Assembly (NCBI GenBank): GCA_903952205.1
Contig: CAJBEZ010000063.1
Span: 1-64,000, forward strand
DNA length: 64,000 nt
Source of the DNA: an uncultured Desulfomonile sp.
Lineage (GTDB): Bacteria; Desulfobacterota; Desulfomonilia; Desulfomonilales; Desulfomonilaceae
Direction of reading: 5' to 3'
A program made the position numbers and the translations under genes. Below the pieces are notes generated by a model, which was given only the letters and a program-made list of their open reading frames with translations, had not been told where the DNA came from and made no database searches. Numbering within the stretch: the first letter of the stretch is position 1; every line of letters starts with the position of its first letter. This document shows positions 1-64,000 of the stretch, one piece after another.

Positions 1-388
1 GATGATCATCCATATGTTCTTGTCTATGGTGGTGATTCGAACCCCCGAGAAGAGGTTCCTGGCCAACGGTCTGAATGCGACACAACTGGAGTATCTGAAA
101 ATCCTCGATGTTTCTAATCGAGTATTCATCGACCCACACGGCTAAAGAGGCCTGGGTCATACAAAGAATTGGATTCGTGAGAGACCACAAGATGATCCTC
201 AAGATTCCTGCGTTCGAAGACCACCCGATCAACAGGTCCAGGGCGGCTTGAATGGAGCAGCATTCCAAAATCACCAGGCCTACCTTGGTTCAACGGCTGT
301 TGCCAGCTTCACCAAATACGGAGGACACGTCGATGATCTAAGAATTTATCTCTTTCAGGGTTCCTAAAATGGGGCACGTAAAAACTCT
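1..388. other. Gene-free stretch at window edge
   Basis: No gene is recognised here. On the minus strand a frame stays open from about 289 to the window edge (roughly 96 codons after a stop at 290-292), but it has no convincing start or ribosome binding site and its translation resembles no family I know. It may be a fragment of a gene continuing outside the window or chance. It lies downstream of the broken HepT remnant, so it could be more debris of the same island. Confidence 0.3.
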
Positions 389-502
389 TCACGAAACATC
401 ATGCACAGGCGCGGAATGTGAGGTCAAACCAATCGTCAGCGTGCGGATTCTGTCCATACAATATTCGATGTCTTCAAGAGAAGCCCTATAGTCCCTGCGC
501 AT
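389..502 (-). pseudogene. Truncated HepT-like (DUF86/HEPN) toxin remnant
   Basis: A 37-codon frame starts at 502, overlapping the end of the nucleotidyltransferase gene (stop at 486-488), and ends in TGA at 389-391. Its start, MRRDYRASLEDIEYCMDRI, matches the usual N-terminus of DUF86/HepT HEPN toxins, which normally run about 110 to 140 residues. The rest of the HEPN domain, including the catalytic RX4-6H motif, is missing and I could not find it in another frame nearby. HepT is normally the RNase toxin encoded directly after an MntA nucleotidyltransferase, and this position fits. I infer a toxin gene that has lost everything after its first helix. Confidence 0.7.
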
Positions 503-779
503 AAATAGTTTCCTCAAAGATCGGCTTACGAAGGCGGGGTTTTACAGCATCGGCGATGACCAGATCGACTTTACAATCGAAAAGCCGCTCCAGAAAAATT
601 TTCAGGTCCATATAGTTGTCAAATGTCTTTTTTTCAAACTCAACCAGGAAATCCATATCGCTAGCTTGCTTTTCATCGCCACGGGCATACGACCCAAAAA
701 GCCCCAATTTTCGTACGCCAAAGCTTTTTATTGTGGCGCTATTTTCCGACAATTTTTGAAGAATAATTTCTTTGTTCAT
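486..779 (-). CDS. MntA-like minimal nucleotidyltransferase (antitoxin)
   Basis: A 97-residue protein of the MNT (minimal nucleotidyltransferase, polymerase-beta fold) family. The signature GSYARGDEKQASDMDFLVEF holds the GSxxxG/R turn and the two metal-binding aspartates. In characterised MntA-HepT pairs this protein is the antitoxin and AMPylates a tyrosine of the HEPN toxin. The start at 779 (MNKEIILQKL) is preferred over longer upstream starts because it sits 13 bases after the preceding gene and gives the usual family length. The C-terminus, rich in basic residues and ending near YAQGL, is typical of MNT proteins that overlap a DUF86 gene. Its partner is truncated, so it probably now acts as an orphan. 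Confidence 0.85.
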   Translation of the reverse strand: MNKEIILQKLSENSATIKSFGVRKLGLFGSYARGDEKQASDMDFLVEFEKKTFDNYMDLKIFLERLFDCKVDLVIADAVKPRLRKPIFEETIYAQGL

Positions 780-792
780 GCTGCAAAATTTT

Positions 793-1095
793 TCATATTG
801 GTTGGGCCTCCCGGAGAATCTTTTTTCGAAGCAGCCAATATATGGAATCAGGAGTGCAAACGTGAACCTTACGGCCAAACAACTCTTCAAGATCCAGTGT
901 CAACTCAGCCATGTCAAAAAGCGTTCGTGACTCTTCCATCTCAACAAGTAGGTCTATATCACTATCCGGACCGCTATCTCCACGAGCCACTGAGCCGAAA
1001 ATGCGGATATTCTTGGCCCCACGCAGTTTGGCTATTTGGAGAACATCGTCACGCTTAGTAGCCACGATTTCTTTGATATCAATTGATTCAGGCAT
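793..1095 (-). CDS. Second MNT-type nucleotidyltransferase
   Basis: A 100-residue nucleotidyltransferase with the signature GSVARGDSGPDSDIDLLVEM, so both catalytic aspartates are kept. The start at 1095 (MPESIDIKEI) follows a GGGAG ribosome binding site about 8 bases upstream; an in-frame ATG at 1104 sits too close to it. The end, LRKKILREAQPI, is typical of MNT antitoxins followed by a HEPN gene. Here the next gene, 13 bases on, is instead a second and only distantly similar MNT protein. So two antitoxin-type genes stand in tandem with one broken toxin. This one may have lost its own HEPN partner, or the pair may be a compound module. Confidence 0.85.
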   Translation of the reverse strand: MPESIDIKEIVATKRDDVLQIAKLRGAKNIRIFGSVARGDSGPDSDIDLLVEMEESRTLFDMAELTLDLEELFGRKVHVCTPDSIYWLLRKKILREAQPI

Positions 1096-1206
1096 GAGTG
1101 ACATCTCCCATACAAAGATCGATAAACTACAGAGACGACAAGCGCTTCTCAAAAATTTAGCTTATATCATTATCTGTTTGGCCATGAAACCTGGGCCCAT
1201 TAAACT

Positions 1207-1521
1207 TTAGTCTTCCTCATCCGTATCATCCGATCCATCTTCTTCATCTTCGGTCGCGACCATTTGCGCTACGAAACTAACATCTCTGGCGACTACTGGA
1301 GCTTCTTCCTCCTTAGGTAAGGCAATATCTTCAAAAAAAGCAAGGCATAGCTTCTGGAGAATGTCCGCTTCGGGCCTGGTAAACTTACCTTTTTCTTTTG
1401 TGAATGGGATCGCGTTGACGAACGCCTGTATAGCGGACTTGAAAGGCGGGTCATTCAACAGTTGGGCACCTTTCAGGAATGCTTCGCAGGCTTTAGCGCC
1501 GTCTTCCTGATAGACCAGCAT
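1207..1521 (-). CDS. Small acidic protein of unknown function
   Basis: A 104-residue protein I do not recognise. It has a predicted helical first half and a strongly acidic tail made almost only of Asp, Glu, Ser and Thr over the last 15 residues. A good ribosome binding site (AAGGGAG, 5 bases before the ATG at 1521) argues that it is a real gene. It lies among defence-related remnants, between the mrr pseudogene and the nucleotidyltransferases, all on the same strand. The acidic tail could mimic DNA or bind a basic partner, but that is only a guess. Confidence 0.55.
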   Translation of the reverse strand: MLVYQEDGAKACEAFLKGAQLLNDPPFKSAIQAFVNAIPFTKEKGKFTRPEADILQKLCLAFFEDIALPKEEEAPVVARDVSFVAQMVATEDEEDGSDDTDEED

Positions 1522-1597
1522 AGGAACTCCCTTGCGCCCCCGTTTGAGATGTCATCCCATTAGGCCGCTTGGGCTCTTGACAGTCTCTGATAATCAT

Positions 1598-2242
1598 TCA
1601 CAAACTTGCAAACCACTCTTGTTCGATGATAACCTCTTGGACAATTATATCTTTGGCTTTAACCCCTAGAGAGAGTTGTTTTAGCTTTTCCACCAATTGG
1701 TCACCATCAACCAAATCAATTGCCGGGGCACCATCGCCAGTTTGACCAGTCACCGCAACCTGAATAAATCCAGACTCTCTTAACATTCTTTGAATCAATC
1801 TCTCAAAAGAGGACGGCGGCATTTTAAGAACGACATCAAGTAGTTCTTCCTGCCATCGGACCTCTTTGTCAACTACCCCATCAGTTTCAAGATCGATTTC
1901 CTTTTGGCTTTTGGTCTGCTCTTATACAACTCGGACAACTTCTCTTTGATCAACCGTCTCTATTGCAGATCCCTTTGGGGTTAACGACCAAACTCCACGC
2001 GAGGAATTTTCAATAACCCCATATTTCTTCAAATAAGTCCTGGTCCAATGCAGACGATATTCAATCTCACTTATCCCGCCCTTTTCTGGATTGTGCAAAA
2101 TATCTAGCTGTTCTGAAGGGATTTTAAAAATATCTCCAACTCTGCTGTCGATTTCCTCGTTTGTACCTGATCCGCCTAGTTGTTTGAGGGCAAGTATCAA
2201 CGGGTTCATAAAGTCATCGTATTTGTATTTCACTCTTGCCAT
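1598..2242 (-). pseudogene. mrr: Mrr-type restriction endonuclease, broken
   Basis: The first part (2242 to 1922, 106 codons) is an Mrr N-terminal winged-helix domain. It ends in TAA at 1922-1924. Reading on in the same frame gives the usual linker and the start of the nuclease domain (LKMPPSSFERLIQRMLRESG), and the frame runs to 1598. In that second part the sequence jumps from VTGQTGDG straight to APAIDLVDGDQL. In intact Mrr proteins some 60 to 70 residues lie between these blocks, including the PD-(D/E)xK catalytic residues (the D and QxK motifs). The gene therefore carries both a nonsense codon and an in-frame loss of the catalytic core, and cannot make an active nuclease. The retained domains would normally recognise methylated DNA. 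Confidence 0.85.
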
Positions 2243-2290
2243 GAATGCACCACATTTCCTTTATGATTACAATCATCAATACTCATCGAC

Positions 2291-2392
2291 CTAGTTATGA
2301 ATTATGCTCTGTTTGGCCCGGAAAAATTCTTCCTTGAGATGGCCTTTTAGGACTTCGTCTCTTGGGACACATGTTTCGAAAATGGTCTTCAT
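2291..2392 (-). pseudogene. N-terminal remnant of a DUF499-type ATPase
   Basis: A 33-codon frame from ATG at 2392 to TAG at 2291-2293 begins MKTIFETCVPRDEVLKGHLK, which resembles the conserved start of DUF499 proteins (large ATPases of about 1000 residues often found in defence islands beside DUF1156 DNA methylases). Nothing of the rest of that protein is visible; the mrr pseudogene begins 48 bases downstream. I infer that a deletion removed almost the whole gene. The match rests on a short segment recalled from family knowledge, so it is tentative. Confidence 0.45.
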
Positions 2393-2575
2393 CGACGCCC
2401 TCCCTGGCACGCAAAGGTCAGAATGATGGGAGCGAAGAACAAACCGGCGACATTAGAAATCAGCTATTCTGACTGCCCCTGTCGCTAATGTGTAGCGGCA
2501 AATGGTCTGCCATGCTTGATTATTGAATCAATGGCTGGACGTTAGAATAGGATAAAATTGAAATTGAGTCAGTAA

Positions 2576-3268
2576 TTATTTTCGATGGTGATGGAATTTA
2601 TTCAGAATGACGCGTCTACATTGATGAGTTGCATTTAATTCTTGAATCCGGGCCCAGATTTGAGTAATTCCTGGACCAAAAGGTGAACAGGTGGTGCACG
2701 GGTTGTCCTTGGCAGGATTGTGCGGATCATAGGATTTTATAAGATTCTCTGCGTTCCTTATTGCGTGCGCCTGCATTGTCGCTAGAACTTCATATATTCC
2801 CGGATCATTCTTGCGATAACTAAAGTTCAATTTCTTGGAAAGCATCGTTCCGTAGTCATTACGAGAAGTAGCAGCTTGGTGATAGCCAAAGTGAAAGAGA
2901 TACCAAAGTTCAAAAGCTTCGTTTGAGTAAGCGGGCCTTATGTTGTTATTTTCGGCCAGCTTTTTCGGCTGGTTAAAGTTGTCGTCTGAGAAGGAATCTT
3001 TATCGAAAACACACCATACATGATCATACACCTCGCCTTCTTCTTGCTTTTCATCTCTAATCTCAACTGCCTTTTTTACTAGGCTAATTGTATTGCAACC
3101 GGTTCCTTCGACTTTTACATCAATAGGACCATGAAACTTCCTGAAATAGTTAGGTTCAGTCTTTTCTCCTTCGCACACGATCAGGAAACTATCGCGAGTC
3201 TTCCGAGTGTCGACCTTTCGTTTGAAAGGATTATTAGCTTTTCGTGATGAATCACGACGCCTTGACAC
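2576..3268 (-). CDS. rloB: RloB-like TOPRIM protein (AbiLii-like)
   Basis: A 230-residue protein of the RloB family. A basic N-terminus is followed by CEGEKTEPNYF near residue 33, matching the TOPRIM-like E motif, and by VFDKDSF near residue 88, the Asp-x-Asp motif. The centre has the family block SNEAFELWYLFHF. The gene overlaps the upstream ATPase gene by 17 bases, which suggests translational coupling. RloA/RloB pairs match the AbiL abortive-infection system, in which an ATPase sensor is thought to control a TOPRIM nuclease effector; that role is inferred here. Unlike its neighbours the pair looks intact, so it is the most plausible working defence system in the window. Confidence 0.8.
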   Translation of the reverse strand: MSRRRDSSRKANNPFKRKVDTRKTRDSFLIVCEGEKTEPNYFRKFHGPIDVKVEGTGCNTISLVKKAVEIRDEKQEEGEVYDHVWCVFDKDSFSDDNFNQPKKLAENNNIRPAYSNEAFELWYLFHFGYHQAATSRNDYGTMLSKKLNFSYRKNDPGIYEVLATMQAHAIRNAENLIKSYDPHNPAKDNPCTTCSPFGPGITQIWARIQELNATHQCRRVILNKFHHHRK

Positions 3269-4544
3269 TTTGGGCTCCTACCAATGGGTCGGGAATTTCT
3301 ACGCATGGAATAGCCCCATATTTACCTCTCATGTAATCAGTTTGGAAACGAGCATCATTACGAACCTTGATTTCTGCCAGCGAATATAAATCGGTAGCCC
3401 CATACATATCCTTCTCGGTAAACCATATTTGATCACGGCGAAAGTATTTATCAGTTTTTAAGAGGTTGATGTCATGGCTGGCGAAAATCAATTGAGCGTT
3501 TCGAGGATTGTGAATCTCCGAATTAAACATTCCGATTATAGCTTCCGTAATCAGGGGGTGAAGTCGAGAGTCCAGTTCATCAACTACGAGAGTTTCCGCG
3601 AATTCAAGAGCATTTAGTAGTGGACCAGCCAGGAAAAGGGCTTTCTTCGTTCCTTCCGACTCATGTTTCAGCAGGTCAAAATATACGTTGGAGATCTTTT
3701 TGTCAGATGAATCATATTTTTTGTGGATGGTTTCGACTGAGATTTCAATAGCTTCTGCCAGCATGGTTTTGAAAGCCTCTGGCATGTCTTCGGGAATCCT
3801 AGTCTCAGAGATTTTGTCCTTTCTAACTCGCATGTCTGATATACCAAGATCAATGGATTTTATAAACTCAACAATTCCCTTTCTCGCTTGCACATTTTCC
3901 AACTGTTGCATAGAAAAATGTCGGGAAGACCAGTCATCGAGACCGGATATGGTCCTAAGCCTGTTAAACCATTGAATTACTGAACGAGAAATGGGTCCGT
4001 TGAACTGGGCGACTACAGACAAAAAAAGTGCGTTTTCTCGTGTTTTGTTTTCAAGACCCTTGCCCTCTCTAAATATTTTGGATATCTGAAAATCATCGTT
4101 AGTACGATTGAACAATTGGGCCTCACGTTGGTTTGGAACGTGATACAACCACTCTTTCTGCACTTTTTGAGGGTCAACTACAAATCCATACCGAAATCTT
4201 TTTTTGTCGCAACAGAAAATAATTTCAAATTCCGACGGAAGGGCCTCAGTTTCCGTACTGAGCCGGAAACTTTCCACACGGATGGGCTCAGACGCCTGAG
4301 ATTCGCTGGCTGACTTCAGTACGAAGAAACGCATAAATGACAAGGCCTTGATAAGGTTGCTTTTCCCGCTAGCGTTTGCGCCGTAAATGACGGCCGATTT
4401 GAGCAAGCTGTGAGATTCATCCACGGCAAACAAGTTGTCTTCGTCAATTCGTTTATTCTTTGATTTCAGATTCGACGCTACCATACTAAAGGAGGCTTCA
4501 TCCTTGAATGATCTGAAGTTTTTGACATTAAAGGCTATTAGCAT
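3252..4544 (-). CDS. rloA: RloA-like AAA ATPase (AbiLi-like)
   Basis: A 430-residue ABC/AAA-type ATPase of the SMC/RecF-like class (AAA_15/AAA_21). From the start at 4544 (MLIAFNVKNFRSFKDEASFS) the Walker A motif GANASGKSN falls at residues 55-63, the Walker B VVDELDSRLHP in the last third, and the switch histidine in FASHDIN shortly after. The first ORF start 45 bases upstream is rejected because this family begins with the LIxFxVxNFRSF strand. It is followed with overlap by rloB. Family knowledge suggests it senses infection and licenses its TOPRIM partner. PARIS and OLD systems use related architectures but different TOPRIM families. Confidence 0.85.
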   Translation of the reverse strand: MLIAFNVKNFRSFKDEASFSMVASNLKSKNKRIDEDNLFAVDESHSLLKSAVIYGANASGKSNLIKALSFMRFFVLKSASESQASEPIRVESFRLSTETEALPSEFEIIFCCDKKRFRYGFVVDPQKVQKEWLYHVPNQREAQLFNRTNDDFQISKIFREGKGLENKTRENALFLSVVAQFNGPISRSVIQWFNRLRTISGLDDWSSRHFSMQQLENVQARKGIVEFIKSIDLGISDMRVRKDKISETRIPEDMPEAFKTMLAEAIEISVETIHKKYDSSDKKISNVYFDLLKHESEGTKKALFLAGPLLNALEFAETLVVDELDSRLHPLITEAIIGMFNSEIHNPRNAQLIFASHDINLLKTDKYFRRDQIWFTEKDMYGATDLYSLAEIKVRNDARFQTDYMRGKYGAIPCVEIPDPLVGAQSVKAS

Positions 4545-4713
4545 GTCAGTGCCTTGTGCTTTTAAAATGAGTTTTTGTGAATAAATCACACAAACATATT
4601 ATTAACAGCACATGTGAGCCAAAGCAACACGTATATTCGGATTTTTGGCAAGTTGCCGATCTGCTCCTTGAATGATAAGATCACAATTAATATATTGTTT
4701 GGAATACGGCTGA

Positions 4714-5311
<598 letters not shown>

Positions 5312-5880
5312 GATAAGAATTCGCGAGGGTCTGTCTCAATGATGAAGCTACCTAAACACACCAACAACTTCCATCTTTGAGACTGTTAAATAGACCCTGT
5401 ATTCCAAATCCACAATAATGATTTTCAATTAAAGGGGATGGAGGCGGCCGGGTACCTGGGACGCAACGACCAAAAAGAATAATCCGCTGGGAAACAGGAT
5501 GGTAAGACCGCCCGATATGGCCAAGGAAATAGGTTAAAAGCTGCTGCGGGCACGCCTGTCGCCCGGCAGGGACCATGCGGAACCGAAACGAGTATTTAAT
5601 AGAGTAATTGCATGCTGAAGGCCAGGAGGGCGCTGGCGGCGTGATGGGGCAAGTGTATTGGCCTCAAGATTTCCCCATGTCCGAAACATCCGTTATCGGA
5701 TGCGGATAAATGTTCCAGCGCCCGGTATATGATCCCCTCGACCAAGGCTTGTTCAGGCAGTAAATATTTTGGTCATTATTTTCTGGAACCGCTATAATAG
5801 AATATAAAGCAAAGTATAAAGCTGATTACAAATTGCACCAATTTGCTATAGCTCTATTCAGAGAGGATAGGTCCAGCGAA
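5312..5880. other. Gene-free stretch with one promoter-like site
   Basis: No gene recognised on either strand. A 74-codon minus-strand frame at 5352-5576 has no family features and an unnatural composition, so I do not call it. Near its right end the stretch holds a plausible sigma-70 promoter (listed separately) directed at the methyltransferase gene. The rest may be debris at the boundary of the defence island. Confidence 0.4.
5769..5798 (+). promoter_or_regulatory. Putative sigma-70 promoter of methyltransferase gene
   Basis: A perfect TATAAT at 5793-5798 is preceded after an 18-base spacer by TTGGTC at 5769-5774, a weak match to TTGACA. It lies about 80 bases before the methyltransferase start codon at 5881, on the same strand, with no other gene between. 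Confidence 0.45.
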
Positions 5881-6429
5881 ATGGCAAATCACATTTGCCC
5901 CTGGTGGGTTGGCTATTTACTGGCAATCCCACTGCGACGTATTTTTGAAAATCCTGACAAGTTGGTGGCTCCGTTCGTGTGTAAGGGTATGACGGTGATT
6001 GACTACGGATGCGGAATGGGGTTTTTCACGATACCATTGGCTCGCCTGGTGGGTCCAAGCGGAAAAGTAATCGCCGTGGATATCCAAGAAAAGATGCTCA
6101 ATGTATTGCGCAGGAAGGCCCAGAGAACTGGTTTATCGGACAGGATGACGCTTCTTGCCGCAGACTCTCAACAAGAGATCAAAGAAGATTCCGTGGATTT
6201 TGTAACTGCTCTGTATGTGATACACGAAATTGGGGAACCACCGGCGTTTTTTAACGACATGCTCCGTGTAATGAAGCCAGGAGCAAAAATTCTTATGCTG
6301 GAACCACGTTTCCATGTGGCTGAAAAAGAATTCCGTAGATCCGTTGAGATGGCGGAAGCCACCGGGCTTGTCTTAAATAGCGCCTTCGATTCGTCCCGCA
6401 GTTTAAGAGTTGTCCTGTCCAAACCTTAA
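5881..6429 (+). CDS. Class I SAM-dependent methyltransferase
   Basis: A 182-residue Rossmann-fold methyltransferase of the UbiE/Methyltransf_11 type. Motif I is VIDYGCGMGFFTIPLA around residue 40, followed by the acidic residue binding the SAM ribose in VIAVDIQEKML and by motif IV near FVTALYVIHEI. The start at 5881 (MANHICPWWVGY) has an AGGATAGG-like ribosome binding site; an in-frame TTG at 5833 is possible but lacks one. The substrate cannot be told from sequence. The conserved N-terminal HxCPWWxGY pattern is seen in small anaerobe methyltransferases of unknown target. It stands alone with its own promoter. Confidence 0.85.
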   Translation: MANHICPWWVGYLLAIPLRRIFENPDKLVAPFVCKGMTVIDYGCGMGFFTIPLARLVGPSGKVIAVDIQEKMLNVLRRKAQRTGLSDRMTLLAADSQQEIKEDSVDFVTALYVIHEIGEPPAFFNDMLRVMKPGAKILMLEPRFHVAEKEFRRSVEMAEATGLVLNSAFDSSRSLRVVLSKP

Positions 6430-6823
6430 CAGACCCGATTGAAAAGACTCTATTGGGGCCAAAAGATTCGTCAGAAGATCAGCTACCGTTCGACATAAAT
6501 TAAGGTGTCAACAGTAGCTATTACAATGCTGTCACTGTAACACCAGGGGATACCCTGCCGTGTTTCGCTGAACACATGGCGGGGTCACACATCTCTTTAT
6601 TATCTTGCAGTGGAATTGACAGCGTGACAATAATACGGCGATATTTTGTCTTATCGGAATTCGGCGCGTCAGGTTTGGGAAAATACTGATTGTCATGAAG
6701 AAACAAGTGCTTTCTTTTATAAAAGACCGGCTGTTTTAAAGGTCTATTAGGCCTGTAAAATTCGGCGAGACTTTTTGGTTTCCCGTTATTTCCAGGATAT
6801 CGGAATAGGTAAGGAGGCGGCAA
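6430..6823. other. Intergenic stretch before CoA-transferase gene
   Basis: I see no gene. A minus-strand frame (6521-6859) overlaps the CoA-transferase start and has no family features. The only clear element is the ribosome binding site GGTAAGGAGG just before the ATG at 6824. No convincing promoter or terminator hairpin was found. Confidence 0.4.
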
Positions 6824-8137
6824 ATGGAAGATGTCCGCAGCATCTATCAGCAGAAACATACCACTCCTAGAGAAGCTGTAGCCAGGATTCCTCGAAAATG
6901 TAATGTGTCATTCGGGCTTGGTCCCTCTAACCCACCGTCGCTCTTGGCTAGCCTGGCGGATCGGGTAGATGCCGGAGATGTTGATGAAATCCACCTATAT
7001 TATCAAATCGCAAAGGACGCGGCCAAACCGCTTTTCAAAACAAAATATCTCGATCGTCTCTGCTTCCACGCAAATTTCATGACTGATCTGGATAGGGGCC
7101 TCATCCAGGAGGCTGGAACAAGCGCAGTGATCGATTACATGCCATGTTATCTATGGCAGCTCCCGAGGATATTATCAGAGTTCAATCATATAGACGCTTT
7201 CTTGATCACTGTCTCACCGATGGACAAGCACGGTTATTTCAGCCTCGGGACGAGCTGCGATTTTGCTTCAACTGTTGCAAGAAAATGCAGGATGACAATA
7301 GTTGAGGTCAATGAAAACATGCCACGTGTTTTTGGAGAAAACCTTATACATGTCTCCCAGGTTCACTCGATCGTAGAAAACCACGCCCCTTTACTGGAAT
7401 TGCAGGAACGACCACTAACCCAAAAGGATACATTGATAGGAGCCAGAATTACCGAAATGGTACCTAATGGCGCCTGTTTACAATTTGGCATAGGCGGGAT
7501 ACCAAACGCCGTCGCCAAATCCCTAACCAATCACAAAGACCTGGGCATTCACACGGAAATGCTTACCACGAGTGTGGTAGATCTCTATGAAGCGGGCGCT
7601 ATAACGAATGAGAAGAAAACAATTCACCGCTTAAAGACAGTTTTTTCGCTTTGTTGGGGCACAAAGAAACTTTATGATTTTATTGATGACAACCCTTCTG
7701 TCGAAAGCTACCCGTCTTCACACACCAACGATCCTTCGGTGATTCAACAAAATGATAATGTCGTCTCTGTGAACTCAATAATAGAAATCGATCTTCTCGG
7801 TCAGGTAAATTCGGAATACGTTTCGGGCCATCAATTCAGCGGTGTGGGAGGTCAAAGAGATTTCATGAGTGGAGCCTTCCGTTCAAAAGGGGGGATGTCA
7901 TTCCTGGCTTTTTATTCAACAGCGAAAAATGACCAGGTATCCAAGATTGTCCCGCATATCACCGGGCCCGTCACAGACTCAAGAATGGAACCGATGTATG
8001 TTGTTACTGAATATGGCATGACCAACTTGAAAGGAAAGACCAATTCCCAGAGGGCGCTCGCTCTTATTGAGCTTGCAGCTCCACAATTCAGGGAAGAGCT
8101 TTTAAGCCAAGCCAAGAAAATGGGTTTAATACGATAA
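6824..8137 (+). CDS. Acetyl-CoA hydrolase/transferase family CoA-transferase
   Basis: A 437-residue family I CoA-transferase of the acetyl-CoA hydrolase / 4-hydroxybutyrate CoA-transferase type (Cat1/Cat2/AbfT). It moves CoA between acyl-CoA and a free acid through a glutamyl-CoA thioester. Visible motifs are QFGIGGIPNAV, GIHTEM with the likely catalytic Glu at residue 245, NSIIEIDLLGQVN, and GVGGQRDFMSGAF near the C-terminal CoA-binding domain, followed by VTEYGMTNLKGKT. The length is normal. The acid substrate is unknown: acetate, butyrate or 4-hydroxybutyrate are possible and context gives no clue. A strong AGGAGG-type ribosome binding site precedes it. In syntrophic or sulfate-reducing bacteria such enzymes serve fatty-acid activation without ATP. 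Confidence 0.9.
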   Translation: MEDVRSIYQQKHTTPREAVARIPRKCNVSFGLGPSNPPSLLASLADRVDAGDVDEIHLYYQIAKDAAKPLFKTKYLDRLCFHANFMTDLDRGLIQEAGTSAVIDYMPCYLWQLPRILSEFNHIDAFLITVSPMDKHGYFSLGTSCDFASTVARKCRMTIVEVNENMPRVFGENLIHVSQVHSIVENHAPLLELQERPLTQKDTLIGARITEMVPNGACLQFGIGGIPNAVAKSLTNHKDLGIHTEMLTTSVVDLYEAGAITNEKKTIHRLKTVFSLCWGTKKLYDFIDDNPSVESYPSSHTNDPSVIQQNDNVVSVNSIIEIDLLGQVNSEYVSGHQFSGVGGQRDFMSGAFRSKGGMSFLAFYSTAKNDQVSKIVPHITGPVTDSRMEPMYVVTEYGMTNLKGKTNSQRALALIELAAPQFREELLSQAKKMGLIR

Positions 8138-8252
8138 CCTGGAATTCGCGTTCAATTGTCCCAATCCATTAGTGACCATTGCTGTTTTGTATTTTTCATT
8201 TCATTAAGTCACAGCTACTGAATTGGGCAGTACATACCTGAACCCCGTGTCG

Positions 8253-8429
8253 TCAAACTTCGAGTATCCCCATTACTCTCTCGTAAACGTCCCTCAAATC
8301 AGCTTCATTTGGCCGCCCCTTAATATTTCCCAAACGACCGGTTGTCGACAGATGCTGTAAACGCCCATGAAATTCTCCAACAAAATACCACTCGCTTAAT
8401 ATTGGACATGAAAAAAGTCCCTTTAACAA
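8253..8429 (-). CDS. Possible small protein or gene remnant
   Basis: An open frame on the minus strand, here taken from a TTG at 8429 to TGA at 8253-8255 (58 residues), has a protein-like composition: it contains SEWYFVGEFHGRLQHL and ends in DLRDVYERVMGILEV. The frame stays open back into the tail of the 93-codon gene upstream. No ribosome binding site precedes the TTG and there is no ATG, so it may be the 3' end of a decayed gene. I recognise no family. Confidence 0.3.
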   Translation of the reverse strand: MLKGLFSCPILSEWYFVGEFHGRLQHLSTTGRLGNIKGRPNEADLRDVYERVMGILEV

Positions 8430-8484
8430 GATTGTGAGACTGCATGAGTCTGTTTTACTCTGAATCGAAAGCTTCTTGATTGTA

Positions 8485-8766
8485 TTACTTCTTTTTATCG
8501 TATAGGTCGTTCATCAATCGTACAAATATAAACAGGAGACAATAGGTCAAGCTGGTTGCTATAGAGCGATCCGGTTTAAAAGACGCATAGTTGTGCGCCT
8601 CATCCTGAAGATATCTCATGAGTTCGATCTGAACACCTGTTTCTACAATGCGGTTAAAGAATCTTTTTTCAAGACTTCTTCTAAGAGTCTCGTCCATATC
8701 CGTAACTTTAAAAAAAGCTTTTAGTTCCGAGTCGAGCAGATAAATCGGGTTGACCATTTTCAACAT
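8485..8766 (-). CDS. Hypothetical protein, 93 residues
   Basis: I do not recognise the family. The protein is predicted mostly helical with one hydrophobic stretch near residues 70 to 82 (TSLTYCLLFIFVRL), which could be a membrane or buried helix, and ends in a lysine-rich tail. A strong ribosome binding site (AGGAGG, 5 to 6 bases before the ATG at 8766) supports expression. It has no operon partner apart from the doubtful small frame downstream. Confidence 0.55.
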   Translation of the reverse strand: MLKMVNPIYLLDSELKAFFKVTDMDETLRRSLEKRFFNRIVETGVQIELMRYLQDEAHNYASFKPDRSIATSLTYCLLFIFVRLMNDLYDKKK

Positions 8767-8911
8767 CTAGCCCTCCTAAATTAACTTCGCCAAACATGTT
8801 ACAACATATTGTAATCAGTAGTTTAATGTAATGATATAGAAAACTCAACGAGATTTTAATATGTTATGAGGCGTTAGGTCCCTCCGACCTGATCTTTACC
8901 CACAACCGGCG

Positions 8912-8924
8912 TTGCTAAACACCG
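8912..8924 (+). repeat. Left terminal inverted repeat of IS4-type element
   Basis: TTGCTAAACACCG, matching 12 of 13 bases with the reverse complement of the right end at 10544-10556. It marks the transposase-distal boundary of the element. Confidence 0.6.
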
Positions 8925-8931
8925 GAGGGTC

Positions 8932-10517
8932 TTAAGGATGTGGGACGATAAAGGGGGCCAAGAACTGATACACGCCGGCGATGTCGTCCAGTCGCTGAAA
9001 GCCAAGCAAAAGGGCCTTTGTTCGAGGTTCGCCGTCACTCTTGCGGCCCAGGAAGCCGCCAAGTTTGGCCGTCAACGCAGGGTGGGCGGTTCGTCGGAAA
9101 AAACCGGTTTTCTTGCCCAATAGGTGAGAAGACCTTTCTATTCATGTTCTTCAAGGAAAACCGTGCAAGGAGCATCTGGCGTTTCCCCGCCGAGCTTTGT
9201 CAAATGGTGGACTCGCCAAGCCACTACCATATCATCGACCAGACAGGACTCTATGCGCTCGGCTGCCCCCAGTTGTCGCTCTTCAATCTTGCAGCCGCTC
9301 TTGAGGGTTTTATGATAAACCTCGATTGCCCACCGACCGGAATACCACTCAACCTTTTCAATGGCATCTGCCGGGGCTTTGACTTCACAGGTAGTGATCA
9401 GTCTCCACTCGATGGGCTCATCACTGACGGTTGTTTCTGGTTCCCTGGCCAAAACCTCCCAAACGGTGAGATCCTTTTTCTTTGATCTGTTGTGCGGGGT
9501 CTTGAGAGTGACTTCGGCAAAACGAATCGACAGGACGGCATCCCCGGCCGGACGGTTTCCTCGACGAGGAACACGGATAACCATCTCAACAAGAATAGGC
9601 TCCTGGGCCATCTTGTCCCAGATGTACGCTTCTTCTTTAGCAAGGCGCCGATTATGCTGAGATCGAACCAGAAGCTTAGGACCCGAAGGATCAGCAAGTT
9701 CAAGAAGCTCGTAAATATCAGCTACCCTGTCTCCGACACTGACAAAGACGGCGCCTGGACACTTTTTCTGAGCATGTGCGACATTTTTAAAGCTTTCTAT
9801 CCATTTGTAGCTTTCTTTTTGCTCGATGGGCAGACTATGTCGGAGCTTCTTTTTCCCGAACTCCTTGGGATTCCGAGCCAAACATTGTACATCGAGCAAT
9901 CCTAAAGGAGTCCCGTGCAGTTTGAACGCCATGGTGTCATGAACGATCAACCCAATGGGGCCATTTGGAGAGGATCCTACTGGACCAGGATTTTCTGTTG
10001 CCGGATGGGCGCTATAGTTGAGTGTTGTAGTGACTTGAACCGCTGAATACGATGCCTCCGAGCCACCCGCAGGAGGAACTTTTGATGAGATATCGCATTT
10101 GAGCGCCGCAAAGAGGACCTGCGCCAAATAATGGTATTTCTCCATGAGACCATTCCATGTGCGAGAAGCGCTTCTATCACCGATTTCAACGGGATTGATT
10201 TCAATGCGGCCCAATTCTTCGACGCTTCCGGTGATCTTTTCGATCCCTTCAGGAATATCCGGTTGTTGTCCAGAGTTCTTTCGTACAAAGCGGTTTTTAC
10301 CCCCTGGTGCAGGCAGTGAAATCAGACCCATTCCGTGCAATCTGAGCAAGGCCGTACGACAACTCATATCCTTCATGTTGCCATTGGGCGCACGCCAATC
10401 CAGCCAACCGCAAACCAGACGGGAAAGAGACCGCCGGGAGATCGAAGGTTCTTGTTCTACCGTGTCAATGATTCGGGCAATCACTTCGTCGTTGAATTCT
10501 TTTCCACATGCATACAT
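8932..10517 (-). pseudogene. IS4-family transposase, nonsense and frameshift
   Basis: The frame starts at 10517 (MYACGKEFNDEVIARI) with the N-terminal helical domain typical of this IS4 subgroup. The core DDE domain follows, and the IS4 signature Y-R-E-K is visible in YSGRWAIEVYHKTLKSG. The main frame stops at TAG (9138-9140), where relatives have tryptophan (TGG). Reading on, the frame continues through EPPTLR and then shifts near 9080 to give the expected end, KLGGFLGRKSDGEPRTKALL, to a stop at 8932. So there is one amber codon plus one frameshift with a short loss. The C-terminal part beyond the signature is disrupted and the protein is probably inactive. Confidence 0.85.
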
Positions 10518-10543
10518 ACACCCCCTGTACCACGACCTGCCAA

Positions 10544-10556
10544 CGGTGTTCAGCAA
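10544..10556 (-). repeat. Right terminal inverted repeat of IS4-type element
   Basis: CGGTGTTCAGCAA on the plus strand, the near-perfect complement of the left repeat. It lies about 30 bases upstream of the transposase start and borders the flavodiiron pseudogene. Confidence 0.6.
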
Positions 10557-11457
10557 AATTGCGGGGCATGCTCAGGGCAAATTACAGGGGACAATACTTC
10601 CACCTTGAGATTTGGGATCATGCCCGCCAGTTGTTCAACAGCTTTTGTATGCCAGCCGTAAGACCCCACCACTGACACAAATTTCGCCTTTGGCTTGATC
10701 ATGTTGGCCAAAGTAGCAGCGTAAGCCACGCCTGGATGTGGCCCGACATGAGCCGTTGGAGTCCCGGGGACTATGGTTCCCGCATCCACTAGCATTATGG
10801 CTAGCTTGCCTATGTCTGTAACAGACAGGTCAAATTGAGCAACGGTGACGCCATTGCCCGCAAGAGAACTCACAAGCCGCTCGACCAGTTTGGCCGTGCT
10901 GCCGTGAATGGATCTGTAGGCTATTACCACAAGGTTTTTTGGACTTGAAATTGTCCAGTCCCTGTAAGCGTCAATTATGAAATCAGGCCTGCCATACGCG
11001 GGGCCATGGCTCGGAGCTATTATTCGGTTGTCGTGTTTGGTGACTTTTTCGATGTTTTTTTCTATGATCTTGGAAAACGGCATCATTATTAAGGAGATAT
11101 ATCGTTTCGCCGCCTCATAGACTCTTCCTTCAGATACATCGTCATCGTTTCGGGCCAGTGGACCCATGGCGTGTAGGTGAATTCCAAAGTCCTGTCCCCA
11201 AGTGAAATTGTTTCACTATCAGCCACGGTAATAAATCGTTGTTCGGCAATCCCAAGCATCAGGGCGAGAAGTTCTTTTCCTTTTGGCGTGCAGATGACTT
11301 TAGCCTCCGGATACTTCTCCAGGACTTTGGGAATTGTACCGGAATCGTCCTATTCTGCGTGATGAGCGATGACGTAGTCTTCCCTGGGAGAATGCCCAAA
11401 CTGTTCCATGAGAACATCCGAAAACGCAGGGTCGAATGGATCACTACAACGAACTAC
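10557..11457 (-). pseudogene. A-type flavodiiron protein (FprA) pseudogene
   Basis: From about 11457 the minus strand encodes a beta-lactamase-fold part: DPFDPAFSDVLMEQF, then EDYVIAHHAE, a TAG stop (11350-11352), and DDSGTIPKVLEKYPEAKVIC through TYTPWVHWPETM. Intact proteins read HxEPDHSG or HxEQDHSG, so the stop replaces the residue after Glu and a metal-binding His has become Asp. After HWPETMTMYLKEE about 30 to 40 residues (including the CDFFGSH metal motif) are missing and the frame shifts. The sequence then resumes at GRVYEAAKRY, through IIAPSHGP, and into the flavodoxin domain (VVIAYRSIHGSTAKLVERLV). The N-terminus is absent and the 3' end meets the insertion sequence. Such enzymes reduce oxygen or NO; this copy cannot. 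Confidence 0.85.
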
Positions 11458-11846
11458 ATTTCCTGATTTTCATGAGTTAGGCCATCATATTTCAGCATAG
11501 GCTAAAGAATGGGGAGGTTTTTCTTTGGACTAATTCTTCGGTTTTCCACAGAAGAAAGAGATATTGACTTTTTATTTATACGGGTATACAAATATATATA
11601 TGCTTACAAAGCGAAACCGGAACCACCCAGTAAGCCGTCTGGGCAAATCAGGATATTGTATTTGTAACATTTTAGGATAGTTAAGTTTTCCATATTACAG
11701 TGACGTCTTTTTCTAACAAAAGACTCAATAAGAGGTGAAGCCAAATTAGTGAGATAAGGTAGAAGTTGTACCTATAAACACCTGTTTCTGCGGGTACAAT
11801 AGTTAAGGATGTTCACAATTATTTACGTAACTGGAAGGAGATTTCA
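11458..11846. other. AT-rich upstream region of metV
   Basis: No gene. The stretch separates the decayed flavodiiron gene from metV, and its centre (about 11560-11610) is strongly AT-rich with a promoter-like site (listed separately). The metV ribosome binding site GGAAGGAG lies at its right end. No terminator hairpin was found, so an untranslated leader of about 250 bases would precede metV if the promoter is real. Confidence 0.45.
11564..11590 (+). promoter_or_regulatory. Putative sigma-70 promoter of metVF
   Basis: TTGACT at 11564-11569 (one mismatch to the -35 consensus) is followed by TATACAAA-like sequence at 11585-11592. The spacer is 15 bases to TATACA or 17 to TACAAA. It faces metV, about 255 bases away. 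Confidence 0.4.
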
Positions 11847-12509
11847 ATGATTGGGACCACAAGAAAACCCCTGGATGAGGTACTCCAGGCCCTTGAGGGC
11901 AAGGAGAAAATTGTTGTCATGGGATGCAATGGCTGCGCCAAAGCCTGCAAAACCGGCGGTGACGCCGAAGTAGCGGACATGGCCGCTACCCTTACAGGGG
12001 CCGGGAAATCCGTGATATGGGAGGTTACGCCTGAGAGGACCTGTTACATACAGCACACTACAGGGAGCCTCGCAGGGCACGAACAAACTATTTCTGATAC
12101 CGACGCTTTCCTGGTGCTTGGTTGTGGAGGAGCCGCTCAAGTAGCACGTCAAGCGCTCGATGAAATGGGGTTCGTCAAACCTGTGAAGATTGCTCTTAAC
12201 TCTGTAGGTCACCTGGACACTATCATCGCCGGGAAACTAGCCATTGAGCAATGCCAGGAATGCGGTGACTGCGTCCTCAACGAGACGGGAGGGATATGCC
12301 CCGTAACTAAATGCGCCAAAAGCCTATTAAATGGTCCTTGTGGAGGGGCGCAAGATGGCAAATGCGAAGTCGACCCACAGAGGGACTGCGCCTGGGTGAT
12401 GATTTATGATCGGCTTAAAGCCTTAGGCGAAATGGAAAAACTCTACGTTTATAGAGATCCCAAAGATTACAGCAAATCAAACAAACCCAGAACCCTGGTG
12501 ATAGCATAG
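11847..12509 (+). CDS. metV: MetV, partner subunit of methylene-H4folate reductase
   Basis: A 220-residue protein of the MetV / methylenetetrahydrofolate reductase C-terminal-domain family. The N-terminal region has VVMGCNGCAKACKTGG. The C-terminal third carries a cysteine cluster (QECGDCVLNETGGICPVTKC, then NGPCGG, GKCEVD, RDCAW) that in MetV holds zinc or iron-sulfur centres. It forms a complex with MetF, encoded 14 bases downstream, and passes electrons for the reversible methylene-H4F / methyl-H4F step of the Wood-Ljungdahl methyl branch. A GGAAGGAG ribosome binding site precedes the ATG. Electron donors seen elsewhere (HdrABC-MvhD, RnfC2) are not next to it here. Confidence 0.9.
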   Translation: MIGTTRKPLDEVLQALEGKEKIVVMGCNGCAKACKTGGDAEVADMAATLTGAGKSVIWEVTPERTCYIQHTTGSLAGHEQTISDTDAFLVLGCGGAAQVARQALDEMGFVKPVKIALNSVGHLDTIIAGKLAIEQCQECGDCVLNETGGICPVTKCAKSLLNGPCGGAQDGKCEVDPQRDCAWVMIYDRLKALGEMEKLYVYRDPKDYSKSNKPRTLVIA

Positions 12510-12523
12510 AAAGAGGCCAATCA

Positions 12524-13417
12524 ATGAAAATTACAGACTTGTTTCAAGACAAAATTACGGTTTTTACCAGTGAAGTTGGACCGGTCAAAGGTTGCGTAAG
12601 AGACACTGACGATGACACCACGCCGAAGTGTTTGAGTGAAGCAAATTTAGTCAAAGATTATGTCCATGCCATAAACGTTACCGACAACCAGAGCGCCGTA
12701 ATGCGACTCGGTTCACTTGCCGGCTCCGTCAAACTGAAAGAGCGAGGGATTGAACCGATCTATCAGATTACATGCAGAGATAGAAATCGTATAGCTTTGC
12801 AATCTGAGGTGCTTACGGCATGTTCGCTCGGAATAGACAATGTGTTGGTCCTCACAGGGGACCATACATCTTTGGGCGATCACATTGCTGCGAAACCTGT
12901 GTTCGATGTTGACTCGGTGCAATTACTGAAAATAGCCAGCGGCATGAAGAATGGCTACGACATGATGGGACATGAACTTGCCAGAGCTCCGCAGTATGCG
13001 CTTGGCGCAGTAGTTAATCCCAACTTTACCCCATTAGATCTGCAACTGATCAAAATGGAGAAAAAAATACAGGCCGGCGCAGAGTTCTTTCAGACACAGG
13101 CTGTCTATGACCCAAAACTTTTTGAAACATTTATCAAAAAGGCAGAAAAGTTCGACGTTCCGATTCAGGTTGGAGTAGTGTTTGTGAAGTCTGCTAAAAT
13201 GGCAAAATTCATGAACGAAAAAATATCAGGTATCACCGTGCCCGAATCTTGGGGGAAGAATCTCGAGGGTCTTACCGGCGAAAAGGCCAAGGAAAAATGC
13301 GTTGAAATGACCGGGGATCTCCTGAAAGAAATCGCTCCCATGTGCCAGGGAGTTCATTTTATGCCATTAGGATGGTCGGACCTTGTTCCAAGAATTATTG
13401 ACAAGGTTTTTAAATAG
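12524..13417 (+). CDS. metF: Methylenetetrahydrofolate reductase
   Basis: A 297-residue MetF TIM barrel, the usual size of the short anaerobe form. It starts FTSEVGPVKG with the conserved Glu of strand 1, has YQITCRDRNR and the VLVLTGDH block that contacts FAD and folate, and GAEFFQTQAVYD near residue 190. It catalyses interconversion of 5,10-methylene- and 5-methyl-tetrahydrofolate in the cytoplasm. Directly after metV, it completes the MetVF pair. In a sulfate reducer it may run oxidatively (acetate or formate to CO2) or reductively for carbon fixation; direction cannot be told from sequence. Confidence 0.93.
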   Translation: MKITDLFQDKITVFTSEVGPVKGCVRDTDDDTTPKCLSEANLVKDYVHAINVTDNQSAVMRLGSLAGSVKLKERGIEPIYQITCRDRNRIALQSEVLTACSLGIDNVLVLTGDHTSLGDHIAAKPVFDVDSVQLLKIASGMKNGYDMMGHELARAPQYALGAVVNPNFTPLDLQLIKMEKKIQAGAEFFQTQAVYDPKLFETFIKKAEKFDVPIQVGVVFVKSAKMAKFMNEKISGITVPESWGKNLEGLTGEKAKEKCVEMTGDLLKEIAPMCQGVHFMPLGWSDLVPRIIDKVFK

Positions 13418-13460
13418 ACAAACAATCTCATATTCCTATCTTTTTGAGTCAGTGAAATTT

Positions 13461-13655
13461 ATGACCGAAGAGCAGACCAGAAATTTTCATTGTGTGAAAT
13501 GTGGAAACGATTGGCGCGTTCCTTTTGGGGGAGGGCGTCAAATCGTTTGCCCCAAATGTGGTTCCATGAACATCTTTCGCTCAAATCCTGGAACAAGATC
13601 TGAAATGTGCGGGGCCCGGAGAAGCAAGACTTGTAAACGGCGAAGATCAGAGTAA
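13461..13655 (+). CDS. Small zinc-ribbon protein
   Basis: A 64-residue protein with two CxxC knuckles, CVKCGNDW and CPKCGSMN, spaced about 25 residues, so a zinc ribbon is likely. The C-terminus is rich in Arg and Lys, with two more cysteines. The start at 13461 (MTEEQTRNF) is chosen because the knuckle follows directly. It sits 43 bases after metF and 4 bases before the efflux-NifX fusion gene, so probably in that operon. Role unknown; nucleic-acid binding or metal handling are both possible. Confidence 0.65.
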   Translation: MTEEQTRNFHCVKCGNDWRVPFGGGRQIVCPKCGSMNIFRSNPGTRSEMCGARRSKTCKRRRSE

Positions 13656-13659
13656 AAGG

Positions 13660-14868
13660 ATGATTCCATATGCAAGAGTAGCCATATATTCGTGCCTGGT
13701 CAATCTGGCGCTAATGGGGATCAAGTACTTTCTCGGTGAAATCAGCGGAAGTCTTGCCCTGAAGGCTGATGCGATCCACTCATTCGCCGATGTGATTTCA
13801 TCAGGAGCGATATTTCTGGGTATTGTAATTTCGGCCCGTAAAACAAAGATCTTCCCTGAAGGGCTGTACAAAGTAGAAAATCTGGTAGCTTTGCTAAGCT
13901 CGTTCTTCATTTTGTTCGCCGCCTACGAAATCGGTCACGAGGCTCTTCTAAGTCCATCTGACACCCCAATCTTCAACGTCCAGCTCGTAACGATCGGCAT
14001 AATCCTCATAATGGTTGTGGCCGCTCTTTTCTCCCGTTATGAACTTAAGGTAGGCCTGGAAGTCGGATCTCCGAGTCTTGTGGCGGACGCCAGGCATGTC
14101 AAAACAGACCTTCTATCGTGCCTTGTCATCCTGGTCGGCATTATCAGCACATATATGGGGTATCATCTTGACCGCTACGTAGCTCTGATAGTGGCGGTAA
14201 TCGTAGCACAGATGGGCGTTCAGATCTTTTTGGAAGCTGTAAAGGTTCTCCTTGACGCCACGCTGGATTACGCTACCCTTGATGGCATTCGGAAGATTCT
14301 GGAAAGCCATGATGAAGTAGTGGAAATCATTAGTATTGGCGGAAGAAATTCAGGAAGATTCAAATTCGTAGAAATCTCTCTAACAACCAACCTGAAGCGC
14401 TTGAATGAAGCCCACGTCGTAACATCCGAGATTGAGGAAGAAATTCTTGACCGCTATCCCAACATTGACAAAATACTGATTCACTACGAACCTGAGCATA
14501 AGAATGTCGAAATTGTCGCAACCCCCTTGGATGTTAAGGATGACGAATCACCGAACGAGAAGTCTTCAATTTCCCAACACTTCGGAGACGCTCCATATTT
14601 CGCAATCATCGACCGTGACTTCTCTTTAAAAAAGGTTTCTATAAGAAGTTACATGGAAAATCCTTTCAAGGATGTTGACAAAAAAAAAGGAGTCAGGGTT
14701 GCGGAGTTTCTATTTGAACACGCAGTCGACGAGGTTAGGTCACGGGTTGATTTTGAAGGTAAAGGATCCGGATATGCGCTCGAAGCCATGAACATAGCGA
14801 TAGTCACAACGTCTGCAAATACGTTGGGAGAAATGATCAAACAGATGGGCAGAAATTTGAATTCCTGA
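13660..14868 (+). CDS. Cation diffusion facilitator fused to NifX-like domain
   Basis: A 402-residue fusion. Residues 1 to about 200 form a cation diffusion facilitator with some six membrane helices; metal-site motifs DAIHSFAD (Asp37, His40, Asp44) and DARHVKTD repeat the HxxxD pattern. Residues about 205-285 are the cytoplasmic CDF dimerisation domain. From about 300 on there is a dinitrogenase iron-molybdenum-cofactor (NifX/NafY-like) domain, beginning SQHFGDAPYFAIIDRDFS and ending near NIAIVTTSANTLGEMI. CDF proteins export Zn, Fe, Co or Mn by proton antiport; the extra domain binds metal-sulfur clusters in its relatives. I infer iron or cluster-linked metal export. The window has no nif genes. 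Confidence 0.85.
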   Translation: MIPYARVAIYSCLVNLALMGIKYFLGEISGSLALKADAIHSFADVISSGAIFLGIVISARKTKIFPEGLYKVENLVALLSSFFILFAAYEIGHEALLSPSDTPIFNVQLVTIGIILIMVVAALFSRYELKVGLEVGSPSLVADARHVKTDLLSCLVILVGIISTYMGYHLDRYVALIVAVIVAQMGVQIFLEAVKVLLDATLDYATLDGIRKILESHDEVVEIISIGGRNSGRFKFVEISLTTNLKRLNEAHVVTSEIEEEILDRYPNIDKILIHYEPEHKNVEIVATPLDVKDDESPNEKSSISQHFGDAPYFAIIDRDFSLKKVSIRSYMENPFKDVDKKKGVRVAEFLFEHAVDEVRSRVDFEGKGSGYALEAMNIAIVTTSANTLGEMIKQMGRNLNS

Positions 14869-14953
14869 ACAAAAGGAAAGACTAGCTCACCTCCTGCGTT
14901 GAACAAGGTTCCATAAATATTTTGGCGAAGGGTGTGGTGAATTGACGATAATC

Positions 14954-17900
14954 TCAGGAAGGGATACCAAGTAACTCCCTTTTCTTTTTGTTTTTTCTGT
15001 TTAACCAATGCTGGAGGTTGCCGAGGTAGGAATAGACAACAGGAGTTAGATAGAGAGTCACGAATTGCGACAATAGCAGGCCTCCTGCTACAGCAAGTCC
15101 CAAAGGCTGCCTGGATTCGCCTTCAGCCCCAAAACCTATGGCAATAGGCGTCATTCCCGCTATTGCCGCTATAGTGGTCATCATAATAGGGCGAAAACGA
15201 ACAATAGACCCTTCAATTGCGGCGTCTAACGGTGATTTACCTTTCGCTTCGGCCTCCAGTGCAAAATCAACTACCATAATGGCGTTCTTTTTCACTATGC
15301 CGATTAACATGAATAGCCCCACAAAGCCGTAAAGGTCAAGACTGTAACCCATGACCCAAAGCACCAACAACCCTCCAAATGCGGCTGAGGGCAGTCCGGC
15401 TATTATGGTAAGGGGGTGTAGGAAGCTCTCGTAAAGGCAGGCGAGGATCATATAAATGATTAATATCGCAACAATCAAGAGTATTGTAAGGCTTCTCACC
15501 GTTCCTTCAAATGCTTCCGCTGTTCCCCCAAACCTGAACCGGATCGAATCCGGAAGCGTCTTTTCCGCCATGGATCGCAATGCTTCAGTGGCCTGGCCGA
15601 TGGTATATCCAGGAGCGGTGTCAAAAGAAATCGTCACCGAAGGAAATTGACCGTAATGGTTAACAGTAAGTGGCCCATTCCGAGGCGACACATCGGCCAC
15701 AACATCAAGTCTGACCATGTCTCCTTTTACATTCTTCAAGTAAAGAGATGATAACTGGTCGGGATATCGCTGAAAATCCTTTTCGACTTCCAATACTACC
15801 TTGTATGTGTCAGTAGTGCCGTAGATGTTTGAAATTTCACGCGACCCATAGGAAGAGAAAGAAGCCTGTTCTATATCTCCAGCCGTTATTCCAAGTGAAA
15901 ACGCCTTATCTCTGTTAATGTTTATAAATGATTCCGGATTCTTTATGTATAAATTTGAATTAACGCCTTTTATTTGTGGCACGCCATACATAGCGTAAGT
16001 GAATTTCTCGGCGCTTTTGAAAAGAGTTTCGGTTTCGGTTGATTGTAGGATTAGTTGATATGGGCTTGCTGAGATCTCCGTGCTAATCTCTATGAGTGGT
16101 GGCACGGAAAAGAATGTAAGCATTCCAGGCACCGAGTTAGCTACTGGGAAAACCTCCTCCATGACTTCCTGCGCAGGTAATTTACGGGGTGGCTTGTCGT
16201 TCAGAAAAGCGATGGTGAACCCTTGGTTTCTTTGCGGATAACCCGCAACATTCAGAACCGAACGGACATTGGGATTAGCCCGTATACGCGGTTGAAGATC
16301 TTTAAGTTTGTCAAGCATCGCATCGGGAGAAACCCCCTGCTCACTTATACAGAAGCCAACCAGATAATTCATGTCCACGTTTGGAACAAAACCTTTAGGC
16401 AGGGCTATAAATAAATAGAGAGTGCCGGCAAGAATGACGAGAGACATTGAGAGGGTAACAATTCTGTGATGCGCCGCCAGATTGAGTGTCACCTTGTAGA
16501 ATCTCAGCATGGCGCCAAAAATTGGATCCGATTCAGCCAACCTACTATGTGGGCTTAGCATCCGACTGCTCAACATAGGCGTCACCATCAAGGCCACGAT
16601 GCCTGACACAATTATGGCCACCGTTATGGTAACGGCGAATTCGTTTAGCACTCTTCCATAGATTCCAGACATGAACATAATTGGGACAAATACAATTGCA
16701 AGGCTTGAGGTCATTGATATTATGGTAAATACGATCTCTTTGACTCCATCCAAAGCCGCCTGAAAAGGGGTCTTACCCATCTCCATGTGCCTCACAACGT
16801 TTTCCAGAACCACAATAGCGTCATCCACAACAAATCCCACTGATAGAACCAGGGCCATTAAAGAGAGATTGTCCAGAGAAAAACCCAACACGCTCATAAC
16901 AGCAAAAGTGAATACTATAGAGAGAGGGATGGCTATACTCGCAATAATTGTTGCGGCGACATTACGCAGGAAAATGAAGACAACGACCACAACGAGTATG
17001 ATAGCCAGTACCAGAGTGAGCTTTACGTCATCCACCGACGCCCGGATTGATTGCGACATGTCATAGACAACATCCAGACTCACCGTAGGGGGCAACGATG
17101 ATCGAATTGAGGGCATCAGTTTTTCGATATCATCTACAATCTTGATTGTGTTTGATCCAGGCTGCCTCTGTACCGCCAAGGCTACGCACTGTTGGCCGTT
17201 GTAGTAACAAAAGACCTTGTTAGCGTAGACGCTGTTTTCGACAGTGGCTACTTCGTCGAGACGAACAGGCTGTCCCTCTACATACGAAACAATGATCGGA
17301 TCATAGGCCCTGGCGTCCATTAGCTGACCGGAAGCCTTGAGAGTCCTGGTTTGATATTTTCCATCCAAAACGCCAAGAGGAAGATTGACGTTCTGAGCTA
17401 CAACAGCATCCCTAACTTCATTGACCCCGATTCTCTTCGCTGCAAGAAGATCCGGATTGATGGATACACGAACGGTAAATTTCTGCTGGCTGTAGTTTAA
17501 GACCTGGGCCACCCCAGGAACCATGGAAAGAGCATTGGAAACCATAGTCTCGGCATAGTCATTAACCTTGTACATCGGCATGGCGTCGGAGTACAGCACC
17601 AGATAATAGATCGGTCTCTCAGCCGGGTTGACCTTGGAGAAAGTAGGTGGACTCGGCATATTGGGTGGCAGAATTCCACTTGCCCTTGTAATGGCTGCCT
17701 GGACATCCATAGCCGCTGCGTCTATTTTTCTGGAAAGGTCGAATTGGAGATTTATTGTCGTTCTACCCTGGGTGCTGGTAGAATTCATGGTTCGCAAGCC
17801 CTCTATCGAAGAGAACTGCTTTTCCAGGGGCGTGGCGACGCTTGACGCCATGGTGTCTGGATCGGCCCCTGGTAACGAAGCGGATACTGATATCGTCGGG

Positions 17901-18025
17901 AAATCTACCTGAGGCAGTGCGGAAACCGGCAAATTTCGGTATGCGATAACTCCAAAAAAAAGCATGGCCACCATGATCGTGGTGGTCATTACAGGACGAC
18001 GTATGAATAACTCAGAGAGATTCAT
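14954..18025 (-). CDS. RND multidrug efflux pump, inner-membrane subunit
   Basis: A 1023-residue HAE1-family RND transporter, closest in style to MdtB/MdtC/AcrB. It begins NLSELFIRRPVMTTTIMVAM and has twelve expected membrane helices. The proton-relay pair is in LSVGFVVDDAIVVLENVV, and the second-half helix motif is IGIVKKNAIMVVDFA, with the essential lysine. The two large periplasmic loops are complete. It overlaps the adaptor gene by 4 bases (ATGA), so the two are co-translated. No outer-membrane TolC-like gene is adjacent; a channel must be supplied from elsewhere. It exports drugs, dyes or bile-salt-like compounds; the substrate is not predictable. Confidence 0.92.
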   Translation of the reverse strand: MNLSELFIRRPVMTTTIMVAMLFFGVIAYRNLPVSALPQVDFPTISVSASLPGADPDTMASSVATPLEKQFSSIEGLRTMNSTSTQGRTTINLQFDLSRKIDAAAMDVQAAITRASGILPPNMPSPPTFSKVNPAERPIYYLVLYSDAMPMYKVNDYAETMVSNALSMVPGVAQVLNYSQQKFTVRVSINPDLLAAKRIGVNEVRDAVVAQNVNLPLGVLDGKYQTRTLKASGQLMDARAYDPIIVSYVEGQPVRLDEVATVENSVYANKVFCYYNGQQCVALAVQRQPGSNTIKIVDDIEKLMPSIRSSLPPTVSLDVVYDMSQSIRASVDDVKLTLVLAIILVVVVVFIFLRNVAATIIASIAIPLSIVFTFAVMSVLGFSLDNLSLMALVLSVGFVVDDAIVVLENVVRHMEMGKTPFQAALDGVKEIVFTIISMTSSLAIVFVPIMFMSGIYGRVLNEFAVTITVAIIVSGIVALMVTPMLSSRMLSPHSRLAESDPIFGAMLRFYKVTLNLAAHHRIVTLSMSLVILAGTLYLFIALPKGFVPNVDMNYLVGFCISEQGVSPDAMLDKLKDLQPRIRANPNVRSVLNVAGYPQRNQGFTIAFLNDKPPRKLPAQEVMEEVFPVANSVPGMLTFFSVPPLIEISTEISASPYQLILQSTETETLFKSAEKFTYAMYGVPQIKGVNSNLYIKNPESFININRDKAFSLGITAGDIEQASFSSYGSREISNIYGTTDTYKVVLEVEKDFQRYPDQLSSLYLKNVKGDMVRLDVVADVSPRNGPLTVNHYGQFPSVTISFDTAPGYTIGQATEALRSMAEKTLPDSIRFRFGGTAEAFEGTVRSLTILLIVAILIIYMILACLYESFLHPLTIIAGLPSAAFGGLLVLWVMGYSLDLYGFVGLFMLIGIVKKNAIMVVDFALEAEAKGKSPLDAAIEGSIVRFRPIMMTTIAAIAGMTPIAIGFGAEGESRQPLGLAVAGGLLLSQFVTLYLTPVVYSYLGNLQHWLNRKNKKKRELLGIPS

Positions 18026-19251
18026 GGATTAACGGTCTTTGGCTTGGACTTGTCATCGTCTGACTGTCCTTTACCCTTTGGCGAGGCTTTCTGTTCAAGC
18101 GCCCTATTGACTTGATCCCTGGTCACGACATGGGCTCCGGGCCGCAACATGAGCTGCCCATCGGTTACCACATTTTCGTCAGGTTGCAAGCCTTCTGAAA
18201 TCACCACTGAATTCTCATATCTGCGATCCAACTTTACTGATCTCATGGCAACTGTTTGATCTTTATTCACAATCCAAACATATTTGCCTTCCGGTCCTTC
18301 GTTCAAAGCCCTCTCAGGAACAAGAACGGCCCCTCTAGTAACGGTCAGATGGAGACGAACATCGACAAACTGTCCAGGCCAGAGCCGTGATTCAGGGTTG
18401 GCCAACGTTCCCTCAAGCCCTATCATTCCCGTTCGTATGTTTATGTTGTTGTCAATTAGGGTAAGAACTCCTTTTTCAGATCTGTCACTGCGAAGAACGA
18501 AAACCTCAACTTCCAGGGGCGCAACTGAGTTGTATCTGTTAATTTCATCCAGGAATTTTCCAGGAATAGAAAACTTGACCTTTATGGGACGTACTTGCTT
18601 GATTGTAACCAGTCTGTCCTGGTTAGCTGTAACAATATTGAAATTGTCTATATATATTTCACCGGAGGGTCCTTCTAATTGAGATTTTATGAAGCAGTAG
18701 CCGAGGTTCAGTTTGGCGCTGGCAAGTTCAGCCTCGATCAATTCGACCTGATACAGTTTTGAGTTCATGTCAACCTGTTTGGTCTCCAATTGCTCGGCGC
18801 TGACCGCCTTTTCGGAATATAAAACCTTAAATCTCAGAAATTCTCTCTTCGCTTGATCATACTGAACCTTGGATTGGTTTAATTTTGCCTCGCTCTCCTT
18901 TACCTTGGCTTCGAACGGCGCAGGGTCTATAGTAAAAAGATCCTGCCCTACCTTCAAAAGGTCTCCTGCTCTAAAGAAAGTATTTGTAAGCTCGCCGGTA
19001 ACTCGAGACTTTACGTCCACCGTGTTGTACGCGGCTACATTCCCAATTGCTTCAATAAAAAAAGGCGTGTCTTTTGCGATTACCTTTGCAAGATCCACTG
19101 GTATCGGAGGAGACTCCTTCTTGAGTCCCTTCTTTGTATCTCCGCAACCGGGGACAATTAACAGACTTAGGCATAACAAAAATGTTACACACAAAAAGGA
19201 GACGCCTACTCTTAGTGAAACTGAAGATTTTGATTTGGCGAGGTTTGTCAT
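18022..19251 (-). CDS. RND efflux periplasmic adaptor (AcrA/MdtA-like)
   Basis: A 409-residue membrane-fusion protein. It has an N-terminal signal with hydrophobic core VSFLCVTFLLCLSLLIVPGC; the cysteine at its end suggests a lipoprotein. There follow a beta-barrel/lipoyl part (NVAAYNTVDVKSRVTGEL), a long alpha hairpin (about 110 to 190), a second lipoyl half, and the C-terminal membrane-proximal domain (LVPERALNEGPEGKYVWIV). A charged tail ends the protein. It bridges the pump encoded downstream to an outer-membrane channel. The gene is the first of the two-gene operon. Confidence 0.9.
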   Translation of the reverse strand: MTNLAKSKSSVSLRVGVSFLCVTFLLCLSLLIVPGCGDTKKGLKKESPPIPVDLAKVIAKDTPFFIEAIGNVAAYNTVDVKSRVTGELTNTFFRAGDLLKVGQDLFTIDPAPFEAKVKESEAKLNQSKVQYDQAKREFLRFKVLYSEKAVSAEQLETKQVDMNSKLYQVELIEAELASAKLNLGYCFIKSQLEGPSGEIYIDNFNIVTANQDRLVTIKQVRPIKVKFSIPGKFLDEINRYNSVAPLEVEVFVLRSDRSEKGVLTLIDNNINIRTGMIGLEGTLANPESRLWPGQFVDVRLHLTVTRGAVLVPERALNEGPEGKYVWIVNKDQTVAMRSVKLDRRYENSVVISEGLQPDENVVTDGQLMLRPGAHVVTRDQVNRALEQKASPKGKGQSDDDKSKPKTVNP

Positions 19252-19326
19252 CTAGTTTTGCTCTCTAGGGCAAGACAATACGATTTCATAATACCAGCCC
19301 ACTTTAAGGTCACACAAGACACATAT

Positions 19327-20040
19327 TTAACGTCTTGAAATCACAATGGAACCAAAAGGGGTTTCCTGGTAAATTCGCGCCGCCCCACTCTTGACCAACT
19401 CTAACAGCGCAAGGAATGTTACAACTACGTTGCTTCTAGAAAAGTCGTCAGAAAAGAGAGATCCGAAAGAGAGCCAAGGATGTTTTTGCAACCTTACCAA
19501 AATATCCTGAATCTTATCCTTGAGCGAAACGGGTTCACTCTTGATCTCCAAAAGCATCTCAGGCTGTTGTCTTTCAATAATATCTCTCATAACCTTGAAC
19601 AATTCCTGGGCGTCTAGCAACAGTGTAGAAGGCATCTGGGTATTCGACACGGGGTCCACAGATTCCCTGTTGAATACGTCCCTGCCCAACAATGGCATAA
19701 CCCCTAAGGATGAAGCGACAGCCTTGTATTTTCGGTATTCCAGAAGGTGCGCCACCAATTCCGCTCTGGGGTCCTCGCCCCCTTCCAAACACTCCCCCTT
19801 GTCCATCTCCGGCAGAGGCAAAAGCATCTGGGATTTTATATGTGTCAAATAGGAGGCCATCAGAAGATATTCCCCCGCCACTTCAAGGTTTAGCGACTTC
19901 ATGGTCTCGATGGTGTTGAGATATTGCTTCGTAATCTCCGCTACAGGGATGTCACCGATTGAGACTTCATTTTTTTCGATTAAGTGCAAGAGCAGGTCCA
20001 ATGGACCTTCAAAAATATCTAATTTGACCTCATAGTTCAT
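19327..20040 (-). CDS. scpA: Segregation and condensation protein A
   Basis: A 237-residue ScpA kleisin. The N-terminal block YEVKLDIFEGPLDLLLHLIE is diagnostic; MASYLTHIKSQMLLP and the C-terminal winged helix (VVTFLALLELVKSGAARIYQ) follow. ScpA links SMC ATPase heads together with ScpB in chromosome condensation. The start lies 7 bases after the M50 protease gene, so the two are one operon, a common arrangement. ScpB, often next, is not here; after scpA there is only a short gap to the efflux operon. Confidence 0.95.
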   Translation of the reverse strand: MNYEVKLDIFEGPLDLLLHLIEKNEVSIGDIPVAEITKQYLNTIETMKSLNLEVAGEYLLMASYLTHIKSQMLLPLPEMDKGECLEGGEDPRAELVAHLLEYRKYKAVASSLGVMPLLGRDVFNRESVDPVSNTQMPSTLLLDAQELFKVMRDIIERQQPEMLLEIKSEPVSLKDKIQDILVRLQKHPWLSFGSLFSDDFSRSNVVVTFLALLELVKSGAARIYQETPFGSIVISRR

Positions 20041-20047
20041 TTCAAAC

Positions 20048-20704
20048 CTAGAGAAGTCTCAACAAAAGGTTTTCCACGGCTACAATAGGAGGGGCAATAA
20101 TAAAACTCACTACACCGGTCAGCAGCAAAGCTAGAAGCAACATAAAACCATAAGGTTCAAGAGATTCAAGTTTATAGGCCATCTTCCGGGGAAGCAATCC
20201 CTTGAGAACGCTAAATCCATCCAGGGGAGGAATCGGTATCAGATTAAAGATAGCCAGGACAACGTTTATTCTGATTCCGAATCTCACAATGAGAAACAAA
20301 GGTCCAAGAAAGAAGTCTGTTGTGGAAGATCCGTAACTGGACATGCCCACAACCGATATGACTTTCAAGAACATCACGAGGACAACTGCGCATAAAAAAT
20401 TTGCGGCAGGGCCTCCCAGGCTTATCCATAGCATATCCTGCAACGGCTTTTTAAGGTATTGTGGATTTACGGGGACAGGCTTGGCCCATCCTATCATCCT
20501 GGTAAGAACGAGCGCCAATGTTCCGAACGGATCCAGATGACTCAAAGGATTGAAGGTCAGTCTACCAGCCATCTTGGCTGTCGGATCTCCGAGCCTGTAG
20601 GCTATGTATCCGTGACTGAATTCGTGGACCGTTATTGCCAGTAAAAAACCCGGCGTTATAAGAACCAATTCTCTGAGCGTTTTTATTATGTCGGTTTCTA
20701 ACAT
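20048..20704 (-). CDS. Site-2 protease family (M50) membrane metalloprotease
   Basis: A 218-residue polytopic M50 protein of the short YwhC/FtsH-like S2P class. The zinc-binding HEFSHGY motif near residue 27 gives the catalytic Glu, and the third ligand is in NLIPIPPLDGF. Five or six membrane helices are expected and there is no PDZ domain. Substrates of this class are generally unknown. It lies directly upstream of scpA. Confidence 0.9.
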   Translation of the reverse strand: MLETDIIKTLRELVLITPGFLLAITVHEFSHGYIAYRLGDPTAKMAGRLTFNPLSHLDPFGTLALVLTRMIGWAKPVPVNPQYLKKPLQDMLWISLGGPAANFLCAVVLVMFLKVISVVGMSSYGSSTTDFFLGPLFLIVRFGIRINVVLAIFNLIPIPPLDGFSVLKGLLPRKMAYKLESLEPYGFMLLLALLLTGVVSFIIAPPIVAVENLLLRLL

Positions 20705-20867
20705 GAACTGGGCTGGAAATGATACAGGCTGGGAATAATTACAAATGCCAGTAACGAAATCAGGCGTACACTACACGAAGAAATCCCGAGTTCGCCGAAA
20801 CTCTGGGAACCTCTCTCCTGTCGATTCATACTTGGCTTGATGCAGGGATGCCTCAATTAACTCCCCA

Positions 20868-21260
20868 CTATGACTTCTGCTTCTTACCGTCCTGTTTTGA
20901 TTTGTCTTTGCCTTTTGCTCCGCCTGAACCTTTCTTTGGTGGTTCGAGCGGTTTTTCTTCAGACTTTTTCTTTTTGGTTATAGCTCCGGGCTTTATGGAT
21001 TCGGCCCTGGCTAAAGCGGCTTCCGCAAGTTTCTGCTGCTTTTTTTCCTGAAGTTTCCTAGTTTGGTCTTCAAGAAAGGTGATCCTGGCAATTGCGGAAT
21101 TAATCTGTTTGATCTTGGCCTTTAGATGCTTGAAATGAGGGTCTTTCTTAATCCGCGTCTCCTCGAAACCCTGATCCAAAAGAGCTTTTCTTCTTATTTC
21201 CGACTGTTGGAGGAACCTAGATTTCTGTTCCTCTCTGGTCTGCATTGTTTTTGAAGGCAT
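20868..21260 (-). CDS. Lysine-rich coiled-coil protein of unknown function
   Basis: A 130-residue, highly charged protein. Residues about 5 to 85 are helical and probably coiled coil (e.g. LQQSEIRRKALLDQGFEETR), and the last 40 residues are a disordered Lys/Gly/Pro-rich tail. Ribosome binding site AGAGGA precedes the ATG at 21260. It follows tRNA-Gln on the same strand. Basic tails like this bind nucleic acids or acidic surfaces, but I recognise no family. Confidence 0.65.
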   Translation of the reverse strand: MPSKTMQTREEQKSRFLQQSEIRRKALLDQGFEETRIKKDPHFKHLKAKIKQINSAIARITFLEDQTRKLQEKKQQKLAEAALARAESIKPGAITKKKKSEEKPLEPPKKGSGGAKGKDKSKQDGKKQKS

Positions 21261-21303
21261 GTCATTCCTCTATCAAACTAATTTGTTTTGGAAAATAGGC
21301 TAT

Positions 21304-21378
21304 TGGCTGGGGTGGGAGGATTCGAACCTCCGAATGCGGGATCCAAATTCCCGTGTCTTGCCACTTGACGACACCCCA
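21304..21378 (-). tRNA. tRNA-Gln (anticodon TTG)
   Basis: On the minus strand the acceptor stem TGGGGTG pairs with CACCCCA, followed by discriminator G and an encoded CCA (21304-21306). The anticodon stem CGGGA/TCCCG encloses the loop ATTTGGA, giving anticodon TTG. The T arm has the standard GGTTCGAATCC. Length is 75 bases with CCA. All features fit glutamine tRNA. Confidence 0.95.
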
Positions 21379-21418
21379 GTAGAAATCGTCATCCGAGATC
21401 CAACACCAAAGCGACTCA

Positions 21419-22279
21419 CTAGTCTACAGTTATGCCCTTCTTGGCAGGCCTAGTTTTCCAAACCTTCCAGAATTTCGAAAGCATAAGACTTTGCGGATCA
21501 AAAGTATTGTCGTCCGAGAAACCGAATACTGTTGGACCGCTTCCGCTCATCAGCGGTTTTTCGATCCCGGCTCGTCGCAAGGCCGTCAAGGCCAAAGATA
21601 TGCCCGGGTGAAGCCGTTCAGCGACTGGTTGCAAGTCATTATGGAGAAGACTGCGTGCGTCTCTACTTTCCCCATATAATCCGCTTAAAATACCTTTTCT
21701 CATTTTCCCTGTCAAGGATTTAGAAATTTCGCCAAATATCTTTGCCGTCGAAACTGGGAATCCAGGGTTCACCAATATAACTTCGTCGGGTCCTTCCAGA
21801 AAAACTCTTGTAAGTTTCTCGCCTATCCCCTCTCCTATTGCTGAACCTCCATGAAGAAAAAAGGGCACATCAGCGCCTATCGAAGCCGTTAAAGGCGATA
21901 AAGCATCCAGGTCCAACCATTCAAGCTCGAAGAGTTTCTTCACCCCGGAAATGAGCGCCGCTGCGTTGGAACTCCCTCCTCCTAAACCCGCCGCCACTGG
22001 AATCTTTTTGTGGAGATCTATTTGCACGTTAAAACTCCTTCCGCACAATGATTCAATCCATTCCAGCGCTTTGAATATGATATTGTTCCCTGTTTCAAGT
22101 TCAGGCGCTCCAAATACCTTGAGCGTTGTCTTCCCCCTTGTTTCCTTTAATATCATCTCGTCTGCGAGTTCGATCTCCTGAAATAGCGTTTCTATTTCAT
22201 GGTAGCCATCAGGTCTTCTTCCGAGCACTCTCAGAAAAAGGTTTATTTTCGCAGGGCTTCTAAGTTTGATACTATTCAT
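21419..22279 (-). CDS. ispE: 4-(cytidine 5'-diphospho)-2-C-methylerythritol kinase
   Basis: A 286-residue GHMP kinase. It starts SPAKINLFLRVLGRRPDGYHE, where the lysine and aspartate are catalytic or substrate-binding, and holds the ATP-loop motif VAAGLGGGSSNAA and a C-terminal glycine-rich MSGSGPTVFGF. It phosphorylates CDP-ME in the non-mevalonate isoprenoid pathway. The dxr and uppS genes of the same route lie 6 to 9 kb away in the translation cluster. tRNA-Gln follows closely downstream; ispE usually precedes prs, which is not present. Confidence 0.95.
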   Translation of the reverse strand: MNSIKLRSPAKINLFLRVLGRRPDGYHEIETLFQEIELADEMILKETRGKTTLKVFGAPELETGNNIIFKALEWIESLCGRSFNVQIDLHKKIPVAAGLGGGSSNAAALISGVKKLFELEWLDLDALSPLTASIGADVPFFLHGGSAIGEGIGEKLTRVFLEGPDEVILVNPGFPVSTAKIFGEISKSLTGKMRKGILSGLYGESRDARSLLHNDLQPVAERLHPGISLALTALRRAGIEKPLMSGSGPTVFGFSDDNTFDPQSLMLSKFWKVWKTRPAKKGITVD

Positions 22280-22479
22280 TGTGGAAACCTCTCTATGTTA
22301 TCCATAGCAACGCCCATGATCGGGTTTCGCCTCAAGCAATCAGGTGACTGTCCAGATGAGTCGGTCGAATATCCTTAATCGCGCATCAAAAAAAGTAACA
22401 AACCTCGTTGTTCTTGATAAATCAAGATGATAGAATTGATTTGGTATAAAGAATCTATCACCAACGAGCTGAAGGCAGA

Positions 22480-23102
22480 ATGACACAAGGTATATTTGAT
22501 TTCCAGTATGAAGTTGAGAAGAGAAGTGCTGGAATAACGGGTTTGGCGGTTTACCGCCGTATCTGGAATTTGGTCATGTTATGGGATTAGGAGCGGCAAT
22601 TGCGAATCGTTTAAAGATACGTGGAGGCGATCAGGGTTGGTCGGACGAGCAGGTTGTGATGGCGCTGATATTGCTCAATCTGGCTGGTGGAGATTGCGTC
22701 AGTGATTTGAAGGGCTTGTCTGATGATGAGTTAATCTGGTGGTATAGGAAGCGCTGTGGGAAGTCTGAAGAGGCCCATTCGGTTATGAAGGAAGATTTGG
22801 CCGGAGGCAAGCTTCCTTCGTGTCTATTCGGAGCTAACGCAGCGTGGTGGCATATCATGATACTGGCCCTTAACCTTAACTCGGCCATGAAACGTCTGGT
22901 TTTGGGGAAGAACCGGGTGAGCAAGCGGCTTAAGGCCATACGGTTTGCTTTGATAAATCTTCCGGGACGTGTGCTCGATCATGCCAGATCCCTGATTGTT
23001 CGACTGACAGGGGGACATCCATCCAACGGGATATTCTTTGAGACGCAGAGGAGGATTTTTAAACTTTGCGAATCAAGGTTAGTTAGTCTCGTCACATCTT
23101 GA
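22480..23102 (+). pseudogene. IS1380-family transposase, internally deleted
   Basis: The frame begins MTQGIFDFQYEVEKRSAGIT at 22480 and stops after a one-base shift; in the next frame it continues PPYLEFGHVMGLG, then LKIRGGDQGWSDEQVVMALI and GGDCVSDL. It then jumps to DDELIWWYRKRCGKSEEAHS and the C-terminal block AAWWHIMILALNLNSAMKRL. In full IS1380 transposases (around 430 to 500 residues) a long central part with the first two DDE residues lies between these blocks. So there is one frameshift and one large internal deletion. Element ends were not identified. Upstream is ispE, transcribed away, so no gene is visibly broken by it. Confidence 0.8.
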
Positions 23103-23391
23103 CGCAACGGCTAAGGGGGCGCTGACATACTCCCAGGGGGAAGTACGTTTAAAAAAGGGCTATTTATCGGAAAATGAGCCTGCCAAGAGGCTGGACAAAA
23201 TAGCAAGACCTGTTCGCACGGAGGGGAGACAACATTTTTGCAAATTTCCGGGTCCAAAAACCACACAGATTAACCCTAAGAAAAACACCCGGTGAATTTT
23301 GGCAACCAGCTCAAGTTGACTGAAGACAAACAATAGATTATTTTTCAAGTTCAACATCAGATCATGAAATTAAATCTGTAAGGATTTTTTA

Positions 23392-24981
23392 ATGTTTCAA
23401 GGCAAGAACATTCTTATAGTAGGCGCACGAGAAGGGGGATATGGGGCTTCAATCGGACGCGCTTTTATCCGCTCCGGAGCGAGAGTCCTGGGAACTTCCC
23501 TAGATCCGCAAAACCCTCGAGAGAATATCTTCTTCAAAGAAACCGGGATGGAGTTGCTGTCCACTCCTCTAAAATTCGATATTGATCGCCGAGACATGGT
23601 ATTTGAGTCTCTGAGAAATATCTCGACGGAAATCGAATCCGCAGGAATCAGTAGACTTGACGCGGTTGTTCATACCGTAGCGGGAGGTTTTCCAAGGCAA
23701 CCCTCAGTGATGAAGGCTGTTGGGGACATCTTAAAAGGAAAACATACCTTCAATGATATGGCCACATTGGTTAAACGAAATGTCTACTATGTGAATGCGG
23801 GGTCATTCTCTGATTTGGCTGAAGGGCTCAAGGATCTGGTGAGATCAGACACCCACTTGGTAGCTCTAACATATAGGGGTGACTTGCCTTATTTTATCAG
23901 CGACACCAAAGCTTACCTCGAAAGACTGGCCACTCGTTTGGCAAGATTGGGCAAACGTACACTGATCGCCGCACTGCCTGAGGCTTGGACTCAGTCATCC
24001 CAGTTTTTCACAGGAATTGAACTTGCGGTCGCATATCATTATCTCACCGAATTAAAGCCAGTAAGGGAGTTCAGGGGCGATATCGGAGCCCTTAATGAGA
24101 CTATGCGGAAAGAACTGTCTCAACTGGAAGGTTTTGATAAACTCGTGAGTCGAATTGACTTCAGATTGCGCTCCAGATGGAAGTCTATTGTTGAAACAGC
24201 TAATGTTCTGGAACTAAACAAGTTCGTTGCCGAATTTTTCGGCGAGATGAGATCGGATAGTTCTTTTTCTACACTTAGGAGGGCCGTAGAAATCATTTCT
24301 GACTTCGTCAGAGAGTCTTCGGGAATCGTTTTAGTAAACAACCTGTTGAGTCCTGGAAACTACTCTTCAGGTGACGTTCGCCAGGTTCGTTACAATGACC
24401 TTGGAGGCTCAACCGTTATAGGTCTGGCCGCTCCCCGCAAGCCCAATTTTAGAGTCACTCCCAAGATCAATAAGTGGGTTACTTACGAAAAAACCGAAAT
24501 TGCCGAGACTCTTAACATGTATGGAACCAACTTCCTGTTTCTGGATAGAGTCATTATGGAGGAAGGGGAAATTCGTGAAGGGATGCTTGGCTTTGCGCGT
24601 TTCAAGGTACCGACTCCAGAGCAGAACCCCTTGTTACGAGACCATTTTGTCAACATGCCAATGTTCGGCGGTCATCTTCAAATGGAAGCGGTGGCCCAAT
24701 TTGCGGCTTTCATGGTTTTGCGACTGCTTAAAAACCGTAAAATGATCCCAATTCTCACTGGCACAGCGTTTCCCGATCTAAACACCATGGCGCCTCCGGG
24801 AGAAGTTCTTACCATTGTAGGTCGTATTAACATGCGCGACAAAAGAGACTTGGTCCTGGAAGCCTTTATAGAAAATAGATTTGCTCGCACCTATGGAACG
24901 ATAAAGGGAATGGTTCTCAACGAGAGATTGGTGAAAAAAATGTTATCATCTTTCAATCTAGGAGAATCGGATTTAGATTAG
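23392..24981 (+). CDS. SDR (enoyl-ACP reductase-like) fused to hotdog domain
   Basis: A 529-residue two-domain protein. Residues 1 to about 260 form a Rossmann-fold SDR related to FabI: ILIVGAREGGYGASIGRAFI at the start is the FabI-type glycine loop, VVHTVAGG matches the HSIA-type strand, and PYFISDTKAYLERLATRLA holds a Tyr and Lys in roughly the active-site place (spacing one shorter than YX6K). A helical linker follows. From about 385 the C-terminus looks like a FabZ/FabA hotdog (NFLFLDRVIMEEGEI, RDHFVNMPMFGGHLQMEAVAQ), with His and Glu near the catalytic positions. It stands alone, so a role in lipid or polyketide metabolism is only inferred. Confidence 0.65.
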   Translation: MFQGKNILIVGAREGGYGASIGRAFIRSGARVLGTSLDPQNPRENIFFKETGMELLSTPLKFDIDRRDMVFESLRNISTEIESAGISRLDAVVHTVAGGFPRQPSVMKAVGDILKGKHTFNDMATLVKRNVYYVNAGSFSDLAEGLKDLVRSDTHLVALTYRGDLPYFISDTKAYLERLATRLARLGKRTLIAALPEAWTQSSQFFTGIELAVAYHYLTELKPVREFRGDIGALNETMRKELSQLEGFDKLVSRIDFRLRSRWKSIVETANVLELNKFVAEFFGEMRSDSSFSTLRRAVEIISDFVRESSGIVLVNNLLSPGNYSSGDVRQVRYNDLGGSTVIGLAAPRKPNFRVTPKINKWVTYEKTEIAETLNMYGTNFLFLDRVIMEEGEIREGMLGFARFKVPTPEQNPLLRDHFVNMPMFGGHLQMEAVAQFAAFMVLRLLKNRKMIPILTGTAFPDLNTMAPPGEVLTIVGRINMRDKRDLVLEAFIENRFARTYGTIKGMVLNERLVKKMLSSFNLGESDLD

Positions 24982-25089
24982 CTTACTTTAGTTATCCCTT
25001 TACTGTTGTTTTCAGAAACATAATAAATGGACGCGTCAAAAAGAAAACAGACATAGCAGCCTGGTTTTGTCTAATTAAGGATAATACTG

Positions 25090-26148
25090 ATGCCGGCTCA
25101 ACGATGGGACATATCAGCGTCGCAGGATAAAATCGCTGAGTTGGCTTTGGTCATTGATGGACATAAACAAACCAGGGTGTTTGTGCTTTGCCATAACAAC
25201 CCTGATCCTGACACGCTGGCCAGCGCGTACGGGTTCAGTTATCTTCTTCTAAAGAAATTCAACATCAAGAGTCTAATTGGCTACGGGGGAGCGTTGACCA
25301 GGGCCGAAAATAAGGCCATGGTCAATAGACTGAGAATTCCTGCGAACAGAGTTGACCAGAATGATTTGAGCGCTCATCAGTGCGTCGCTCTGATCGATGC
25401 GCAACCACTCACCGGCAACAATCTAATTGATTCGAGATCAAAACGTCCCTTTGTGGTAATAGATCATCATCCCCTGCGCAAAGCGTCACAAAAAGCCTAC
25501 TTCTATGACATCCGCCCCGATTATGGCGCAACTTCAACCATTATTACAGAATACCTTGCAGCCGCCGGATTGACCCCGCCTAAGTCGGTGGCTAACGCCT
25601 TGTTCTATGGAATAAAAACTGACACTAATTCATTGATCAGAAGTGGCTGTAAATCGGACCTGCACGCGTTTAATTACCTCGCCTCAATTTCTAATCCCCG
25701 GGTCATTGGGGCAATTGAAAAACCCACACTTCCACTTAATTATTTCGGGGATTTGCAAAGAGGGCTCGCCAACGCCATCATTTTCAGGGATGTGGCATGC
25801 TCTTTCATTGGAAATGTCAAAACGGATTCAATAATTCCCGAACTGGCTGATATCCTTTTAAGAATAGAAGGAGTTAAATGGTCTCTGTGTTTTGGACGGT
25901 TTGATGAAATGATGGTGATCTCGTTGAGATCAAAATCTCGAACACAGAGAGCGGGACTCATATTGAGGAGACTCGTCGGGAAAACAGGGTCAGCGGGGGG
26001 GCATAGAGAAATGGCCGGGGGCCAAATTCCTATGCAAATTATGAACGATGAAGAGAAAACCGCTTTACCTTCAAAATTGATCGCCAGGTTCCTAAAGTTG
26101 CTCAAGAGAGAAAATTCAACTTCAAAACCTCTGGTTCGAAACGATTAA
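25090..26148 (+). CDS. DHH-family phosphoesterase (NrnA-like)
   Basis: A 352-residue DHH/DHHA1 protein. Metal-binding motifs are HNNPDPDTLAS near residue 36, LIDAQP (the Asp), VIDHHPLRKA (the DHH motif) near residue 125, and a DHHA1 C-terminal GGHREMAGGQIP that binds the nucleic-acid or nucleotide end. Relatives are nanoRNases (oligoribonuclease) and pAp phosphatases; some degrade cyclic dinucleotides. The exact substrate is not certain. It follows the SDR-hotdog gene by 108 bases on the same strand. Confidence 0.85.
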   Translation: MPAQRWDISASQDKIAELALVIDGHKQTRVFVLCHNNPDPDTLASAYGFSYLLLKKFNIKSLIGYGGALTRAENKAMVNRLRIPANRVDQNDLSAHQCVALIDAQPLTGNNLIDSRSKRPFVVIDHHPLRKASQKAYFYDIRPDYGATSTIITEYLAAAGLTPPKSVANALFYGIKTDTNSLIRSGCKSDLHAFNYLASISNPRVIGAIEKPTLPLNYFGDLQRGLANAIIFRDVACSFIGNVKTDSIIPELADILLRIEGVKWSLCFGRFDEMMVISLRSKSRTQRAGLILRRLVGKTGSAGGHREMAGGQIPMQIMNDEEKTALPSKLIARFLKLLKRENSTSKPLVRND

Positions 26149-26189
26149 AATCGTCAAAAACTTTGAGTGACAGGTTGGCCAGCATTGCC

Positions 26190-27158
26190 CTATTTTCCCT
26201 GGAGGGACTCAAGATTAACGCAGTGATTTGGAATTTCCCCTCTTGATAATATCAAAATGTTTTCTTGTATTTTTTGCCCTATAGCTTCGTAATTTTGACG
26301 TGTTACCCCTCCAATGTGGGGAGTCGCGAAAACATTTTCCATACTCAACAATGGGTGAGATGGATCTACTGGTTCAGTTGTAAAAACATCCAAACCGGCG
26401 CCGGCTATTACGTCCTCATTCAAAGCCTTTACTAGATCATCTTCGTTAACTACCGGACCTCGAGACACGTTGATCACAAACGCCGTGCCCCTCATACTGT
26501 TAAAGAGTCGGATGTCAAAAAGATTGTAGGTCCCACTATTAAGAACTACTGTTGAGATCACGAAATCTACTTCCTGCGCCATTTCCAAAAGATCACTCGT
26601 ATCACCGACTTTTCTCAAGCACATCTCGCTCTCGAGCCTTTTGTCTGGTGTCCTTCTTATAACATCGACTTCCATACCCAGAGAGCGCATCCTTTTGGTT
26701 AGAGCACGGCCAATTTTACCAAAACCAACAATCAGACCGCTCTTCCCAAACAGTGTCTCGCCCATTGGGTGCCCAACAATTCCCTCTTGAAGAGATTTAC
26801 GGCATTCGTGGATCTTTCTTGATACACCCATCATCAAAAAGATGGCGTGTTCGGCTGTCGACTCAGCGTTTGGCGTCGTATCTCCTGGTATATTGCATAC
26901 CGGGATACCAAATTCATTGGCCGCTTGAATATCGACCCCTTCCAGTCCAACTCCCCATTGCTGAATAAGTTTTACAGCGCTTTCGACCATCATCGAACGA
27001 TCAACTCTAGCCATGAGCGGAACCAAGACATCTGAGTAACGTGCTAATTCCGGCAACTTCTCTACCTTACAACTTAGAATATCGTGTTGAGGAAGGAGTT
27101 TCCTAAGGAGATCTGGAGCGGATAAAAAAGTTTTACCACAAAATAGAATCTTCATCAT
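26190..27158 (-). CDS. D-2-hydroxyacid dehydrogenase family
   Basis: About 322 residues of the D-isomer-specific 2-hydroxyacid dehydrogenase family (phosphoglycerate dehydrogenase-like). Visible are the NAD loop LIVGFGKIGRALTKRM, the Arg motif VINVSRGPVVNEDDL, the Glu in VFTTEPVDPSHP and the catalytic His in TPHIGGVTRQN. The start at 27158 follows AGGA by a short spacer; the next codon is also ATG, so 27155 is equally possible. No ACT domain is present. Substrate is unknown: serine biosynthesis, glyoxylate or another 2-oxoacid. No pathway neighbour helps. Confidence 0.85.
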   Translation of the reverse strand: MMKILFCGKTFLSAPDLLRKLLPQHDILSCKVEKLPELARYSDVLVPLMARVDRSMMVESAVKLIQQWGVGLEGVDIQAANEFGIPVCNIPGDTTPNAESTAEHAIFLMMGVSRKIHECRKSLQEGIVGHPMGETLFGKSGLIVGFGKIGRALTKRMRSLGMEVDVIRRTPDKRLESEMCLRKVGDTSDLLEMAQEVDFVISTVVLNSGTYNLFDIRLFNSMRGTAFVINVSRGPVVNEDDLVKALNEDVIAGAGLDVFTTEPVDPSHPLLSMENVFATPHIGGVTRQNYEAIGQKIQENILILSRGEIPNHCVNLESLQGK

Positions 27159-27209
27159 TAAGTCCTTTACCATGGACTCTCGATTACGAAAATTACGAGA
27201 TTAAATTCT

Positions 27210-27644
27210 TCAGTATTGACCTATCACTGTAAAGCTAAATCCTGAGCTTCCATCTATAGGACAAACATTGGCTTCAAGATATGCGTTAATCGGAAAAAGG
27301 GGGCAAGTATTTCCAGGAACCATGAATCTTGGGAGTTGGATACCCAGCAAATCTGATTTGCCGTACCCGGATCTTCTTGCTACCAAAGGTTCGCCTAGTG
27401 TTTCGGATCCAGGATCTATCGGGATCTTTATATTCCTAATTTGTCTTGTTCTCTCGCAAACTACTATTATGTTTTGAACGTTGTGAGATTGATCAATTCC
27501 ATCGGCGCCCTGCACAAATCTGTGCCTGTAACCACAGGAAGGGCACGATAGTTCCAACGCCACAACCTCGGACGCGGCAATCGAAGGAATCCATAGTATC
27601 GACAATACAATCAATTTCAGCAATACATGGGGGCGATTCACCAT
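27210..27644 (-). CDS. Exported protein with one CxxC motif, unknown function
   Basis: A 144-residue protein with a signal peptide (hydrophobic core LLKLIVLSILWIPSIAASE, likely cleaved near ASE). Next comes a CPSCGYRHRF knuckle and two more cysteines (NTCPLF, ANVCPID). It lies 105 bases after dxr on the same strand, in the place where rseP is found in many bacteria, but it is not a protease. I do not recognise the family; a small exported metal-binding protein is possible. Confidence 0.55.
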   Translation of the reverse strand: MVNRPHVLLKLIVLSILWIPSIAASEVVALELSCPSCGYRHRFVQGADGIDQSHNVQNIIVVCERTRQIRNIKIPIDPGSETLGEPLVARRSGYGKSDLLGIQLPRFMVPGNTCPLFPINAYLEANVCPIDGSSGFSFTVIGQY

Positions 27645-27749
27645 CTCAGTTAACCGCTTTCAATTATTTGATAAAATAACTCGGGCGCTTCATCCCAGAC
27701 CTGTCCACAAAAATAAAACCAAGAGATCCAATAAACCACTGCAGGAAAC

Positions 27750-28916
27750 TTAACTCGGTCTATCCCATTTTGCCCGTACAACGCGGCTAACTTCCTCATG
27801 AAAAAGCTCGATGTCTTCGAGCGATTCCAGTCTTCGACAGGGTATTAAATTCAGAGCGTCAAGACAGATTCTATGTATTGAATTAAAAGGGATTTTGTCC
27901 TTCAGAAACATGTCGACAGCAACCTCGTCCGCAGCATTGAGTATTACCGGATAAACATTCTCGTTCTGACTTAACGAATCATATGACGCTTTCAGCAAAG
28001 GGAACTTACTCATGTCAGGTTTGTGAAAGGAAAGTGAAGAGATACTTGTTAAATCCAGCGGATTTGTACCTGACGGAATCCGGAGAGGATACGCCAGGGC
28101 GTAGCTTATCGGAATCCTCATGTCGGTGGTCCCCATCTGAGCCATTATAGACCCGTCAGCAAACTCCACCATAGAATGGACTATGCTCTGCGGATGAATC
28201 AAAACTTCAATCTTTTGGGATTCAATTCCAAAGAGCCATCGAGCCTCAATAACCTCAAGTCCCTTGTTCATCAGGGTTGCCGAATCAACAGTTACTTTAG
28301 GACCCATTTTCCATCTCGGGTGCCTGAGGGTTTCCTCTTTTCCTACACTGGCCATCTCTTCTGCGGACTTCATCAGGAAGGGGCCTCCAGAAGCTGTAAG
28401 CAGTATCCTCTTGACTTCGTGACCCAGATTTCCCTGAAGACATTGGAAAATCGCAGACTGTTCTGAATCAACTGGAATCAGTTTGATCCCAGAGGCCTGA
28501 ACCTGTTCCATAAAAAGTTTGCCGGCCATAACAAGCACTTCTTTGGTAGCAAGCGCAAGCTCTTTGCCAGCCTGCAAACTCCAAAATGCGGGTTTCAAAC
28601 CTACACTTCCAGGAAGCGCTCCAACCACCATGTCTGCGGCGTCGGCTTTTGTCACCGCTTCAAGGCCTTCGCTTCCGCAGAGAATCTCTATTGGCTTTGA
28701 GTAATCTCTAAGTCTAATCCTAAGTTCCCGCTGGGCTTTTTCACATACTACAGAGACCAGACTTGGATTGAATTCCCTGATCTGCGATTCCAGAAGCTCT
28801 ATGTTCGATCCGCAGGCTAGCGCTACAACACAAAGCGAGTCACAATTGAGTTTGATCACATCAAGAGCCTGTGTCCCTATGGAACCCGAAGAACCTAGTA
28901 TCGAAATCCCTTTCAT
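27750..28916 (-). CDS. dxr: 1-deoxy-D-xylulose 5-phosphate reductoisomerase
   Basis: A 388-residue Dxr (IspC). The NADPH loop is ILGSSGSIGTQALDVI, followed by LATKEVLVMAG with the catalytic lysine region, the acidic metal ligands in IPVDSEQSAIFQ, and ILLTASGGPF. The last part has WKMGPKVTVDSATLMNKGLE. It converts DXP to methylerythritol phosphate, the committed step of the non-mevalonate pathway. Its ATG shares one base with the cdsA stop codon (TAATG), so the two are translationally coupled. Confidence 0.96.
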   Translation of the reverse strand: MKGISILGSSGSIGTQALDVIKLNCDSLCVVALACGSNIELLESQIREFNPSLVSVVCEKAQRELRIRLRDYSKPIEILCGSEGLEAVTKADAADMVVGALPGSVGLKPAFWSLQAGKELALATKEVLVMAGKLFMEQVQASGIKLIPVDSEQSAIFQCLQGNLGHEVKRILLTASGGPFLMKSAEEMASVGKEETLRHPRWKMGPKVTVDSATLMNKGLEVIEARWLFGIESQKIEVLIHPQSIVHSMVEFADGSIMAQMGTTDMRIPISYALAYPLRIPSGTNPLDLTSISSLSFHKPDMSKFPLLKASYDSLSQNENVYPVILNAADEVAVDMFLKDKIPFNSIHRICLDALNLIPCRRLESLEDIELFHEEVSRVVRAKWDRPS

Positions 28917-29725
28917 TAGAAAGTTCCATAGCCCGACAGGCTGAGAAAATAGAAAACCACAGGAAAAGATGGTATCAAACTGTCGGCTCTGTCAAGCACT
29001 CCGCCGTGGCCAGGGATTACGGAGCCAAAATCTTTAATCGCAAGTCTTCTCTTCAACGCCGATGCGCATAGGTCTCCTATGGGGGCGACTATGGCAAGGA
29101 TGATCGTCAACTGTAACAAATCCCAGAGAGGGGGAAAATTGCTCACAACAACTTTCATTATTACCATGCCCAGCAAATTGCCAATCAGTCCTCCGACAAG
29201 TCCTTCTACGGTTTTTGAAGGACTTACGTTCGATGAGAAATGATGGCGCCCGAAGCTCTTACCTCCAAAATACGCTCCGGCATCTCCCAAACAAACAACA
29301 AAAAGAGTGAATATTATCCAGAGATAGCCTGATCCCATACACGAAATTGAAATAACGTGAGCCAATGGTACTGTAACGTAAACACATGTAAGTATCATTT
29401 GTGAAGTAGATTCAAGTGTGTTTTCGATCGTGGTGAAAATAAAAAGGTGAATAGATATTATTACTAGAGGAAGGAAGACCACGATCGCTGGAATTCCAGA
29501 AGGAGAACATTTCAGAAAAAGGAAGGGAACCAATATGGAGAGGAGCATGGTGACTATCTTGGAAACATTGTTACTCAGTCCTGGTAAATGCGACACAAGC
29601 TCCCAAACTCCCAACAGGATAAATCCAGTCACTAGCAAAAAAATCCCTGTAGGTCCTCCCCAAATCAATGTCGGCACTATAATGCCGGCCAATATAACCG
29701 CAGCGATAATTCTTGAGGTCAGCAT
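28916..29725 (-). CDS. cdsA: Phosphatidate cytidylyltransferase
   Basis: A 269-residue integral membrane enzyme with about eight helices. The CdsA signature is complete near the end: SALKRRLAIKDFGSVIPGHG followed by GVLDR. SPSKTVEGLVGG lies just before. It makes CDP-diacylglycerol from phosphatidate and CTP for phospholipid synthesis. It starts 9 bases after uppS and overlaps dxr by one base, in the common uppS-cdsA-dxr order. Confidence 0.96.
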   Translation of the reverse strand: MLTSRIIAAVILAGIIVPTLIWGGPTGIFLLVTGFILLGVWELVSHLPGLSNNVSKIVTMLLSILVPFLFLKCSPSGIPAIVVFLPLVIISIHLFIFTTIENTLESTSQMILTCVYVTVPLAHVISISCMGSGYLWIIFTLFVVCLGDAGAYFGGKSFGRHHFSSNVSPSKTVEGLVGGLIGNLLGMVIMKVVVSNFPPLWDLLQLTIILAIVAPIGDLCASALKRRLAIKDFGSVIPGHGGVLDRADSLIPSFPVVFYFLSLSGYGTF

Positions 29726-29734
29726 TCCGATTCC

Positions 29735-30496
29735 TTAAGCCGGTGGTAGAATCTGTTCAGAAATTTTGCCGAAGCGGCGCTGCCTCGATCGATAAGCTTC
29801 AATAGCTTTCCAGAAGGCGTCTTCATCAAAACTGGGCCACAACAGATCAGTGAAATAAAGTTCTGCGTAGGCTGCTTGCCAAAGCATAAAATTACTTATT
29901 CGTAGTTCTCCACCAGTTCGAATCAAGAGGTCAGGATCCGGCATACCGCCGGTGTCTAACAAAGACGAAAAGACTGAGCCATTTACGTCTTCTTCTTTCA
30001 AATCACCCAACACCAACTTTTTGTGAATCTTGAGAGCCGCTGAAATTATTTCTTGTCTTCCACCGTAAGAAAGCGCCACACTTAGAGTCATCGTTTTATT
30101 CTTAATAGTTTTATCGAGGGCGGTTTGAATTTTCTGTCTTACAAACTTTGGTAACCGCTGTAATTGGCCGATCACCTTAAATCTAATATCATTTCGGTGT
30201 ATCTCTTCAAGTTCCGAATCTATGAACTGGCTCAAGAGCTTCATCAGGCCAGAAACTTCAGGCTCGGGTCGCTCCCAGTTTTCTGTCGAGAATGCGTAAA
30301 GGGTCAGGAATTTAATTCCATTGCTTCGGCAGAACTCCACAGCGCGACGGACTGATTTTGCCCCCTGCCGGTGACCTTCCAATCGCGGCAGTAATCTTTC
30401 CTTGGCCCATCTACCATTACCGTCCATGATTATGGCAACGTGAACCGGTAGATCTTTGGGCGTGTGATCTTTACTGGAAGTCAACCTGCATACCAA
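29735..30496 (-). CDS. uppS: Undecaprenyl pyrophosphate synthase
   Basis: About 253 residues of cis-prenyltransferase. The catalytic Asp is in HVAIIMDGNGRWAKERLLPR, followed by GHRQGAKSVRR and LTLYAFSTENWERP. The C-terminal part has LIRTGGELRISNFMLWQ and ELYFTDLLWPSFDEDAF. It makes the C55 carrier for cell-wall synthesis. The start is uncertain: the frame opens with TTG at 30496 and no ribosome binding site is clear, so translation may start at a later codon before residue 19. Confidence 0.95.
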   Translation of the reverse strand: MVCRLTSSKDHTPKDLPVHVAIIMDGNGRWAKERLLPRLEGHRQGAKSVRRAVEFCRSNGIKFLTLYAFSTENWERPEPEVSGLMKLLSQFIDSELEEIHRNDIRFKVIGQLQRLPKFVRQKIQTALDKTIKNKTMTLSVALSYGGRQEIISAALKIHKKLVLGDLKEEDVNGSVFSSLLDTGGMPDPDLLIRTGGELRISNFMLWQAAYAELYFTDLLWPSFDEDAFWKAIEAYRSRQRRFGKISEQILPPA

Positions 30497-30578
30497 TCAC
30501 TGGAATAATTTTAGTGATATTTTTCTGGGACACCATCATATAATGAGCAACCTAAAAAAGGCCAACAACTGCCCTTTC

Positions 30579-31136
30579 TCAGATTTCCATAATCTCAGAT
30601 TCTTTTTCCGTTGTCACTAAATCGACTTTGGTTATGTAGTCATCGGTATTTTTTTGAACTCGCTCCTGGGCCTTATGCAGATCGTCTTCCGAAATTTCTT
30701 TTTCTTTCTTGAAATCCTTGAGAATTTCATTCGTGTCACGTCTGTGATTGCGAATTTGAACCTTGAATTCTTCACCCATTTTTTTTACCAGCTTGACGAG
30801 GTCCTTCCTTCTTTCGGAAGTCAAAGGAGGAAGCACTACCCGAATGACTTTCCCATCATTCATAGGATTCAAACCAAGGTCGGACTTCAGAATCGCTTTT
30901 TCAATTTCCGGAACAGCCTGTGAGTCCCAAGGCTGAATAGCAATCTGGCGCGGTTCAGGGATTGAGAGAGTAGCCAGTTGATTTAGGGGGGTTGGTGTCC
31001 CGTAATAGTTTGGAGTCATACCGTCAAGCAAAGCAAGCGACGCCCTTCCCGTGCGGATCCTTTTCAAATCCTTCTTGAGGGCCTCGATTGATTTATCCAT
31101 CGCCAACTTCATTTCTGCGAGCACATCTTCCAGCAT
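30579..31136 (-). CDS. frr: Ribosome recycling factor
   Basis: A 185-residue RRF of standard length. It shows the three-helix bundle pattern: AMDKSIEALKKDLKRIRTGR near the start, the domain II region YYGTPTPLNQLATLSIPEPR, and PLTSERRKDLVKLVKKMGEE. It splits the post-termination ribosome with EF-G. It follows pyrH by 45 bases in the classic rpsB-tsf-pyrH-frr order. Confidence 0.97.
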   Translation of the reverse strand: MLEDVLAEMKLAMDKSIEALKKDLKRIRTGRASLALLDGMTPNYYGTPTPLNQLATLSIPEPRQIAIQPWDSQAVPEIEKAILKSDLGLNPMNDGKVIRVVLPPLTSERRKDLVKLVKKMGEEFKVQIRNHRRDTNEILKDFKKEKEISEDDLHKAQERVQKNTDDYITKVDLVTTEKESEIMEI

Positions 31137-31181
31137 TACTGCTCCAGCCTCTCATGCATAATTGAGATGTTGAAATTAAAA

Positions 31182-31904
31182 TCAGGCAAAGATCGTGGTG
31201 CCTACTTTCTCACCTAACAGGGCTCTCCTTATGTTTCCTTGCACATGTAAGTTCAATACAATGGTTGGGATCGCTCGTCGGCCTAGGATTTCAACACTTG
31301 CGGCGTCAATCACTTTAAGCCTTTTTCTAAGGACATCTTCAGAAGTTATGGAATCAAATCTCACTGCGTCGGGATGGTTACGAGGATCCTTGTCATAAAC
31401 TCCATCAACCTGTGTGGCTTTTATCAGAACATCGGCTTCCATCTGAATCGCTCTCAGAGCAGCGGCTGAATCAGTTGTAAAACAGGGGTTGCCTGTTCCT
31501 CCCGCGAAAATCACTATCTCTCCATCCTCTAGAGATTTGATCAATAGCTCTCTTGAAAAAGCCTCGACAAATCTACCTACTTCAAAAGAAGACATTACTC
31601 TAGCCGAATGACCGAGAGATCTAATGGCCGATCTTAGAGCCAGAGCGTTGATTACAGTAGCAATCATACCCATCTCATCGCCGACAAGGGGATGCGCCCC
31701 GATAGACGCTGCGGCGTTTCCACGTATGATGTTCCCGCCACCAACCACTACTCCTATTTGCCTTTCGGGAACATGGGCCGACACTATTTCCTGAGCAATC
31801 CAGGTTATCTTTGGTCCGTCGAACCCGAACCCTTTATCACCCCCCAAAGCCTCGCCGGATATTTTCAAAAGAGCTCGGCGGAAACCATTTGGCATGATTT
31901 TCAT
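31182..31904 (-). CDS. pyrH: Uridylate kinase
   Basis: A 240-residue bacterial UMP kinase of the amino-acid-kinase fold. Motifs are RALLKISGEALGG at the phosphate loop, VVVGGGNIIRG, and IFAGGTGNPCFTTDSAAALR around residue 130 for nucleotide binding. It phosphorylates UMP with ATP. Its ATG shares a base with the tsf stop (TAATG), so the two genes are coupled. Regulation by GTP and UTP is typical of the family, not shown by sequence here. Confidence 0.97.
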   Translation of the reverse strand: MKIMPNGFRRALLKISGEALGGDKGFGFDGPKITWIAQEIVSAHVPERQIGVVVGGGNIIRGNAAASIGAHPLVGDEMGMIATVINALALRSAIRSLGHSARVMSSFEVGRFVEAFSRELLIKSLEDGEIVIFAGGTGNPCFTTDSAAALRAIQMEADVLIKATQVDGVYDKDPRNHPDAVRFDSITSEDVLRKRLKVIDAASVEILGRRAIPTIVLNLHVQGNIRRALLGEKVGTTIFA

Positions 31905-32503
31905 TAGTCAGCCTGTCCTAATTGATACCTGGTAAAACGCCCCACAGTGATGTTCTCTCCAAGTTGGGCAATCTTTTCCTTGATCAATTCGCCGACTGTC
32001 TTGGAGTCTTCCTTTACAAAGGGCTGATCAAGCAAACATGTCTCAGAGTAAAATTTCTTGAGCTTTCCTTCAGCTATCTTGTCAAGCATCTTGTCCGGCT
32101 TGCCTGCTTCTTTGGCTTGCTGCATATAGATCTCTTTTTCCTTGATCACAATATCTTCGGGGACATCTGCGGCCCCAATCCACCTTGGTGCGCTTGCGGC
32201 GATTTGCATGCAAAGATCTTTCAACAGACCGGCGAACTGTTCTGTTTTGGCTACAAAATCACTTTCACAATTAAGCTCTAGAAGAACACCTATCTTTCCA
32301 TTCATGTGAATATAAGAACCCACTCTGCCTTCTGATGTGGCCCTTCCTTCCCTCTTTGCGGCTTTTAGAGCCCCCTTTGTTCGGAGGTAGTCAATGGCCT
32401 TTTGCATATCGCCTTCCGTCTCAGCCAAAGCTTTTTTACAATCCATCAATCCCAAGCCGGTCTTTTCCCTCAATTCCTTTACCAAACTCGCTGATATCTC
32501 CAT
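31904..32503 (-). CDS. tsf: Elongation factor Ts (short form)
   Basis: A 199-residue EF-Ts. The signature LREKTGLGLMDCKKALAETE is in the N-terminal UBA-like domain, and INMHMNG-like and ELNCESDFVAKTEQF motifs follow. At 199 residues it is the short form lacking one of the two core subdomains, as in many deltaproteobacteria and Thermus, versus about 280 in E. coli. It recycles EF-Tu.GDP. The spacing of 244 bases to rpsB is larger than elsewhere in the cluster. Confidence 0.96.
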   Translation of the reverse strand: MEISASLVKELREKTGLGLMDCKKALAETEGDMQKAIDYLRTKGALKAAKREGRATSEGRVGSYIHMNGKIGVLLELNCESDFVAKTEQFAGLLKDLCMQIAASAPRWIGAADVPEDIVIKEKEIYMQQAKEAGKPDKMLDKIAEGKLKKFYSETCLLDQPFVKEDSKTVGELIKEKIAQLGENITVGRFTRYQLGQAD

Positions 32504-32747
32504 CGGATGCTCTCCTATTTATCAAGTAGTGTAGATCAAATCCCCTGCCTCCAGTTGACCGGGTCTTCTCCCGAAATCTTTCTATTGGAGACCTAAAATG
32601 TCGGGTCTTGAATGGGTAGCGGTCCTTGTGAAGGAGTGGCGACTTACACTCCAGACTTCCACATGACGAACGACATCGATCTGGTCTAATCGTGTGAGCC
32701 ATTTGTTCACATGAACCACTGTCCCCCGATGTTGCGACTAATTAGCG

Positions 32748-33596
32748 TCAGACAACCTGACCAACTCCTTCTTGAACGGACTCAGATTCAAGTATATCAT
32801 TTTCAGGAACTATATTTTCAGATTCAATAATAGTTTCTGCCACTGCTTCCTCGTCGCCTTTGGTCATTATGGGGAAATCACTCAATCCGCCATCTTCTTT
32901 CAAAGAGGCCTCGTAAATGGAACGTCCTTCCATACAAGCGTCAGCGACCTTGGCGGCGAATAGTCTTATGGCTCTAATAGCGTCGTCATTCCCTGGAATA
33001 ACGTAATCTATCTCATCTGGATCACAGTTTGAATCCACTATAGCCACTATCGGTATTCCAAGTTTTCGTGCTTCCTTTACTCCGATGTTTTCCTTCTTGG
33101 GGTCCACGATGAAAACAACTCCCGGAAGCCTTTTCATGTCCCGTATGCCTGCCAGGTTTTTGTTGAGTTTGTCGTACTGCTTTGAAATATTTACCAATTC
33201 CTTCTTTGTAAAGTTTGTGTCTTCAGGCTTATCGAGAATGGTTCCAAGCTGGTTCAATCGTTCAATGCTCTGCTTGATTGTAGAGAAATTGGTTAGCATG
33301 CCTCCGAGCCAGCGTTGATTCACGTAAAACTGTCCGCATCTGGCCGCTTCCTCTTGCACGGCGTCTTGGGCCTGTTTCTTTGTCCCAACAAAGAGAACGC
33401 CGACCCCAGTCGCCGCAGCGTCCTGAACAAACTGGTAGGCTCTTTTAAAAAGCCTTACAGTTTTTTGAAGATCTATTATGTATATCCCATTTCGAGCGCC
33501 AAATATGTAGGGTTTCATCTTGGGATTCCAGCGTCTGGTCTGATGGCCAAAATGAACCCCGGCTTCGAGCAATTGCTTCATGGTAACAAGAGACAA
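32748..33596 (-). CDS. rpsB: 30S ribosomal protein S2
   Basis: About 282 residues. S2 motifs are [20 protein letters not shown] near the start, [11 protein letters not shown] around residue 97 and [20 protein letters not shown]. The chosen start is TTG at 33596 ([12 protein letters not shown] follows), because AAAAGGAG lies 8 bases before it; the upstream ATG at 33629 would place the ribosome binding site inside the gene and give an 11-residue extension unlike other S2 proteins. The C-terminal tail of about 45 acidic residues is longer than in E. coli. First gene of the translation cluster, after the dsr terminator. Confidence 0.95.
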
Positions 33597-33714
33597 ATGA
33601 AAAACTCCTTTTCGGGTTGAATCTTCCATCCCTAGGACACGAACAAGCGCGACCCGAGCTACAGGGATGTGTTAGTTAAACTATCATTATGAACATGGCG
33701 CCCATATAATGCAA

Positions 33715-33752
33715 TAAAAAAAGGCGATTCCACATGGACATCGCCTTTTTTT
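33715..33752. terminator. Bidirectional intrinsic terminator between dsrP and rpsB
   Basis: A-rich run, then GGCGAT (33723-33728), an 11-base loop, ATCGCC (33740-33745) and a run of T. Because the A and T runs flank both sides, the hairpin can end transcription in either direction. On the minus strand it follows rpsB's upstream region on one side and dsrP (stop at 33782) on the other: dsr transcription runs right to left into it, and rpsB starts just beyond. Confidence 0.8.
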
Positions 33753-33781
33753 GTTTATCGACGCGAATGTTGATACGGTTG

Positions 33782-34936
33782 TCAGGCCGATTCAGCTTTC
33801 ACAGATAGAGCCACTTTGTAAAGCACAGACATGATAAGGAATCCCAGCGCCCACACTCCGATAACAATCCCTATCTCAGGCAAAGTCGCATGATATTCAG
33901 TGATTGTTTCAAGAGGGGACGGAATATAACCGGTAATAACGAGGGTAATTCCCTTTTCGATCCACAACGAGAAAAATACCGCTGCGCATCCAATTGCCAA
34001 GGTTCCCGGGCTATTTCTGGTTTTTGGATTGATCATAATGATCAAAGCAATTGCGGCCAGGACCGTTGAAGCCCACATCCATGGAACTAATCCGCTGTGT
34101 CCGTGGAGTCCCACAAAAAGATACAGGAAATGATACATATGCTCTGGAATCTGGCTATAGAATACAGTAAACAATTCGCAAAGCACAAAAAATACACTAA
34201 TGATCATTGCATAAGTCACAATCTTCGCGAGAGATTGAATGGCTTCCCAGCCTGCATCGAACTTGGTGTACTTTCTCAGGAAGAGACAAATCAAAATCAG
34301 CAACGCCGGACCAGCCGCAAAAGCCGATCCAAGAAATCTGGGGGCCATAATGGCTGAAAGCCAAAAGCCTCTACCTGGTAAGCCCGCATAAAGAAACGCA
34401 GTCACAGTGTGAATGCTAACGGCCCACGGTATAGAAAGGTATATGAAGGGTTTTATCCACTTGGGCGGTGGAACTGATTTGGCCTCTGACTCCAACACAG
34501 TCCAACCTACAAAAATGTTCAAGAATAAATAACCGTTCAAAACGACCATATCCCAGAAAAGTACTGAATTCGGGGTCGGATACAGTAAGACGTTGAAGGC
34601 CCTGTCCGGACGCCCCAAGTCCACTACTATGAACGACAAACACATAGTAACAGCGGCTACAGCCAGAAACTCGCCCAATATTGTGATCTTGCCGAACACC
34701 TTATAATTATGAAGGTAGTAAGGCAGCACAAGCATTACGGCGGAAGCGGCCACACCAACTAGAAAGGTAAATTGTCCAATATAAAGACCCCACGACACAT
34801 CTCGGCTCATTCCGGTTATTCCTAAACCGAAACCCAGCTGCCTGAGATAGAATCCGAAGCCCATTCCAACCAGGATCAGCAAGAAACCAATCCAGGCAAA
34901 GTAGCTCTTATTACCTCTTAAAGCCTTTTCAAGCAT
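33782..34936 (-). CDS. dsrP: DsrP, NrfD-type membrane quinone subunit
   Basis: A 384-residue NrfD/PsrC-family protein with about ten membrane helices (e.g. WIGFLLILVGMGFGFYLRQL, then TFLVGVAASAVMLVLPYYL). It belongs to the DsrMKJOP complex and is thought to exchange electrons between the quinone pool and the periplasmic DsrO and DsrJ subunits. It is the last gene of the operon, 7 bases after dsrO, followed by a terminator. Confidence 0.95.
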   Translation of the reverse strand: MLEKALRGNKSYFAWIGFLLILVGMGFGFYLRQLGFGLGITGMSRDVSWGLYIGQFTFLVGVAASAVMLVLPYYLHNYKVFGKITILGEFLAVAAVTMCLSFIVVDLGRPDRAFNVLLYPTPNSVLFWDMVVLNGYLFLNIFVGWTVLESEAKSVPPPKWIKPFIYLSIPWAVSIHTVTAFLYAGLPGRGFWLSAIMAPRFLGSAFAAGPALLILICLFLRKYTKFDAGWEAIQSLAKIVTYAMIISVFFVLCELFTVFYSQIPEHMYHFLYLFVGLHGHSGLVPWMWASTVLAAIALIIMINPKTRNSPGTLAIGCAAVFFSLWIEKGITLVITGYIPSPLETITEYHATLPEIGIVIGVWALGFLIMSVLYKVALSVKAESA

Positions 34937-34943
34937 GGTTACC

Positions 34944-35735
34944 TCACAATATGTAATAGATCTGTGGACGAGTGCCTAACTGAGGTTTACGTTGAATCGT
35001 AGGACGACTCCTTAGCAGCTCTCGGACCTCTGAATTTGGATCCTCCAGGTCTCCGAACACCAAGGCTTTATCCTTGCAAGCATCCACACACGCCGGCATT
35101 TTGCCCACGGCAAGAAGTTCCGAGCAGAAGTTGCATTTTTCAACGACACCTCTGGTTCTCGTCGGATATTCAGGGTTCTCTTTTTTTATGAAAGGCCTAG
35201 GATCGCGCCAGTTAAGGTTTCTAGCTCCGTATGGACACGCCGCCATACAAAAACGGCAACCTATACAACGGTGGTAATCCATCACCACTATACCGTCCGG
35301 GCGGCGAAAAGTCGCTTGAACCGGACACACCCGAACACAGGGAGGGTTATCGCAATGGTTGCAAAGAACCATGAAGGGCAACCCTTTCAGACTTTTCTTG
35401 ATATATTCATCGAGATAAGGGTTTTCCTGCCCCGGAAAAGCGTGTTCGAACGAAGTTTGCCAAATCCATTTGATTTCATCTTTGGGGTTGTTGAATTCCG
35501 GAATGTTGTGGGCGGAGTTACACGCCGTAACACAGTCTTTACAACCCTCTTTCGCTTTAAGGCATTTCTGCTGGTCCACTACCATGGCCCATCTCTTGCC
35601 GTTGAAGGCCTTTGAATCCTTCTCAAATTTCGGGTCCCCAGTCCCAGCTACCGCGTCAACAACTGGCTTGGCCCCAAAACCCAGCATGGAAAGGCCAGCG
35701 ATCTTCAAGAAACTCCTTCTTGTATCGTCCATCAC
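34944..35735 (-). CDS. dsrO: DsrO, periplasmic iron-sulfur protein
   Basis: A 263-residue ferredoxin-type subunit with a Tat signal (TRRSFLKIAGLSMLG). Four cysteine clusters for [4Fe-4S] centres are visible: CLKAKEGCKDC near residue 57, CDNPPCVRVCP, CIGCRFCMAACPYGARN and the last near EKCNFCSE and MPACVDAC. It passes electrons between DsrJ and DsrP on the outer face of the membrane. The start overlaps the dsrJ stop by 4 bases. Confidence 0.94.
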   Translation of the reverse strand: MMDDTRRSFLKIAGLSMLGFGAKPVVDAVAGTGDPKFEKDSKAFNGKRWAMVVDQQKCLKAKEGCKDCVTACNSAHNIPEFNNPKDEIKWIWQTSFEHAFPGQENPYLDEYIKKSLKGLPFMVLCNHCDNPPCVRVCPVQATFRRPDGIVVMDYHRCIGCRFCMAACPYGARNLNWRDPRPFIKKENPEYPTRTRGVVEKCNFCSELLAVGKMPACVDACKDKALVFGDLEDPNSEVRELLRSRPTIQRKPQLGTRPQIYYIL

Positions 35736-36133
35736 TTGTCACTCCTTCCGGCCAGTTTTTCCTGCTCTTTCGGCGCTATGTGACAATCCCAGCAATTGGG
35801 GGCCACATTAAGATATGTGTGGCATCGGTCACAGAACTTGGTCTTGCTGGAATGGCATTTTGTGCAGGTATTCTGAAGACTCATGTTGAATTGCTTGCCG
35901 GTAGAGTTTACGTATATTCGCTTCCCGTCTCTGACTACCTCGTCTCTCCACTGATCCAGGAGCACCATGTGTTTAGCCTGCATAAAAGCCTTTGATTCCA
36001 CGCACTGCTTTTCCTGCGTGCCAATTTCCAACTTTGGTGGCGCTGAGGGCCTGCCTAAATTGTACCAAAAAGGGGCAGTGATCAGGGCGAGAAATATAAC
36101 GATCCCTATAATAATCTTTCCAGCGTTATACAT
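35732..36133 (-). CDS. dsrJ: DsrJ, triheme cytochrome c
   Basis: A 133-residue cytochrome anchored by an N-terminal helix (IIIGIVIFLALITAPFWY). Three heme c sites are visible: CTKCH (residues 90-94), CDRCH (101-105) and CWDCH (114-118). Cys44 in KQCVESK matches the unusual cysteine proposed as heme ligand in DsrJ of this family. It faces the periplasm within DsrMKJOP. Located between dsrK (1 base away) and dsrO (4-base overlap). Confidence 0.95.
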   Translation of the reverse strand: MYNAGKIIIGIVIFLALITAPFWYNLGRPSAPPKLEIGTQEKQCVESKAFMQAKHMVLLDQWRDEVVRDGKRIYVNSTGKQFNMSLQNTCTKCHSSKTKFCDRCHTYLNVAPNCWDCHIAPKEQEKLAGRSDK

Positions 36134-36134
36134 T

Positions 36135-37754
36135 CTACTCGTCCTCCTCTACTTCCGCAAAAGGTTCACCGCGTAAATCGAGCGTACGGTCATTCTCCCC
36201 TTCCATTATCAGGGCATTGGCTACCAGTTCGTGGATCCCGCCAACCGATACATCGGGGGCCCAGTATTCCGTTAATGCGGACAGTGTGGCTCGGTCGATC
36301 GCACACATGCATAAAAGGTGATTCACTTTGTGTTTGTCCCTTACGTGCCTAAGTGCGCTCGCTCTAGGGAATGCTCCACGCATACGCATGTCTATGTTCT
36401 CGTCATTTCCAAGGCCGGCCCCTCCGCCGCAACAATATGTCTGCTCTCGAATGGTATTTTCAGGCATTTCATAGAAGTTGTTTGTCACGTTGCGGATCAC
36501 ATAACGTGGTTCTTCCAGAAGTCCGGCGGCACGAGCTGGATTACAGGAATCATGGAAGGTCGTCACGTATTTGTTGTTGCGACTTGGATCAAGCTTCAGC
36601 TTGCCGTTTTTGATAAGATCCGATGTAAACTCGGTAATATGAACCATCTTTGTCTGTTTGGCGTTTTCGAATTTGGTCCCTGTTATCGGAGATACCGGTT
36701 CTTCAAGAAAATCCGCCGGGCCGTTCATAGTTTCCATGTATTGGTGCATGACCCGCCACATGTGGCCACACTCACCACCGATAATCCACTTTACGCCTAG
36801 TCTTTTAGCTTCAGCATAGATCTTGGCGTTCAGGCGCTTGATCATCTCGTGGGATGTAAAGAGCCCAAAGTTTCCTCCCTCTGAAGCGTAAGTACTCCAT
36901 GTGTAATCAAGTCCCAACTCATGGAACAACATCAGGTATCCCATGCATGTATAGGTTCCAGGGTCTGCAAAATAGTCTCCCGAAGGTGTTACGAAAAGGA
37001 TCTCAGCGCCCTTCTTGTTGATTGGCAGGTTGACCTTGACACCGGTAAGGTCTTCTATGTCATCGACCATAAATTGCCACATGTCCACAAGTCCGTGTGG
37101 AGGAATTCCTAAGTGATTGCCTGTCCGAAAGCAGTTGGCCACCGGTTCTATGACCCAGTTGATGTTCAGGCCTACCAAGTTCAGCAACTCTCGACCGATC
37201 ATAGTGACTTCGGCTGTATCTATCCCGTACGGGCAAAAAACGGAACAGCGTCTGCACTCTGTGCACTGAAAGAAGTAGTAAAACCACTCCTTGAGCACAT
37301 CCAAAGTAAGTTCTCTGCCTCCTCCAAGGCGACCAAGCATTTTTCCCAGGAGCGTAAAGTCTCGCCTGTAAACGCTCCGGATGAGTTCAGCCCTCAGAAC
37401 CGGCATGTTTTTAGGATCTCCGGAACCGATAAAAAAATGGCATTTGTCGGCGCATGCTCCACAGCGAACGCAAATGTCCATGAATAGTCGGAAAGAACGA
37501 TACTTCTCCAGTCTTTCCTTCATTCCCTGCATTATTATTTCCTGCCAGTTTTCAGGCAGTTTCCAGTCTTCATCTGCTGGAGACCACTGTCGAGGGTTTG
37601 CCAGGCCAAGCGCCTTGAGGTTTTTTGGCGCGGCTGGATAACTGTAGGTACCATCCCTGAATTGGGTTGGGGTATCCATCCATCCCTTCTCAGGAGGCCT
37701 GTTCAGGTCTATATTCATCAAATCTTTAGGTTTTGGTAAATCGTGTAGCTCCAT
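36135..37754 (-). CDS. dsrK: DsrK, HdrD-like iron-sulfur catalytic subunit
   Basis: A 539-residue cytoplasmic subunit related to heterodisulfide reductase HdrD. Two [4Fe-4S] ferredoxin motifs are visible, CVRCGACADKCHF (about residue 94) and CTECRRCSVFCPYG (about 165), and the CCG-domain cysteines include HDSCNPARA and YCCGGGAGLG. This special cluster is thought to reduce the DsrC trisulfide with electrons from menaquinol via DsrM. The stop lies one base before dsrJ, and it starts 2 bases after dsrM, so strong coupling is likely. Confidence 0.95.
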   Translation of the reverse strand: MELHDLPKPKDLMNIDLNRPPEKGWMDTPTQFRDGTYSYPAAPKNLKALGLANPRQWSPADEDWKLPENWQEIIMQGMKERLEKYRSFRLFMDICVRCGACADKCHFFIGSGDPKNMPVLRAELIRSVYRRDFTLLGKMLGRLGGGRELTLDVLKEWFYYFFQCTECRRCSVFCPYGIDTAEVTMIGRELLNLVGLNINWVIEPVANCFRTGNHLGIPPHGLVDMWQFMVDDIEDLTGVKVNLPINKKGAEILFVTPSGDYFADPGTYTCMGYLMLFHELGLDYTWSTYASEGGNFGLFTSHEMIKRLNAKIYAEAKRLGVKWIIGGECGHMWRVMHQYMETMNGPADFLEEPVSPITGTKFENAKQTKMVHITEFTSDLIKNGKLKLDPSRNNKYVTTFHDSCNPARAAGLLEEPRYVIRNVTNNFYEMPENTIREQTYCCGGGAGLGNDENIDMRMRGAFPRASALRHVRDKHKVNHLLCMCAIDRATLSALTEYWAPDVSVGGIHELVANALIMEGENDRTLDLRGEPFAEVEEDE

Positions 37755-37756
37755 GG

Positions 37757-38761
37757 TTACTCCTTGTCAACCGGGATGCCGACTTCTTTCATTTTTCCCC
37801 TGAATTCATCTTCATATTCTTCGTACGTATGAACTTTCACCGGATAATTCCATGGATTCACATACCTCTCGCTTCTGTTAACATTTGCGAGGTTTCGTGT
37901 GGGGCTCAGAAAAACACCACCAGCGTGCATCAACTTGGAGAACGGGAAATAAGCGATCAGGACGCTTACCAGAAAAAGGTGCACATAAAAAATCGGATGA
38001 ATCCCAGCCGGAGGAACCGGGTGAAAAGTGAACAAACTAATGGCCAGGTTCTTTACACCAAGTAAATCCACCTTGAAATAGTTTCGCATCAGAATGCCTG
38101 ACACGCCTATTCCCAATATCAGGAAAAGAGCAAAGTAATCAGCGGGTAGCGAAATGTAACGAACTTGGGGCAAAGTTACCCTTCTCAGGAAAAGCAAAGT
38201 CACAGCGCCCAAGAAAAGTATGTCCGAGATAAAAACTGTTGGAACCATGATTTGAAAGAAACCATCCACCGAAGTGATGGCATCTACAAACGAAGGAATG
38301 GGTTCCATGAAAAATCTCAGGTGTCGCAGTATGATGATGAGGAACGAGTAGTGAAACATGATACCGAAGAGCCACAGCCACTTGGCGGAAGCGTAGGTGA
38401 TTTTGGGCCCCTCTCGTAATTCAGCCTTCGTGTTTCTAAATAGAGATCGAAACAAAAAGACTTCCAGAAACATTCGGCCGATAACTCCCCATGTGTTGTA
38501 GGGAGATTCAAGATTATCGGCTTTGATCCATGGCAGAGACTTTGCCTGCCCACATGTTGTTGGAATACGAAATGGGACTGGTATTCTAGCCCAATCCACA
38601 ATCCGGTAAACAACCCCGATAATGAAAATGGCCAGCGCGATATACGGAATGATAACTCCAAAAACGGAATCGAGACCTATCGCTCCGACTCCGAACCAGG
38701 AGATCGCCGCCAACGCCGCCACAGCAATCAGGGCCGAAACTAAAGAAGCAAATGCGTTCAT
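37757..38761 (-). CDS. dsrM: DsrM, membrane cytochrome b subunit
   Basis: A 334-residue protein of the NarI/HdrE-like family with about six to seven helices and histidines such as those in MFHYSFLIIILRHLRFF and HLFLVSVLIAYFPFSKLMHA that can bind heme b. It oxidises menaquinol and passes electrons to DsrK. First structural gene of dsrMKJOP; the rsbRD-like gene ends 50 bases upstream. Confidence 0.95.
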   Translation of the reverse strand: MNAFASLVSALIAVAALAAISWFGVGAIGLDSVFGVIIPYIALAIFIIGVVYRIVDWARIPVPFRIPTTCGQAKSLPWIKADNLESPYNTWGVIGRMFLEVFLFRSLFRNTKAELREGPKITYASAKWLWLFGIMFHYSFLIIILRHLRFFMEPIPSFVDAITSVDGFFQIMVPTVFISDILFLGAVTLLFLRRVTLPQVRYISLPADYFALFLILGIGVSGILMRNYFKVDLLGVKNLAISLFTFHPVPPAGIHPIFYVHLFLVSVLIAYFPFSKLMHAGGVFLSPTRNLANVNRSERYVNPWNYPVKVHTYEEYEDEFRGKMKEVGIPVDKE

Positions 38762-38811
38762 TCGACCACCTCAATTAACTTAACGCTGTTTTTATCACCG
38801 AATAAAGGGCG

Positions 38812-39333
38812 CTACCATTCGTGAGGCGCCCCGTACTTATTACACGCTCTTTCCAGGATCCGCGATGTTCTGTTCCGTATCTCCATAGCTCGCATCTCGA
38901 AGAGTTTCTCGCGGCATTTCATATACATGTCAAAAGCTGTGAGAGCAAGGGAATCAATTCTTGACTCGATTTTCAAGAGTTCCCCAAAACGGTCAGGATC
39001 TTTTAGAAACTGTTTTGGAATCCCGTCCCTGATGGACTTCTTCAAAAGGAAAACGAACGCCACAGCATTTGAAGCCGAGAATTGCTGGACAGCTCTAATT
39101 CTTACAATGTCATCCAACCTTCTAACCACAACAGGCCCATATTCCTGACTATCTCCTATCACCCAATCAAAAAGAGCCTCTGCCCCTTGAGCTATTGCGG
39201 CCCCAACTGGATTTGCAAACTGATCTTTCTGATTTCTCAGGAACGAGCCCGATTCAGGCGGGTAGGTATCAACTGTAAGGTCAATCCAGTGTTTTATTAT
39301 GGTTCTCTTCTCTTCCAAAAGAACACTTTTCAT
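38812..39333 (-). CDS. RsbRD N-terminal-domain protein upstream of dsrM
   Basis: A 173-residue helical protein of the RsbRD_N family (KRTIIKHWIDLTVDTYPPES near the start). The start at 39333 (MKSVLLEEKR) is chosen because AAGGA lies 7 bases before it and the family begins there; the longer frame to 39435 adds 34 residues of no family resemblance. It lies 50 bases before dsrM in the same direction, a neighbourhood seen in other sulfate reducers, so a role in assembly or regulation of the Dsr complex is inferred. The domain was named for the stressosome but no STAS domain is present here. Confidence 0.8.
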   Translation of the reverse strand: MKSVLLEEKRTIIKHWIDLTVDTYPPESGSFLRNQKDQFANPVGAAIAQGAEALFDWVIGDSQEYGPVVVRRLDDIVRIRAVQQFSASNAVAFVFLLKKSIRDGIPKQFLKDPDRFGELLKIESRIDSLALTAFDMYMKCREKLFEMRAMEIRNRTSRILERACNKYGAPHEW

Positions 39334-39571
39334 ACTTATTCCTTGCGCTACTTCAACGACTATATCTGATGACCATTGCAACCCTTTTACGATTCTTCCG
39401 ATAAACGACAGAGACAAAGTCATGATCCATTTCATTCATCATGACCGAAACGCCTTGTCGATAGCTTCACTCTTCTCTGTCATCAGGGCCGAAGTTAAGC
39501 CTCTAAGCCAACCATTCACCTAAGTGAAATCCTGTTCGTCTTTGACTCCGGATAGTGTTGGCTACAATTTT

Positions 39572-39590
39572 AAGTGTTATATTAACACTT
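39572..39590. promoter_or_regulatory. Inverted repeat, possible regulator site upstream of dsr
   Basis: AAGTGTTA and TAACACTT are perfect 8-base arms around the spacer TAT. It lies about 240 bases upstream of the rsbRD-dsr start codon. The form resembles Rex or CRP/FNR-family operators (GTG..CAC arms), which control sulfate-reduction genes in Desulfovibrio, but it does not match a consensus exactly. Confidence 0.5.
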
Positions 39591-39706
39591 GGCTTACAGC
39601 CCGGGTCGGGGTTAGCCGTGGTCAAGGTAAGAATTTTAAGGTTCTACGCGTATACTTTTCACGGCCAAATGTCAAGCTTTTTGGCACGTTTTTGAGAGTT
39701 CGGCCA

Positions 39707-39726
39707 TCAATTGTCTCTACAATTGA
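39707..39726. promoter_or_regulatory. Second perfect inverted repeat upstream of dsr and VOC gene
   Basis: TCAATTGT and ACAATTGA are perfect 8-base arms around the spacer CTCT. Located about 115 bases before the VOC gene and 375 bases before the dsr operon start. It may be an operator for either side. Confidence 0.45.
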
Positions 39727-39840
39727 CACTCTGTCCATTTGTTCTTGTAGATCCCAAAGAATGCTTTAAGTTATTGTAGGATTTGGGAACGTCTCTGGGG
39801 ACATGCGCTGTTAGGCATGATAGAGAGAGGAGTGTGCATC

Positions 39841-40434
39841 ATGGTAAAATTCAATGGAATAAACCATCTTGCGATGGTAACTGGGGATATGGACGCCACA
39901 ATCAGGTACTGGCGTGATCTTCTCGGATTTAGACTGATTGCGGGTCTTGGCGCGCCCGGATATCGACATTATTTTTTTGAGATTTCACCAACCGACCTTA
40001 TCGCTTTCTTTGAATGGGATGGGGCTCAACCAGCGATAGAGAAGGACCACGGGGCGCCAGTGAAAGGCCCTGTCATATTCGACCATGTTTCGTTTGGGGT
40101 TGATGGTCTTAAGGACCTGTGGGAATTACGCGACAAGTTGTCGGCATCTGGATTTTGGGTATCGGAAATGGTGGATCATGGATTCATTTACTCGATTTAC
40201 TCCTTCGACCCAAACAACATTCCAGTAGAATTCAGCTTCTCCGTAAAAGGGGAACAGATTAGACAATACCCTGCTATGGCGGACAAACGCCCCTCAAACG
40301 TGACGATCGAGGGCTCTGAACCACAACTTGGTAAGTGGCCCGACGCGATTCCTTCCAGCCAGGACGATCGGAACATTTTTCCGGGCTCTGGTAGCGAGCT
40401 TTTTCATGGCATCAAGGATAAACTTAACGGCTGA
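39841..40434 (+). CDS. VOC-superfamily (glyoxalase-like) protein
   Basis: A 197-residue vicinal-oxygen-chelate protein. The first beta-alpha-beta unit is INHLAMVTGDMDATIRYWRD and the second begins VIFDHVSFGVDGLKD; metal-ligand candidates are His in NHLAM and DHVSF and the Glu in PVEFSF. The start at 39841 follows AGGAG by 8 bases. The C-terminal tail of about 60 residues is Pro/Ser-rich. Reaction unknown; relatives include lyases, dioxygenases and epimerases. It converges with the DUF362 gene, overlapping it by 11 bases at the 3' ends. Confidence 0.8.
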   Translation: MVKFNGINHLAMVTGDMDATIRYWRDLLGFRLIAGLGAPGYRHYFFEISPTDLIAFFEWDGAQPAIEKDHGAPVKGPVIFDHVSFGVDGLKDLWELRDKLSASGFWVSEMVDHGFIYSIYSFDPNNIPVEFSFSVKGEQIRQYPAMADKRPSNVTIEGSEPQLGKWPDAIPSSQDDRNIFPGSGSELFHGIKDKLNG

Positions 40435-41581
40435 CCTTTGACAGCAACTTTCCCAAATACGGTTCCACAATCATGACTGCGTCGTTGTCACAAAGTTCAT
40501 GGCAACAGAAACACGATATGCAGACTCGAGTGTCAATCTTCATCATGCCATTTTTGCTCTTGATCGCCCCCGGAGGGCAATGATTCATACAAATTCCACA
40601 GCTCTTGCAGATTGACGCGTCGATCGCAGGCTTAGTGATAACATGATTTTCGAGAAACCTCCTGAAAGGGTTCCAGTAAGAGAGATTCCAAGACATAGTC
40701 ATAGACTTGGGCCGTTCAAAATCAGTGATTGGAAATCCACCCAACTCGTCCCCCACAACAGCGATCCCCTCCGGATCGGCGACACCAAGTCCAAGATCAC
40801 TCCCGACAACGCAGGTTTTAACAAGATCTACTGGGAAATCTAGAAGAGACGCTATCACTGAATCGAGAGCAACTGCGTCCTGTCCCGCCGCCACTATACC
40901 AATGCGCCTAGGTTTACCGCTATTTGGACCATTCCCCTCCATCCCAAAGACACCATCAACTATCGAAACCACAGGACTTATCTGCTCGTAAATCTGAACC
41001 AGAACTGTAGCAAAACTATCAATATTTTTCCCCGCGCGTAAGTGCCAGGATGCCTTGTCCGTCCCTATGACGGTTCCAAACAAGTTTTTTACAGCTAGAG
41101 TCAAGCCCATCTGAGAATGAGTCTTAATTTTTGGAAGGTTGACAACCTTGTCAAATTCAAACACCTCTTCGGCGAGTTCCAGCCTTCTGAACAATCTGCT
41201 GTTCAGGCAATCTAAGCTCCGTTTCCGTATAAAAGGACATGGTTTAACATTAAGTCTTTTCATAAAGTTGTCGTATCCGGACTTGGATAGGACCCGGGCA
41301 AGGTTTCCCAGAGGAGGGCTGTCGCCCAGAGACAGTTGGGCTCCATGGTCGACCAACAACTCTGCAACAGCTTCAACAAAGGTGGGATGAGTAACGATAG
41401 CCTGACCAGGATTTGAAGACCTCAGCAAATTGGGCTTCAAAAGAACTTTGTCCGATCGATTGATCATAGACTTTAGGCCGCCTAAATCTTCCATGCAATT
41501 GTTTACAATCTCCTTTAAGCCGGCCAATTCATATTCTGAAGATTTCCTGACGCTCACCAACGACTTCATCTTAATCCTCAA
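40424..41581 (-). CDS. DUF362 protein with C-terminal ferredoxin domain
   Basis: A 385-residue protein. Residues 1 to about 300 are a DUF362 domain (LLKPNLLRS, NLPKIKTHSQMGLTLAVKN, SIVDGVFGMEGNGP). The C-terminus has two [4Fe-4S] motifs, CKSCGICMNHCPPGA and CISCFCCHELCDNDA. The combination is common in anaerobes with no agreed function; a redox-active or metal-cofactor role is inferred. The start may be the first Met or the inner Met at residue 5. It is divergent from panC. Confidence 0.8.
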   Translation of the reverse strand: MRIKMKSLVSVRKSSEYELAGLKEIVNNCMEDLGGLKSMINRSDKVLLKPNLLRSSNPGQAIVTHPTFVEAVAELLVDHGAQLSLGDSPPLGNLARVLSKSGYDNFMKRLNVKPCPFIRKRSLDCLNSRLFRRLELAEEVFEFDKVVNLPKIKTHSQMGLTLAVKNLFGTVIGTDKASWHLRAGKNIDSFATVLVQIYEQISPVVSIVDGVFGMEGNGPNSGKPRRIGIVAAGQDAVALDSVIASLLDFPVDLVKTCVVGSDLGLGVADPEGIAVVGDELGGFPITDFERPKSMTMSWNLSYWNPFRRFLENHVITKPAIDASICKSCGICMNHCPPGAIKSKNGMMKIDTRVCISCFCCHELCDNDAVMIVEPYLGKLLSKVSR

Positions 41582-41684
41582 TTATTTTGATCTTCCTTTT
41601 TCTCCTGATTTTGATCTCCGATGATCAGGATAGTGGAATTATGAACCCTTTTCAATCTTCTCTTATTTTATCCGTGATTTCAGC

Positions 41685-41712
41685 TTGACCTGGCAATCGA
41701 TATCATTATAAT
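41685..41712 (+). promoter_or_regulatory. Strong sigma-70 promoter of panC leader
   Basis: TTGACC at 41685-41690 and a perfect TATAAT at 41707-41712 are separated by 16 bases. The start of transcription should be near 41719. It lies about 155 bases before panC, and a leader with its own terminator lies between. Confidence 0.75.
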
Positions 41713-41718
41713 AGTTAC

Positions 41719-41847
41719 AATAGGTCTGGAGTTTCTTGGAAACCCGGAACATTACAATGTGAATCAAAATCCGCTTGGATCCATGTGACCGGGACGGAAG
41801 GAACGATGATTAGCGCTTTACACCTTCCTTCGGGAAGGTTTTTTTTT
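41719..41847 (+). ncRNA. Structured leader RNA (attenuator) ahead of panCD
   Basis: The leader of about 130 bases runs from the predicted transcript start to a UUCG-loop terminator. It contains a hairpin TCTGG-A-GTTTC-TTG-GAAAC-CCGGA (about 41725-41748; unpaired A on the left arm), then ACATT/AATGT and ATCC/GGAT hairpins. GGAAGG at 41796-41801 can pair with CCTTCC at 41823-41828, which is the left arm of the terminator, so terminator and antiterminator exclude each other. This is the layout of a riboswitch or attenuator controlling panC-panD. The published pan RNA motif (leaders of panB/C/D, including in deltaproteobacteria, with bulged As) is a candidate class. A separate small RNA is the alternative. 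Confidence 0.6.
41822..41847 (+). terminator. UUCG-loop intrinsic terminator before panC
   Basis: ACCTTCC and GGAAGGT enclose a TTCG tetraloop and are followed by nine T (41839-41847). It sits only 17 bases before the panC start codon, so it must be overcome for panC expression from the upstream promoter. Confidence 0.85.
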
Positions 41848-41864
41848 GGCTGGGTCAAGGCTCA

Positions 41865-42707
41865 ATGGAAATAATAACATCGGTCGAAGAAATGAGCGAG
41901 TGGAGCAGGGAGTGCGCTCTGAATCTCAAGTCGCTCGGCTTGGTTCCCACCATGGGATATTTACACGAAGGACATCTAAGTCTTGTTAGGAAGGCCATAT
42001 CAGAAAATGATCGTGTCGTCGCAAGTATCTTCGTAAACCCCACCCAATTTGGGAGAAACGAGGACTTCGGTGTTTATCCCCGTGACCCGGGCGGCGATTG
42101 CGCCAAGTTGGAGGCATCTGGTGTCGATGCGCTCTTCACACCCGACGCAGAGACAATGTATGGCGCCGGTTACGAAACATTTGTAGAGGTTCAACATCTA
42201 TCTCTTCCCTTGTGTGGACAGACCAGACCCGACCATTTCAGAGGAGTAGCCACTGTTGTGCTCAAGCTCTTCAATATTATAGAACCGACCAGGGCCTATT
42301 TTGGTTGTAAAGACTATCAACAACTCCAAGTCATAAAGAAAATGGTCAGGGACCTTAATGTCAGGACAGAAGTGATAGGATGTCCAACCGTTCGTGAGCC
42401 TGATGGACTTGCGATGAGTTCCAGGAATTCATATCTGTCTCCGTCTCAAAGAAAACGGGCTGTTTGCCTTTATGAGGGCCTCAGAAAAGCCCAGGCACTC
42501 TTTATGACTCATGAAACCGACGTAGAGAAATACATCAGAGTTATAGCGGAGACCATTTCCATCGAATCTGGAACCAATCCGGAATACATTAGGCTGGTTG
42601 ATCCGGACACATTAAGGGATCTCTCCGCCGTGCACGGGCCGGCCTTGGCTATCTTGGCCGTTAGGATCGGACAAACCCGGCTAATAGACAATGCTCTGAT
42701 GAGTTGA
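41865..42707 (+). CDS. panC: Pantothenate synthetase
   Basis: A 280-residue PanC. Motifs are LVPTMGYLHEGHLSLV (HIGH-like), FVNPTQFGRNEDFGVYPRD, the PGR-like region QTRPDHFRGVATVV, FGCKDYQQLQVIKKM, and the KMSKS-like AMSSRNSYLSPSQR. It joins D-pantoate and beta-alanine with ATP hydrolysis to AMP, a step to coenzyme A. Ribosome binding site AAGG precedes the ATG. panD, which makes the beta-alanine, follows 98 bases downstream, so pantothenate branches are together; panB is absent. Confidence 0.96.
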   Translation: MEIITSVEEMSEWSRECALNLKSLGLVPTMGYLHEGHLSLVRKAISENDRVVASIFVNPTQFGRNEDFGVYPRDPGGDCAKLEASGVDALFTPDAETMYGAGYETFVEVQHLSLPLCGQTRPDHFRGVATVVLKLFNIIEPTRAYFGCKDYQQLQVIKKMVRDLNVRTEVIGCPTVREPDGLAMSSRNSYLSPSQRKRAVCLYEGLRKAQALFMTHETDVEKYIRVIAETISIESGTNPEYIRLVDPDTLRDLSAVHGPALAILAVRIGQTRLIDNALMS

Positions 42708-42805
42708 ATTTGCAGCTTGCACGGCCTTAGAACAGTTCAGCGGAGATTCGTATTTAATTAAACGATATAGGATTCCCCAGATCTAGCTAATCCAGGAGCT
42801 TTATC

Positions 42806-43162
42806 ATGCAAAGGACCATGCTGAAGTCAAAAATACACAGAGTTAAGGTTACCGGCGCCTGCGTTGATTACGAGGGGAGCGTGACGATAGATTCAAAGCT
42901 CCTAGAGGCTTCGGACATCCTCGAATATGAGCAGGTTCACATCTATAATGTTTCCAATGGGGAACGGTTTGCAACATACGTAATCGAAGGGGAACCGAAT
43001 TCAGGTGTGATCTGCCTTAACGGCGCGGCGGCCCGAAAAGTTTCAGTAAATGATCTGGTGATTATATGTTCTTACGTGATTCTGGATGATGCGAAGTGCA
43101 AAAACCACAAGTCAAAGAATGTGTTCGTGGACTTGGAGAACCGAATAGAGCGAATTCACTGA
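42806..43162 (+). CDS. panD: Aspartate 1-decarboxylase (pyruvoyl)
   Basis: A 118-residue PanD, usual length. The self-cleavage site lies in YEGSVTID, where cutting between Gly and Ser makes the pyruvoyl cofactor on the alpha chain. YNVSNGERFATYVIEGE and LNGAAARKVSVNDLVIICSY follow. It decarboxylates L-aspartate to beta-alanine, the co-substrate of PanC. Co-transcribed with panC by position. Confidence 0.95.
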   Translation: MQRTMLKSKIHRVKVTGACVDYEGSVTIDSKLLEASDILEYEQVHIYNVSNGERFATYVIEGEPNSGVICLNGAAARKVSVNDLVIICSYVILDDAKCKNHKSKNVFVDLENRIERIH

Positions 43163-43201
43163 TCTGTGAAGCTACTTTAGCGTCACTTCGTTGGCGCAAC
43201 C

Positions 43202-44365
43202 CTACAATGCCCGTCTTCTATCAGTAGTTTTTGGCTTGTTTTCCTCAACTTGTTGCGTCCCAGAGGACCCAGCCATCACCAGTTCCTTTTTCTCGAATCC
43301 ACGCTGAAAAACTATCTTCCCTTGGTCATTGTAGAGAAGAATCGAGACTCTAGCCAGTCCGGATCCCGGACGGACGTCCCCATAAGGCAACTCTACCCTC
43401 GAATTGTTCTTGAATGATATCGATTCCCCCTCTCGGAAATCTGAGGGTAAATCCCCTTCACCGAGGCGAGTTTTGTCCGGGTAAACATAAATTCTGTTCT
43501 CGCCTTTCTTGTCCTGCATCTCCACGAAAACAAACAGATATCCAGAAAAAACTATCTCTGGATGGTCCCGTATGAGCCTAAAATTAAGAGTCCCGTTGCC
43601 GTGCCCTGACGGTTTGACAGTCACATCCTGGGCGTTGAAGTTAACTATTGTAACTGGTGATGTTTCGGTTTGGGGGGAAAGGGTTGATTGCGCGCGCCCG
43701 GTTGAACTAGCGTCAGTAAATGAACCACTCCTTTGCGTCGATGCGGATCCGGGAGTTAAACTAGGGGTTTGATGTGTATGCAAACTTGAAGACAGATCGC
43801 CTTCCAGTTTTTCAGTCGACTGCATGGACAAAGCTGACCTGTCCGTTCTGGCTTCGTCCTCAGAATAGTTGCGTTGATCAGAAACGGTTTCCTTCCGCGC
43901 GGTCCCGAACGCAGCCGCGTTCGAATAGCCCGAGGGTGACGAGGACAAATCAGGCTGTCCTTGATCTTGTTGAGAATATTGAGAGGAAACCCTTGAAGTC
44001 TGGCCATTATAGACGGACGTCTCCATGAAGAACTGTCCCCAGACAATTCTGCCTACGGAGTAAGCTCCTAATAGCGACAGGCAGACTATAATTAAGCCCC
44101 CGATCATTCCGATACGAAATTTTCTCGGACTCAGATCATATTGCAATGCCCCACGTCGCTCGTTCATAACTACCACCTGAAACCCTCGATTCGCAGGGGA
44201 CTTATGAATCGGAATGAGAGGCATGTCTTTAGGGGAGTTATTCCAGTTGCGATTGGTCTTACCCCCCCCTATTCTCTCCAGGAACCAGGACCACAGATTT
44301 AAAACTTTTCTCACGGCAGGTATCTCCTTTATAGGATTAAACCAACTCAATGATAATCTTGTCAT
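43202..44365 (-). CDS. Single-pass membrane protein of unknown function
   Basis: A 387-residue protein. A cytoplasmic N-terminus of about 80 residues is followed by one helix (IGMIGGLIIVCLSLLGAYSVG, near residues 85 to 105), a Ser/Gln/Thr-rich disordered spacer (about 120 to 230), and a C-terminal beta-rich domain beginning VTIVNFNAQDVTVKPSGHG and containing LNFRLIRDHPEIVFSGYLFV. I do not recognise the C-terminal domain; it probably lies outside the membrane. An AT-rich region of about 125 bases upstream (44366-44491) holds a TTGACA at 44469-44474 on the minus strand and may be the promoter. Confidence 0.55.
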   Translation of the reverse strand: MTRLSLSWFNPIKEIPAVRKVLNLWSWFLERIGGGKTNRNWNNSPKDMPLIPIHKSPANRGFQVVVMNERRGALQYDLSPRKFRIGMIGGLIIVCLSLLGAYSVGRIVWGQFFMETSVYNGQTSRVSSQYSQQDQGQPDLSSSPSGYSNAAAFGTARKETVSDQRNYSEDEARTDRSALSMQSTEKLEGDLSSSLHTHQTPSLTPGSASTQRSGSFTDASSTGRAQSTLSPQTETSPVTIVNFNAQDVTVKPSGHGNGTLNFRLIRDHPEIVFSGYLFVFVEMQDKKGENRIYVYPDKTRLGEGDLPSDFREGESISFKNNSRVELPYGDVRPGSGLARVSILLYNDQGKIVFQRGFEKKELVMAGSSGTQQVEENKPKTTDRRRAL

Positions 44366-44491
44366 GTTTCCTCGTATTCATCGTCTTCGTAATTAGTGTG
44401 GTTAATTAATAATTTGATTTATATAATACCAATAAAACTATGTTATAAATCATATATTTTTTTTAAACTGTCAAGGTTCTTTTTTGAGTCA

Positions 44492-45784
44492 TTAATTAAA
44501 CACCCGTTCAAACGTTTCATCCACCCATCTTAATGAATGGTCCAAATTGAAAGCGGATTCAATTTCTTCTCTAGACAAAATCTCCATCACCTCCGGATCC
44601 GCAAACAGCGCGTCTTTGAACTTCAGACCAGTTTCCCAGGCCTTCATTGCGTTCCTTTGTGTGAGCAAGTAGGATCGTTCTCTCGTAAGGCCCTTATCCA
44701 CAAGTTTTATTAGAATGGATTCGGAAAAAATCAAGCCTCTGCTGGACTCGAGGTTTTGCGTCATACGATCTTCAAATATTCTCATATTTCTGATGACGGC
44801 CGTCATCCTGTCCAGCATGAAATCGACCAGAATAGTCGCATCAGGGCCAATAATCCGTTCCACTGAAGAATGGGATATATCTCTCTCGTGCCATAGGGGC
44901 ATATTCTCCATCGCAGAGAAAGCATAACCCCTTACCACCCTGGCAAGCCCGCAAAGATTCTCCGTTAAAACGGGATTTCTTTTATGTGGCATGGCGGATG
45001 ACCCTTTCTGGCCGGGGTGAAAGAATTCCTCAACTTCACTAACTTCCGATCTTTGGAGATGCCTGATCTCCATGGCGATTTTTTCTATGCTGGTGGCAAT
45101 AAGAGCCAGCACAGTAAAATATTCGGCATGACGATCCCTTTGTATCACCTGATTGGATACGGGCGCTGGTCTCAACCCTATTTTCTCTAGAATTTCCGAT
45201 TCCATCTTGGGGTCCAGATGGGCATAAGTTCCAACAGCGCCGGATATCTTGCCTACCGATATGGTTTCAAGAGCGGCATCCCATCGTTTGAGATTGCGAG
45301 ACATTTCCGAATAGAATATGGCCAGTTTCAATCCGAATGTCGTGGGTTCCGCATGGATTCCATGTGATCTTCCCACCACAGGAACATTCTTCGTCTCGAA
45401 TGCACGGTCTCTTAAGGCTGCCATAAGTTCGAGTACGCCCTTTCTTATAAGGACGCCCGCCTCTTTCATCAGTAGAGAAAGAGCCGTATCGACTACATCA
45501 TATGAAGTCAGCCCTCTATGAACAAACCTGGAATCTTCTCCCACGAATTCCGCAACAGATGTTGTGAAAGCTATGACATCGTGGCGGGTGGTTTTTTCGA
45601 TTTCATTTATACGATCGACGTCAAAAGAACTCTTTTCGCGAATTCGAGCCATACTATCATCTGGAATCACTCCCCTCCTCGTCCATGCTTCGCACACCGC
45701 CAATTCAATTTTTAGCCACGCTGAAAAACGATTTTCCTGCTTCCAAATGTCTTCCATCTGCTTACGCGAGTAACGATTTATCAA
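44492..45784 (-). CDS. purB: Adenylosuccinate lyase
   Basis: A 430-residue fumarase/aspartase superfamily lyase. The superfamily signature is GSSAMPHKRNPVLTEN around residue 262, carrying the mobile catalytic loop; other blocks are FVHRGLTSYDVVDTAL and VVGRSHGIHAEPTTFGLK with the catalytic His. It cleaves SAICAR and adenylosuccinate in purine synthesis. Length is normal for the short-form PurB. It is alone, with no pur neighbours. Confidence 0.96.
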   Translation of the reverse strand: MINRYSRKQMEDIWKQENRFSAWLKIELAVCEAWTRRGVIPDDSMARIREKSSFDVDRINEIEKTTRHDVIAFTTSVAEFVGEDSRFVHRGLTSYDVVDTALSLLMKEAGVLIRKGVLELMAALRDRAFETKNVPVVGRSHGIHAEPTTFGLKLAIFYSEMSRNLKRWDAALETISVGKISGAVGTYAHLDPKMESEILEKIGLRPAPVSNQVIQRDRHAEYFTVLALIATSIEKIAMEIRHLQRSEVSEVEEFFHPGQKGSSAMPHKRNPVLTENLCGLARVVRGYAFSAMENMPLWHERDISHSSVERIIGPDATILVDFMLDRMTAVIRNMRIFEDRMTQNLESSRGLIFSESILIKLVDKGLTRERSYLLTQRNAMKAWETGLKFKDALFADPEVMEILSREEIESAFNLDHSLRWVDETFERVFN

Positions 45785-45961
45785 AATATTCTTCCTTTCT
45801 TGATTTGTTTGTAAATTATGATTTCAAATGCAAAATCCTATTAGTGTAGCGCTGATTTTATTCATTTGTCCTGATGAGTTTTTTTTGTCTCATGTTGCGC
45901 TTCAGCATCGGAGTTATTATTTACTGAGTATGTTATACTTTGTTGGGAGGAGACCACATCA

Positions 45962-46210
45962 ATGGCATCATCGAGTGGAAGAAGAGTTCAGAAAGCTAGT
46001 CAGGTAATTCGAGAACTCGAACGGGTAACCCCTTACATGGTCGAAGGACTTTACGGCAACTTTCTGAGAAGGTTCATGGATTGTGAAAGGTCACGCTGGA
46101 CCAATGATCTCTCGATATACTTGGGAAATTTTGACCCTGATTGCAAGGAATTCGGCGACGAGGTTGCGGATATACTCTGGGAACGTTTTGAAAGAAAAAT
46201 CTCATGTTAG
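45962..46210 (+). CDS. Small hypothetical protein, 82 residues
   Basis: An 82-residue soluble, helical, charged protein (VIRELERVTPYMVEGLYGNF) that I do not recognise. A GGGAGGAG ribosome binding site lies about 10 bases before the ATG at 45962. It is divergent from purB and convergent with qmoC. The strong ribosome binding site supports expression. Confidence 0.6.
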   Translation: MASSSGRRVQKASQVIRELERVTPYMVEGLYGNFLRRFMDCERSRWTNDLSIYLGNFDPDCKEFGDEVADILWERFERKISC

Positions 46211-46269
46211 CCGCAGAGGCTTGATCCACGGGCCGTGTCGATCTTTTCCCCGCTAATTTATACTTTCAG

Positions 46270-46303
46270 AAAAAGGGGCGAGAGGCTAACGTCTCTTCGC
46301 CCC
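46270..46303 (-). terminator. Intrinsic terminator after qmoC
   Basis: On the minus strand GGGGCGAAGAGAC and the pairing CTCTCGCCCC form a long stem, followed by five T (46270-46274 read as A on the plus strand). It lies 30 bases after the qmoC stop and is well placed to end the apr-qmo transcript. Confidence 0.85.
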
Positions 46304-46332
46304 CGAAATTCCAAATAACAGCATTCTACTTC

Positions 46333-47541
46333 TCAGGATTGTGTGGCTTCCGCCGGCGGGGCGCTCACACATTTTCCTTTAGTGGGCAACATGATGTTTC
46401 TGCCGGAGGATTTCGCCCATGCTATCGCTACGGTCCTGTATCCCAAGTGGGCAAATTTTGAAAACGGCAGATAAAGGAGCAAGCTTAAAACAAAAACAAG
46501 ATGAATGGCGTATAGCACGTAAGCCGCGCCAACCCCGCCGCCCCACCTTATCAATTCCGTCAACAAACCGGTTACCCCGGTTGCGCAAATGATAAGGAGA
46601 AAGAACCAATCGAAATAGGAGCTTCCACCGGCCTGGGCAGGTACCTGCAACCTTCGTAAAAACATGATCCCCAAGCCCACCACAAAGGCAATAGCGCTCA
46701 CGTTTCCAAGGATTTTAATCGGCACAGTTCCAGGTCCGTTCTGCGACGGAGGAAGCAGTCCGAGTATGTCTACATTGAAGGCCACGATAGCAGTAGTGAT
46801 TAACAGTCCAATCATTCCCCAAAACGCAAGTAAGTGGGCTGAATACCGAATGTTGTTCGCCTCGCACTCTTTAAAGCTCGAGTGAGGAAGTATTTCGGAT
46901 AGGGCTTCCAGGAGACTCGGAATGAAACCTTTTCTAGCCTTTCCAACCGGTATTGGATTATTGGTTTCAAGGTTGTTCCAATAGGATTTCAGGCTCATAA
47001 CCAATGAAACAACTGCAAATAATAGCGCAACAGTGAATATGACCTGCAACACCGGCAGCCATATAAAGCCATCCTTTGGGGACAGGTGGTGAGCTGAATA
47101 CTTTACCGGCCCGGCGGGCACATCGAAACCGCTGATCAAAAGTATGAACAGTACCACTATCGCCGGAATTCCTAGAGCTAGGACAAACATCGACGACTCA
47201 CCAACGAGCTTTCCGAAAAAGGACGGCCACGAGTTGTTCTGAATGACCATCTTTCTTGCCGCTTTGAGAACATCACCTGGGTTGGCGCCCCTCGGACACA
47301 TTGTCGAACAGTCATTACACTGATGACACAACCAAATATCCGGGTCGTTCAGTAGCTTGTCTTTCTGGCCCCACTGAGCCCAGACCATTTCTTTCCTCGG
47401 GAAAGGATTGTTGTCTGGCGCCAATTTGCAGGCAACCGAACAAGTCGCGCACTGATAGCACTTCTTGAGATCATCTCCGCCTGCGGCTATAAGATCCTTT
47501 GTAAACTGAAGATCAGGTTCAGTGACTATGTCTCTCGCCAT
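46333..47541 (-). CDS. qmoC: QmoC, membrane heme b and iron-sulfur subunit
   Basis: A 402-residue fusion. The N-terminal part holds two [4Fe-4S] motifs, CYQCATCSVACKLAP (about residue 38) and CHQCNDCSTMCPRG (about 84). The remainder is a NarI-like membrane domain with about six helices. It takes electrons from menaquinol and passes them to QmoA/B and on to AprBA. The last gene of qmoABC, 11 bases after qmoB. Confidence 0.94.
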   Translation of the reverse strand: MARDIVTEPDLQFTKDLIAAGGDDLKKCYQCATCSVACKLAPDNNPFPRKEMVWAQWGQKDKLLNDPDIWLCHQCNDCSTMCPRGANPGDVLKAARKMVIQNNSWPSFFGKLVGESSMFVLALGIPAIVVLFILLISGFDVPAGPVKYSAHHLSPKDGFIWLPVLQVIFTVALLFAVVSLVMSLKSYWNNLETNNPIPVGKARKGFIPSLLEALSEILPHSSFKECEANNIRYSAHLLAFWGMIGLLITTAIVAFNVDILGLLPPSQNGPGTVPIKILGNVSAIAFVVGLGIMFLRRLQVPAQAGGSSYFDWFFLLIICATGVTGLLTELIRWGGGVGAAYVLYAIHLVFVLSLLLYLPFSKFAHLGYRTVAIAWAKSSGRNIMLPTKGKCVSAPPAEATQS

Positions 47542-47552
47542 GATGAACCTCC

Positions 47553-49838
47553 TTAGAAACCTTTGTATGGATTCGGGTCAAATTCAGAAAGTCTTTCCAT
47601 AAAATCATCGACCAACTTTGGAATCGTAGCGTACTCGTCAATGGCTAACTGATGGACCCGGATGCGGTCTGACTCCAAGACCAGTCTCTGAAGCGTCTCA
47701 CTTATTTTTTCCATACGATATTGAGCCAATTCACTGCCTTTAACAAAGTGACACTGATAATCATCACCGTATTTACATCCAATAAGCAGTATCCCATCAA
47801 TACCCTTGGAAAGAGCGTCCGCTATCCATACCATGTTTATATTGCCCAAACATCGAAGCGGTATGAATCTGACATGAGGGCTATAATTGAGCCTCTGGAT
47901 ACCTGCCATGTCGACAGCCGGCAGAGCGTCATTTTCGCAAATAAAGACCACCACTCTGGGTTTTTCGGCATACTCGTCCGGAACCTCGATAGCCTTTACC
48001 ATTGACCCAATCATGTCTACTGAATGATCCCTGAAGGATATGATTCTCTCAGGGCAGGATCCCATGCATATAGCGCAACGCCTGCAACGTGATGGATTTG
48101 GCAAAGGTGTGCCATCCGGCTTCTCGTCGTACGCTCCAAAGGGGCATTCCTCTGTGCACCGTTTACACTGTGTGCATCTCTGTGTGAAAATGTGAGGAAA
48201 CGATTCGTCGCCTGCTCTGGGATGAACGGCCTTTCCCTCGGACACCAGCTCTGCGCACTGAATAGCCTTCAGCGCCGCTCCCATACCGTCCATCTCACAA
48301 CTCAGGATATCCATTGGGCCACGTACACACCCAGCGGTGTATATGCCTGTACGTTGAGTTTCGTAAGGGAAACAGATGAAATGGGAGTCATTAAACCCGT
48401 ATGGATTTTCCGGCAGAAACGGGCCTTGCCGATATTTCAGATTCAATATGGACGAATCTTTTGTAAGAGGAACCATGCCGGTAGAGAGTACTACGAGGTC
48501 AGCATTCAGCTCAATATCTTCACCAAGAAGAGTGTCTTTCAGCCTTACTGTGAGGGCAGATCCTCCGTTGCTAACGCCAACAGGAGTTCCCTTGGACATA
48601 AAAACTCCGGGATCGTCTTGCAGTGACCTGTAAAATTTCTCATACTGTCCAGGCGCTCTCATGTTTTCATAAAAGATGTAGGCTTTTCCATTCGGGTTGG
48701 TCTTCCTCAGATAATGCGCCTGCTTGAGAGCTACAAGCGATCCGACGGCCGAGTTGTATAACCAGGGATGTGCAATCTGATCATCCACGACTTCAATAAA
48801 TGCAACCGTATTCACTTCCCGTCCGTCTGACGGTCGCGCCAGTTTCCCCTTAGAAGCAAGTTCTTCCATCTGAACATTTGTGATGATGTCTGGATGTGAA
48901 CCGTAGCCGAATTTCTCCAAACCTGGGGGATCTTCCGGTCGCCATCCAGCCGCCAATACAACTGCGCCCACTGAGACTTTCTCATGTTCAAAATCCAGAG
49001 TCTCCGGTATAGGCGGCAACTTAGCGGCTTCCTCATGAGAAGTCTGCGCCGGTTCAGGTTCTTCGCCACCTTGGTTTGCTTTTGCCTTTTTTTCCGCCAA
49101 CCACCTGTTCTGAATGGCGTCCAACTCCTCGATCCAAGATCCGTCGGGCCTTATGATTACTTCGAACATGCCTGGAGCGCCTGAAATGCTAAAGACCCTA
49201 GACCCCAGGAATACCCTGATCTTGTCATTTGCGCCGACCGCCTTAATTTTTTCCTCCACTGGCGGGTCAACAAGCTCGTCGTAGGGGAATCTCCCTGTGA
49301 AAACCTTTGAAAACTTGTTCAGCCATCCTCCGAGCTTCAGTTCCTTTTCGACGAGATACACCTGATAACCCGCTTCAGCAGCCCCTAGAGCCGCAGTCAG
49401 GCCCGTAACTCCCCCGCCGATTACAAGGATGCCTTTCTCGTTGGGATCTGTGAAGGGCGGTCGTTCTTCATACTTACCCGTTTTGGTAAGCCCTATCCTC
49501 ATATAATCTTCGGCGAGCATCTGCGTGTCTTCGTCATTTGCCGGATGACACCAGACCACATGCTCTCTAAGATTCACTCTCTCAGTGATGATATTTTCAA
49601 ATGTGAATTCTTGCTGAAAAACTCTTGGTGAAGCCCCTGCAATGACCACCGCCGTCAGGTTTTCCGTAACTATATCGTTCCTTATTATGGCGAGTTTCTC
49701 CGGGTCGCTCCAGTAAGCTTCTGCACGACAAACCACAGCATGAAATTCTGAAGTGGCTACTGAGGAGAGTGCGTCAATGTCCAGGGCTTCGCCGATTCCA
49801 TAGCCTGTGTCAATATATACTCCGATTTTGTGATCCAT
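47553..49838 (-). CDS. qmoB: QmoB, FAD/iron-sulfur/MvhD-like subunit
   Basis: A 761-residue protein, HdrA-like. The FAD-binding loop is ILVIGGGVTGLTAALGAAEA near residue 136, preceded by an extra N-terminal domain. Ferredoxin motifs CTQCKRCTEECPFG and CRRCAICMGSCPER lie near residues 573 and 605. The C-terminal 130 residues resemble MvhD (LIGCKYGDDYQCHFVKG), which in hydrogenases carries a [2Fe-2S] centre. It links QmoA and QmoC, and electron confurcation has been proposed for this family. Starts 4 bases after qmoA ends. Confidence 0.93.
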   Translation of the reverse strand: MDHKIGVYIDTGYGIGEALDIDALSSVATSEFHAVVCRAEAYWSDPEKLAIIRNDIVTENLTAVVIAGASPRVFQQEFTFENIITERVNLREHVVWCHPANDEDTQMLAEDYMRIGLTKTGKYEERPPFTDPNEKGILVIGGGVTGLTAALGAAEAGYQVYLVEKELKLGGWLNKFSKVFTGRFPYDELVDPPVEEKIKAVGANDKIRVFLGSRVFSISGAPGMFEVIIRPDGSWIEELDAIQNRWLAEKKAKANQGGEEPEPAQTSHEEAAKLPPIPETLDFEHEKVSVGAVVLAAGWRPEDPPGLEKFGYGSHPDIITNVQMEELASKGKLARPSDGREVNTVAFIEVVDDQIAHPWLYNSAVGSLVALKQAHYLRKTNPNGKAYIFYENMRAPGQYEKFYRSLQDDPGVFMSKGTPVGVSNGGSALTVRLKDTLLGEDIELNADLVVLSTGMVPLTKDSSILNLKYRQGPFLPENPYGFNDSHFICFPYETQRTGIYTAGCVRGPMDILSCEMDGMGAALKAIQCAELVSEGKAVHPRAGDESFPHIFTQRCTQCKRCTEECPFGAYDEKPDGTPLPNPSRCRRCAICMGSCPERIISFRDHSVDMIGSMVKAIEVPDEYAEKPRVVVFICENDALPAVDMAGIQRLNYSPHVRFIPLRCLGNINMVWIADALSKGIDGILLIGCKYGDDYQCHFVKGSELAQYRMEKISETLQRLVLESDRIRVHQLAIDEYATIPKLVDDFMERLSEFDPNPYKGF

Positions 49839-49842
49839 CGAC

Positions 49843-51108
49843 TTACCTCCCCACCGTGTCCTGAAGGGCCTTCAAGGCAGCCCCCGTCGAATCTTGCAGA
49901 CATGTTCCGACATCCATTGGGCGCTTGGTGACGCCTGCAGCGTGAATTCCCGTGTCCGAAATTACAAAGCCATAATCATCGTACTGAATTCCTTGAGCCG
50001 GGACTTTTTCAAGGCTCGTAGTCGGCTGCATACCGGTTGCCAGAACTACCATGTCGAAGGTGCTCCTGATCCTGGAACCAGAGAGGATATCTTCTCCTTC
50101 GACTATGACGTCCCTAGTGACCGGATCTTCATATATGTTTACGATCTTGCCCTTGGTGAGGCGAATCTTATCGTCATTGCGAACCCTGTCGAAGAAATAT
50201 TCGAAGCGTCCGTAAGCGCGAAGATCTATATAAAAAATGTGCGCCTCTGCGTCCGGATTGTAATCCCTAAGATATGTGGCCTGCTTCAAGGAGGCCAGGC
50301 AACAAATGGACGAACAGTAGGGCAAGTGATTTTCGTCTCTGGATCCCGCGCACTGAACAAAGGCAAGATTATAAACCTTCTTCCCATCAGAAGGCCTTAC
50401 AATTTGCCCTCCTGTTGGACCGTTCGGCGATGCGAGTCTTTCCATCATTACGTTGGTGATAACGTTAGGGTATTTTCCAAATCCAAGCGTATCAAGTTTC
50501 GTGGCGTCATAGGGGACCCATCCGGTAGCCCAGACTATTGACGATACCTGTACCGTCAAAGACTCAGGCTTAGCATCAAGATCCAGTCTTATACCTTTTG
50601 CCTGAAGCGATTCAACGAAGGCGCCAAAATCCTGCGATACCTTGGCCTTCCTGAGGGCATCCGCGTCAGCCACGAGGTTCATCGGATAGGCCATCTCGTA
50701 AGGCAGGTAGATAGCCTTGGTCATGTCCATTCCGTAATTGAACTCGTTAGGAATCGACGCCGGACAGTCTTCAACACACTTGGATGTCCCTGAATGGTCC
50801 TCTACATATCGCGGCGTAATTTTTATGGTAGCGGTGTATGCGCCAGGCGCGCCTGAAATATTTTCAACATTGGCTAGCGTGTATACTGTAATATCGGGGT
50901 TTCTCTTGATCCGCTTGAAATTGATTTCAAGGCCGCAGGTTGGAGGACAAAGTTTCGGGAAATACTTGTTCATCCGGGCTACTCGCCCCCCGAGATAAGG
51001 TAACTTTTCGACAAGAATTACCTTACATCCTGCCTCCGCTGCTTCCACCGCAGCCGTGATTCCACTTATACCTCCCCCTACGACCAATACGGTCTTTTCT
51101 CCAGCCAT
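49843..51108 (-). CDS. qmoA: QmoA, FAD-binding HdrA-like subunit
   Basis: A 421-residue flavoprotein. The Rossmann loop is VLVVGGGISGITAAVEAAEA at the N-terminus, and the HdrA-type cysteines lie in YFPKLCPPTCGLEINF and YCSSICCLASLKQA. The start at 51108 (MAGEKTVL) follows GGGAGGAAGC, a good ribosome binding site; the longer frame is rejected. Together with QmoB and QmoC it delivers electrons to AprBA. It is separated from aprA by two hairpins. Confidence 0.94.
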   Translation of the reverse strand: MAGEKTVLVVGGGISGITAAVEAAEAGCKVILVEKLPYLGGRVARMNKYFPKLCPPTCGLEINFKRIKRNPDITVYTLANVENISGAPGAYTATIKITPRYVEDHSGTSKCVEDCPASIPNEFNYGMDMTKAIYLPYEMAYPMNLVADADALRKAKVSQDFGAFVESLQAKGIRLDLDAKPESLTVQVSSIVWATGWVPYDATKLDTLGFGKYPNVITNVMMERLASPNGPTGGQIVRPSDGKKVYNLAFVQCAGSRDENHLPYCSSICCLASLKQATYLRDYNPDAEAHIFYIDLRAYGRFEYFFDRVRNDDKIRLTKGKIVNIYEDPVTRDVIVEGEDILSGSRIRSTFDMVVLATGMQPTTSLEKVPAQGIQYDDYGFVISDTGIHAAGVTKRPMDVGTCLQDSTGAALKALQDTVGR

Positions 51109-51118
51109 GCTTCCTCCC

Positions 51119-51153
51119 AAAAAAGATTCTGAGGGGACATGGTGTCCCCTCAG
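51119..51153 (-). terminator. Hairpin with T-run between aprA and qmoA
   Basis: CTGAGGGGAC and GTCCCCTCAG are perfect 10-base arms around a 5-base loop (51129-51153), followed on the minus strand by six T after a short gap (51119-51124). It looks like an intrinsic terminator placed only about 10 bases before the qmoA start, so aprBA transcripts may end here in part and read through in part. Confidence 0.7.
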
Positions 51154-51177
51154 CAAGCTTCCTCTTTAATTCTAGGG

Positions 51178-51205
51178 ATTCCGGAAGCGAATACGCTTCC
51201 GGAAT
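51178..51205. repeat. Perfect 12-bp hairpin after aprA
   Basis: ATTCCGGAAGCG and CGCTTCCGGAAT are perfect 12-base arms with the loop AATA. It lies just after the aprA stop (51226) on the minus strand and has no T-run of its own. A role in stabilising the 3' end of aprBA mRNA or in processing is likely. Confidence 0.8.
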
Positions 51206-51225
51206 TTCTAAGGTAAGTTAAGAGG

Positions 51226-53103
51226 TTAGTTGACGATGGAGAGAACCGGCACCTTTTTCATTTCCCATGCGCCATCCTTGTAAGTGGCGTTGACGAAGAC
51301 TTTCCAGTTAGCTTCGTCAATGGCTGGGAAATCGTTCCTGAAGTAGTAGCCCGGCCAACGGGTCTCTTCACGGAACAGGATGGTCCTTACGTGAACTTCG
51401 GCCTGATACATTCTCTGAATGTTCTCATGGCAGCGCATAAGTTCATGCAGATCCTCGGCCGCCAGTTTCGCTGAGTCTTCCTTCAACCAGTTCAAAAGCT
51501 CAAGGGCTCTTTCGAGTTTGGCTTTGTTGGTTTTGAAGCCTGAGGTCACCCCTGCGGCGTATTCATCCATTATTTTCTGCAAACGGAACATGAACATTTT
51601 CGGTTTCATGAACTCGTGGTTGATGTTAGGATCACTTGACTTACCGCCAAATTCAACAAACAGATCCAAGGGGGTGAGAATCTTTTTCTTCATAGCTTCA
51701 ACATTGGCAGCGTCTACCTTCGGCTGAGTGTTGTTTTCAACCACGAAACGAACCATAGCCTTACCAGCCGCACGACCTTCAGCATGTGAACCTGAGGAGA
51801 ACTTATGGCTGGATGCGCCGGAAGCGTCGCCCGCGCAGAATAGACCCTTTACTGTGGACATATACTCATAGCCCCAGAAGTACTCTTTTGGAGCAAGGTC
51901 TTTGGGTCCGCTTACCCATGCGCCGGATGCGCCGGAATGTGAACCAATGAAATACGGCTCAGAAGCTGCGATCTCGGAGGATTTTTCTTCAGGCTGAACA
52001 TTGGTTCCGGCCCACAGAATGGCCTGGGAAATCGTCATATCCAGGAAGTCTTCCCAAGCTTCCGCCTCAAGTTCTTTCATTTTCTTCTTGTAAGCTTTTG
52101 GGTCGTCCTTAAGGGCGTTAGCTATCTTTTGGATAGCCTCTTCCGTCCTCATGTAGATCGGGCCCTTGCCTTCAAACTCATCGAGCATGCCCAGGTAGTT
52201 ACGGAGGTTAGCAGGGATAGGCTTAACTTTTCCGTATTCGCCCCATTTGGCAAGCTCGTCTTTGCGCTCAACCATGTACTCACCGCCAAACGCGTTGGTG
52301 GCTCTGGATTTGAACAGAAGGAACCACGCTCCAACTGGTCCGTATCCATCCTTGAAACGAACGGGGATGAAACGCACTTCCTGGCAGGTCTGCTCGGCGC
52401 CGGCGATCAGGGTAAAATAAAGGCTCGATCCTGAGTTCCATGGTGGATACCAGGCTCGACCTAGACCTTCACCGGTGCTTCTCGGTTTGAAAACGTGAAC
52501 AGCGCCACCCATTGCGGCCAAGACTGATTTAGCCTTAAAAACATAGAATTTATTTTCACGGGTGCTGAATCCAACTGCGCCGGCGACTCTATCGCCATCC
52601 ATCAACGGATCAGTGATGAAAACGCGTTCGAAGTACTCATGGCCATACTTGGCCAGAGCGTTCTTCGCTGCTTCGGCCACGATAACTTTGTAGGATTCGC
52701 CGTTGATCATGAGCTGCCAGCGGCCTTCATGAACATATTTGCCTTCTGCGTCCAGCCAGATGGGGAGTCCCCATTTTTCAAATAGATGCACGGATGAATC
52801 CACGTGCCGAGCGATATCATAAACGAGGTCTTCACGGGCGATGCCCATAAGGTCGTTACGGACGTAACGAACATAATCTTCAACGGTGTTGGCGCCGCTG
52901 TTGATATCAACGTACTGGTTGATGGCGGACAAACCCATGGCGACGGCGCCGGATCGATCCATAGCGGCTTTGTCAACCAAAGTGACTTTCAAACCATTTT
53001 TCGAGGCCCAGTAAGCGGCTTCAACTGCGGCTCCGCATGCCGCCATACCACCACCACAAAGGAGAATGTCCGTGGTTACTTCTACATTTTCAAAATTGGC
53101 CAT
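51226..53103 (-). CDS. aprA: APS reductase alpha subunit
   Basis: A 625-residue AprA. The FAD loop is ILLCGGGMAACGAAVEAAYW, then VDKAAMDRSGAVAMGLSAIN and other blocks conserved in dissimilatory AprA such as GEGLGRAWYPPWNSGSSLYF and KFSSGSHAEGRAAGKA. It reduces adenosine 5'-phosphosulfate to sulfite and AMP, with electrons from AprB. The length is a little short of some Desulfovibrio AprA (about 660). It lies 21 bases after aprB. Confidence 0.97.
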   Translation of the reverse strand: MANFENVEVTTDILLCGGGMAACGAAVEAAYWASKNGLKVTLVDKAAMDRSGAVAMGLSAINQYVDINSGANTVEDYVRYVRNDLMGIAREDLVYDIARHVDSSVHLFEKWGLPIWLDAEGKYVHEGRWQLMINGESYKVIVAEAAKNALAKYGHEYFERVFITDPLMDGDRVAGAVGFSTRENKFYVFKAKSVLAAMGGAVHVFKPRSTGEGLGRAWYPPWNSGSSLYFTLIAGAEQTCQEVRFIPVRFKDGYGPVGAWFLLFKSRATNAFGGEYMVERKDELAKWGEYGKVKPIPANLRNYLGMLDEFEGKGPIYMRTEEAIQKIANALKDDPKAYKKKMKELEAEAWEDFLDMTISQAILWAGTNVQPEEKSSEIAASEPYFIGSHSGASGAWVSGPKDLAPKEYFWGYEYMSTVKGLFCAGDASGASSHKFSSGSHAEGRAAGKAMVRFVVENNTQPKVDAANVEAMKKKILTPLDLFVEFGGKSSDPNINHEFMKPKMFMFRLQKIMDEYAAGVTSGFKTNKAKLERALELLNWLKEDSAKLAAEDLHELMRCHENIQRMYQAEVHVRTILFREETRWPGYYFRNDFPAIDEANWKVFVNATYKDGAWEMKKVPVLSIVN

Positions 53104-53124
53104 TATTAGCTTCCTCCTAAGGAA

Positions 53125-53568
53125 TTACTTCTTTAACGTGGGTAGTTCTTTTAGCTTCAGAGCATCCGGCTCGTTGTACAGGCACTGGCTGGCTAGGTCT
53201 GTGGTAACTTCACCGTAACCACCATCAGGAACGGCTGTTCCTTCCTGAGTCTTACGGATCGGGAATTTAAACCTTTTGAGCATGCCATTACGGAACTTAA
53301 CAGTCCACATAATGTCTTCCGAACCTCTTAGCGGAACACAGGAAGCGCCCATGGGCACGAAGTCAGCGTATCCACGCACATCTATCGCCTGCTGGGGGCA
53401 GATCTTGACACAATTGTAGCATTCCCAGCACATTTCAGGCGCGCGGTTCCACGCTTTCATTGTCTCTTTGTTAAGAACCATCAAATCATTCGGGCAGATG
53501 TACATACAAGCGGTCTTATCCTGACCCTTGCACCCATCGCATTTTTCTAAAATCACGAAACTTGGCAT
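53125..53568 (-). CDS. aprB: APS reductase beta subunit
   Basis: A 147-residue AprB with two [4Fe-4S] clusters: CDGCKGQDKTACMYICPND and CWECYNCVKICPQQA. The C-terminal part wraps AprA and is conserved (WTVKFRNGMLKRFKFPIR). It passes electrons from QmoABC to the FAD of AprA. First gene of aprBA-qmoABC, with AGGAGG as ribosome binding site. Confidence 0.97.
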   Translation of the reverse strand: MPSFVILEKCDGCKGQDKTACMYICPNDLMVLNKETMKAWNRAPEMCWECYNCVKICPQQAIDVRGYADFVPMGASCVPLRGSEDIMWTVKFRNGMLKRFKFPIRKTQEGTAVPDGGYGEVTTDLASQCLYNEPDALKLKELPTLKK

Positions 53569-54100
53569 GAATTATCCTCCTGGTGTGATAAATCTCTTTG
53601 AAATCTTGTCAACTTGAATTTAGCGTCTCTAGTTTGAACTCAAACGAATAGACGTGCTCCTCCTTTCTCAAGGTAGTCATCCATTCCTGGAAGATTCCTT
53701 CCTGATGTCAAAAGCTTGTTGTCCCCAAGACCCCTTTACCACCAATCACGATAGGACCGATTTCCGAGCATAGGTGTCGGAACAAGCGGCCACCGCATTA
53801 TGTTTAGTCTCTGAGAAAAATCTGACTTGTGTAAACCTTCCGAGAAAAAGTTTTACCATTTCAACTCGACGTGGATCTTGTTAGCGCTGAAAAAAATGAG
53901 ATATCAAGCTAGGCAATGGATAGCCTAAGCAATATTGAATACTGGATTGAATCAAATCCATTGTAGTTTGTCAAGAGAATTTTTGGAGCAAGTTTTCCAA
54001 AAGTCCGCAAAAAAACAATCGCTTATTTTCCTTGAGAGCTTAAGCTATATATATTATTATGATGAATTTACGATTCGTCACCATGAAAGGAGAATCTCAC
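53569..54100. other. Upstream control region of aprBA-qmoABC
   Basis: No gene. The region lies between divergent aprB and the SEC-C/TPR gene. It contains GTTTGA-AC-TCAAAC at 53632-53645, a small inverted repeat about 65 bases before aprB. A TTGACA-like box near aprB has no well-spaced -10, so no promoter is assigned. sat (ATP sulfurylase), often upstream of aprB, is not present. Confidence 0.45.
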
Positions 54101-55066
54101 ATGGGGACTATCCTGAGAAATTCTCCCTGCCCCTGCGGTAGTGGGAAAAAATTCAAAAACTGTTGCCTTGAGAAACAGTTCCCCAGTGACACACAACAAA
54201 CATCAGACGATGGCCCTCAGGAAAAAATGGCCTTAGCCTATAAGGCCATGTCTGAAAAGCGATGGCATGACGCCCTAACCATCTTTGAAGAATGTCTGGA
54301 AGATCAATCGGACTCAGCCCAAATTATAGGGGCCATGGCGAGCTGCTACGAGGGGGAAGAAGACTTCTTAAGAGCTTCAGAATTTTACGAAAAGGCGCTT
54401 GCCGTCTCAAAACATTCCGAAACAGCTCAAATACTTTACAGGTTGGGGGTTTCCAGAGCCTGCTCCGGACGTATAGAAAAATCCATAGAAGCATTTGAAA
54501 AGGCCAAGGAGGCGTTTCACGCGCCGCAGGAAAGAGAAGTCATTGAGAAGATCCTGGAGGAACTCTCTCAAATAAAGTCGGGAGACAAACCACTCTATTC
54601 GTTTCTATCCCAGGTCCAGTTGCAAAGAGCTTTCTCCGATTTCGATGATGAAGATTATGAAAACGCTGCCATAAGGCTCGAAAAGATTTCCTCTATGGAT
54701 CCAAATAATTCGGCCATTTATTATAACCTGGGTGTGGCATACGCTTTTCTGAAAAGGGACGATGCAGCTTTGGCGTCTTTTGAAAAGACCATAGCACTTG
54801 ACCCAGAGTATGTGACCGCTTATTACAACCTGGGTCAGATCTATCTGATCACCAAACGGGATTTCTCTAGGGCTCTGAATTATTTCGACAGGGCTGTTTC
54901 CTTCAGGGACAACTATATAGGAGCCCATCATCAGAAGGGTGTCGCCTATGAATTGTTGGGAGATACCGAAAAGGCCATTCAATGCTGGAATAAAACTCTG
55001 GAACTCGATCCCGGCAACAAGCAGGCGCTTGAAAACCTTCAACGGGTACAGAACAAACCGAGTTAA
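54101..55066 (+). CDS. SEC-C motif and TPR-repeat protein
   Basis: A 321-residue protein. The N-terminal SEC-C zinc motif is NSPCPCGSGKKFKNCC near residue 6. Then follow TPR-like helix pairs: a first group about 45 to 150 (e.g. ASCYEGEEDFLRASEFYEKA) and a second, clear one about 185 to 315 (AIYYNLGVAYAFLKRDDAAL, TAYYNLGQIYLITKRDFSRA). The start at 54101 has AAAGGAG 8 bases upstream. SEC-C motifs bind metal or ribosome/SecB-type partners; TPRs bind proteins. First gene of a three-gene cassette. Confidence 0.8.
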   Translation: MGTILRNSPCPCGSGKKFKNCCLEKQFPSDTQQTSDDGPQEKMALAYKAMSEKRWHDALTIFEECLEDQSDSAQIIGAMASCYEGEEDFLRASEFYEKALAVSKHSETAQILYRLGVSRACSGRIEKSIEAFEKAKEAFHAPQEREVIEKILEELSQIKSGDKPLYSFLSQVQLQRAFSDFDDEDYENAAIRLEKISSMDPNNSAIYYNLGVAYAFLKRDDAALASFEKTIALDPEYVTAYYNLGQIYLITKRDFSRALNYFDRAVSFRDNYIGAHHQKGVAYELLGDTEKAIQCWNKTLELDPGNKQALENLQRVQNKPS

Positions 55067-55091
55067 CCACCAACCTAGGAAAGGACCTCAA

Positions 55092-55892
55092 ATGAAATTT
55101 CGAACTGGATCTCCTGAAGAGCAAGAAAAGTTCATGACATGGGACGACACCTTCCGCTTCAGGTGTTATCAAGGAATAGACTGTTTCAATTCATGTTGCA
55201 GGGACGTTACCATTTTCCTGGATTCACTGGACGTTATAAGGTTGCGCAAGGCCCTAAACATTTCATCAACGGATTTTCTGGAAACTTACACTCACAGGGT
55301 GTTGTCTCAAAAAAGCGGGTTGCCCGCCGTCATTCTTAAAATGAACCAGGATGATATAAAACAGTGCCCCTTTGTAAATGAGAAAGGTTGCGCTGTCTAC
55401 GAGAGTAGACCATATTCATGTCGTCTGTATCCTCTAGACACTGAACAGGGCGTAGAATATTCATTTATAGTGAAAGAGGACACCTGTCATGGTCTCAAGG
55501 AAACTCGCGAGTTGACGGTAGAAGAGTGGCGAAGGGACCAGGGCCTACGCGATTACGATGATATAGATCATAATCTTAAAGACGTTATGCACGCTGATGA
55601 AATATGGGAAGAGAAGATAGAAAATCCTCGCATGCAGGATATGATTCTCATGGCTCTTTATGATGTCGACCGCTTCAGGGAGTTCGTGTTCAATTCTACC
55701 TTTTTTGAAAAATTCAAGGTCGATGACGACATCATTGAAAAAATTCGAGATGATGACGTCTCAATGCTCTATTTTGCTTCCCAGTGGCTCCGATTCGCCT
55801 TGTTCGGTAAGAAGGGATTCCTCAAGATCGATAGGGATTTTCTTGAAAAAAAGAAAATAGAAGTTTTGAGCAAAGGGAAACAGGAAAAATGA
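55092..55892 (+). CDS. YkgJ-family cysteine-cluster protein
   Basis: A 266-residue protein. The cysteine cluster is FRCYQGIDCFNSCCRDVTIF near residue 20, and CPFVNEKGCAVYESRPYSCR near residue 100; together they fit the YkgJ-type (UPF0153) zinc or iron-sulfur site. A further 130 residues of acidic helical sequence follow. The start at 55092 is set by AAAGGA 6 bases before it, 25 bases after the SEC-C/TPR gene. Its stop overlaps the next start as ATGA. Function unknown in this family. Confidence 0.8.
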   Translation: MKFRTGSPEEQEKFMTWDDTFRFRCYQGIDCFNSCCRDVTIFLDSLDVIRLRKALNISSTDFLETYTHRVLSQKSGLPAVILKMNQDDIKQCPFVNEKGCAVYESRPYSCRLYPLDTEQGVEYSFIVKEDTCHGLKETRELTVEEWRRDQGLRDYDDIDHNLKDVMHADEIWEEKIENPRMQDMILMALYDVDRFREFVFNSTFFEKFKVDDDIIEKIRDDDVSMLYFASQWLRFALFGKKGFLKIDRDFLEKKKIEVLSKGKQEK

Positions 55893-57169
55893 AATTTATT
55901 GGCGTTTTCCTCGCGTTATTAATAGCTGTTTTTCTCTTCCAACCCTTGCATGTTTTTGCTGATTCCACCGATCAACATATAAAAAACCTCAAGAGCGATG
56001 ATCCGGAGGTAAGGGCAAAGGCCGCTTTTGAGTTGGGTTGCTCCTGAAGCAAACCAGCGAGGGCGGTTCCGTCTCTCATTGAAGCTCTGACAGATTCATC
56101 GCCTAGAGTACGTAGCGCTTCGGCTGAGGCGCTGGGGTTCTTTCCAAAACATAGCGATGAGGTCAAAAAAGCCCTGATCGCCACATTGAAAGATCCGGAA
56201 GCGGACCCCAGGAGATCCGCTATATTGGCTTTGGGTCGTGTCGGTGAACAGGATTCTTCGATTGAAGAACTTATTAGAATCCGGATGAATGATCCGGATG
56301 ACCAAACACGAATCAACGCCACAATATCCATGACGCTTCTAGGGAAAGGGGACGATGACGTAATCCCGATCCTCGCCAAATCCTTGTCGAACTCCAATGA
56401 GTCGGTTGCCAAAGGAGCAAGCAAGGCGCTTTCCATTATCGGCGAGAAAAAACCTGGCTTGGTCATACCAGTTCTGCTTGAGGCTTTAAACGCCGCAACA
56501 CCTGTGGCCGCAGTTCATGCTCTCCCCGCATTGAAAAAGCTCAAAAAGGAGGCTGCGGCGGCGCTGCCCAAGATTGTTGAAATGTATGACAAGTCTGATA
56601 CAGAAACTAAATTAGACATTCTGGACGCTGTCGCAGTAATAGACGAATCAGGAGATTATGCGATTCCGATATGCCTGAAAGCGCTTAAGGAAGAAAATCC
56701 CCTGGACAGAAGGGAGGCCTTGATATCTTTGATGCGTTTCCGAGCTGGGGCATCCACCTTTTTCGACGCAGTCGTTGAAGAGCTTGAAGATAAAGACGTT
56801 GAAAACAGAGTGCTCGCTCTGGGGATCCTTAGAGGAAGTGGCGCATCCCTGACCAAGGTGGCTCCCCAAGTTGCCAGGATGGTTGACGATTCGGACATGA
56901 GAGTCAAGAATTCGGCGATCGCCACTTTGGGATCAATGAACCCGCCCTCCATTATAATCTTGGATGCTTTGCGACGAGCGCTTAAAGATAAGGATTATAG
57001 AACCAGGATTGCGGCTGTAAATGCTCTTCGTACTTTGGGGGCGTCTGATCCCGAGCAGATTACTCCTGTTTTACAAGATGCTCTGGAATCCGAATCATAT
57101 GACCCCGTAAAAAGAATATTGACTGCCACAATAGAGAACCTCAAGAAAAACAATTCATCCGCCAATTGA
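55889..57169 (+). CDS. Exported HEAT-repeat protein with in-frame UGA
   Basis: From ATG at 55889 (overlapping the previous stop) the frame gives a signal peptide (MKFIGVFLALLIAVFLFQPL, cleavage near VFA-DS) and HEAT repeats of the PBS-lyase type, each about 31 residues (e.g. ALIATLKDPEADPRRSAILA). Codon 53 is TGA (56045-56047); the same frame then continues without another stop to 57169, about 426 residues. Options are selenocysteine, read-through, or a nonsense change. A weak hairpin at 56059-56075 with GU in its loop lies 19 bases after the TGA, a possible SECIS. The residue sits where HEAT repeats often have Gly (GGA to TGA is one change), which favours a nonsense mutation. Confidence 0.7.
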
Positions 57170-57267
57170 CATTGGAACGTTTTGACTCGCTTCTGAGTAA
57201 GACGCTCCATGCAGTCTTTGGCGGATTCTTAGCGGTCCTGAAGATCTTGTCTCTCTGGCTTGATTCC

Positions 57268-59172
57268 TCAAATGTCGAGTTCGTGAACCTCCTGAGATCT
57301 TTCCTTAATAAAGACAAATCTCTTGCGCACGTCTTTACCCATTAATGTGTCAAAAATCCGGTGAGTCTTCATCTCGTCGTCGACAGTGACTCTCAGTATG
57401 CTTCTACTTGATGGATCCATTGTTGTTGATTTGAGGGTTGGAGCGTCCATCTCTCCCAATCCTTTAAATCTTTGAATCTCAACATCTTTAATATTTCGAC
57501 GTTTCAACAGAGCTTCTTTTTCTTTGTCTGTAAAAACGTATTTCACCCGGCTGTTCTTTCCCGAACCAATTCTAATCCTGTAAAGTGGCGGCAATGCGAG
57601 GTACAGGTGCCCTTTGTGAACCAGATCCGGAAGGAAACGATAGAAAAAAGCCAGCAACAAAGTGGAAATATGGTGTCCGTCGACATCGGCGTCAGTGTTA
57701 ATAATGATCTTGCCATAACGAAGTTTCGAATAATCAAAGTTCTTGCCTATTCCAGTCCCAACACTTTGGATCAAGCTTGTAATTTCCCTGTTGTTCCTGA
57801 GCTTTTCAAGTGAAGCCTGTTCGACATTCAGAATTTTACCTCTGATCGGTAAAATTGCCTGAAAACGTCTATCTCTAGCCTGCTTTGAAGATCCGCCGGC
57901 GCTGTCTCCTTCAACTATAAACAGCTCCGTTTTGTCTCGCGAATTCAAAGAGCAGTCCGCGAGTTTCCCCGGGAGAGCAAGTCTTGTGGTAGCGGCTTTA
58001 CGGGTAACCTCGTCCCTTGCGGCCCTGGAGGCAAGTCTCGCCTGAGCGGAAAGAAGCACTCTGGACGATATGGCCTGGGCCTGGGAGGGATTTTGATGAA
58101 GCCATGTCTCAAAAGCGGCTCTCAGGGCAGGCTCAATGTGTTGAGCTTCAAGACTGTTAAGCCTGTCCTTGGTTTGTCCCTGAAATTCAAGATTGCCATT
58201 GAGATAGACAGATAGAATAGCGAAAAGACCTTCTTTGATATCTTCCGCCGACACTCCCTTAACTCCTTTGGGCAACCCGTTCCGTTTTTCAATGTACGAC
58301 CGGATCACCTTTGTAAACGCATTCCTGAAAGCGTTTTCGTGTGTTCCGCCGGCTGGAGTTGGGATAGAATTGACGAAGGAAAGTATCTTGCCGGATGTCT
58401 CGGATGTCCAGGCGAGCGCGGCTTCGAAACGAAGATCATTTTGATTAAAACAATAGAAAGGCTGTGCGCCTACCGGTTCATGATCTTCCATTATATGGTT
58501 TAGGAAATCTTTTATTCCTTCGGGGTAACAAAATGTTTGAGTGGTGTTTTCGATATGATCAACAAGAATTATTTTTAGTCCAGCAATTAGGAATGCTTTG
58601 ATTTCAAGTCTTTCCCTGATGATTTCGGTAGAAAATCTTAGAGAGCCAAATATTTCAGGGTCCGGCAAAAAACTTATCTTGGCGCCTGTTCCATGAGCCG
58701 GCTTTTCCTTTACAAGAGGGGAGACGGGTATCCCTCGCTGAAATTCCTGAGTATGCAGGAAACCATTCCTCCTAACACGTACAAGCATTTTCGCGCTCAG
58801 AGCGTTAACTACCGAAGCCCCCACCCCATGCAGACCCCCGGCCACCTTGTATGTGTCATCATCGAATTTTCCACCAGCGTGCAGACTGCAGAATATAGTC
58901 TCAACCGTATTTTTGCCGGTCGAGGGATGGGTTTCTATCGGGATTCCTCGACCACTGTCTTCGACTGTAACGCTCCCGTCACGTTCCATAACTACCTTAA
59001 TCGTATCGCAGTGACCATTAAGGGCTTCATCAACACTATTATCAACTATCTCCCAGACAAGCTGGTGAAGGCCCCCTATTCCCGTATCTCCAATGTACAT
59101 TCCAGGGCGCTTCCTAACCGCTTCCAATCCCTTGAGAACCTGAATATCATTTACTGTGTAAGAATCGCCCAT
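57268..59172 (-). CDS. parE: Type IIA topoisomerase B subunit (ParE/GyrB-like)
   Basis: A protein of about 634 residues. The GHKL ATPase part has EIVDNSVDEAL, VEDSGRGIPI and GGLHGVGASVVNALS; the TOPRIM part has FIVEGDSAGGSSKQARDRRF and INTDADVDGHHISTLLL. It lacks the extra insert of E. coli GyrB. QGQTKDRLNSLEA is closer to ParE than to GyrB, so the decatenating topoisomerase IV role is likelier, but a second gyrase is possible. The start at 59172 lies directly after the parC stop; the ORF opens 21 bases earlier. Confidence 0.85.
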   Translation of the reverse strand: MGDSYTVNDIQVLKGLEAVRKRPGMYIGDTGIGGLHQLVWEIVDNSVDEALNGHCDTIKVVMERDGSVTVEDSGRGIPIETHPSTGKNTVETIFCSLHAGGKFDDDTYKVAGGLHGVGASVVNALSAKMLVRVRRNGFLHTQEFQRGIPVSPLVKEKPAHGTGAKISFLPDPEIFGSLRFSTEIIRERLEIKAFLIAGLKIILVDHIENTTQTFCYPEGIKDFLNHIMEDHEPVGAQPFYCFNQNDLRFEAALAWTSETSGKILSFVNSIPTPAGGTHENAFRNAFTKVIRSYIEKRNGLPKGVKGVSAEDIKEGLFAILSVYLNGNLEFQGQTKDRLNSLEAQHIEPALRAAFETWLHQNPSQAQAISSRVLLSAQARLASRAARDEVTRKAATTRLALPGKLADCSLNSRDKTELFIVEGDSAGGSSKQARDRRFQAILPIRGKILNVEQASLEKLRNNREITSLIQSVGTGIGKNFDYSKLRYGKIIINTDADVDGHHISTLLLAFFYRFLPDLVHKGHLYLALPPLYRIRIGSGKNSRVKYVFTDKEKEALLKRRNIKDVEIQRFKGLGEMDAPTLKSTTMDPSSRSILRVTVDDEMKTHRIFDTLMGKDVRKRFVFIKERSQEVHELDI

Positions 59173-59173
59173 C

Positions 59174-61570
59174 CTATCCTTCTTCCTGTTCATCTCGTTG
59201 AAGTTTGATAATTCCGGAACATATTTTCTTGCCTCTAGCGCCGCGGCCCGACAACTGAATTTTGTCCACTTCGATCACATCAAATTTCTCGGCGCCGGTA
59301 TAAAGCCTAACTCTATCTCCCTTTCTTACGAGCGCCATGTCCACAACTTCGACATGTTCGGGAATTTTCATGAAGATTACCCCCCGTGCAGGTCCAGCCA
59401 TCATGGGCACTTGATCTAACCTGAATCGCAAAAGATATCCACGAGAATCGGCTACCAGGACAAATTCATTTTCTTCCCTGCGAACAGCAAAGACCTCATC
59501 ATCACTATCGAGGTTGACAATTTTTCGTCCCTGGCGCTTAGTCGGTTCCTTAAAAGCTTCCAGGTCAAACATGAACCCCTTAGCCTTCCTAGTGACGAGA
59601 ACGGCCGCAAAGCGATTTACTGGAAGGGCCTCCCCTAATGTTGGATCTTCAGTTCGTCCGTCAATGAACAATGAGGGCTGGTCCAATAAAGTATACATGT
59701 CTTCGCCGGCAGGGGACTCTTCTGGATCAGGCGACGGTTGGGGCGATTGATTGGACGCAGGATCAGGGTCCACCAGAAAGATCGCTATCTCACCATCGTC
59801 GAGTCGAAGCATTGAACTTAGTGGTGCGCCAAAGCCCCCCGTAGCAGGAATGTCGGCTGAGCGAATTGAATAAAGCTTGCCGCGATTGGTGAAAACTGTA
59901 ACAGCACGGGACGTGTTGGTTCGTACAAAACCCAATAAAGAGTCCCCTTCTCTAAACTTCAGGTTTAAAACATTTTCAACCTCAGCCTTTATTCGTCTTA
60001 TCCACCCTTGTGTAGAAAGAATCACTGATGTGTCATCCTGATCAATGAATGATTGAGCGTCATAGTCCAGGTCTCCCGCCTCGGACTCGCAAATGATTTC
60101 CGACAGTCTTGCGTCCTCATTTTTTGAAGCGACCTCCTCCATCTCCCGATCGATAATCTTCCACAAACGGGTCGGGCTGGAAAGATCTCTCTCAATTTCT
60201 TGCGCCTGTTTTCTTTTTGAAGCCAACTCATCGAGCACTTTGCCTATTTCAATCCCCACCAGTTTATACATCCGCATTTCAAGAATGGCGTCGATCTGCT
60301 GATCATCTAATGGAAAATTCTTACTCAGATTGGAAGCCGCCTCAGACCTGCTCTTTGAGGAACGAATAAGGGAGATTGCTTTGTCAAGATCATCAAAAAG
60401 GGTTTCAAAACCGTTGAGTATGTGGATTCTCTTTCTCAGGATTTCCAGGAGATGTTCCAGCCTTCGAACAGTCTTATGATAACGAAATTCGAGGAAATGT
60501 CGGATGATTTTATCCAACGACATCCTGTCAGGGGCCCCGCTGGGATTGATAGCGATAAAATTCATAGGAAAATTTATTTGAAGTTCTGTATGACGATACA
60601 GGAAGGCCGCTATTGCTTCGGGTTTGATTTCAGATCCCCTGATGTCGACCACTACCCTAACATCCTCAGCGCTTTCGTCACGAACATCATAAACATTTTT
60701 TAGTCGTTTTTCCCTAATTAACAATGCTATGCGTTCCACCAACTTAGACTTGTTCACAGAGTATGGAACAGAGGTTATGATCAGATGGGTCTTGGATCTG
60801 CCAACCTGCTCCACTTTGTAGGTTCCTCTAACGCGGATTGCCCCGTGCCCGGATTCATAGATTTCCAGGAGTTTTTCATGAGATTCAAGAATCTGTCCTC
60901 CAGTAGGAAAATCTGGGCCTCTCACAAATTGCATCAACTCTGCTGCGCTTATGTCCGGTTTTTTTATTGCGGCCCGACATGCGGATATGACCTCTCGCAA
61001 ATTGTGAGGAGGAAACGAACAACTCATTCCAACGGCAATTCCTGAAGAGCCGTTCAGCAAAAGATTGGGAACAACTGCAGGCAATACGTCCGGTTCTTCG
61101 CCTACACCATCATAAGTGGGCCTGAAATCAGTAGTCCCGTCGTCTATGTTCCTGAGCAAAAGACCGGCGAAGTTGCTTAACCTCGTTTCCGTGTATCGCA
61201 TAGCCGCAGGTGAATCACCGTCAATGGAGCCAAAGTTTCCAGAACCATCTATCAGTGGATATCTGAGGCTAAAGTCTTGAGCCATTCGGACTAAAGCGTC
61301 GTAGGCCGCCTGATCTCCGTGCGGATGATATTTGCCGATTACTTCTCCTACAACAGCCGCTGATTTTCTCATTCGAGCCGAATCGCTCAATCTCATTCCG
61401 TGCATGGCGTACAGAATTCGCCGGTGAACAGGCTTGAGTCCATCTCTTACATCTGGCAATGCTCGTGAAACAATCGTAGAAAGCGCATAAGCCAAATAGC
61501 GCCTTTCCACTTCATCTCCAAGTGATGTTTCTCGAATCTCTTCTATTATTGGGGGAGCGGAATCACTCAA
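59174..61570 (-). CDS. parC: Type IIA topoisomerase A subunit (ParC/GyrA-like)
   Basis: A 798-residue protein. It has the conserved DNA-gate block [16 protein letters not shown], then [20 protein letters not shown] and the catalytic Tyr126 in [10 protein letters not shown]. The C-terminal beta-pinwheel has a degenerate GyrA box (TKRQGRKIV instead of QRRGGKG), which argues against a wrapping gyrase. It cuts and passes DNA, together with the downstream B subunit, to separate sister chromosomes. parC comes first and parE follows at once. Confidence 0.85.
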
Positions 61571-61667
61571 GATTGAGATTTCTCCTTTGTGTTGTTAGTA
61601 GCCCGGAATTCTTCATCGAGACTTCTAAGTCAAGGAAGTTAGGGCGCCAAATTCTTTGTGAGAAGAT

Positions 61668-64000
61668 TTATACGCAGGTCACAGGTTGATATCCGAACAT
61701 TTCGCGCGCTTCTTCGAGGAATTCTTCCGAAGGGTCACAGGTTGTTGAGGTAAGATTTATGATTGTCTCTGTTTTGTTGGGAAGTACTATATAAAGTTTT
61801 ACCGGTATTTTCCCCCGGTGTTTTTCCAGGGTCGTCTTCAATCTTTGTATCTGCTGAGGATCAGTTCCCAATGATGTTACCCTTATTTGAATCTCTTTGC
61901 TAAAGTGCCGTGAAGCTTCTCTAAGTTTGTGAATCTCATTCACCAGTATTTTGGGGGCATCCGGCTCCCCATCACGAGTAGCCGCAAAGATCAGAGGCTC
62001 TCCAGAGTTGATTAGATCTCTGCTGCTCAGGTAAACATCAGAAAAAACTGTTCCCTCGACTATTCCTTCCAAATCTTCGATTGTTACAAATGCCATTCTG
62101 TCACCTTTTCGGGTGTTAATTTCTTTCACCTTTTTGACAATACCCGACAGCCGAATGGGGACTGCGTTTGAAATGCGCGACAACTTAGATGTGGTTGTGT
62201 TTGTAAATTTCTTCACTAATTCTTCATAGTTCAGTAAAGGGTGTCCACTTAAATAGAAACCCATCAAGTCTTTTTCAAAACCAAGCCTAGTCATTTCGTC
62301 CCATTCCGGGCAATCTGCTATTGCGGAGTCCGTAAGATTTCCAATTTGACCAGGTGAACATTCTATCGCAAAAAGGTTGAACTGCCCTTCCGCACGTTCC
62401 CTTTGAAAACTGGCGCCGTGCTCCAGAATAACATCCAGCGCTTCCGACATAGCTCGTCTGCCTGGGCCTAATCCTGCAAAGGCGCCACACTTTATCAGAC
62501 TGTCGATCACTTTTTTGTTGACCTTACGTAAATCAACCCGACGAGCAAAATCCTGGAGGCTACAAAATGGTCCGGATTCATCCCTAATTTCAATTATCGA
62601 ATTTATTGCCGATTCCCCCACATTCTTAACAGCGCTTAGACCGAATACTATTCTTCCATTTGATACCAAGAAATCCTCAAAGGACTCATTTACGTGGGGT
62701 GGTAATATCTGGATTCCCATATCACGGCATTCTTGAAGATAGATCGTTATTTTATCTGAATTAGCCGATTCCAGGCTTAATTGGGCAGCCATAAACTCTG
62801 CAGGGTAATGGGTTTTGAGGTAGGCTGTCTGATACGTCACCATAGCATATGCGGCTGAATGTGACTTATTAAAACCATATCCTGCAAATTTCTCCATCAG
62901 ATCGAATATGTAAGACGCCTTCTCGGAATCGACCTTGTTCTTGAGGGCTCCCTTCACAAAACGGCTCTTCTGCTCCGCCATTTCCTCGAGTTTCTTTTTG
63001 CCCATAGCCCTTCGAAGCAGGTCAGCTTCTCCCAGAGTATAATTGGCAAGAGTTGTAGAAATACTCATGACCTGTTCCTGATAAACTATGACGCCATAAG
63101 TTTCCTTCAAGATCGGTTCCAGTTCGGGCAAAGGATATTCAATAGGAATTCGGCCATGTTTCCTGTTGATAAAATCATCCACCATCCCTGATTCCAGAGG
63201 TCCAGGTCTGTATAAGGCCAGAATTGCAATTAAGTCCTCGAAGACAGTAGGTTTGAATTTGGTCAAGACGTCTCTCATTCCAGAAGATTCCAGCTGAAAT
63301 ACGCCCAGTGTCTCCCCGTGTGAAAGCCTCTCAAATGTCGTTGGATCGTCTAAAGGTATTGACCTCATGTCCAGCGCAATACCCTTGGATTTCTCGATTA
63401 GAACCAAGGTCCGGTCAATTACGGAAAGCGTCTTGAGTCCCAGGAAATCAAATTTGACCAGACCAATTTTCTCAACCCATGTCATATCAAACTGTGTAAT
63501 CGTTTCATCATTGTTGCCCTTGTAAAGAGGCAGCCTCTCAACAAGTGGCCTGTCGGAGATCACTATACCCGCCGCATGTGTTGATGCGTGACGTGTGAGA
63601 CCTTCCAGCGCCTGGGCGGTCTTGATCAGATCTCTCACTGATTCAGATCTGTCCATCATTTCTTGCAATCGAGGTTCATCTTTGAGTGCCTTTTCAAGAG
63701 TCATTTTCAGAGCGTCAGGAATGAGTTTTGCGATCTGGTCGGCTTCTGCGTAGGGGAATCCCATCACACGAGCCACATCCCTAACAACAGCCTTCGCTTG
63801 CATTCGGCCAAAGGTTATTATCTGCGCGACCCGGTCTTTTCCATATTTGTTTGAAACGTATTCAATTACCTTCTCTCTACCCTCGGTACAAAAATCTACA
63901 TCTATGTCGGGCATGCTCCTACGTTCCGGGTTAAGAAATCGCTCAAAAAGGAGCTTGTACCTAATTGGATCAATATCTGTTATACCTAACGAATATGCCG
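61668..64000 (-). CDS. dnaE: DNA polymerase III alpha subunit, 3' part
   Basis: The C-terminal roughly 776 codons; the frame continues in from the window edge, with the 5' part outside. Catalytic aspartates are in SMPDIDVDFCTEGREKVIEY near 63914. Further blocks are FGRMQAKAVVRDVARVMGF, TRHASTHAAGIVIS, VYQEQVMSISTTLA and GYGFNKSHSAAYAMVTYQTA. The helix-hairpin-helix and the OB fold (IRLSGIVKKVKEINTRKGDR) lie near the end. It is the replicative polymerase of the standard (Type 1 DnaE) kind. It is followed by the topoisomerase pair about 100 bases away. Confidence 0.95.
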   Translation of the reverse strand, partial: AYSLGITDIDPIRYKLLFERFLNPERRSMPDIDVDFCTEGREKVIEYVSNKYGKDRVAQIITFGRMQAKAVVRDVARVMGFPYAEADQIAKLIPDALKMTLEKALKDEPRLQEMMDRSESVRDLIKTAQALEGLTRHASTHAAGIVISDRPLVERLPLYKGNNDETITQFDMTWVEKIGLVKFDFLGLKTLSVIDRTLVLIEKSKGIALDMRSIPLDDPTTFERLSHGETLGVFQLESSGMRDVLTKFKPTVFEDLIAILALYRPGPLESGMVDDFINRKHGRIPIEYPLPELEPILKETYGVIVYQEQVMSISTTLANYTLGEADLLRRAMGKKKLEEMAEQKSRFVKGALKNKVDSEKASYIFDLMEKFAGYGFNKSHSAAYAMVTYQTAYLKTHYPAEFMAAQLSLESANSDKITIYLQECRDMGIQILPPHVNESFEDFLVSNGRIVFGLSAVKNVGESAINSIIEIRDESGPFCSLQDFARRVDLRKVNKKVIDSLIKCGAFAGLGPGRRAMSEALDVILEHGASFQRERAEGQFNLFAIECSPGQIGNLTDSAIADCPEWDEMTRLGFEKDLMGFYLSGHPLLNYEELVKKFTNTTTSKLSRISNAVPIRLSGIVKKVKEINTRKGDRMAFVTIEDLEGIVEGTVFSDVYLSSRDLINSGEPLIFAATRDGEPDAPKILVNEIHKLREASRHFSKEIQIRVTSLGTDPQQIQRLKTTLEKHRGKIPVKLYIVLPNKTETIINLTSTTCDPSEEFLEEAREMFGYQPVTCV

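Follow-up and report, generated by a model that had tools for sequence, protein, structure and literature searches.

The leader upstream of panC and panD in the window (the whole 64,000-nucleotide stretch of DNA analysed here) can securely be identified as a genuine and fairly typical pan RNA, which adds a member to an orphan class already known. The second pan hairpin (P2) and an antiterminator are predicted to be mutually exclusive in pan leaders from three phyla, and the tandem pan RNA probably attenuates transcription as a form of feedback repression, responding to a signal past pantothenate.

The panCD leader and the pan RNA family

The leader of ~145 nt runs from the promoter at 41685-41712 and lies 5' of panC-panD. 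A first-pass annotation had described a near-consensus promoter and a structured leader before panC, with a UUCG terminator 17 bases 5' of the gene, and both were located as described; the 17 nt separate the terminator end from the panC ATG at 41865. The same promoter type was found at the same position in the compared leaders of the window's family. The features are as follows.

41685-41712, + strand: sigma-70-type promoter, TTGACC-16-TATAAT, 11/12 consensus bases
41724-41750, + strand: P1, first pan hairpin, bulged A41730 and A41748 or A41749, with 5 bp between
41771-41797, + strand: P2, second pan hairpin, bulged A41779 and A41794
41796-41801, + strand: GGAAGG, P2 base and conserved tail, predicted antiterminator 5' half
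41823-41828, + strand: CCTTCC, predicted antiterminator 3' half and terminator left arm, the two pairings being mutually exclusive
41822-41847, + strand: intrinsic terminator with a 7-bp stem and UUCG loop (ACCTTCC-TTCG-GGAAGGT, 41822-41839) and T8 (41840-41847), kept in 18/18 family leaders
41865-42707, + strand: panC, pantoate--beta-alanine ligase (TIGR00018, 320.5 bits)
42806-43162, + strand: panD, aspartate 1-decarboxylase (TIGR00223, 143 bits)

The two TIGR profiles confirmed the annotated identity of the controlled genes as panCD. The pan motif is expected upstream of panB, panC or panD, and here panC-panD lie downstream. The divergent neighbour of the leader (40424-41581, minus strand) encodes a protein of 385 aa, part of which is Npun_F2552-like and whose end resembles ferredoxin; no link to pantothenate was seen.

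The first-pass annotation had suggested that the leader belongs to the pan motif or is related to it, to be checked with the Rfam pan model and by covariation in the stems of related leaders, and both checks bore this out. A match to the pan family RF01749 spanned the whole of P1-P2 with 28.9 bits (E 0.0063 in 601 nt), compared with the curated cut-off of 36.2 bits, which is a search threshold and not a biological feature. RF01749 matched in 18/18 genomes of the window's family and exceeded the cut-off in eight of them, reaching up to 48.2 bits; Rfam thresholds alone miss the window and half its family. A covariance model of P2 (R1), built solely from 62 sequences outside the window's family, was searched against the whole 4.78 Mb genome and gave the window site 40.3 bits (E 5e-8), the next best match scoring 13.8 bits. 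Because of the family matches, the R1 model and the covariation, the sub-threshold RF01749 score is taken as a sign of distance, not of absence.

An R1 match at 32412-32460 on the minus strand, inside a coding sequence reading as elongation factor Ts, was rejected as chance, and no second pan RNA was found in the window's genome. The panB gene of this genome (G000:C46:27636-28412, L232) lies away from panCD and carries no pan RNA, unlike the panB genes of two related genera (L236/L081 and L240/L076). A weak RF01749 match in a congener (L089) lacked the P2 core and was likewise assigned to chance, as were DNA-pattern matches in Streptomyces, Bradyrhizobium and others, which lacked a pan gene, had a P2 with imperfections and were excluded. 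Matches to Phe_leader, PrrF and PhotoRC-I in the leader were far under the cut-off.

Both P1 and P2 carry two bulged As, 5 bp apart, in 18/18 family leaders. The bulged A annotated earlier in the first hairpin is therefore present, although not on one side only, since each strand of both hairpins has one. Alignment of the 18 family leaders revealed seven pairs with double-sided changes, six in P1 and one in the terminator, and the covariation across P1, P2 and the terminator was equalled by none of 500 shuffles. P2 was nearly invariant in the family, with no double-sided change and hence no covariation signal within the 18 leaders, but it covaried in the wider set of 62 outside sequences. Both P1 and P2 can thus be taken to form. 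The P2 core is near two-fold symmetric, with CYUGGA on one strand and CYGRGA on the other. The stability of the leader fold was no better than chance (z -0.38; 64 of 200 shuffles equally stable) and was therefore dropped as evidence.

Competition between P2 and the terminator left arm

The P2 3' strand and its tail are predicted to pair either with the P2 5' strand or with the terminator left arm, and P2 base and antiterminator share the GG at 41796-41797. The earlier reading of GGAAGG and CCTTCC as an antiterminator, and of the leader as an attenuator with two exclusive states, had the positions right, and it gained from the relatives, in which the pairing is conserved and covaries across phyla with compensatory changes. 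When the window RNA was folded at increasing lengths, the antiterminator probability was uneven (0.75 to 41828, 0.36 at 41832 and 0.95 at 41834), and at full length, with the right arm transcribed, the terminator reached 0.97.

About 270 pan relatives were compared in total, in leader sets that were picked partly by the P2 pattern and with p-values that ignore kinship. Among 162 distinct pan loci, mostly from Desulfobacterota and gathered by Rfam hits and the P2 pattern, 154 had a terminator candidate within 170 nt, and an antiterminator of at least 5 bp was found in 131 of these 154. The terminator left arm usually pairs with the P2 3' strand and tail, as CGGAAGG does with CCTTCTG, or GACGGAAGG with CCTTTCGTC. 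For consensus tails, a helix score of at least 13 was reached by 85/94 strong pan terminators (90%), compared with 17/109 other terminators (16%) taken from these loci and from the window. Both strands of P2 co-vary at its base with the terminator arm, and the arm is often altered alongside the P2 base or tail (L008/L009/L036, L010, L140, L011, L045, L046 and L202). The pooled test over all 52 variant tails was weaker (p 0.06, ignoring kinship), because many variants such as GGGAGG can still pair with the usual arm through G-U, and a good helix is missing from some leaders.

In a further set of 114 pan leaders from Bacillota and Chloroflexota, 107 had a terminator, and the helices were longer than with shuffled arms (kinship ignored). 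This set added the pairing classes CAGAGGGAT/ATCCTTCTG and GTGAAGG/CCTTCAC, while some leaders with variant tails, notably those of Chloroflexota ECF operons, had antiterminators of 3-4 bp.

The window's family has the tandem form. In about 60 of the 162 leaders the promoter ends 3-20 nt before P2, a count based on loose -10 boxes, in which a few sites are spurious (L080 and L084, for example, are members of the tandem family); under a strict promoter scan, 18 leaders had a promoter abutting P2. Since P1 cannot be transcribed from such a position, one hairpin should be enough for the switch. Two leaders (L180 and L194) have no terminator, and their GGAAGG tail, located 2-10 nt before the panB start, looks like a Shine-Dalgarno sequence, so that in these two leaders translation could be subject to this competition.

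As the antiterminator uses the GG of the P2 base, stabilisation of P2 should favour termination, and as the two are exclusive, a stable P2 should mean OFF. We infer that the switch is of the OFF type and serves feedback. At low signal, the terminator left arm, on emerging, would capture the GGAAGG tail and open the P2 base, and with the antiterminator formed, RNA polymerase would read on to panC and panD. At high signal, a bound ligand or protein would lock P2 with its bulged As and leave the left arm free, whereupon the terminator would form and panCD would be off. An expression platform exclusive with the conserved domain, as a riboswitch would need, appears to be present.

Genes under pan RNA control, the signal and its reader

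Most pan RNA targets were panB, panC, panD and panG-type (DUF2520) genes. A PanS-type transporter lies downstream of the pan RNA in L213, L224, L291, L293 and L297; the PanS profile NF047939 matched L213 and L224 with 296 bits, under its cut-off of 400. In L343 the pan RNA precedes a yhdT-panF pair (TIGR02119, fragment, 275 bits), PanT-like ECF components with coaX follow in L104, L333 and L339, and in L105 an ECF module precedes a PanT-like protein, coaX and coaBC. Here, 'PanT-like' denotes an ECF S-component domain together with operon context, the profile not being PanT-specific. In L314 and L328 an OPT transporter is followed by a type II pantothenate kinase. One genome (G415) contains three pan RNAs, situated before panCD, a PanT-like gene and a PanS-like gene.

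Several loci carried other genes. A BioY-family ECF component (PF02632) heads the pan RNA operon with the PanT-like gene and coaX in L104 and L333, which suggests that a B5-related vitamer may be the cargo of some BioY-like proteins. In three Chloroflexota loci (L274, L276 and L279), the gene of a family S58 (DmpA-like) peptidase, possibly a source of beta-alanine, separates the pan RNA from panG. In L019 and L206 the first gene after the pan RNA is aldehyde ferredoxin oxidoreductase-like (putative family), and in L206 panB, panC and panD come after it. A pan RNA with a terminator also precedes a 78-aa protein of unknown kind in L298, and an amidohydrolase and BirA in L323.

Because the targets include genes for uptake, type II/III pantothenate kinase and coaBC, the signal probably lies beyond pantothenate. 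Late CoA intermediates and CoA are the only metabolites downstream of all pan RNA target genes, and judged by the controlled genes the signal would be a metabolite after pantothenate, probably and most simply the CoA pool. Pantothenate kinases of types II and III are without CoA feedback (PMC12570885), a gap that feedback at the RNA level would fill. The type III enzyme (CoaX) was present in 38/38 pan-bearing Bacillota genomes, and type I was found above the cut-off in two and not in the other 36; these counts cover pan-bearing Bacillota only and express consistency with a CoA signal, not enrichment. In the window's genome coaX is present, and no type I match exceeded the cut-off.

A plain terminator with a complement nearby by chance, and no regulation, would fit the leader stability not above shuffles and the 16% of other terminators that reach the same helix score. 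However, all 18 family genomes keep the element, it extends over three phyla and it shows compensatory changes, which makes this reading highly improbable. Ribosome- or tRNA-mediated attenuation, by a leader peptide or a T-box, has a similar terminator/antiterminator layout, but the promoter abutting P2 in many relatives leaves no room for it, the 18 family leaders had no ORF with a ribosome site in common, and Rfam gave no T-box match in the leader. The missing shared ORF refutes the leader peptide as far as the sequence tells, and the probability of this kind of attenuation as a whole is close to nil.

The other readings keep the same attenuator and differ in the sensor or its signal. The pan RNA could be a riboswitch for CoA or a late intermediate such as 4'-phosphopantetheine, a tentative proposal that we think rather unlikely; if true, it would be among the smallest aptamers, working even as one 33-nt hairpin, and would give feedback to bacteria whose type II/III pantothenate kinases escape CoA inhibition. 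A riboswitch that binds an early metabolite directly (pantoate, beta-alanine or pantothenate) would suit the predominance of panB, panC, panD and panG among the targets and the assignment of PanS as a pantoate-type transporter (PMC6593275), but coaX, type II pantothenate kinase and coaBC are controlled as well, and there would be little sense in repressing these by their own substrate or by a precursor, so that we regard such a riboswitch as improbable. We give evenly balanced weight to the idea that the hairpins are no aptamer and bind a possibly dimeric protein reporting CoA/pantothenate status, a rival for the sensor only and not for the switch. A dimeric protein was proposed from the tandem arrangement in the 2010 description (PMC2864571), the stem is very small and simple, one hairpin suffices in many leaders, and the pseudo-symmetric P2 core is suited to a dimer; with CoaX in every pan-bearing Bacillota genome and in the window's genome, a CoA-pathway enzyme could be the binder. 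On the other hand, no regulator gene was consistently linked to pan RNA in the loci read, and near-invariant paired positions over three phyla equally fit a ligand pocket. As a single 33-nt hairpin suffices in many relatives, we lean slightly towards a protein, and not the RNA directly, as the reader of the signal.

Comparison with the 2010 description and known riboswitches

The portion of the 2010 description consulted (Weinberg et al., PMC2864571) presents tandem bulged-A hairpins and pan genes and guesses at a dimeric protein, and gives no ligand, mechanism or expression platform; the later papers found list the pan motif before panB operons and go no further. The window copy shares with RF01749 the tandem hairpins, the two conserved bulged As in each and the position before panC-panD, and differs in falling under the Rfam cut-off. 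Compared with that portion of the 2010 description, an antiterminator and terminator are proposed here for this copy and for the class, together with targets beyond panB, panC and panD. In the literature searched, which was mostly open-access and did not extend to the 2010 supplements, we found no pan RNA ligand, antiterminator, or transporter or kinase targets; earlier reports may exist. As of a 2022 review (PMC10043782), there was no validated CoA riboswitch.

The class thus gains a specific switching mechanism with a polarity, in which stable P2 should mean off, and its regulon now takes in uptake, kinase and coaBC genes as well as those for synthesis. Mechanism and regulon jointly narrow down where to look for the signal, to the CoA side of the pathway, and yield specific experiments. 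New beyond expectation are the class-wide mechanism and the regulon; the identity of the sensor and the ligand is offered as an interpretation.

The NAD+-I (nadA motif) riboswitch is similar in its two similar tandem bulged stem-loops, its vitamin/coenzyme genes and its OFF logic (PMC10043782). It has another sequence and acts on the ribosome site as described (PMC10043782), whereas the pan RNA also works as one hairpin. Ligand and binding are proven for NAD+-I, as is direct binding for the FMN and TPP riboswitches, whose aptamers are much larger, whereas for pan RNA direct binding is a proposal. In the FMN and TPP systems, one RNA governs how a B vitamin is made, taken up and activated, with repression once the coenzyme form is abundant. 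The pan regulon resembles theirs in bringing together synthesis, uptake and activation of one B vitamin.
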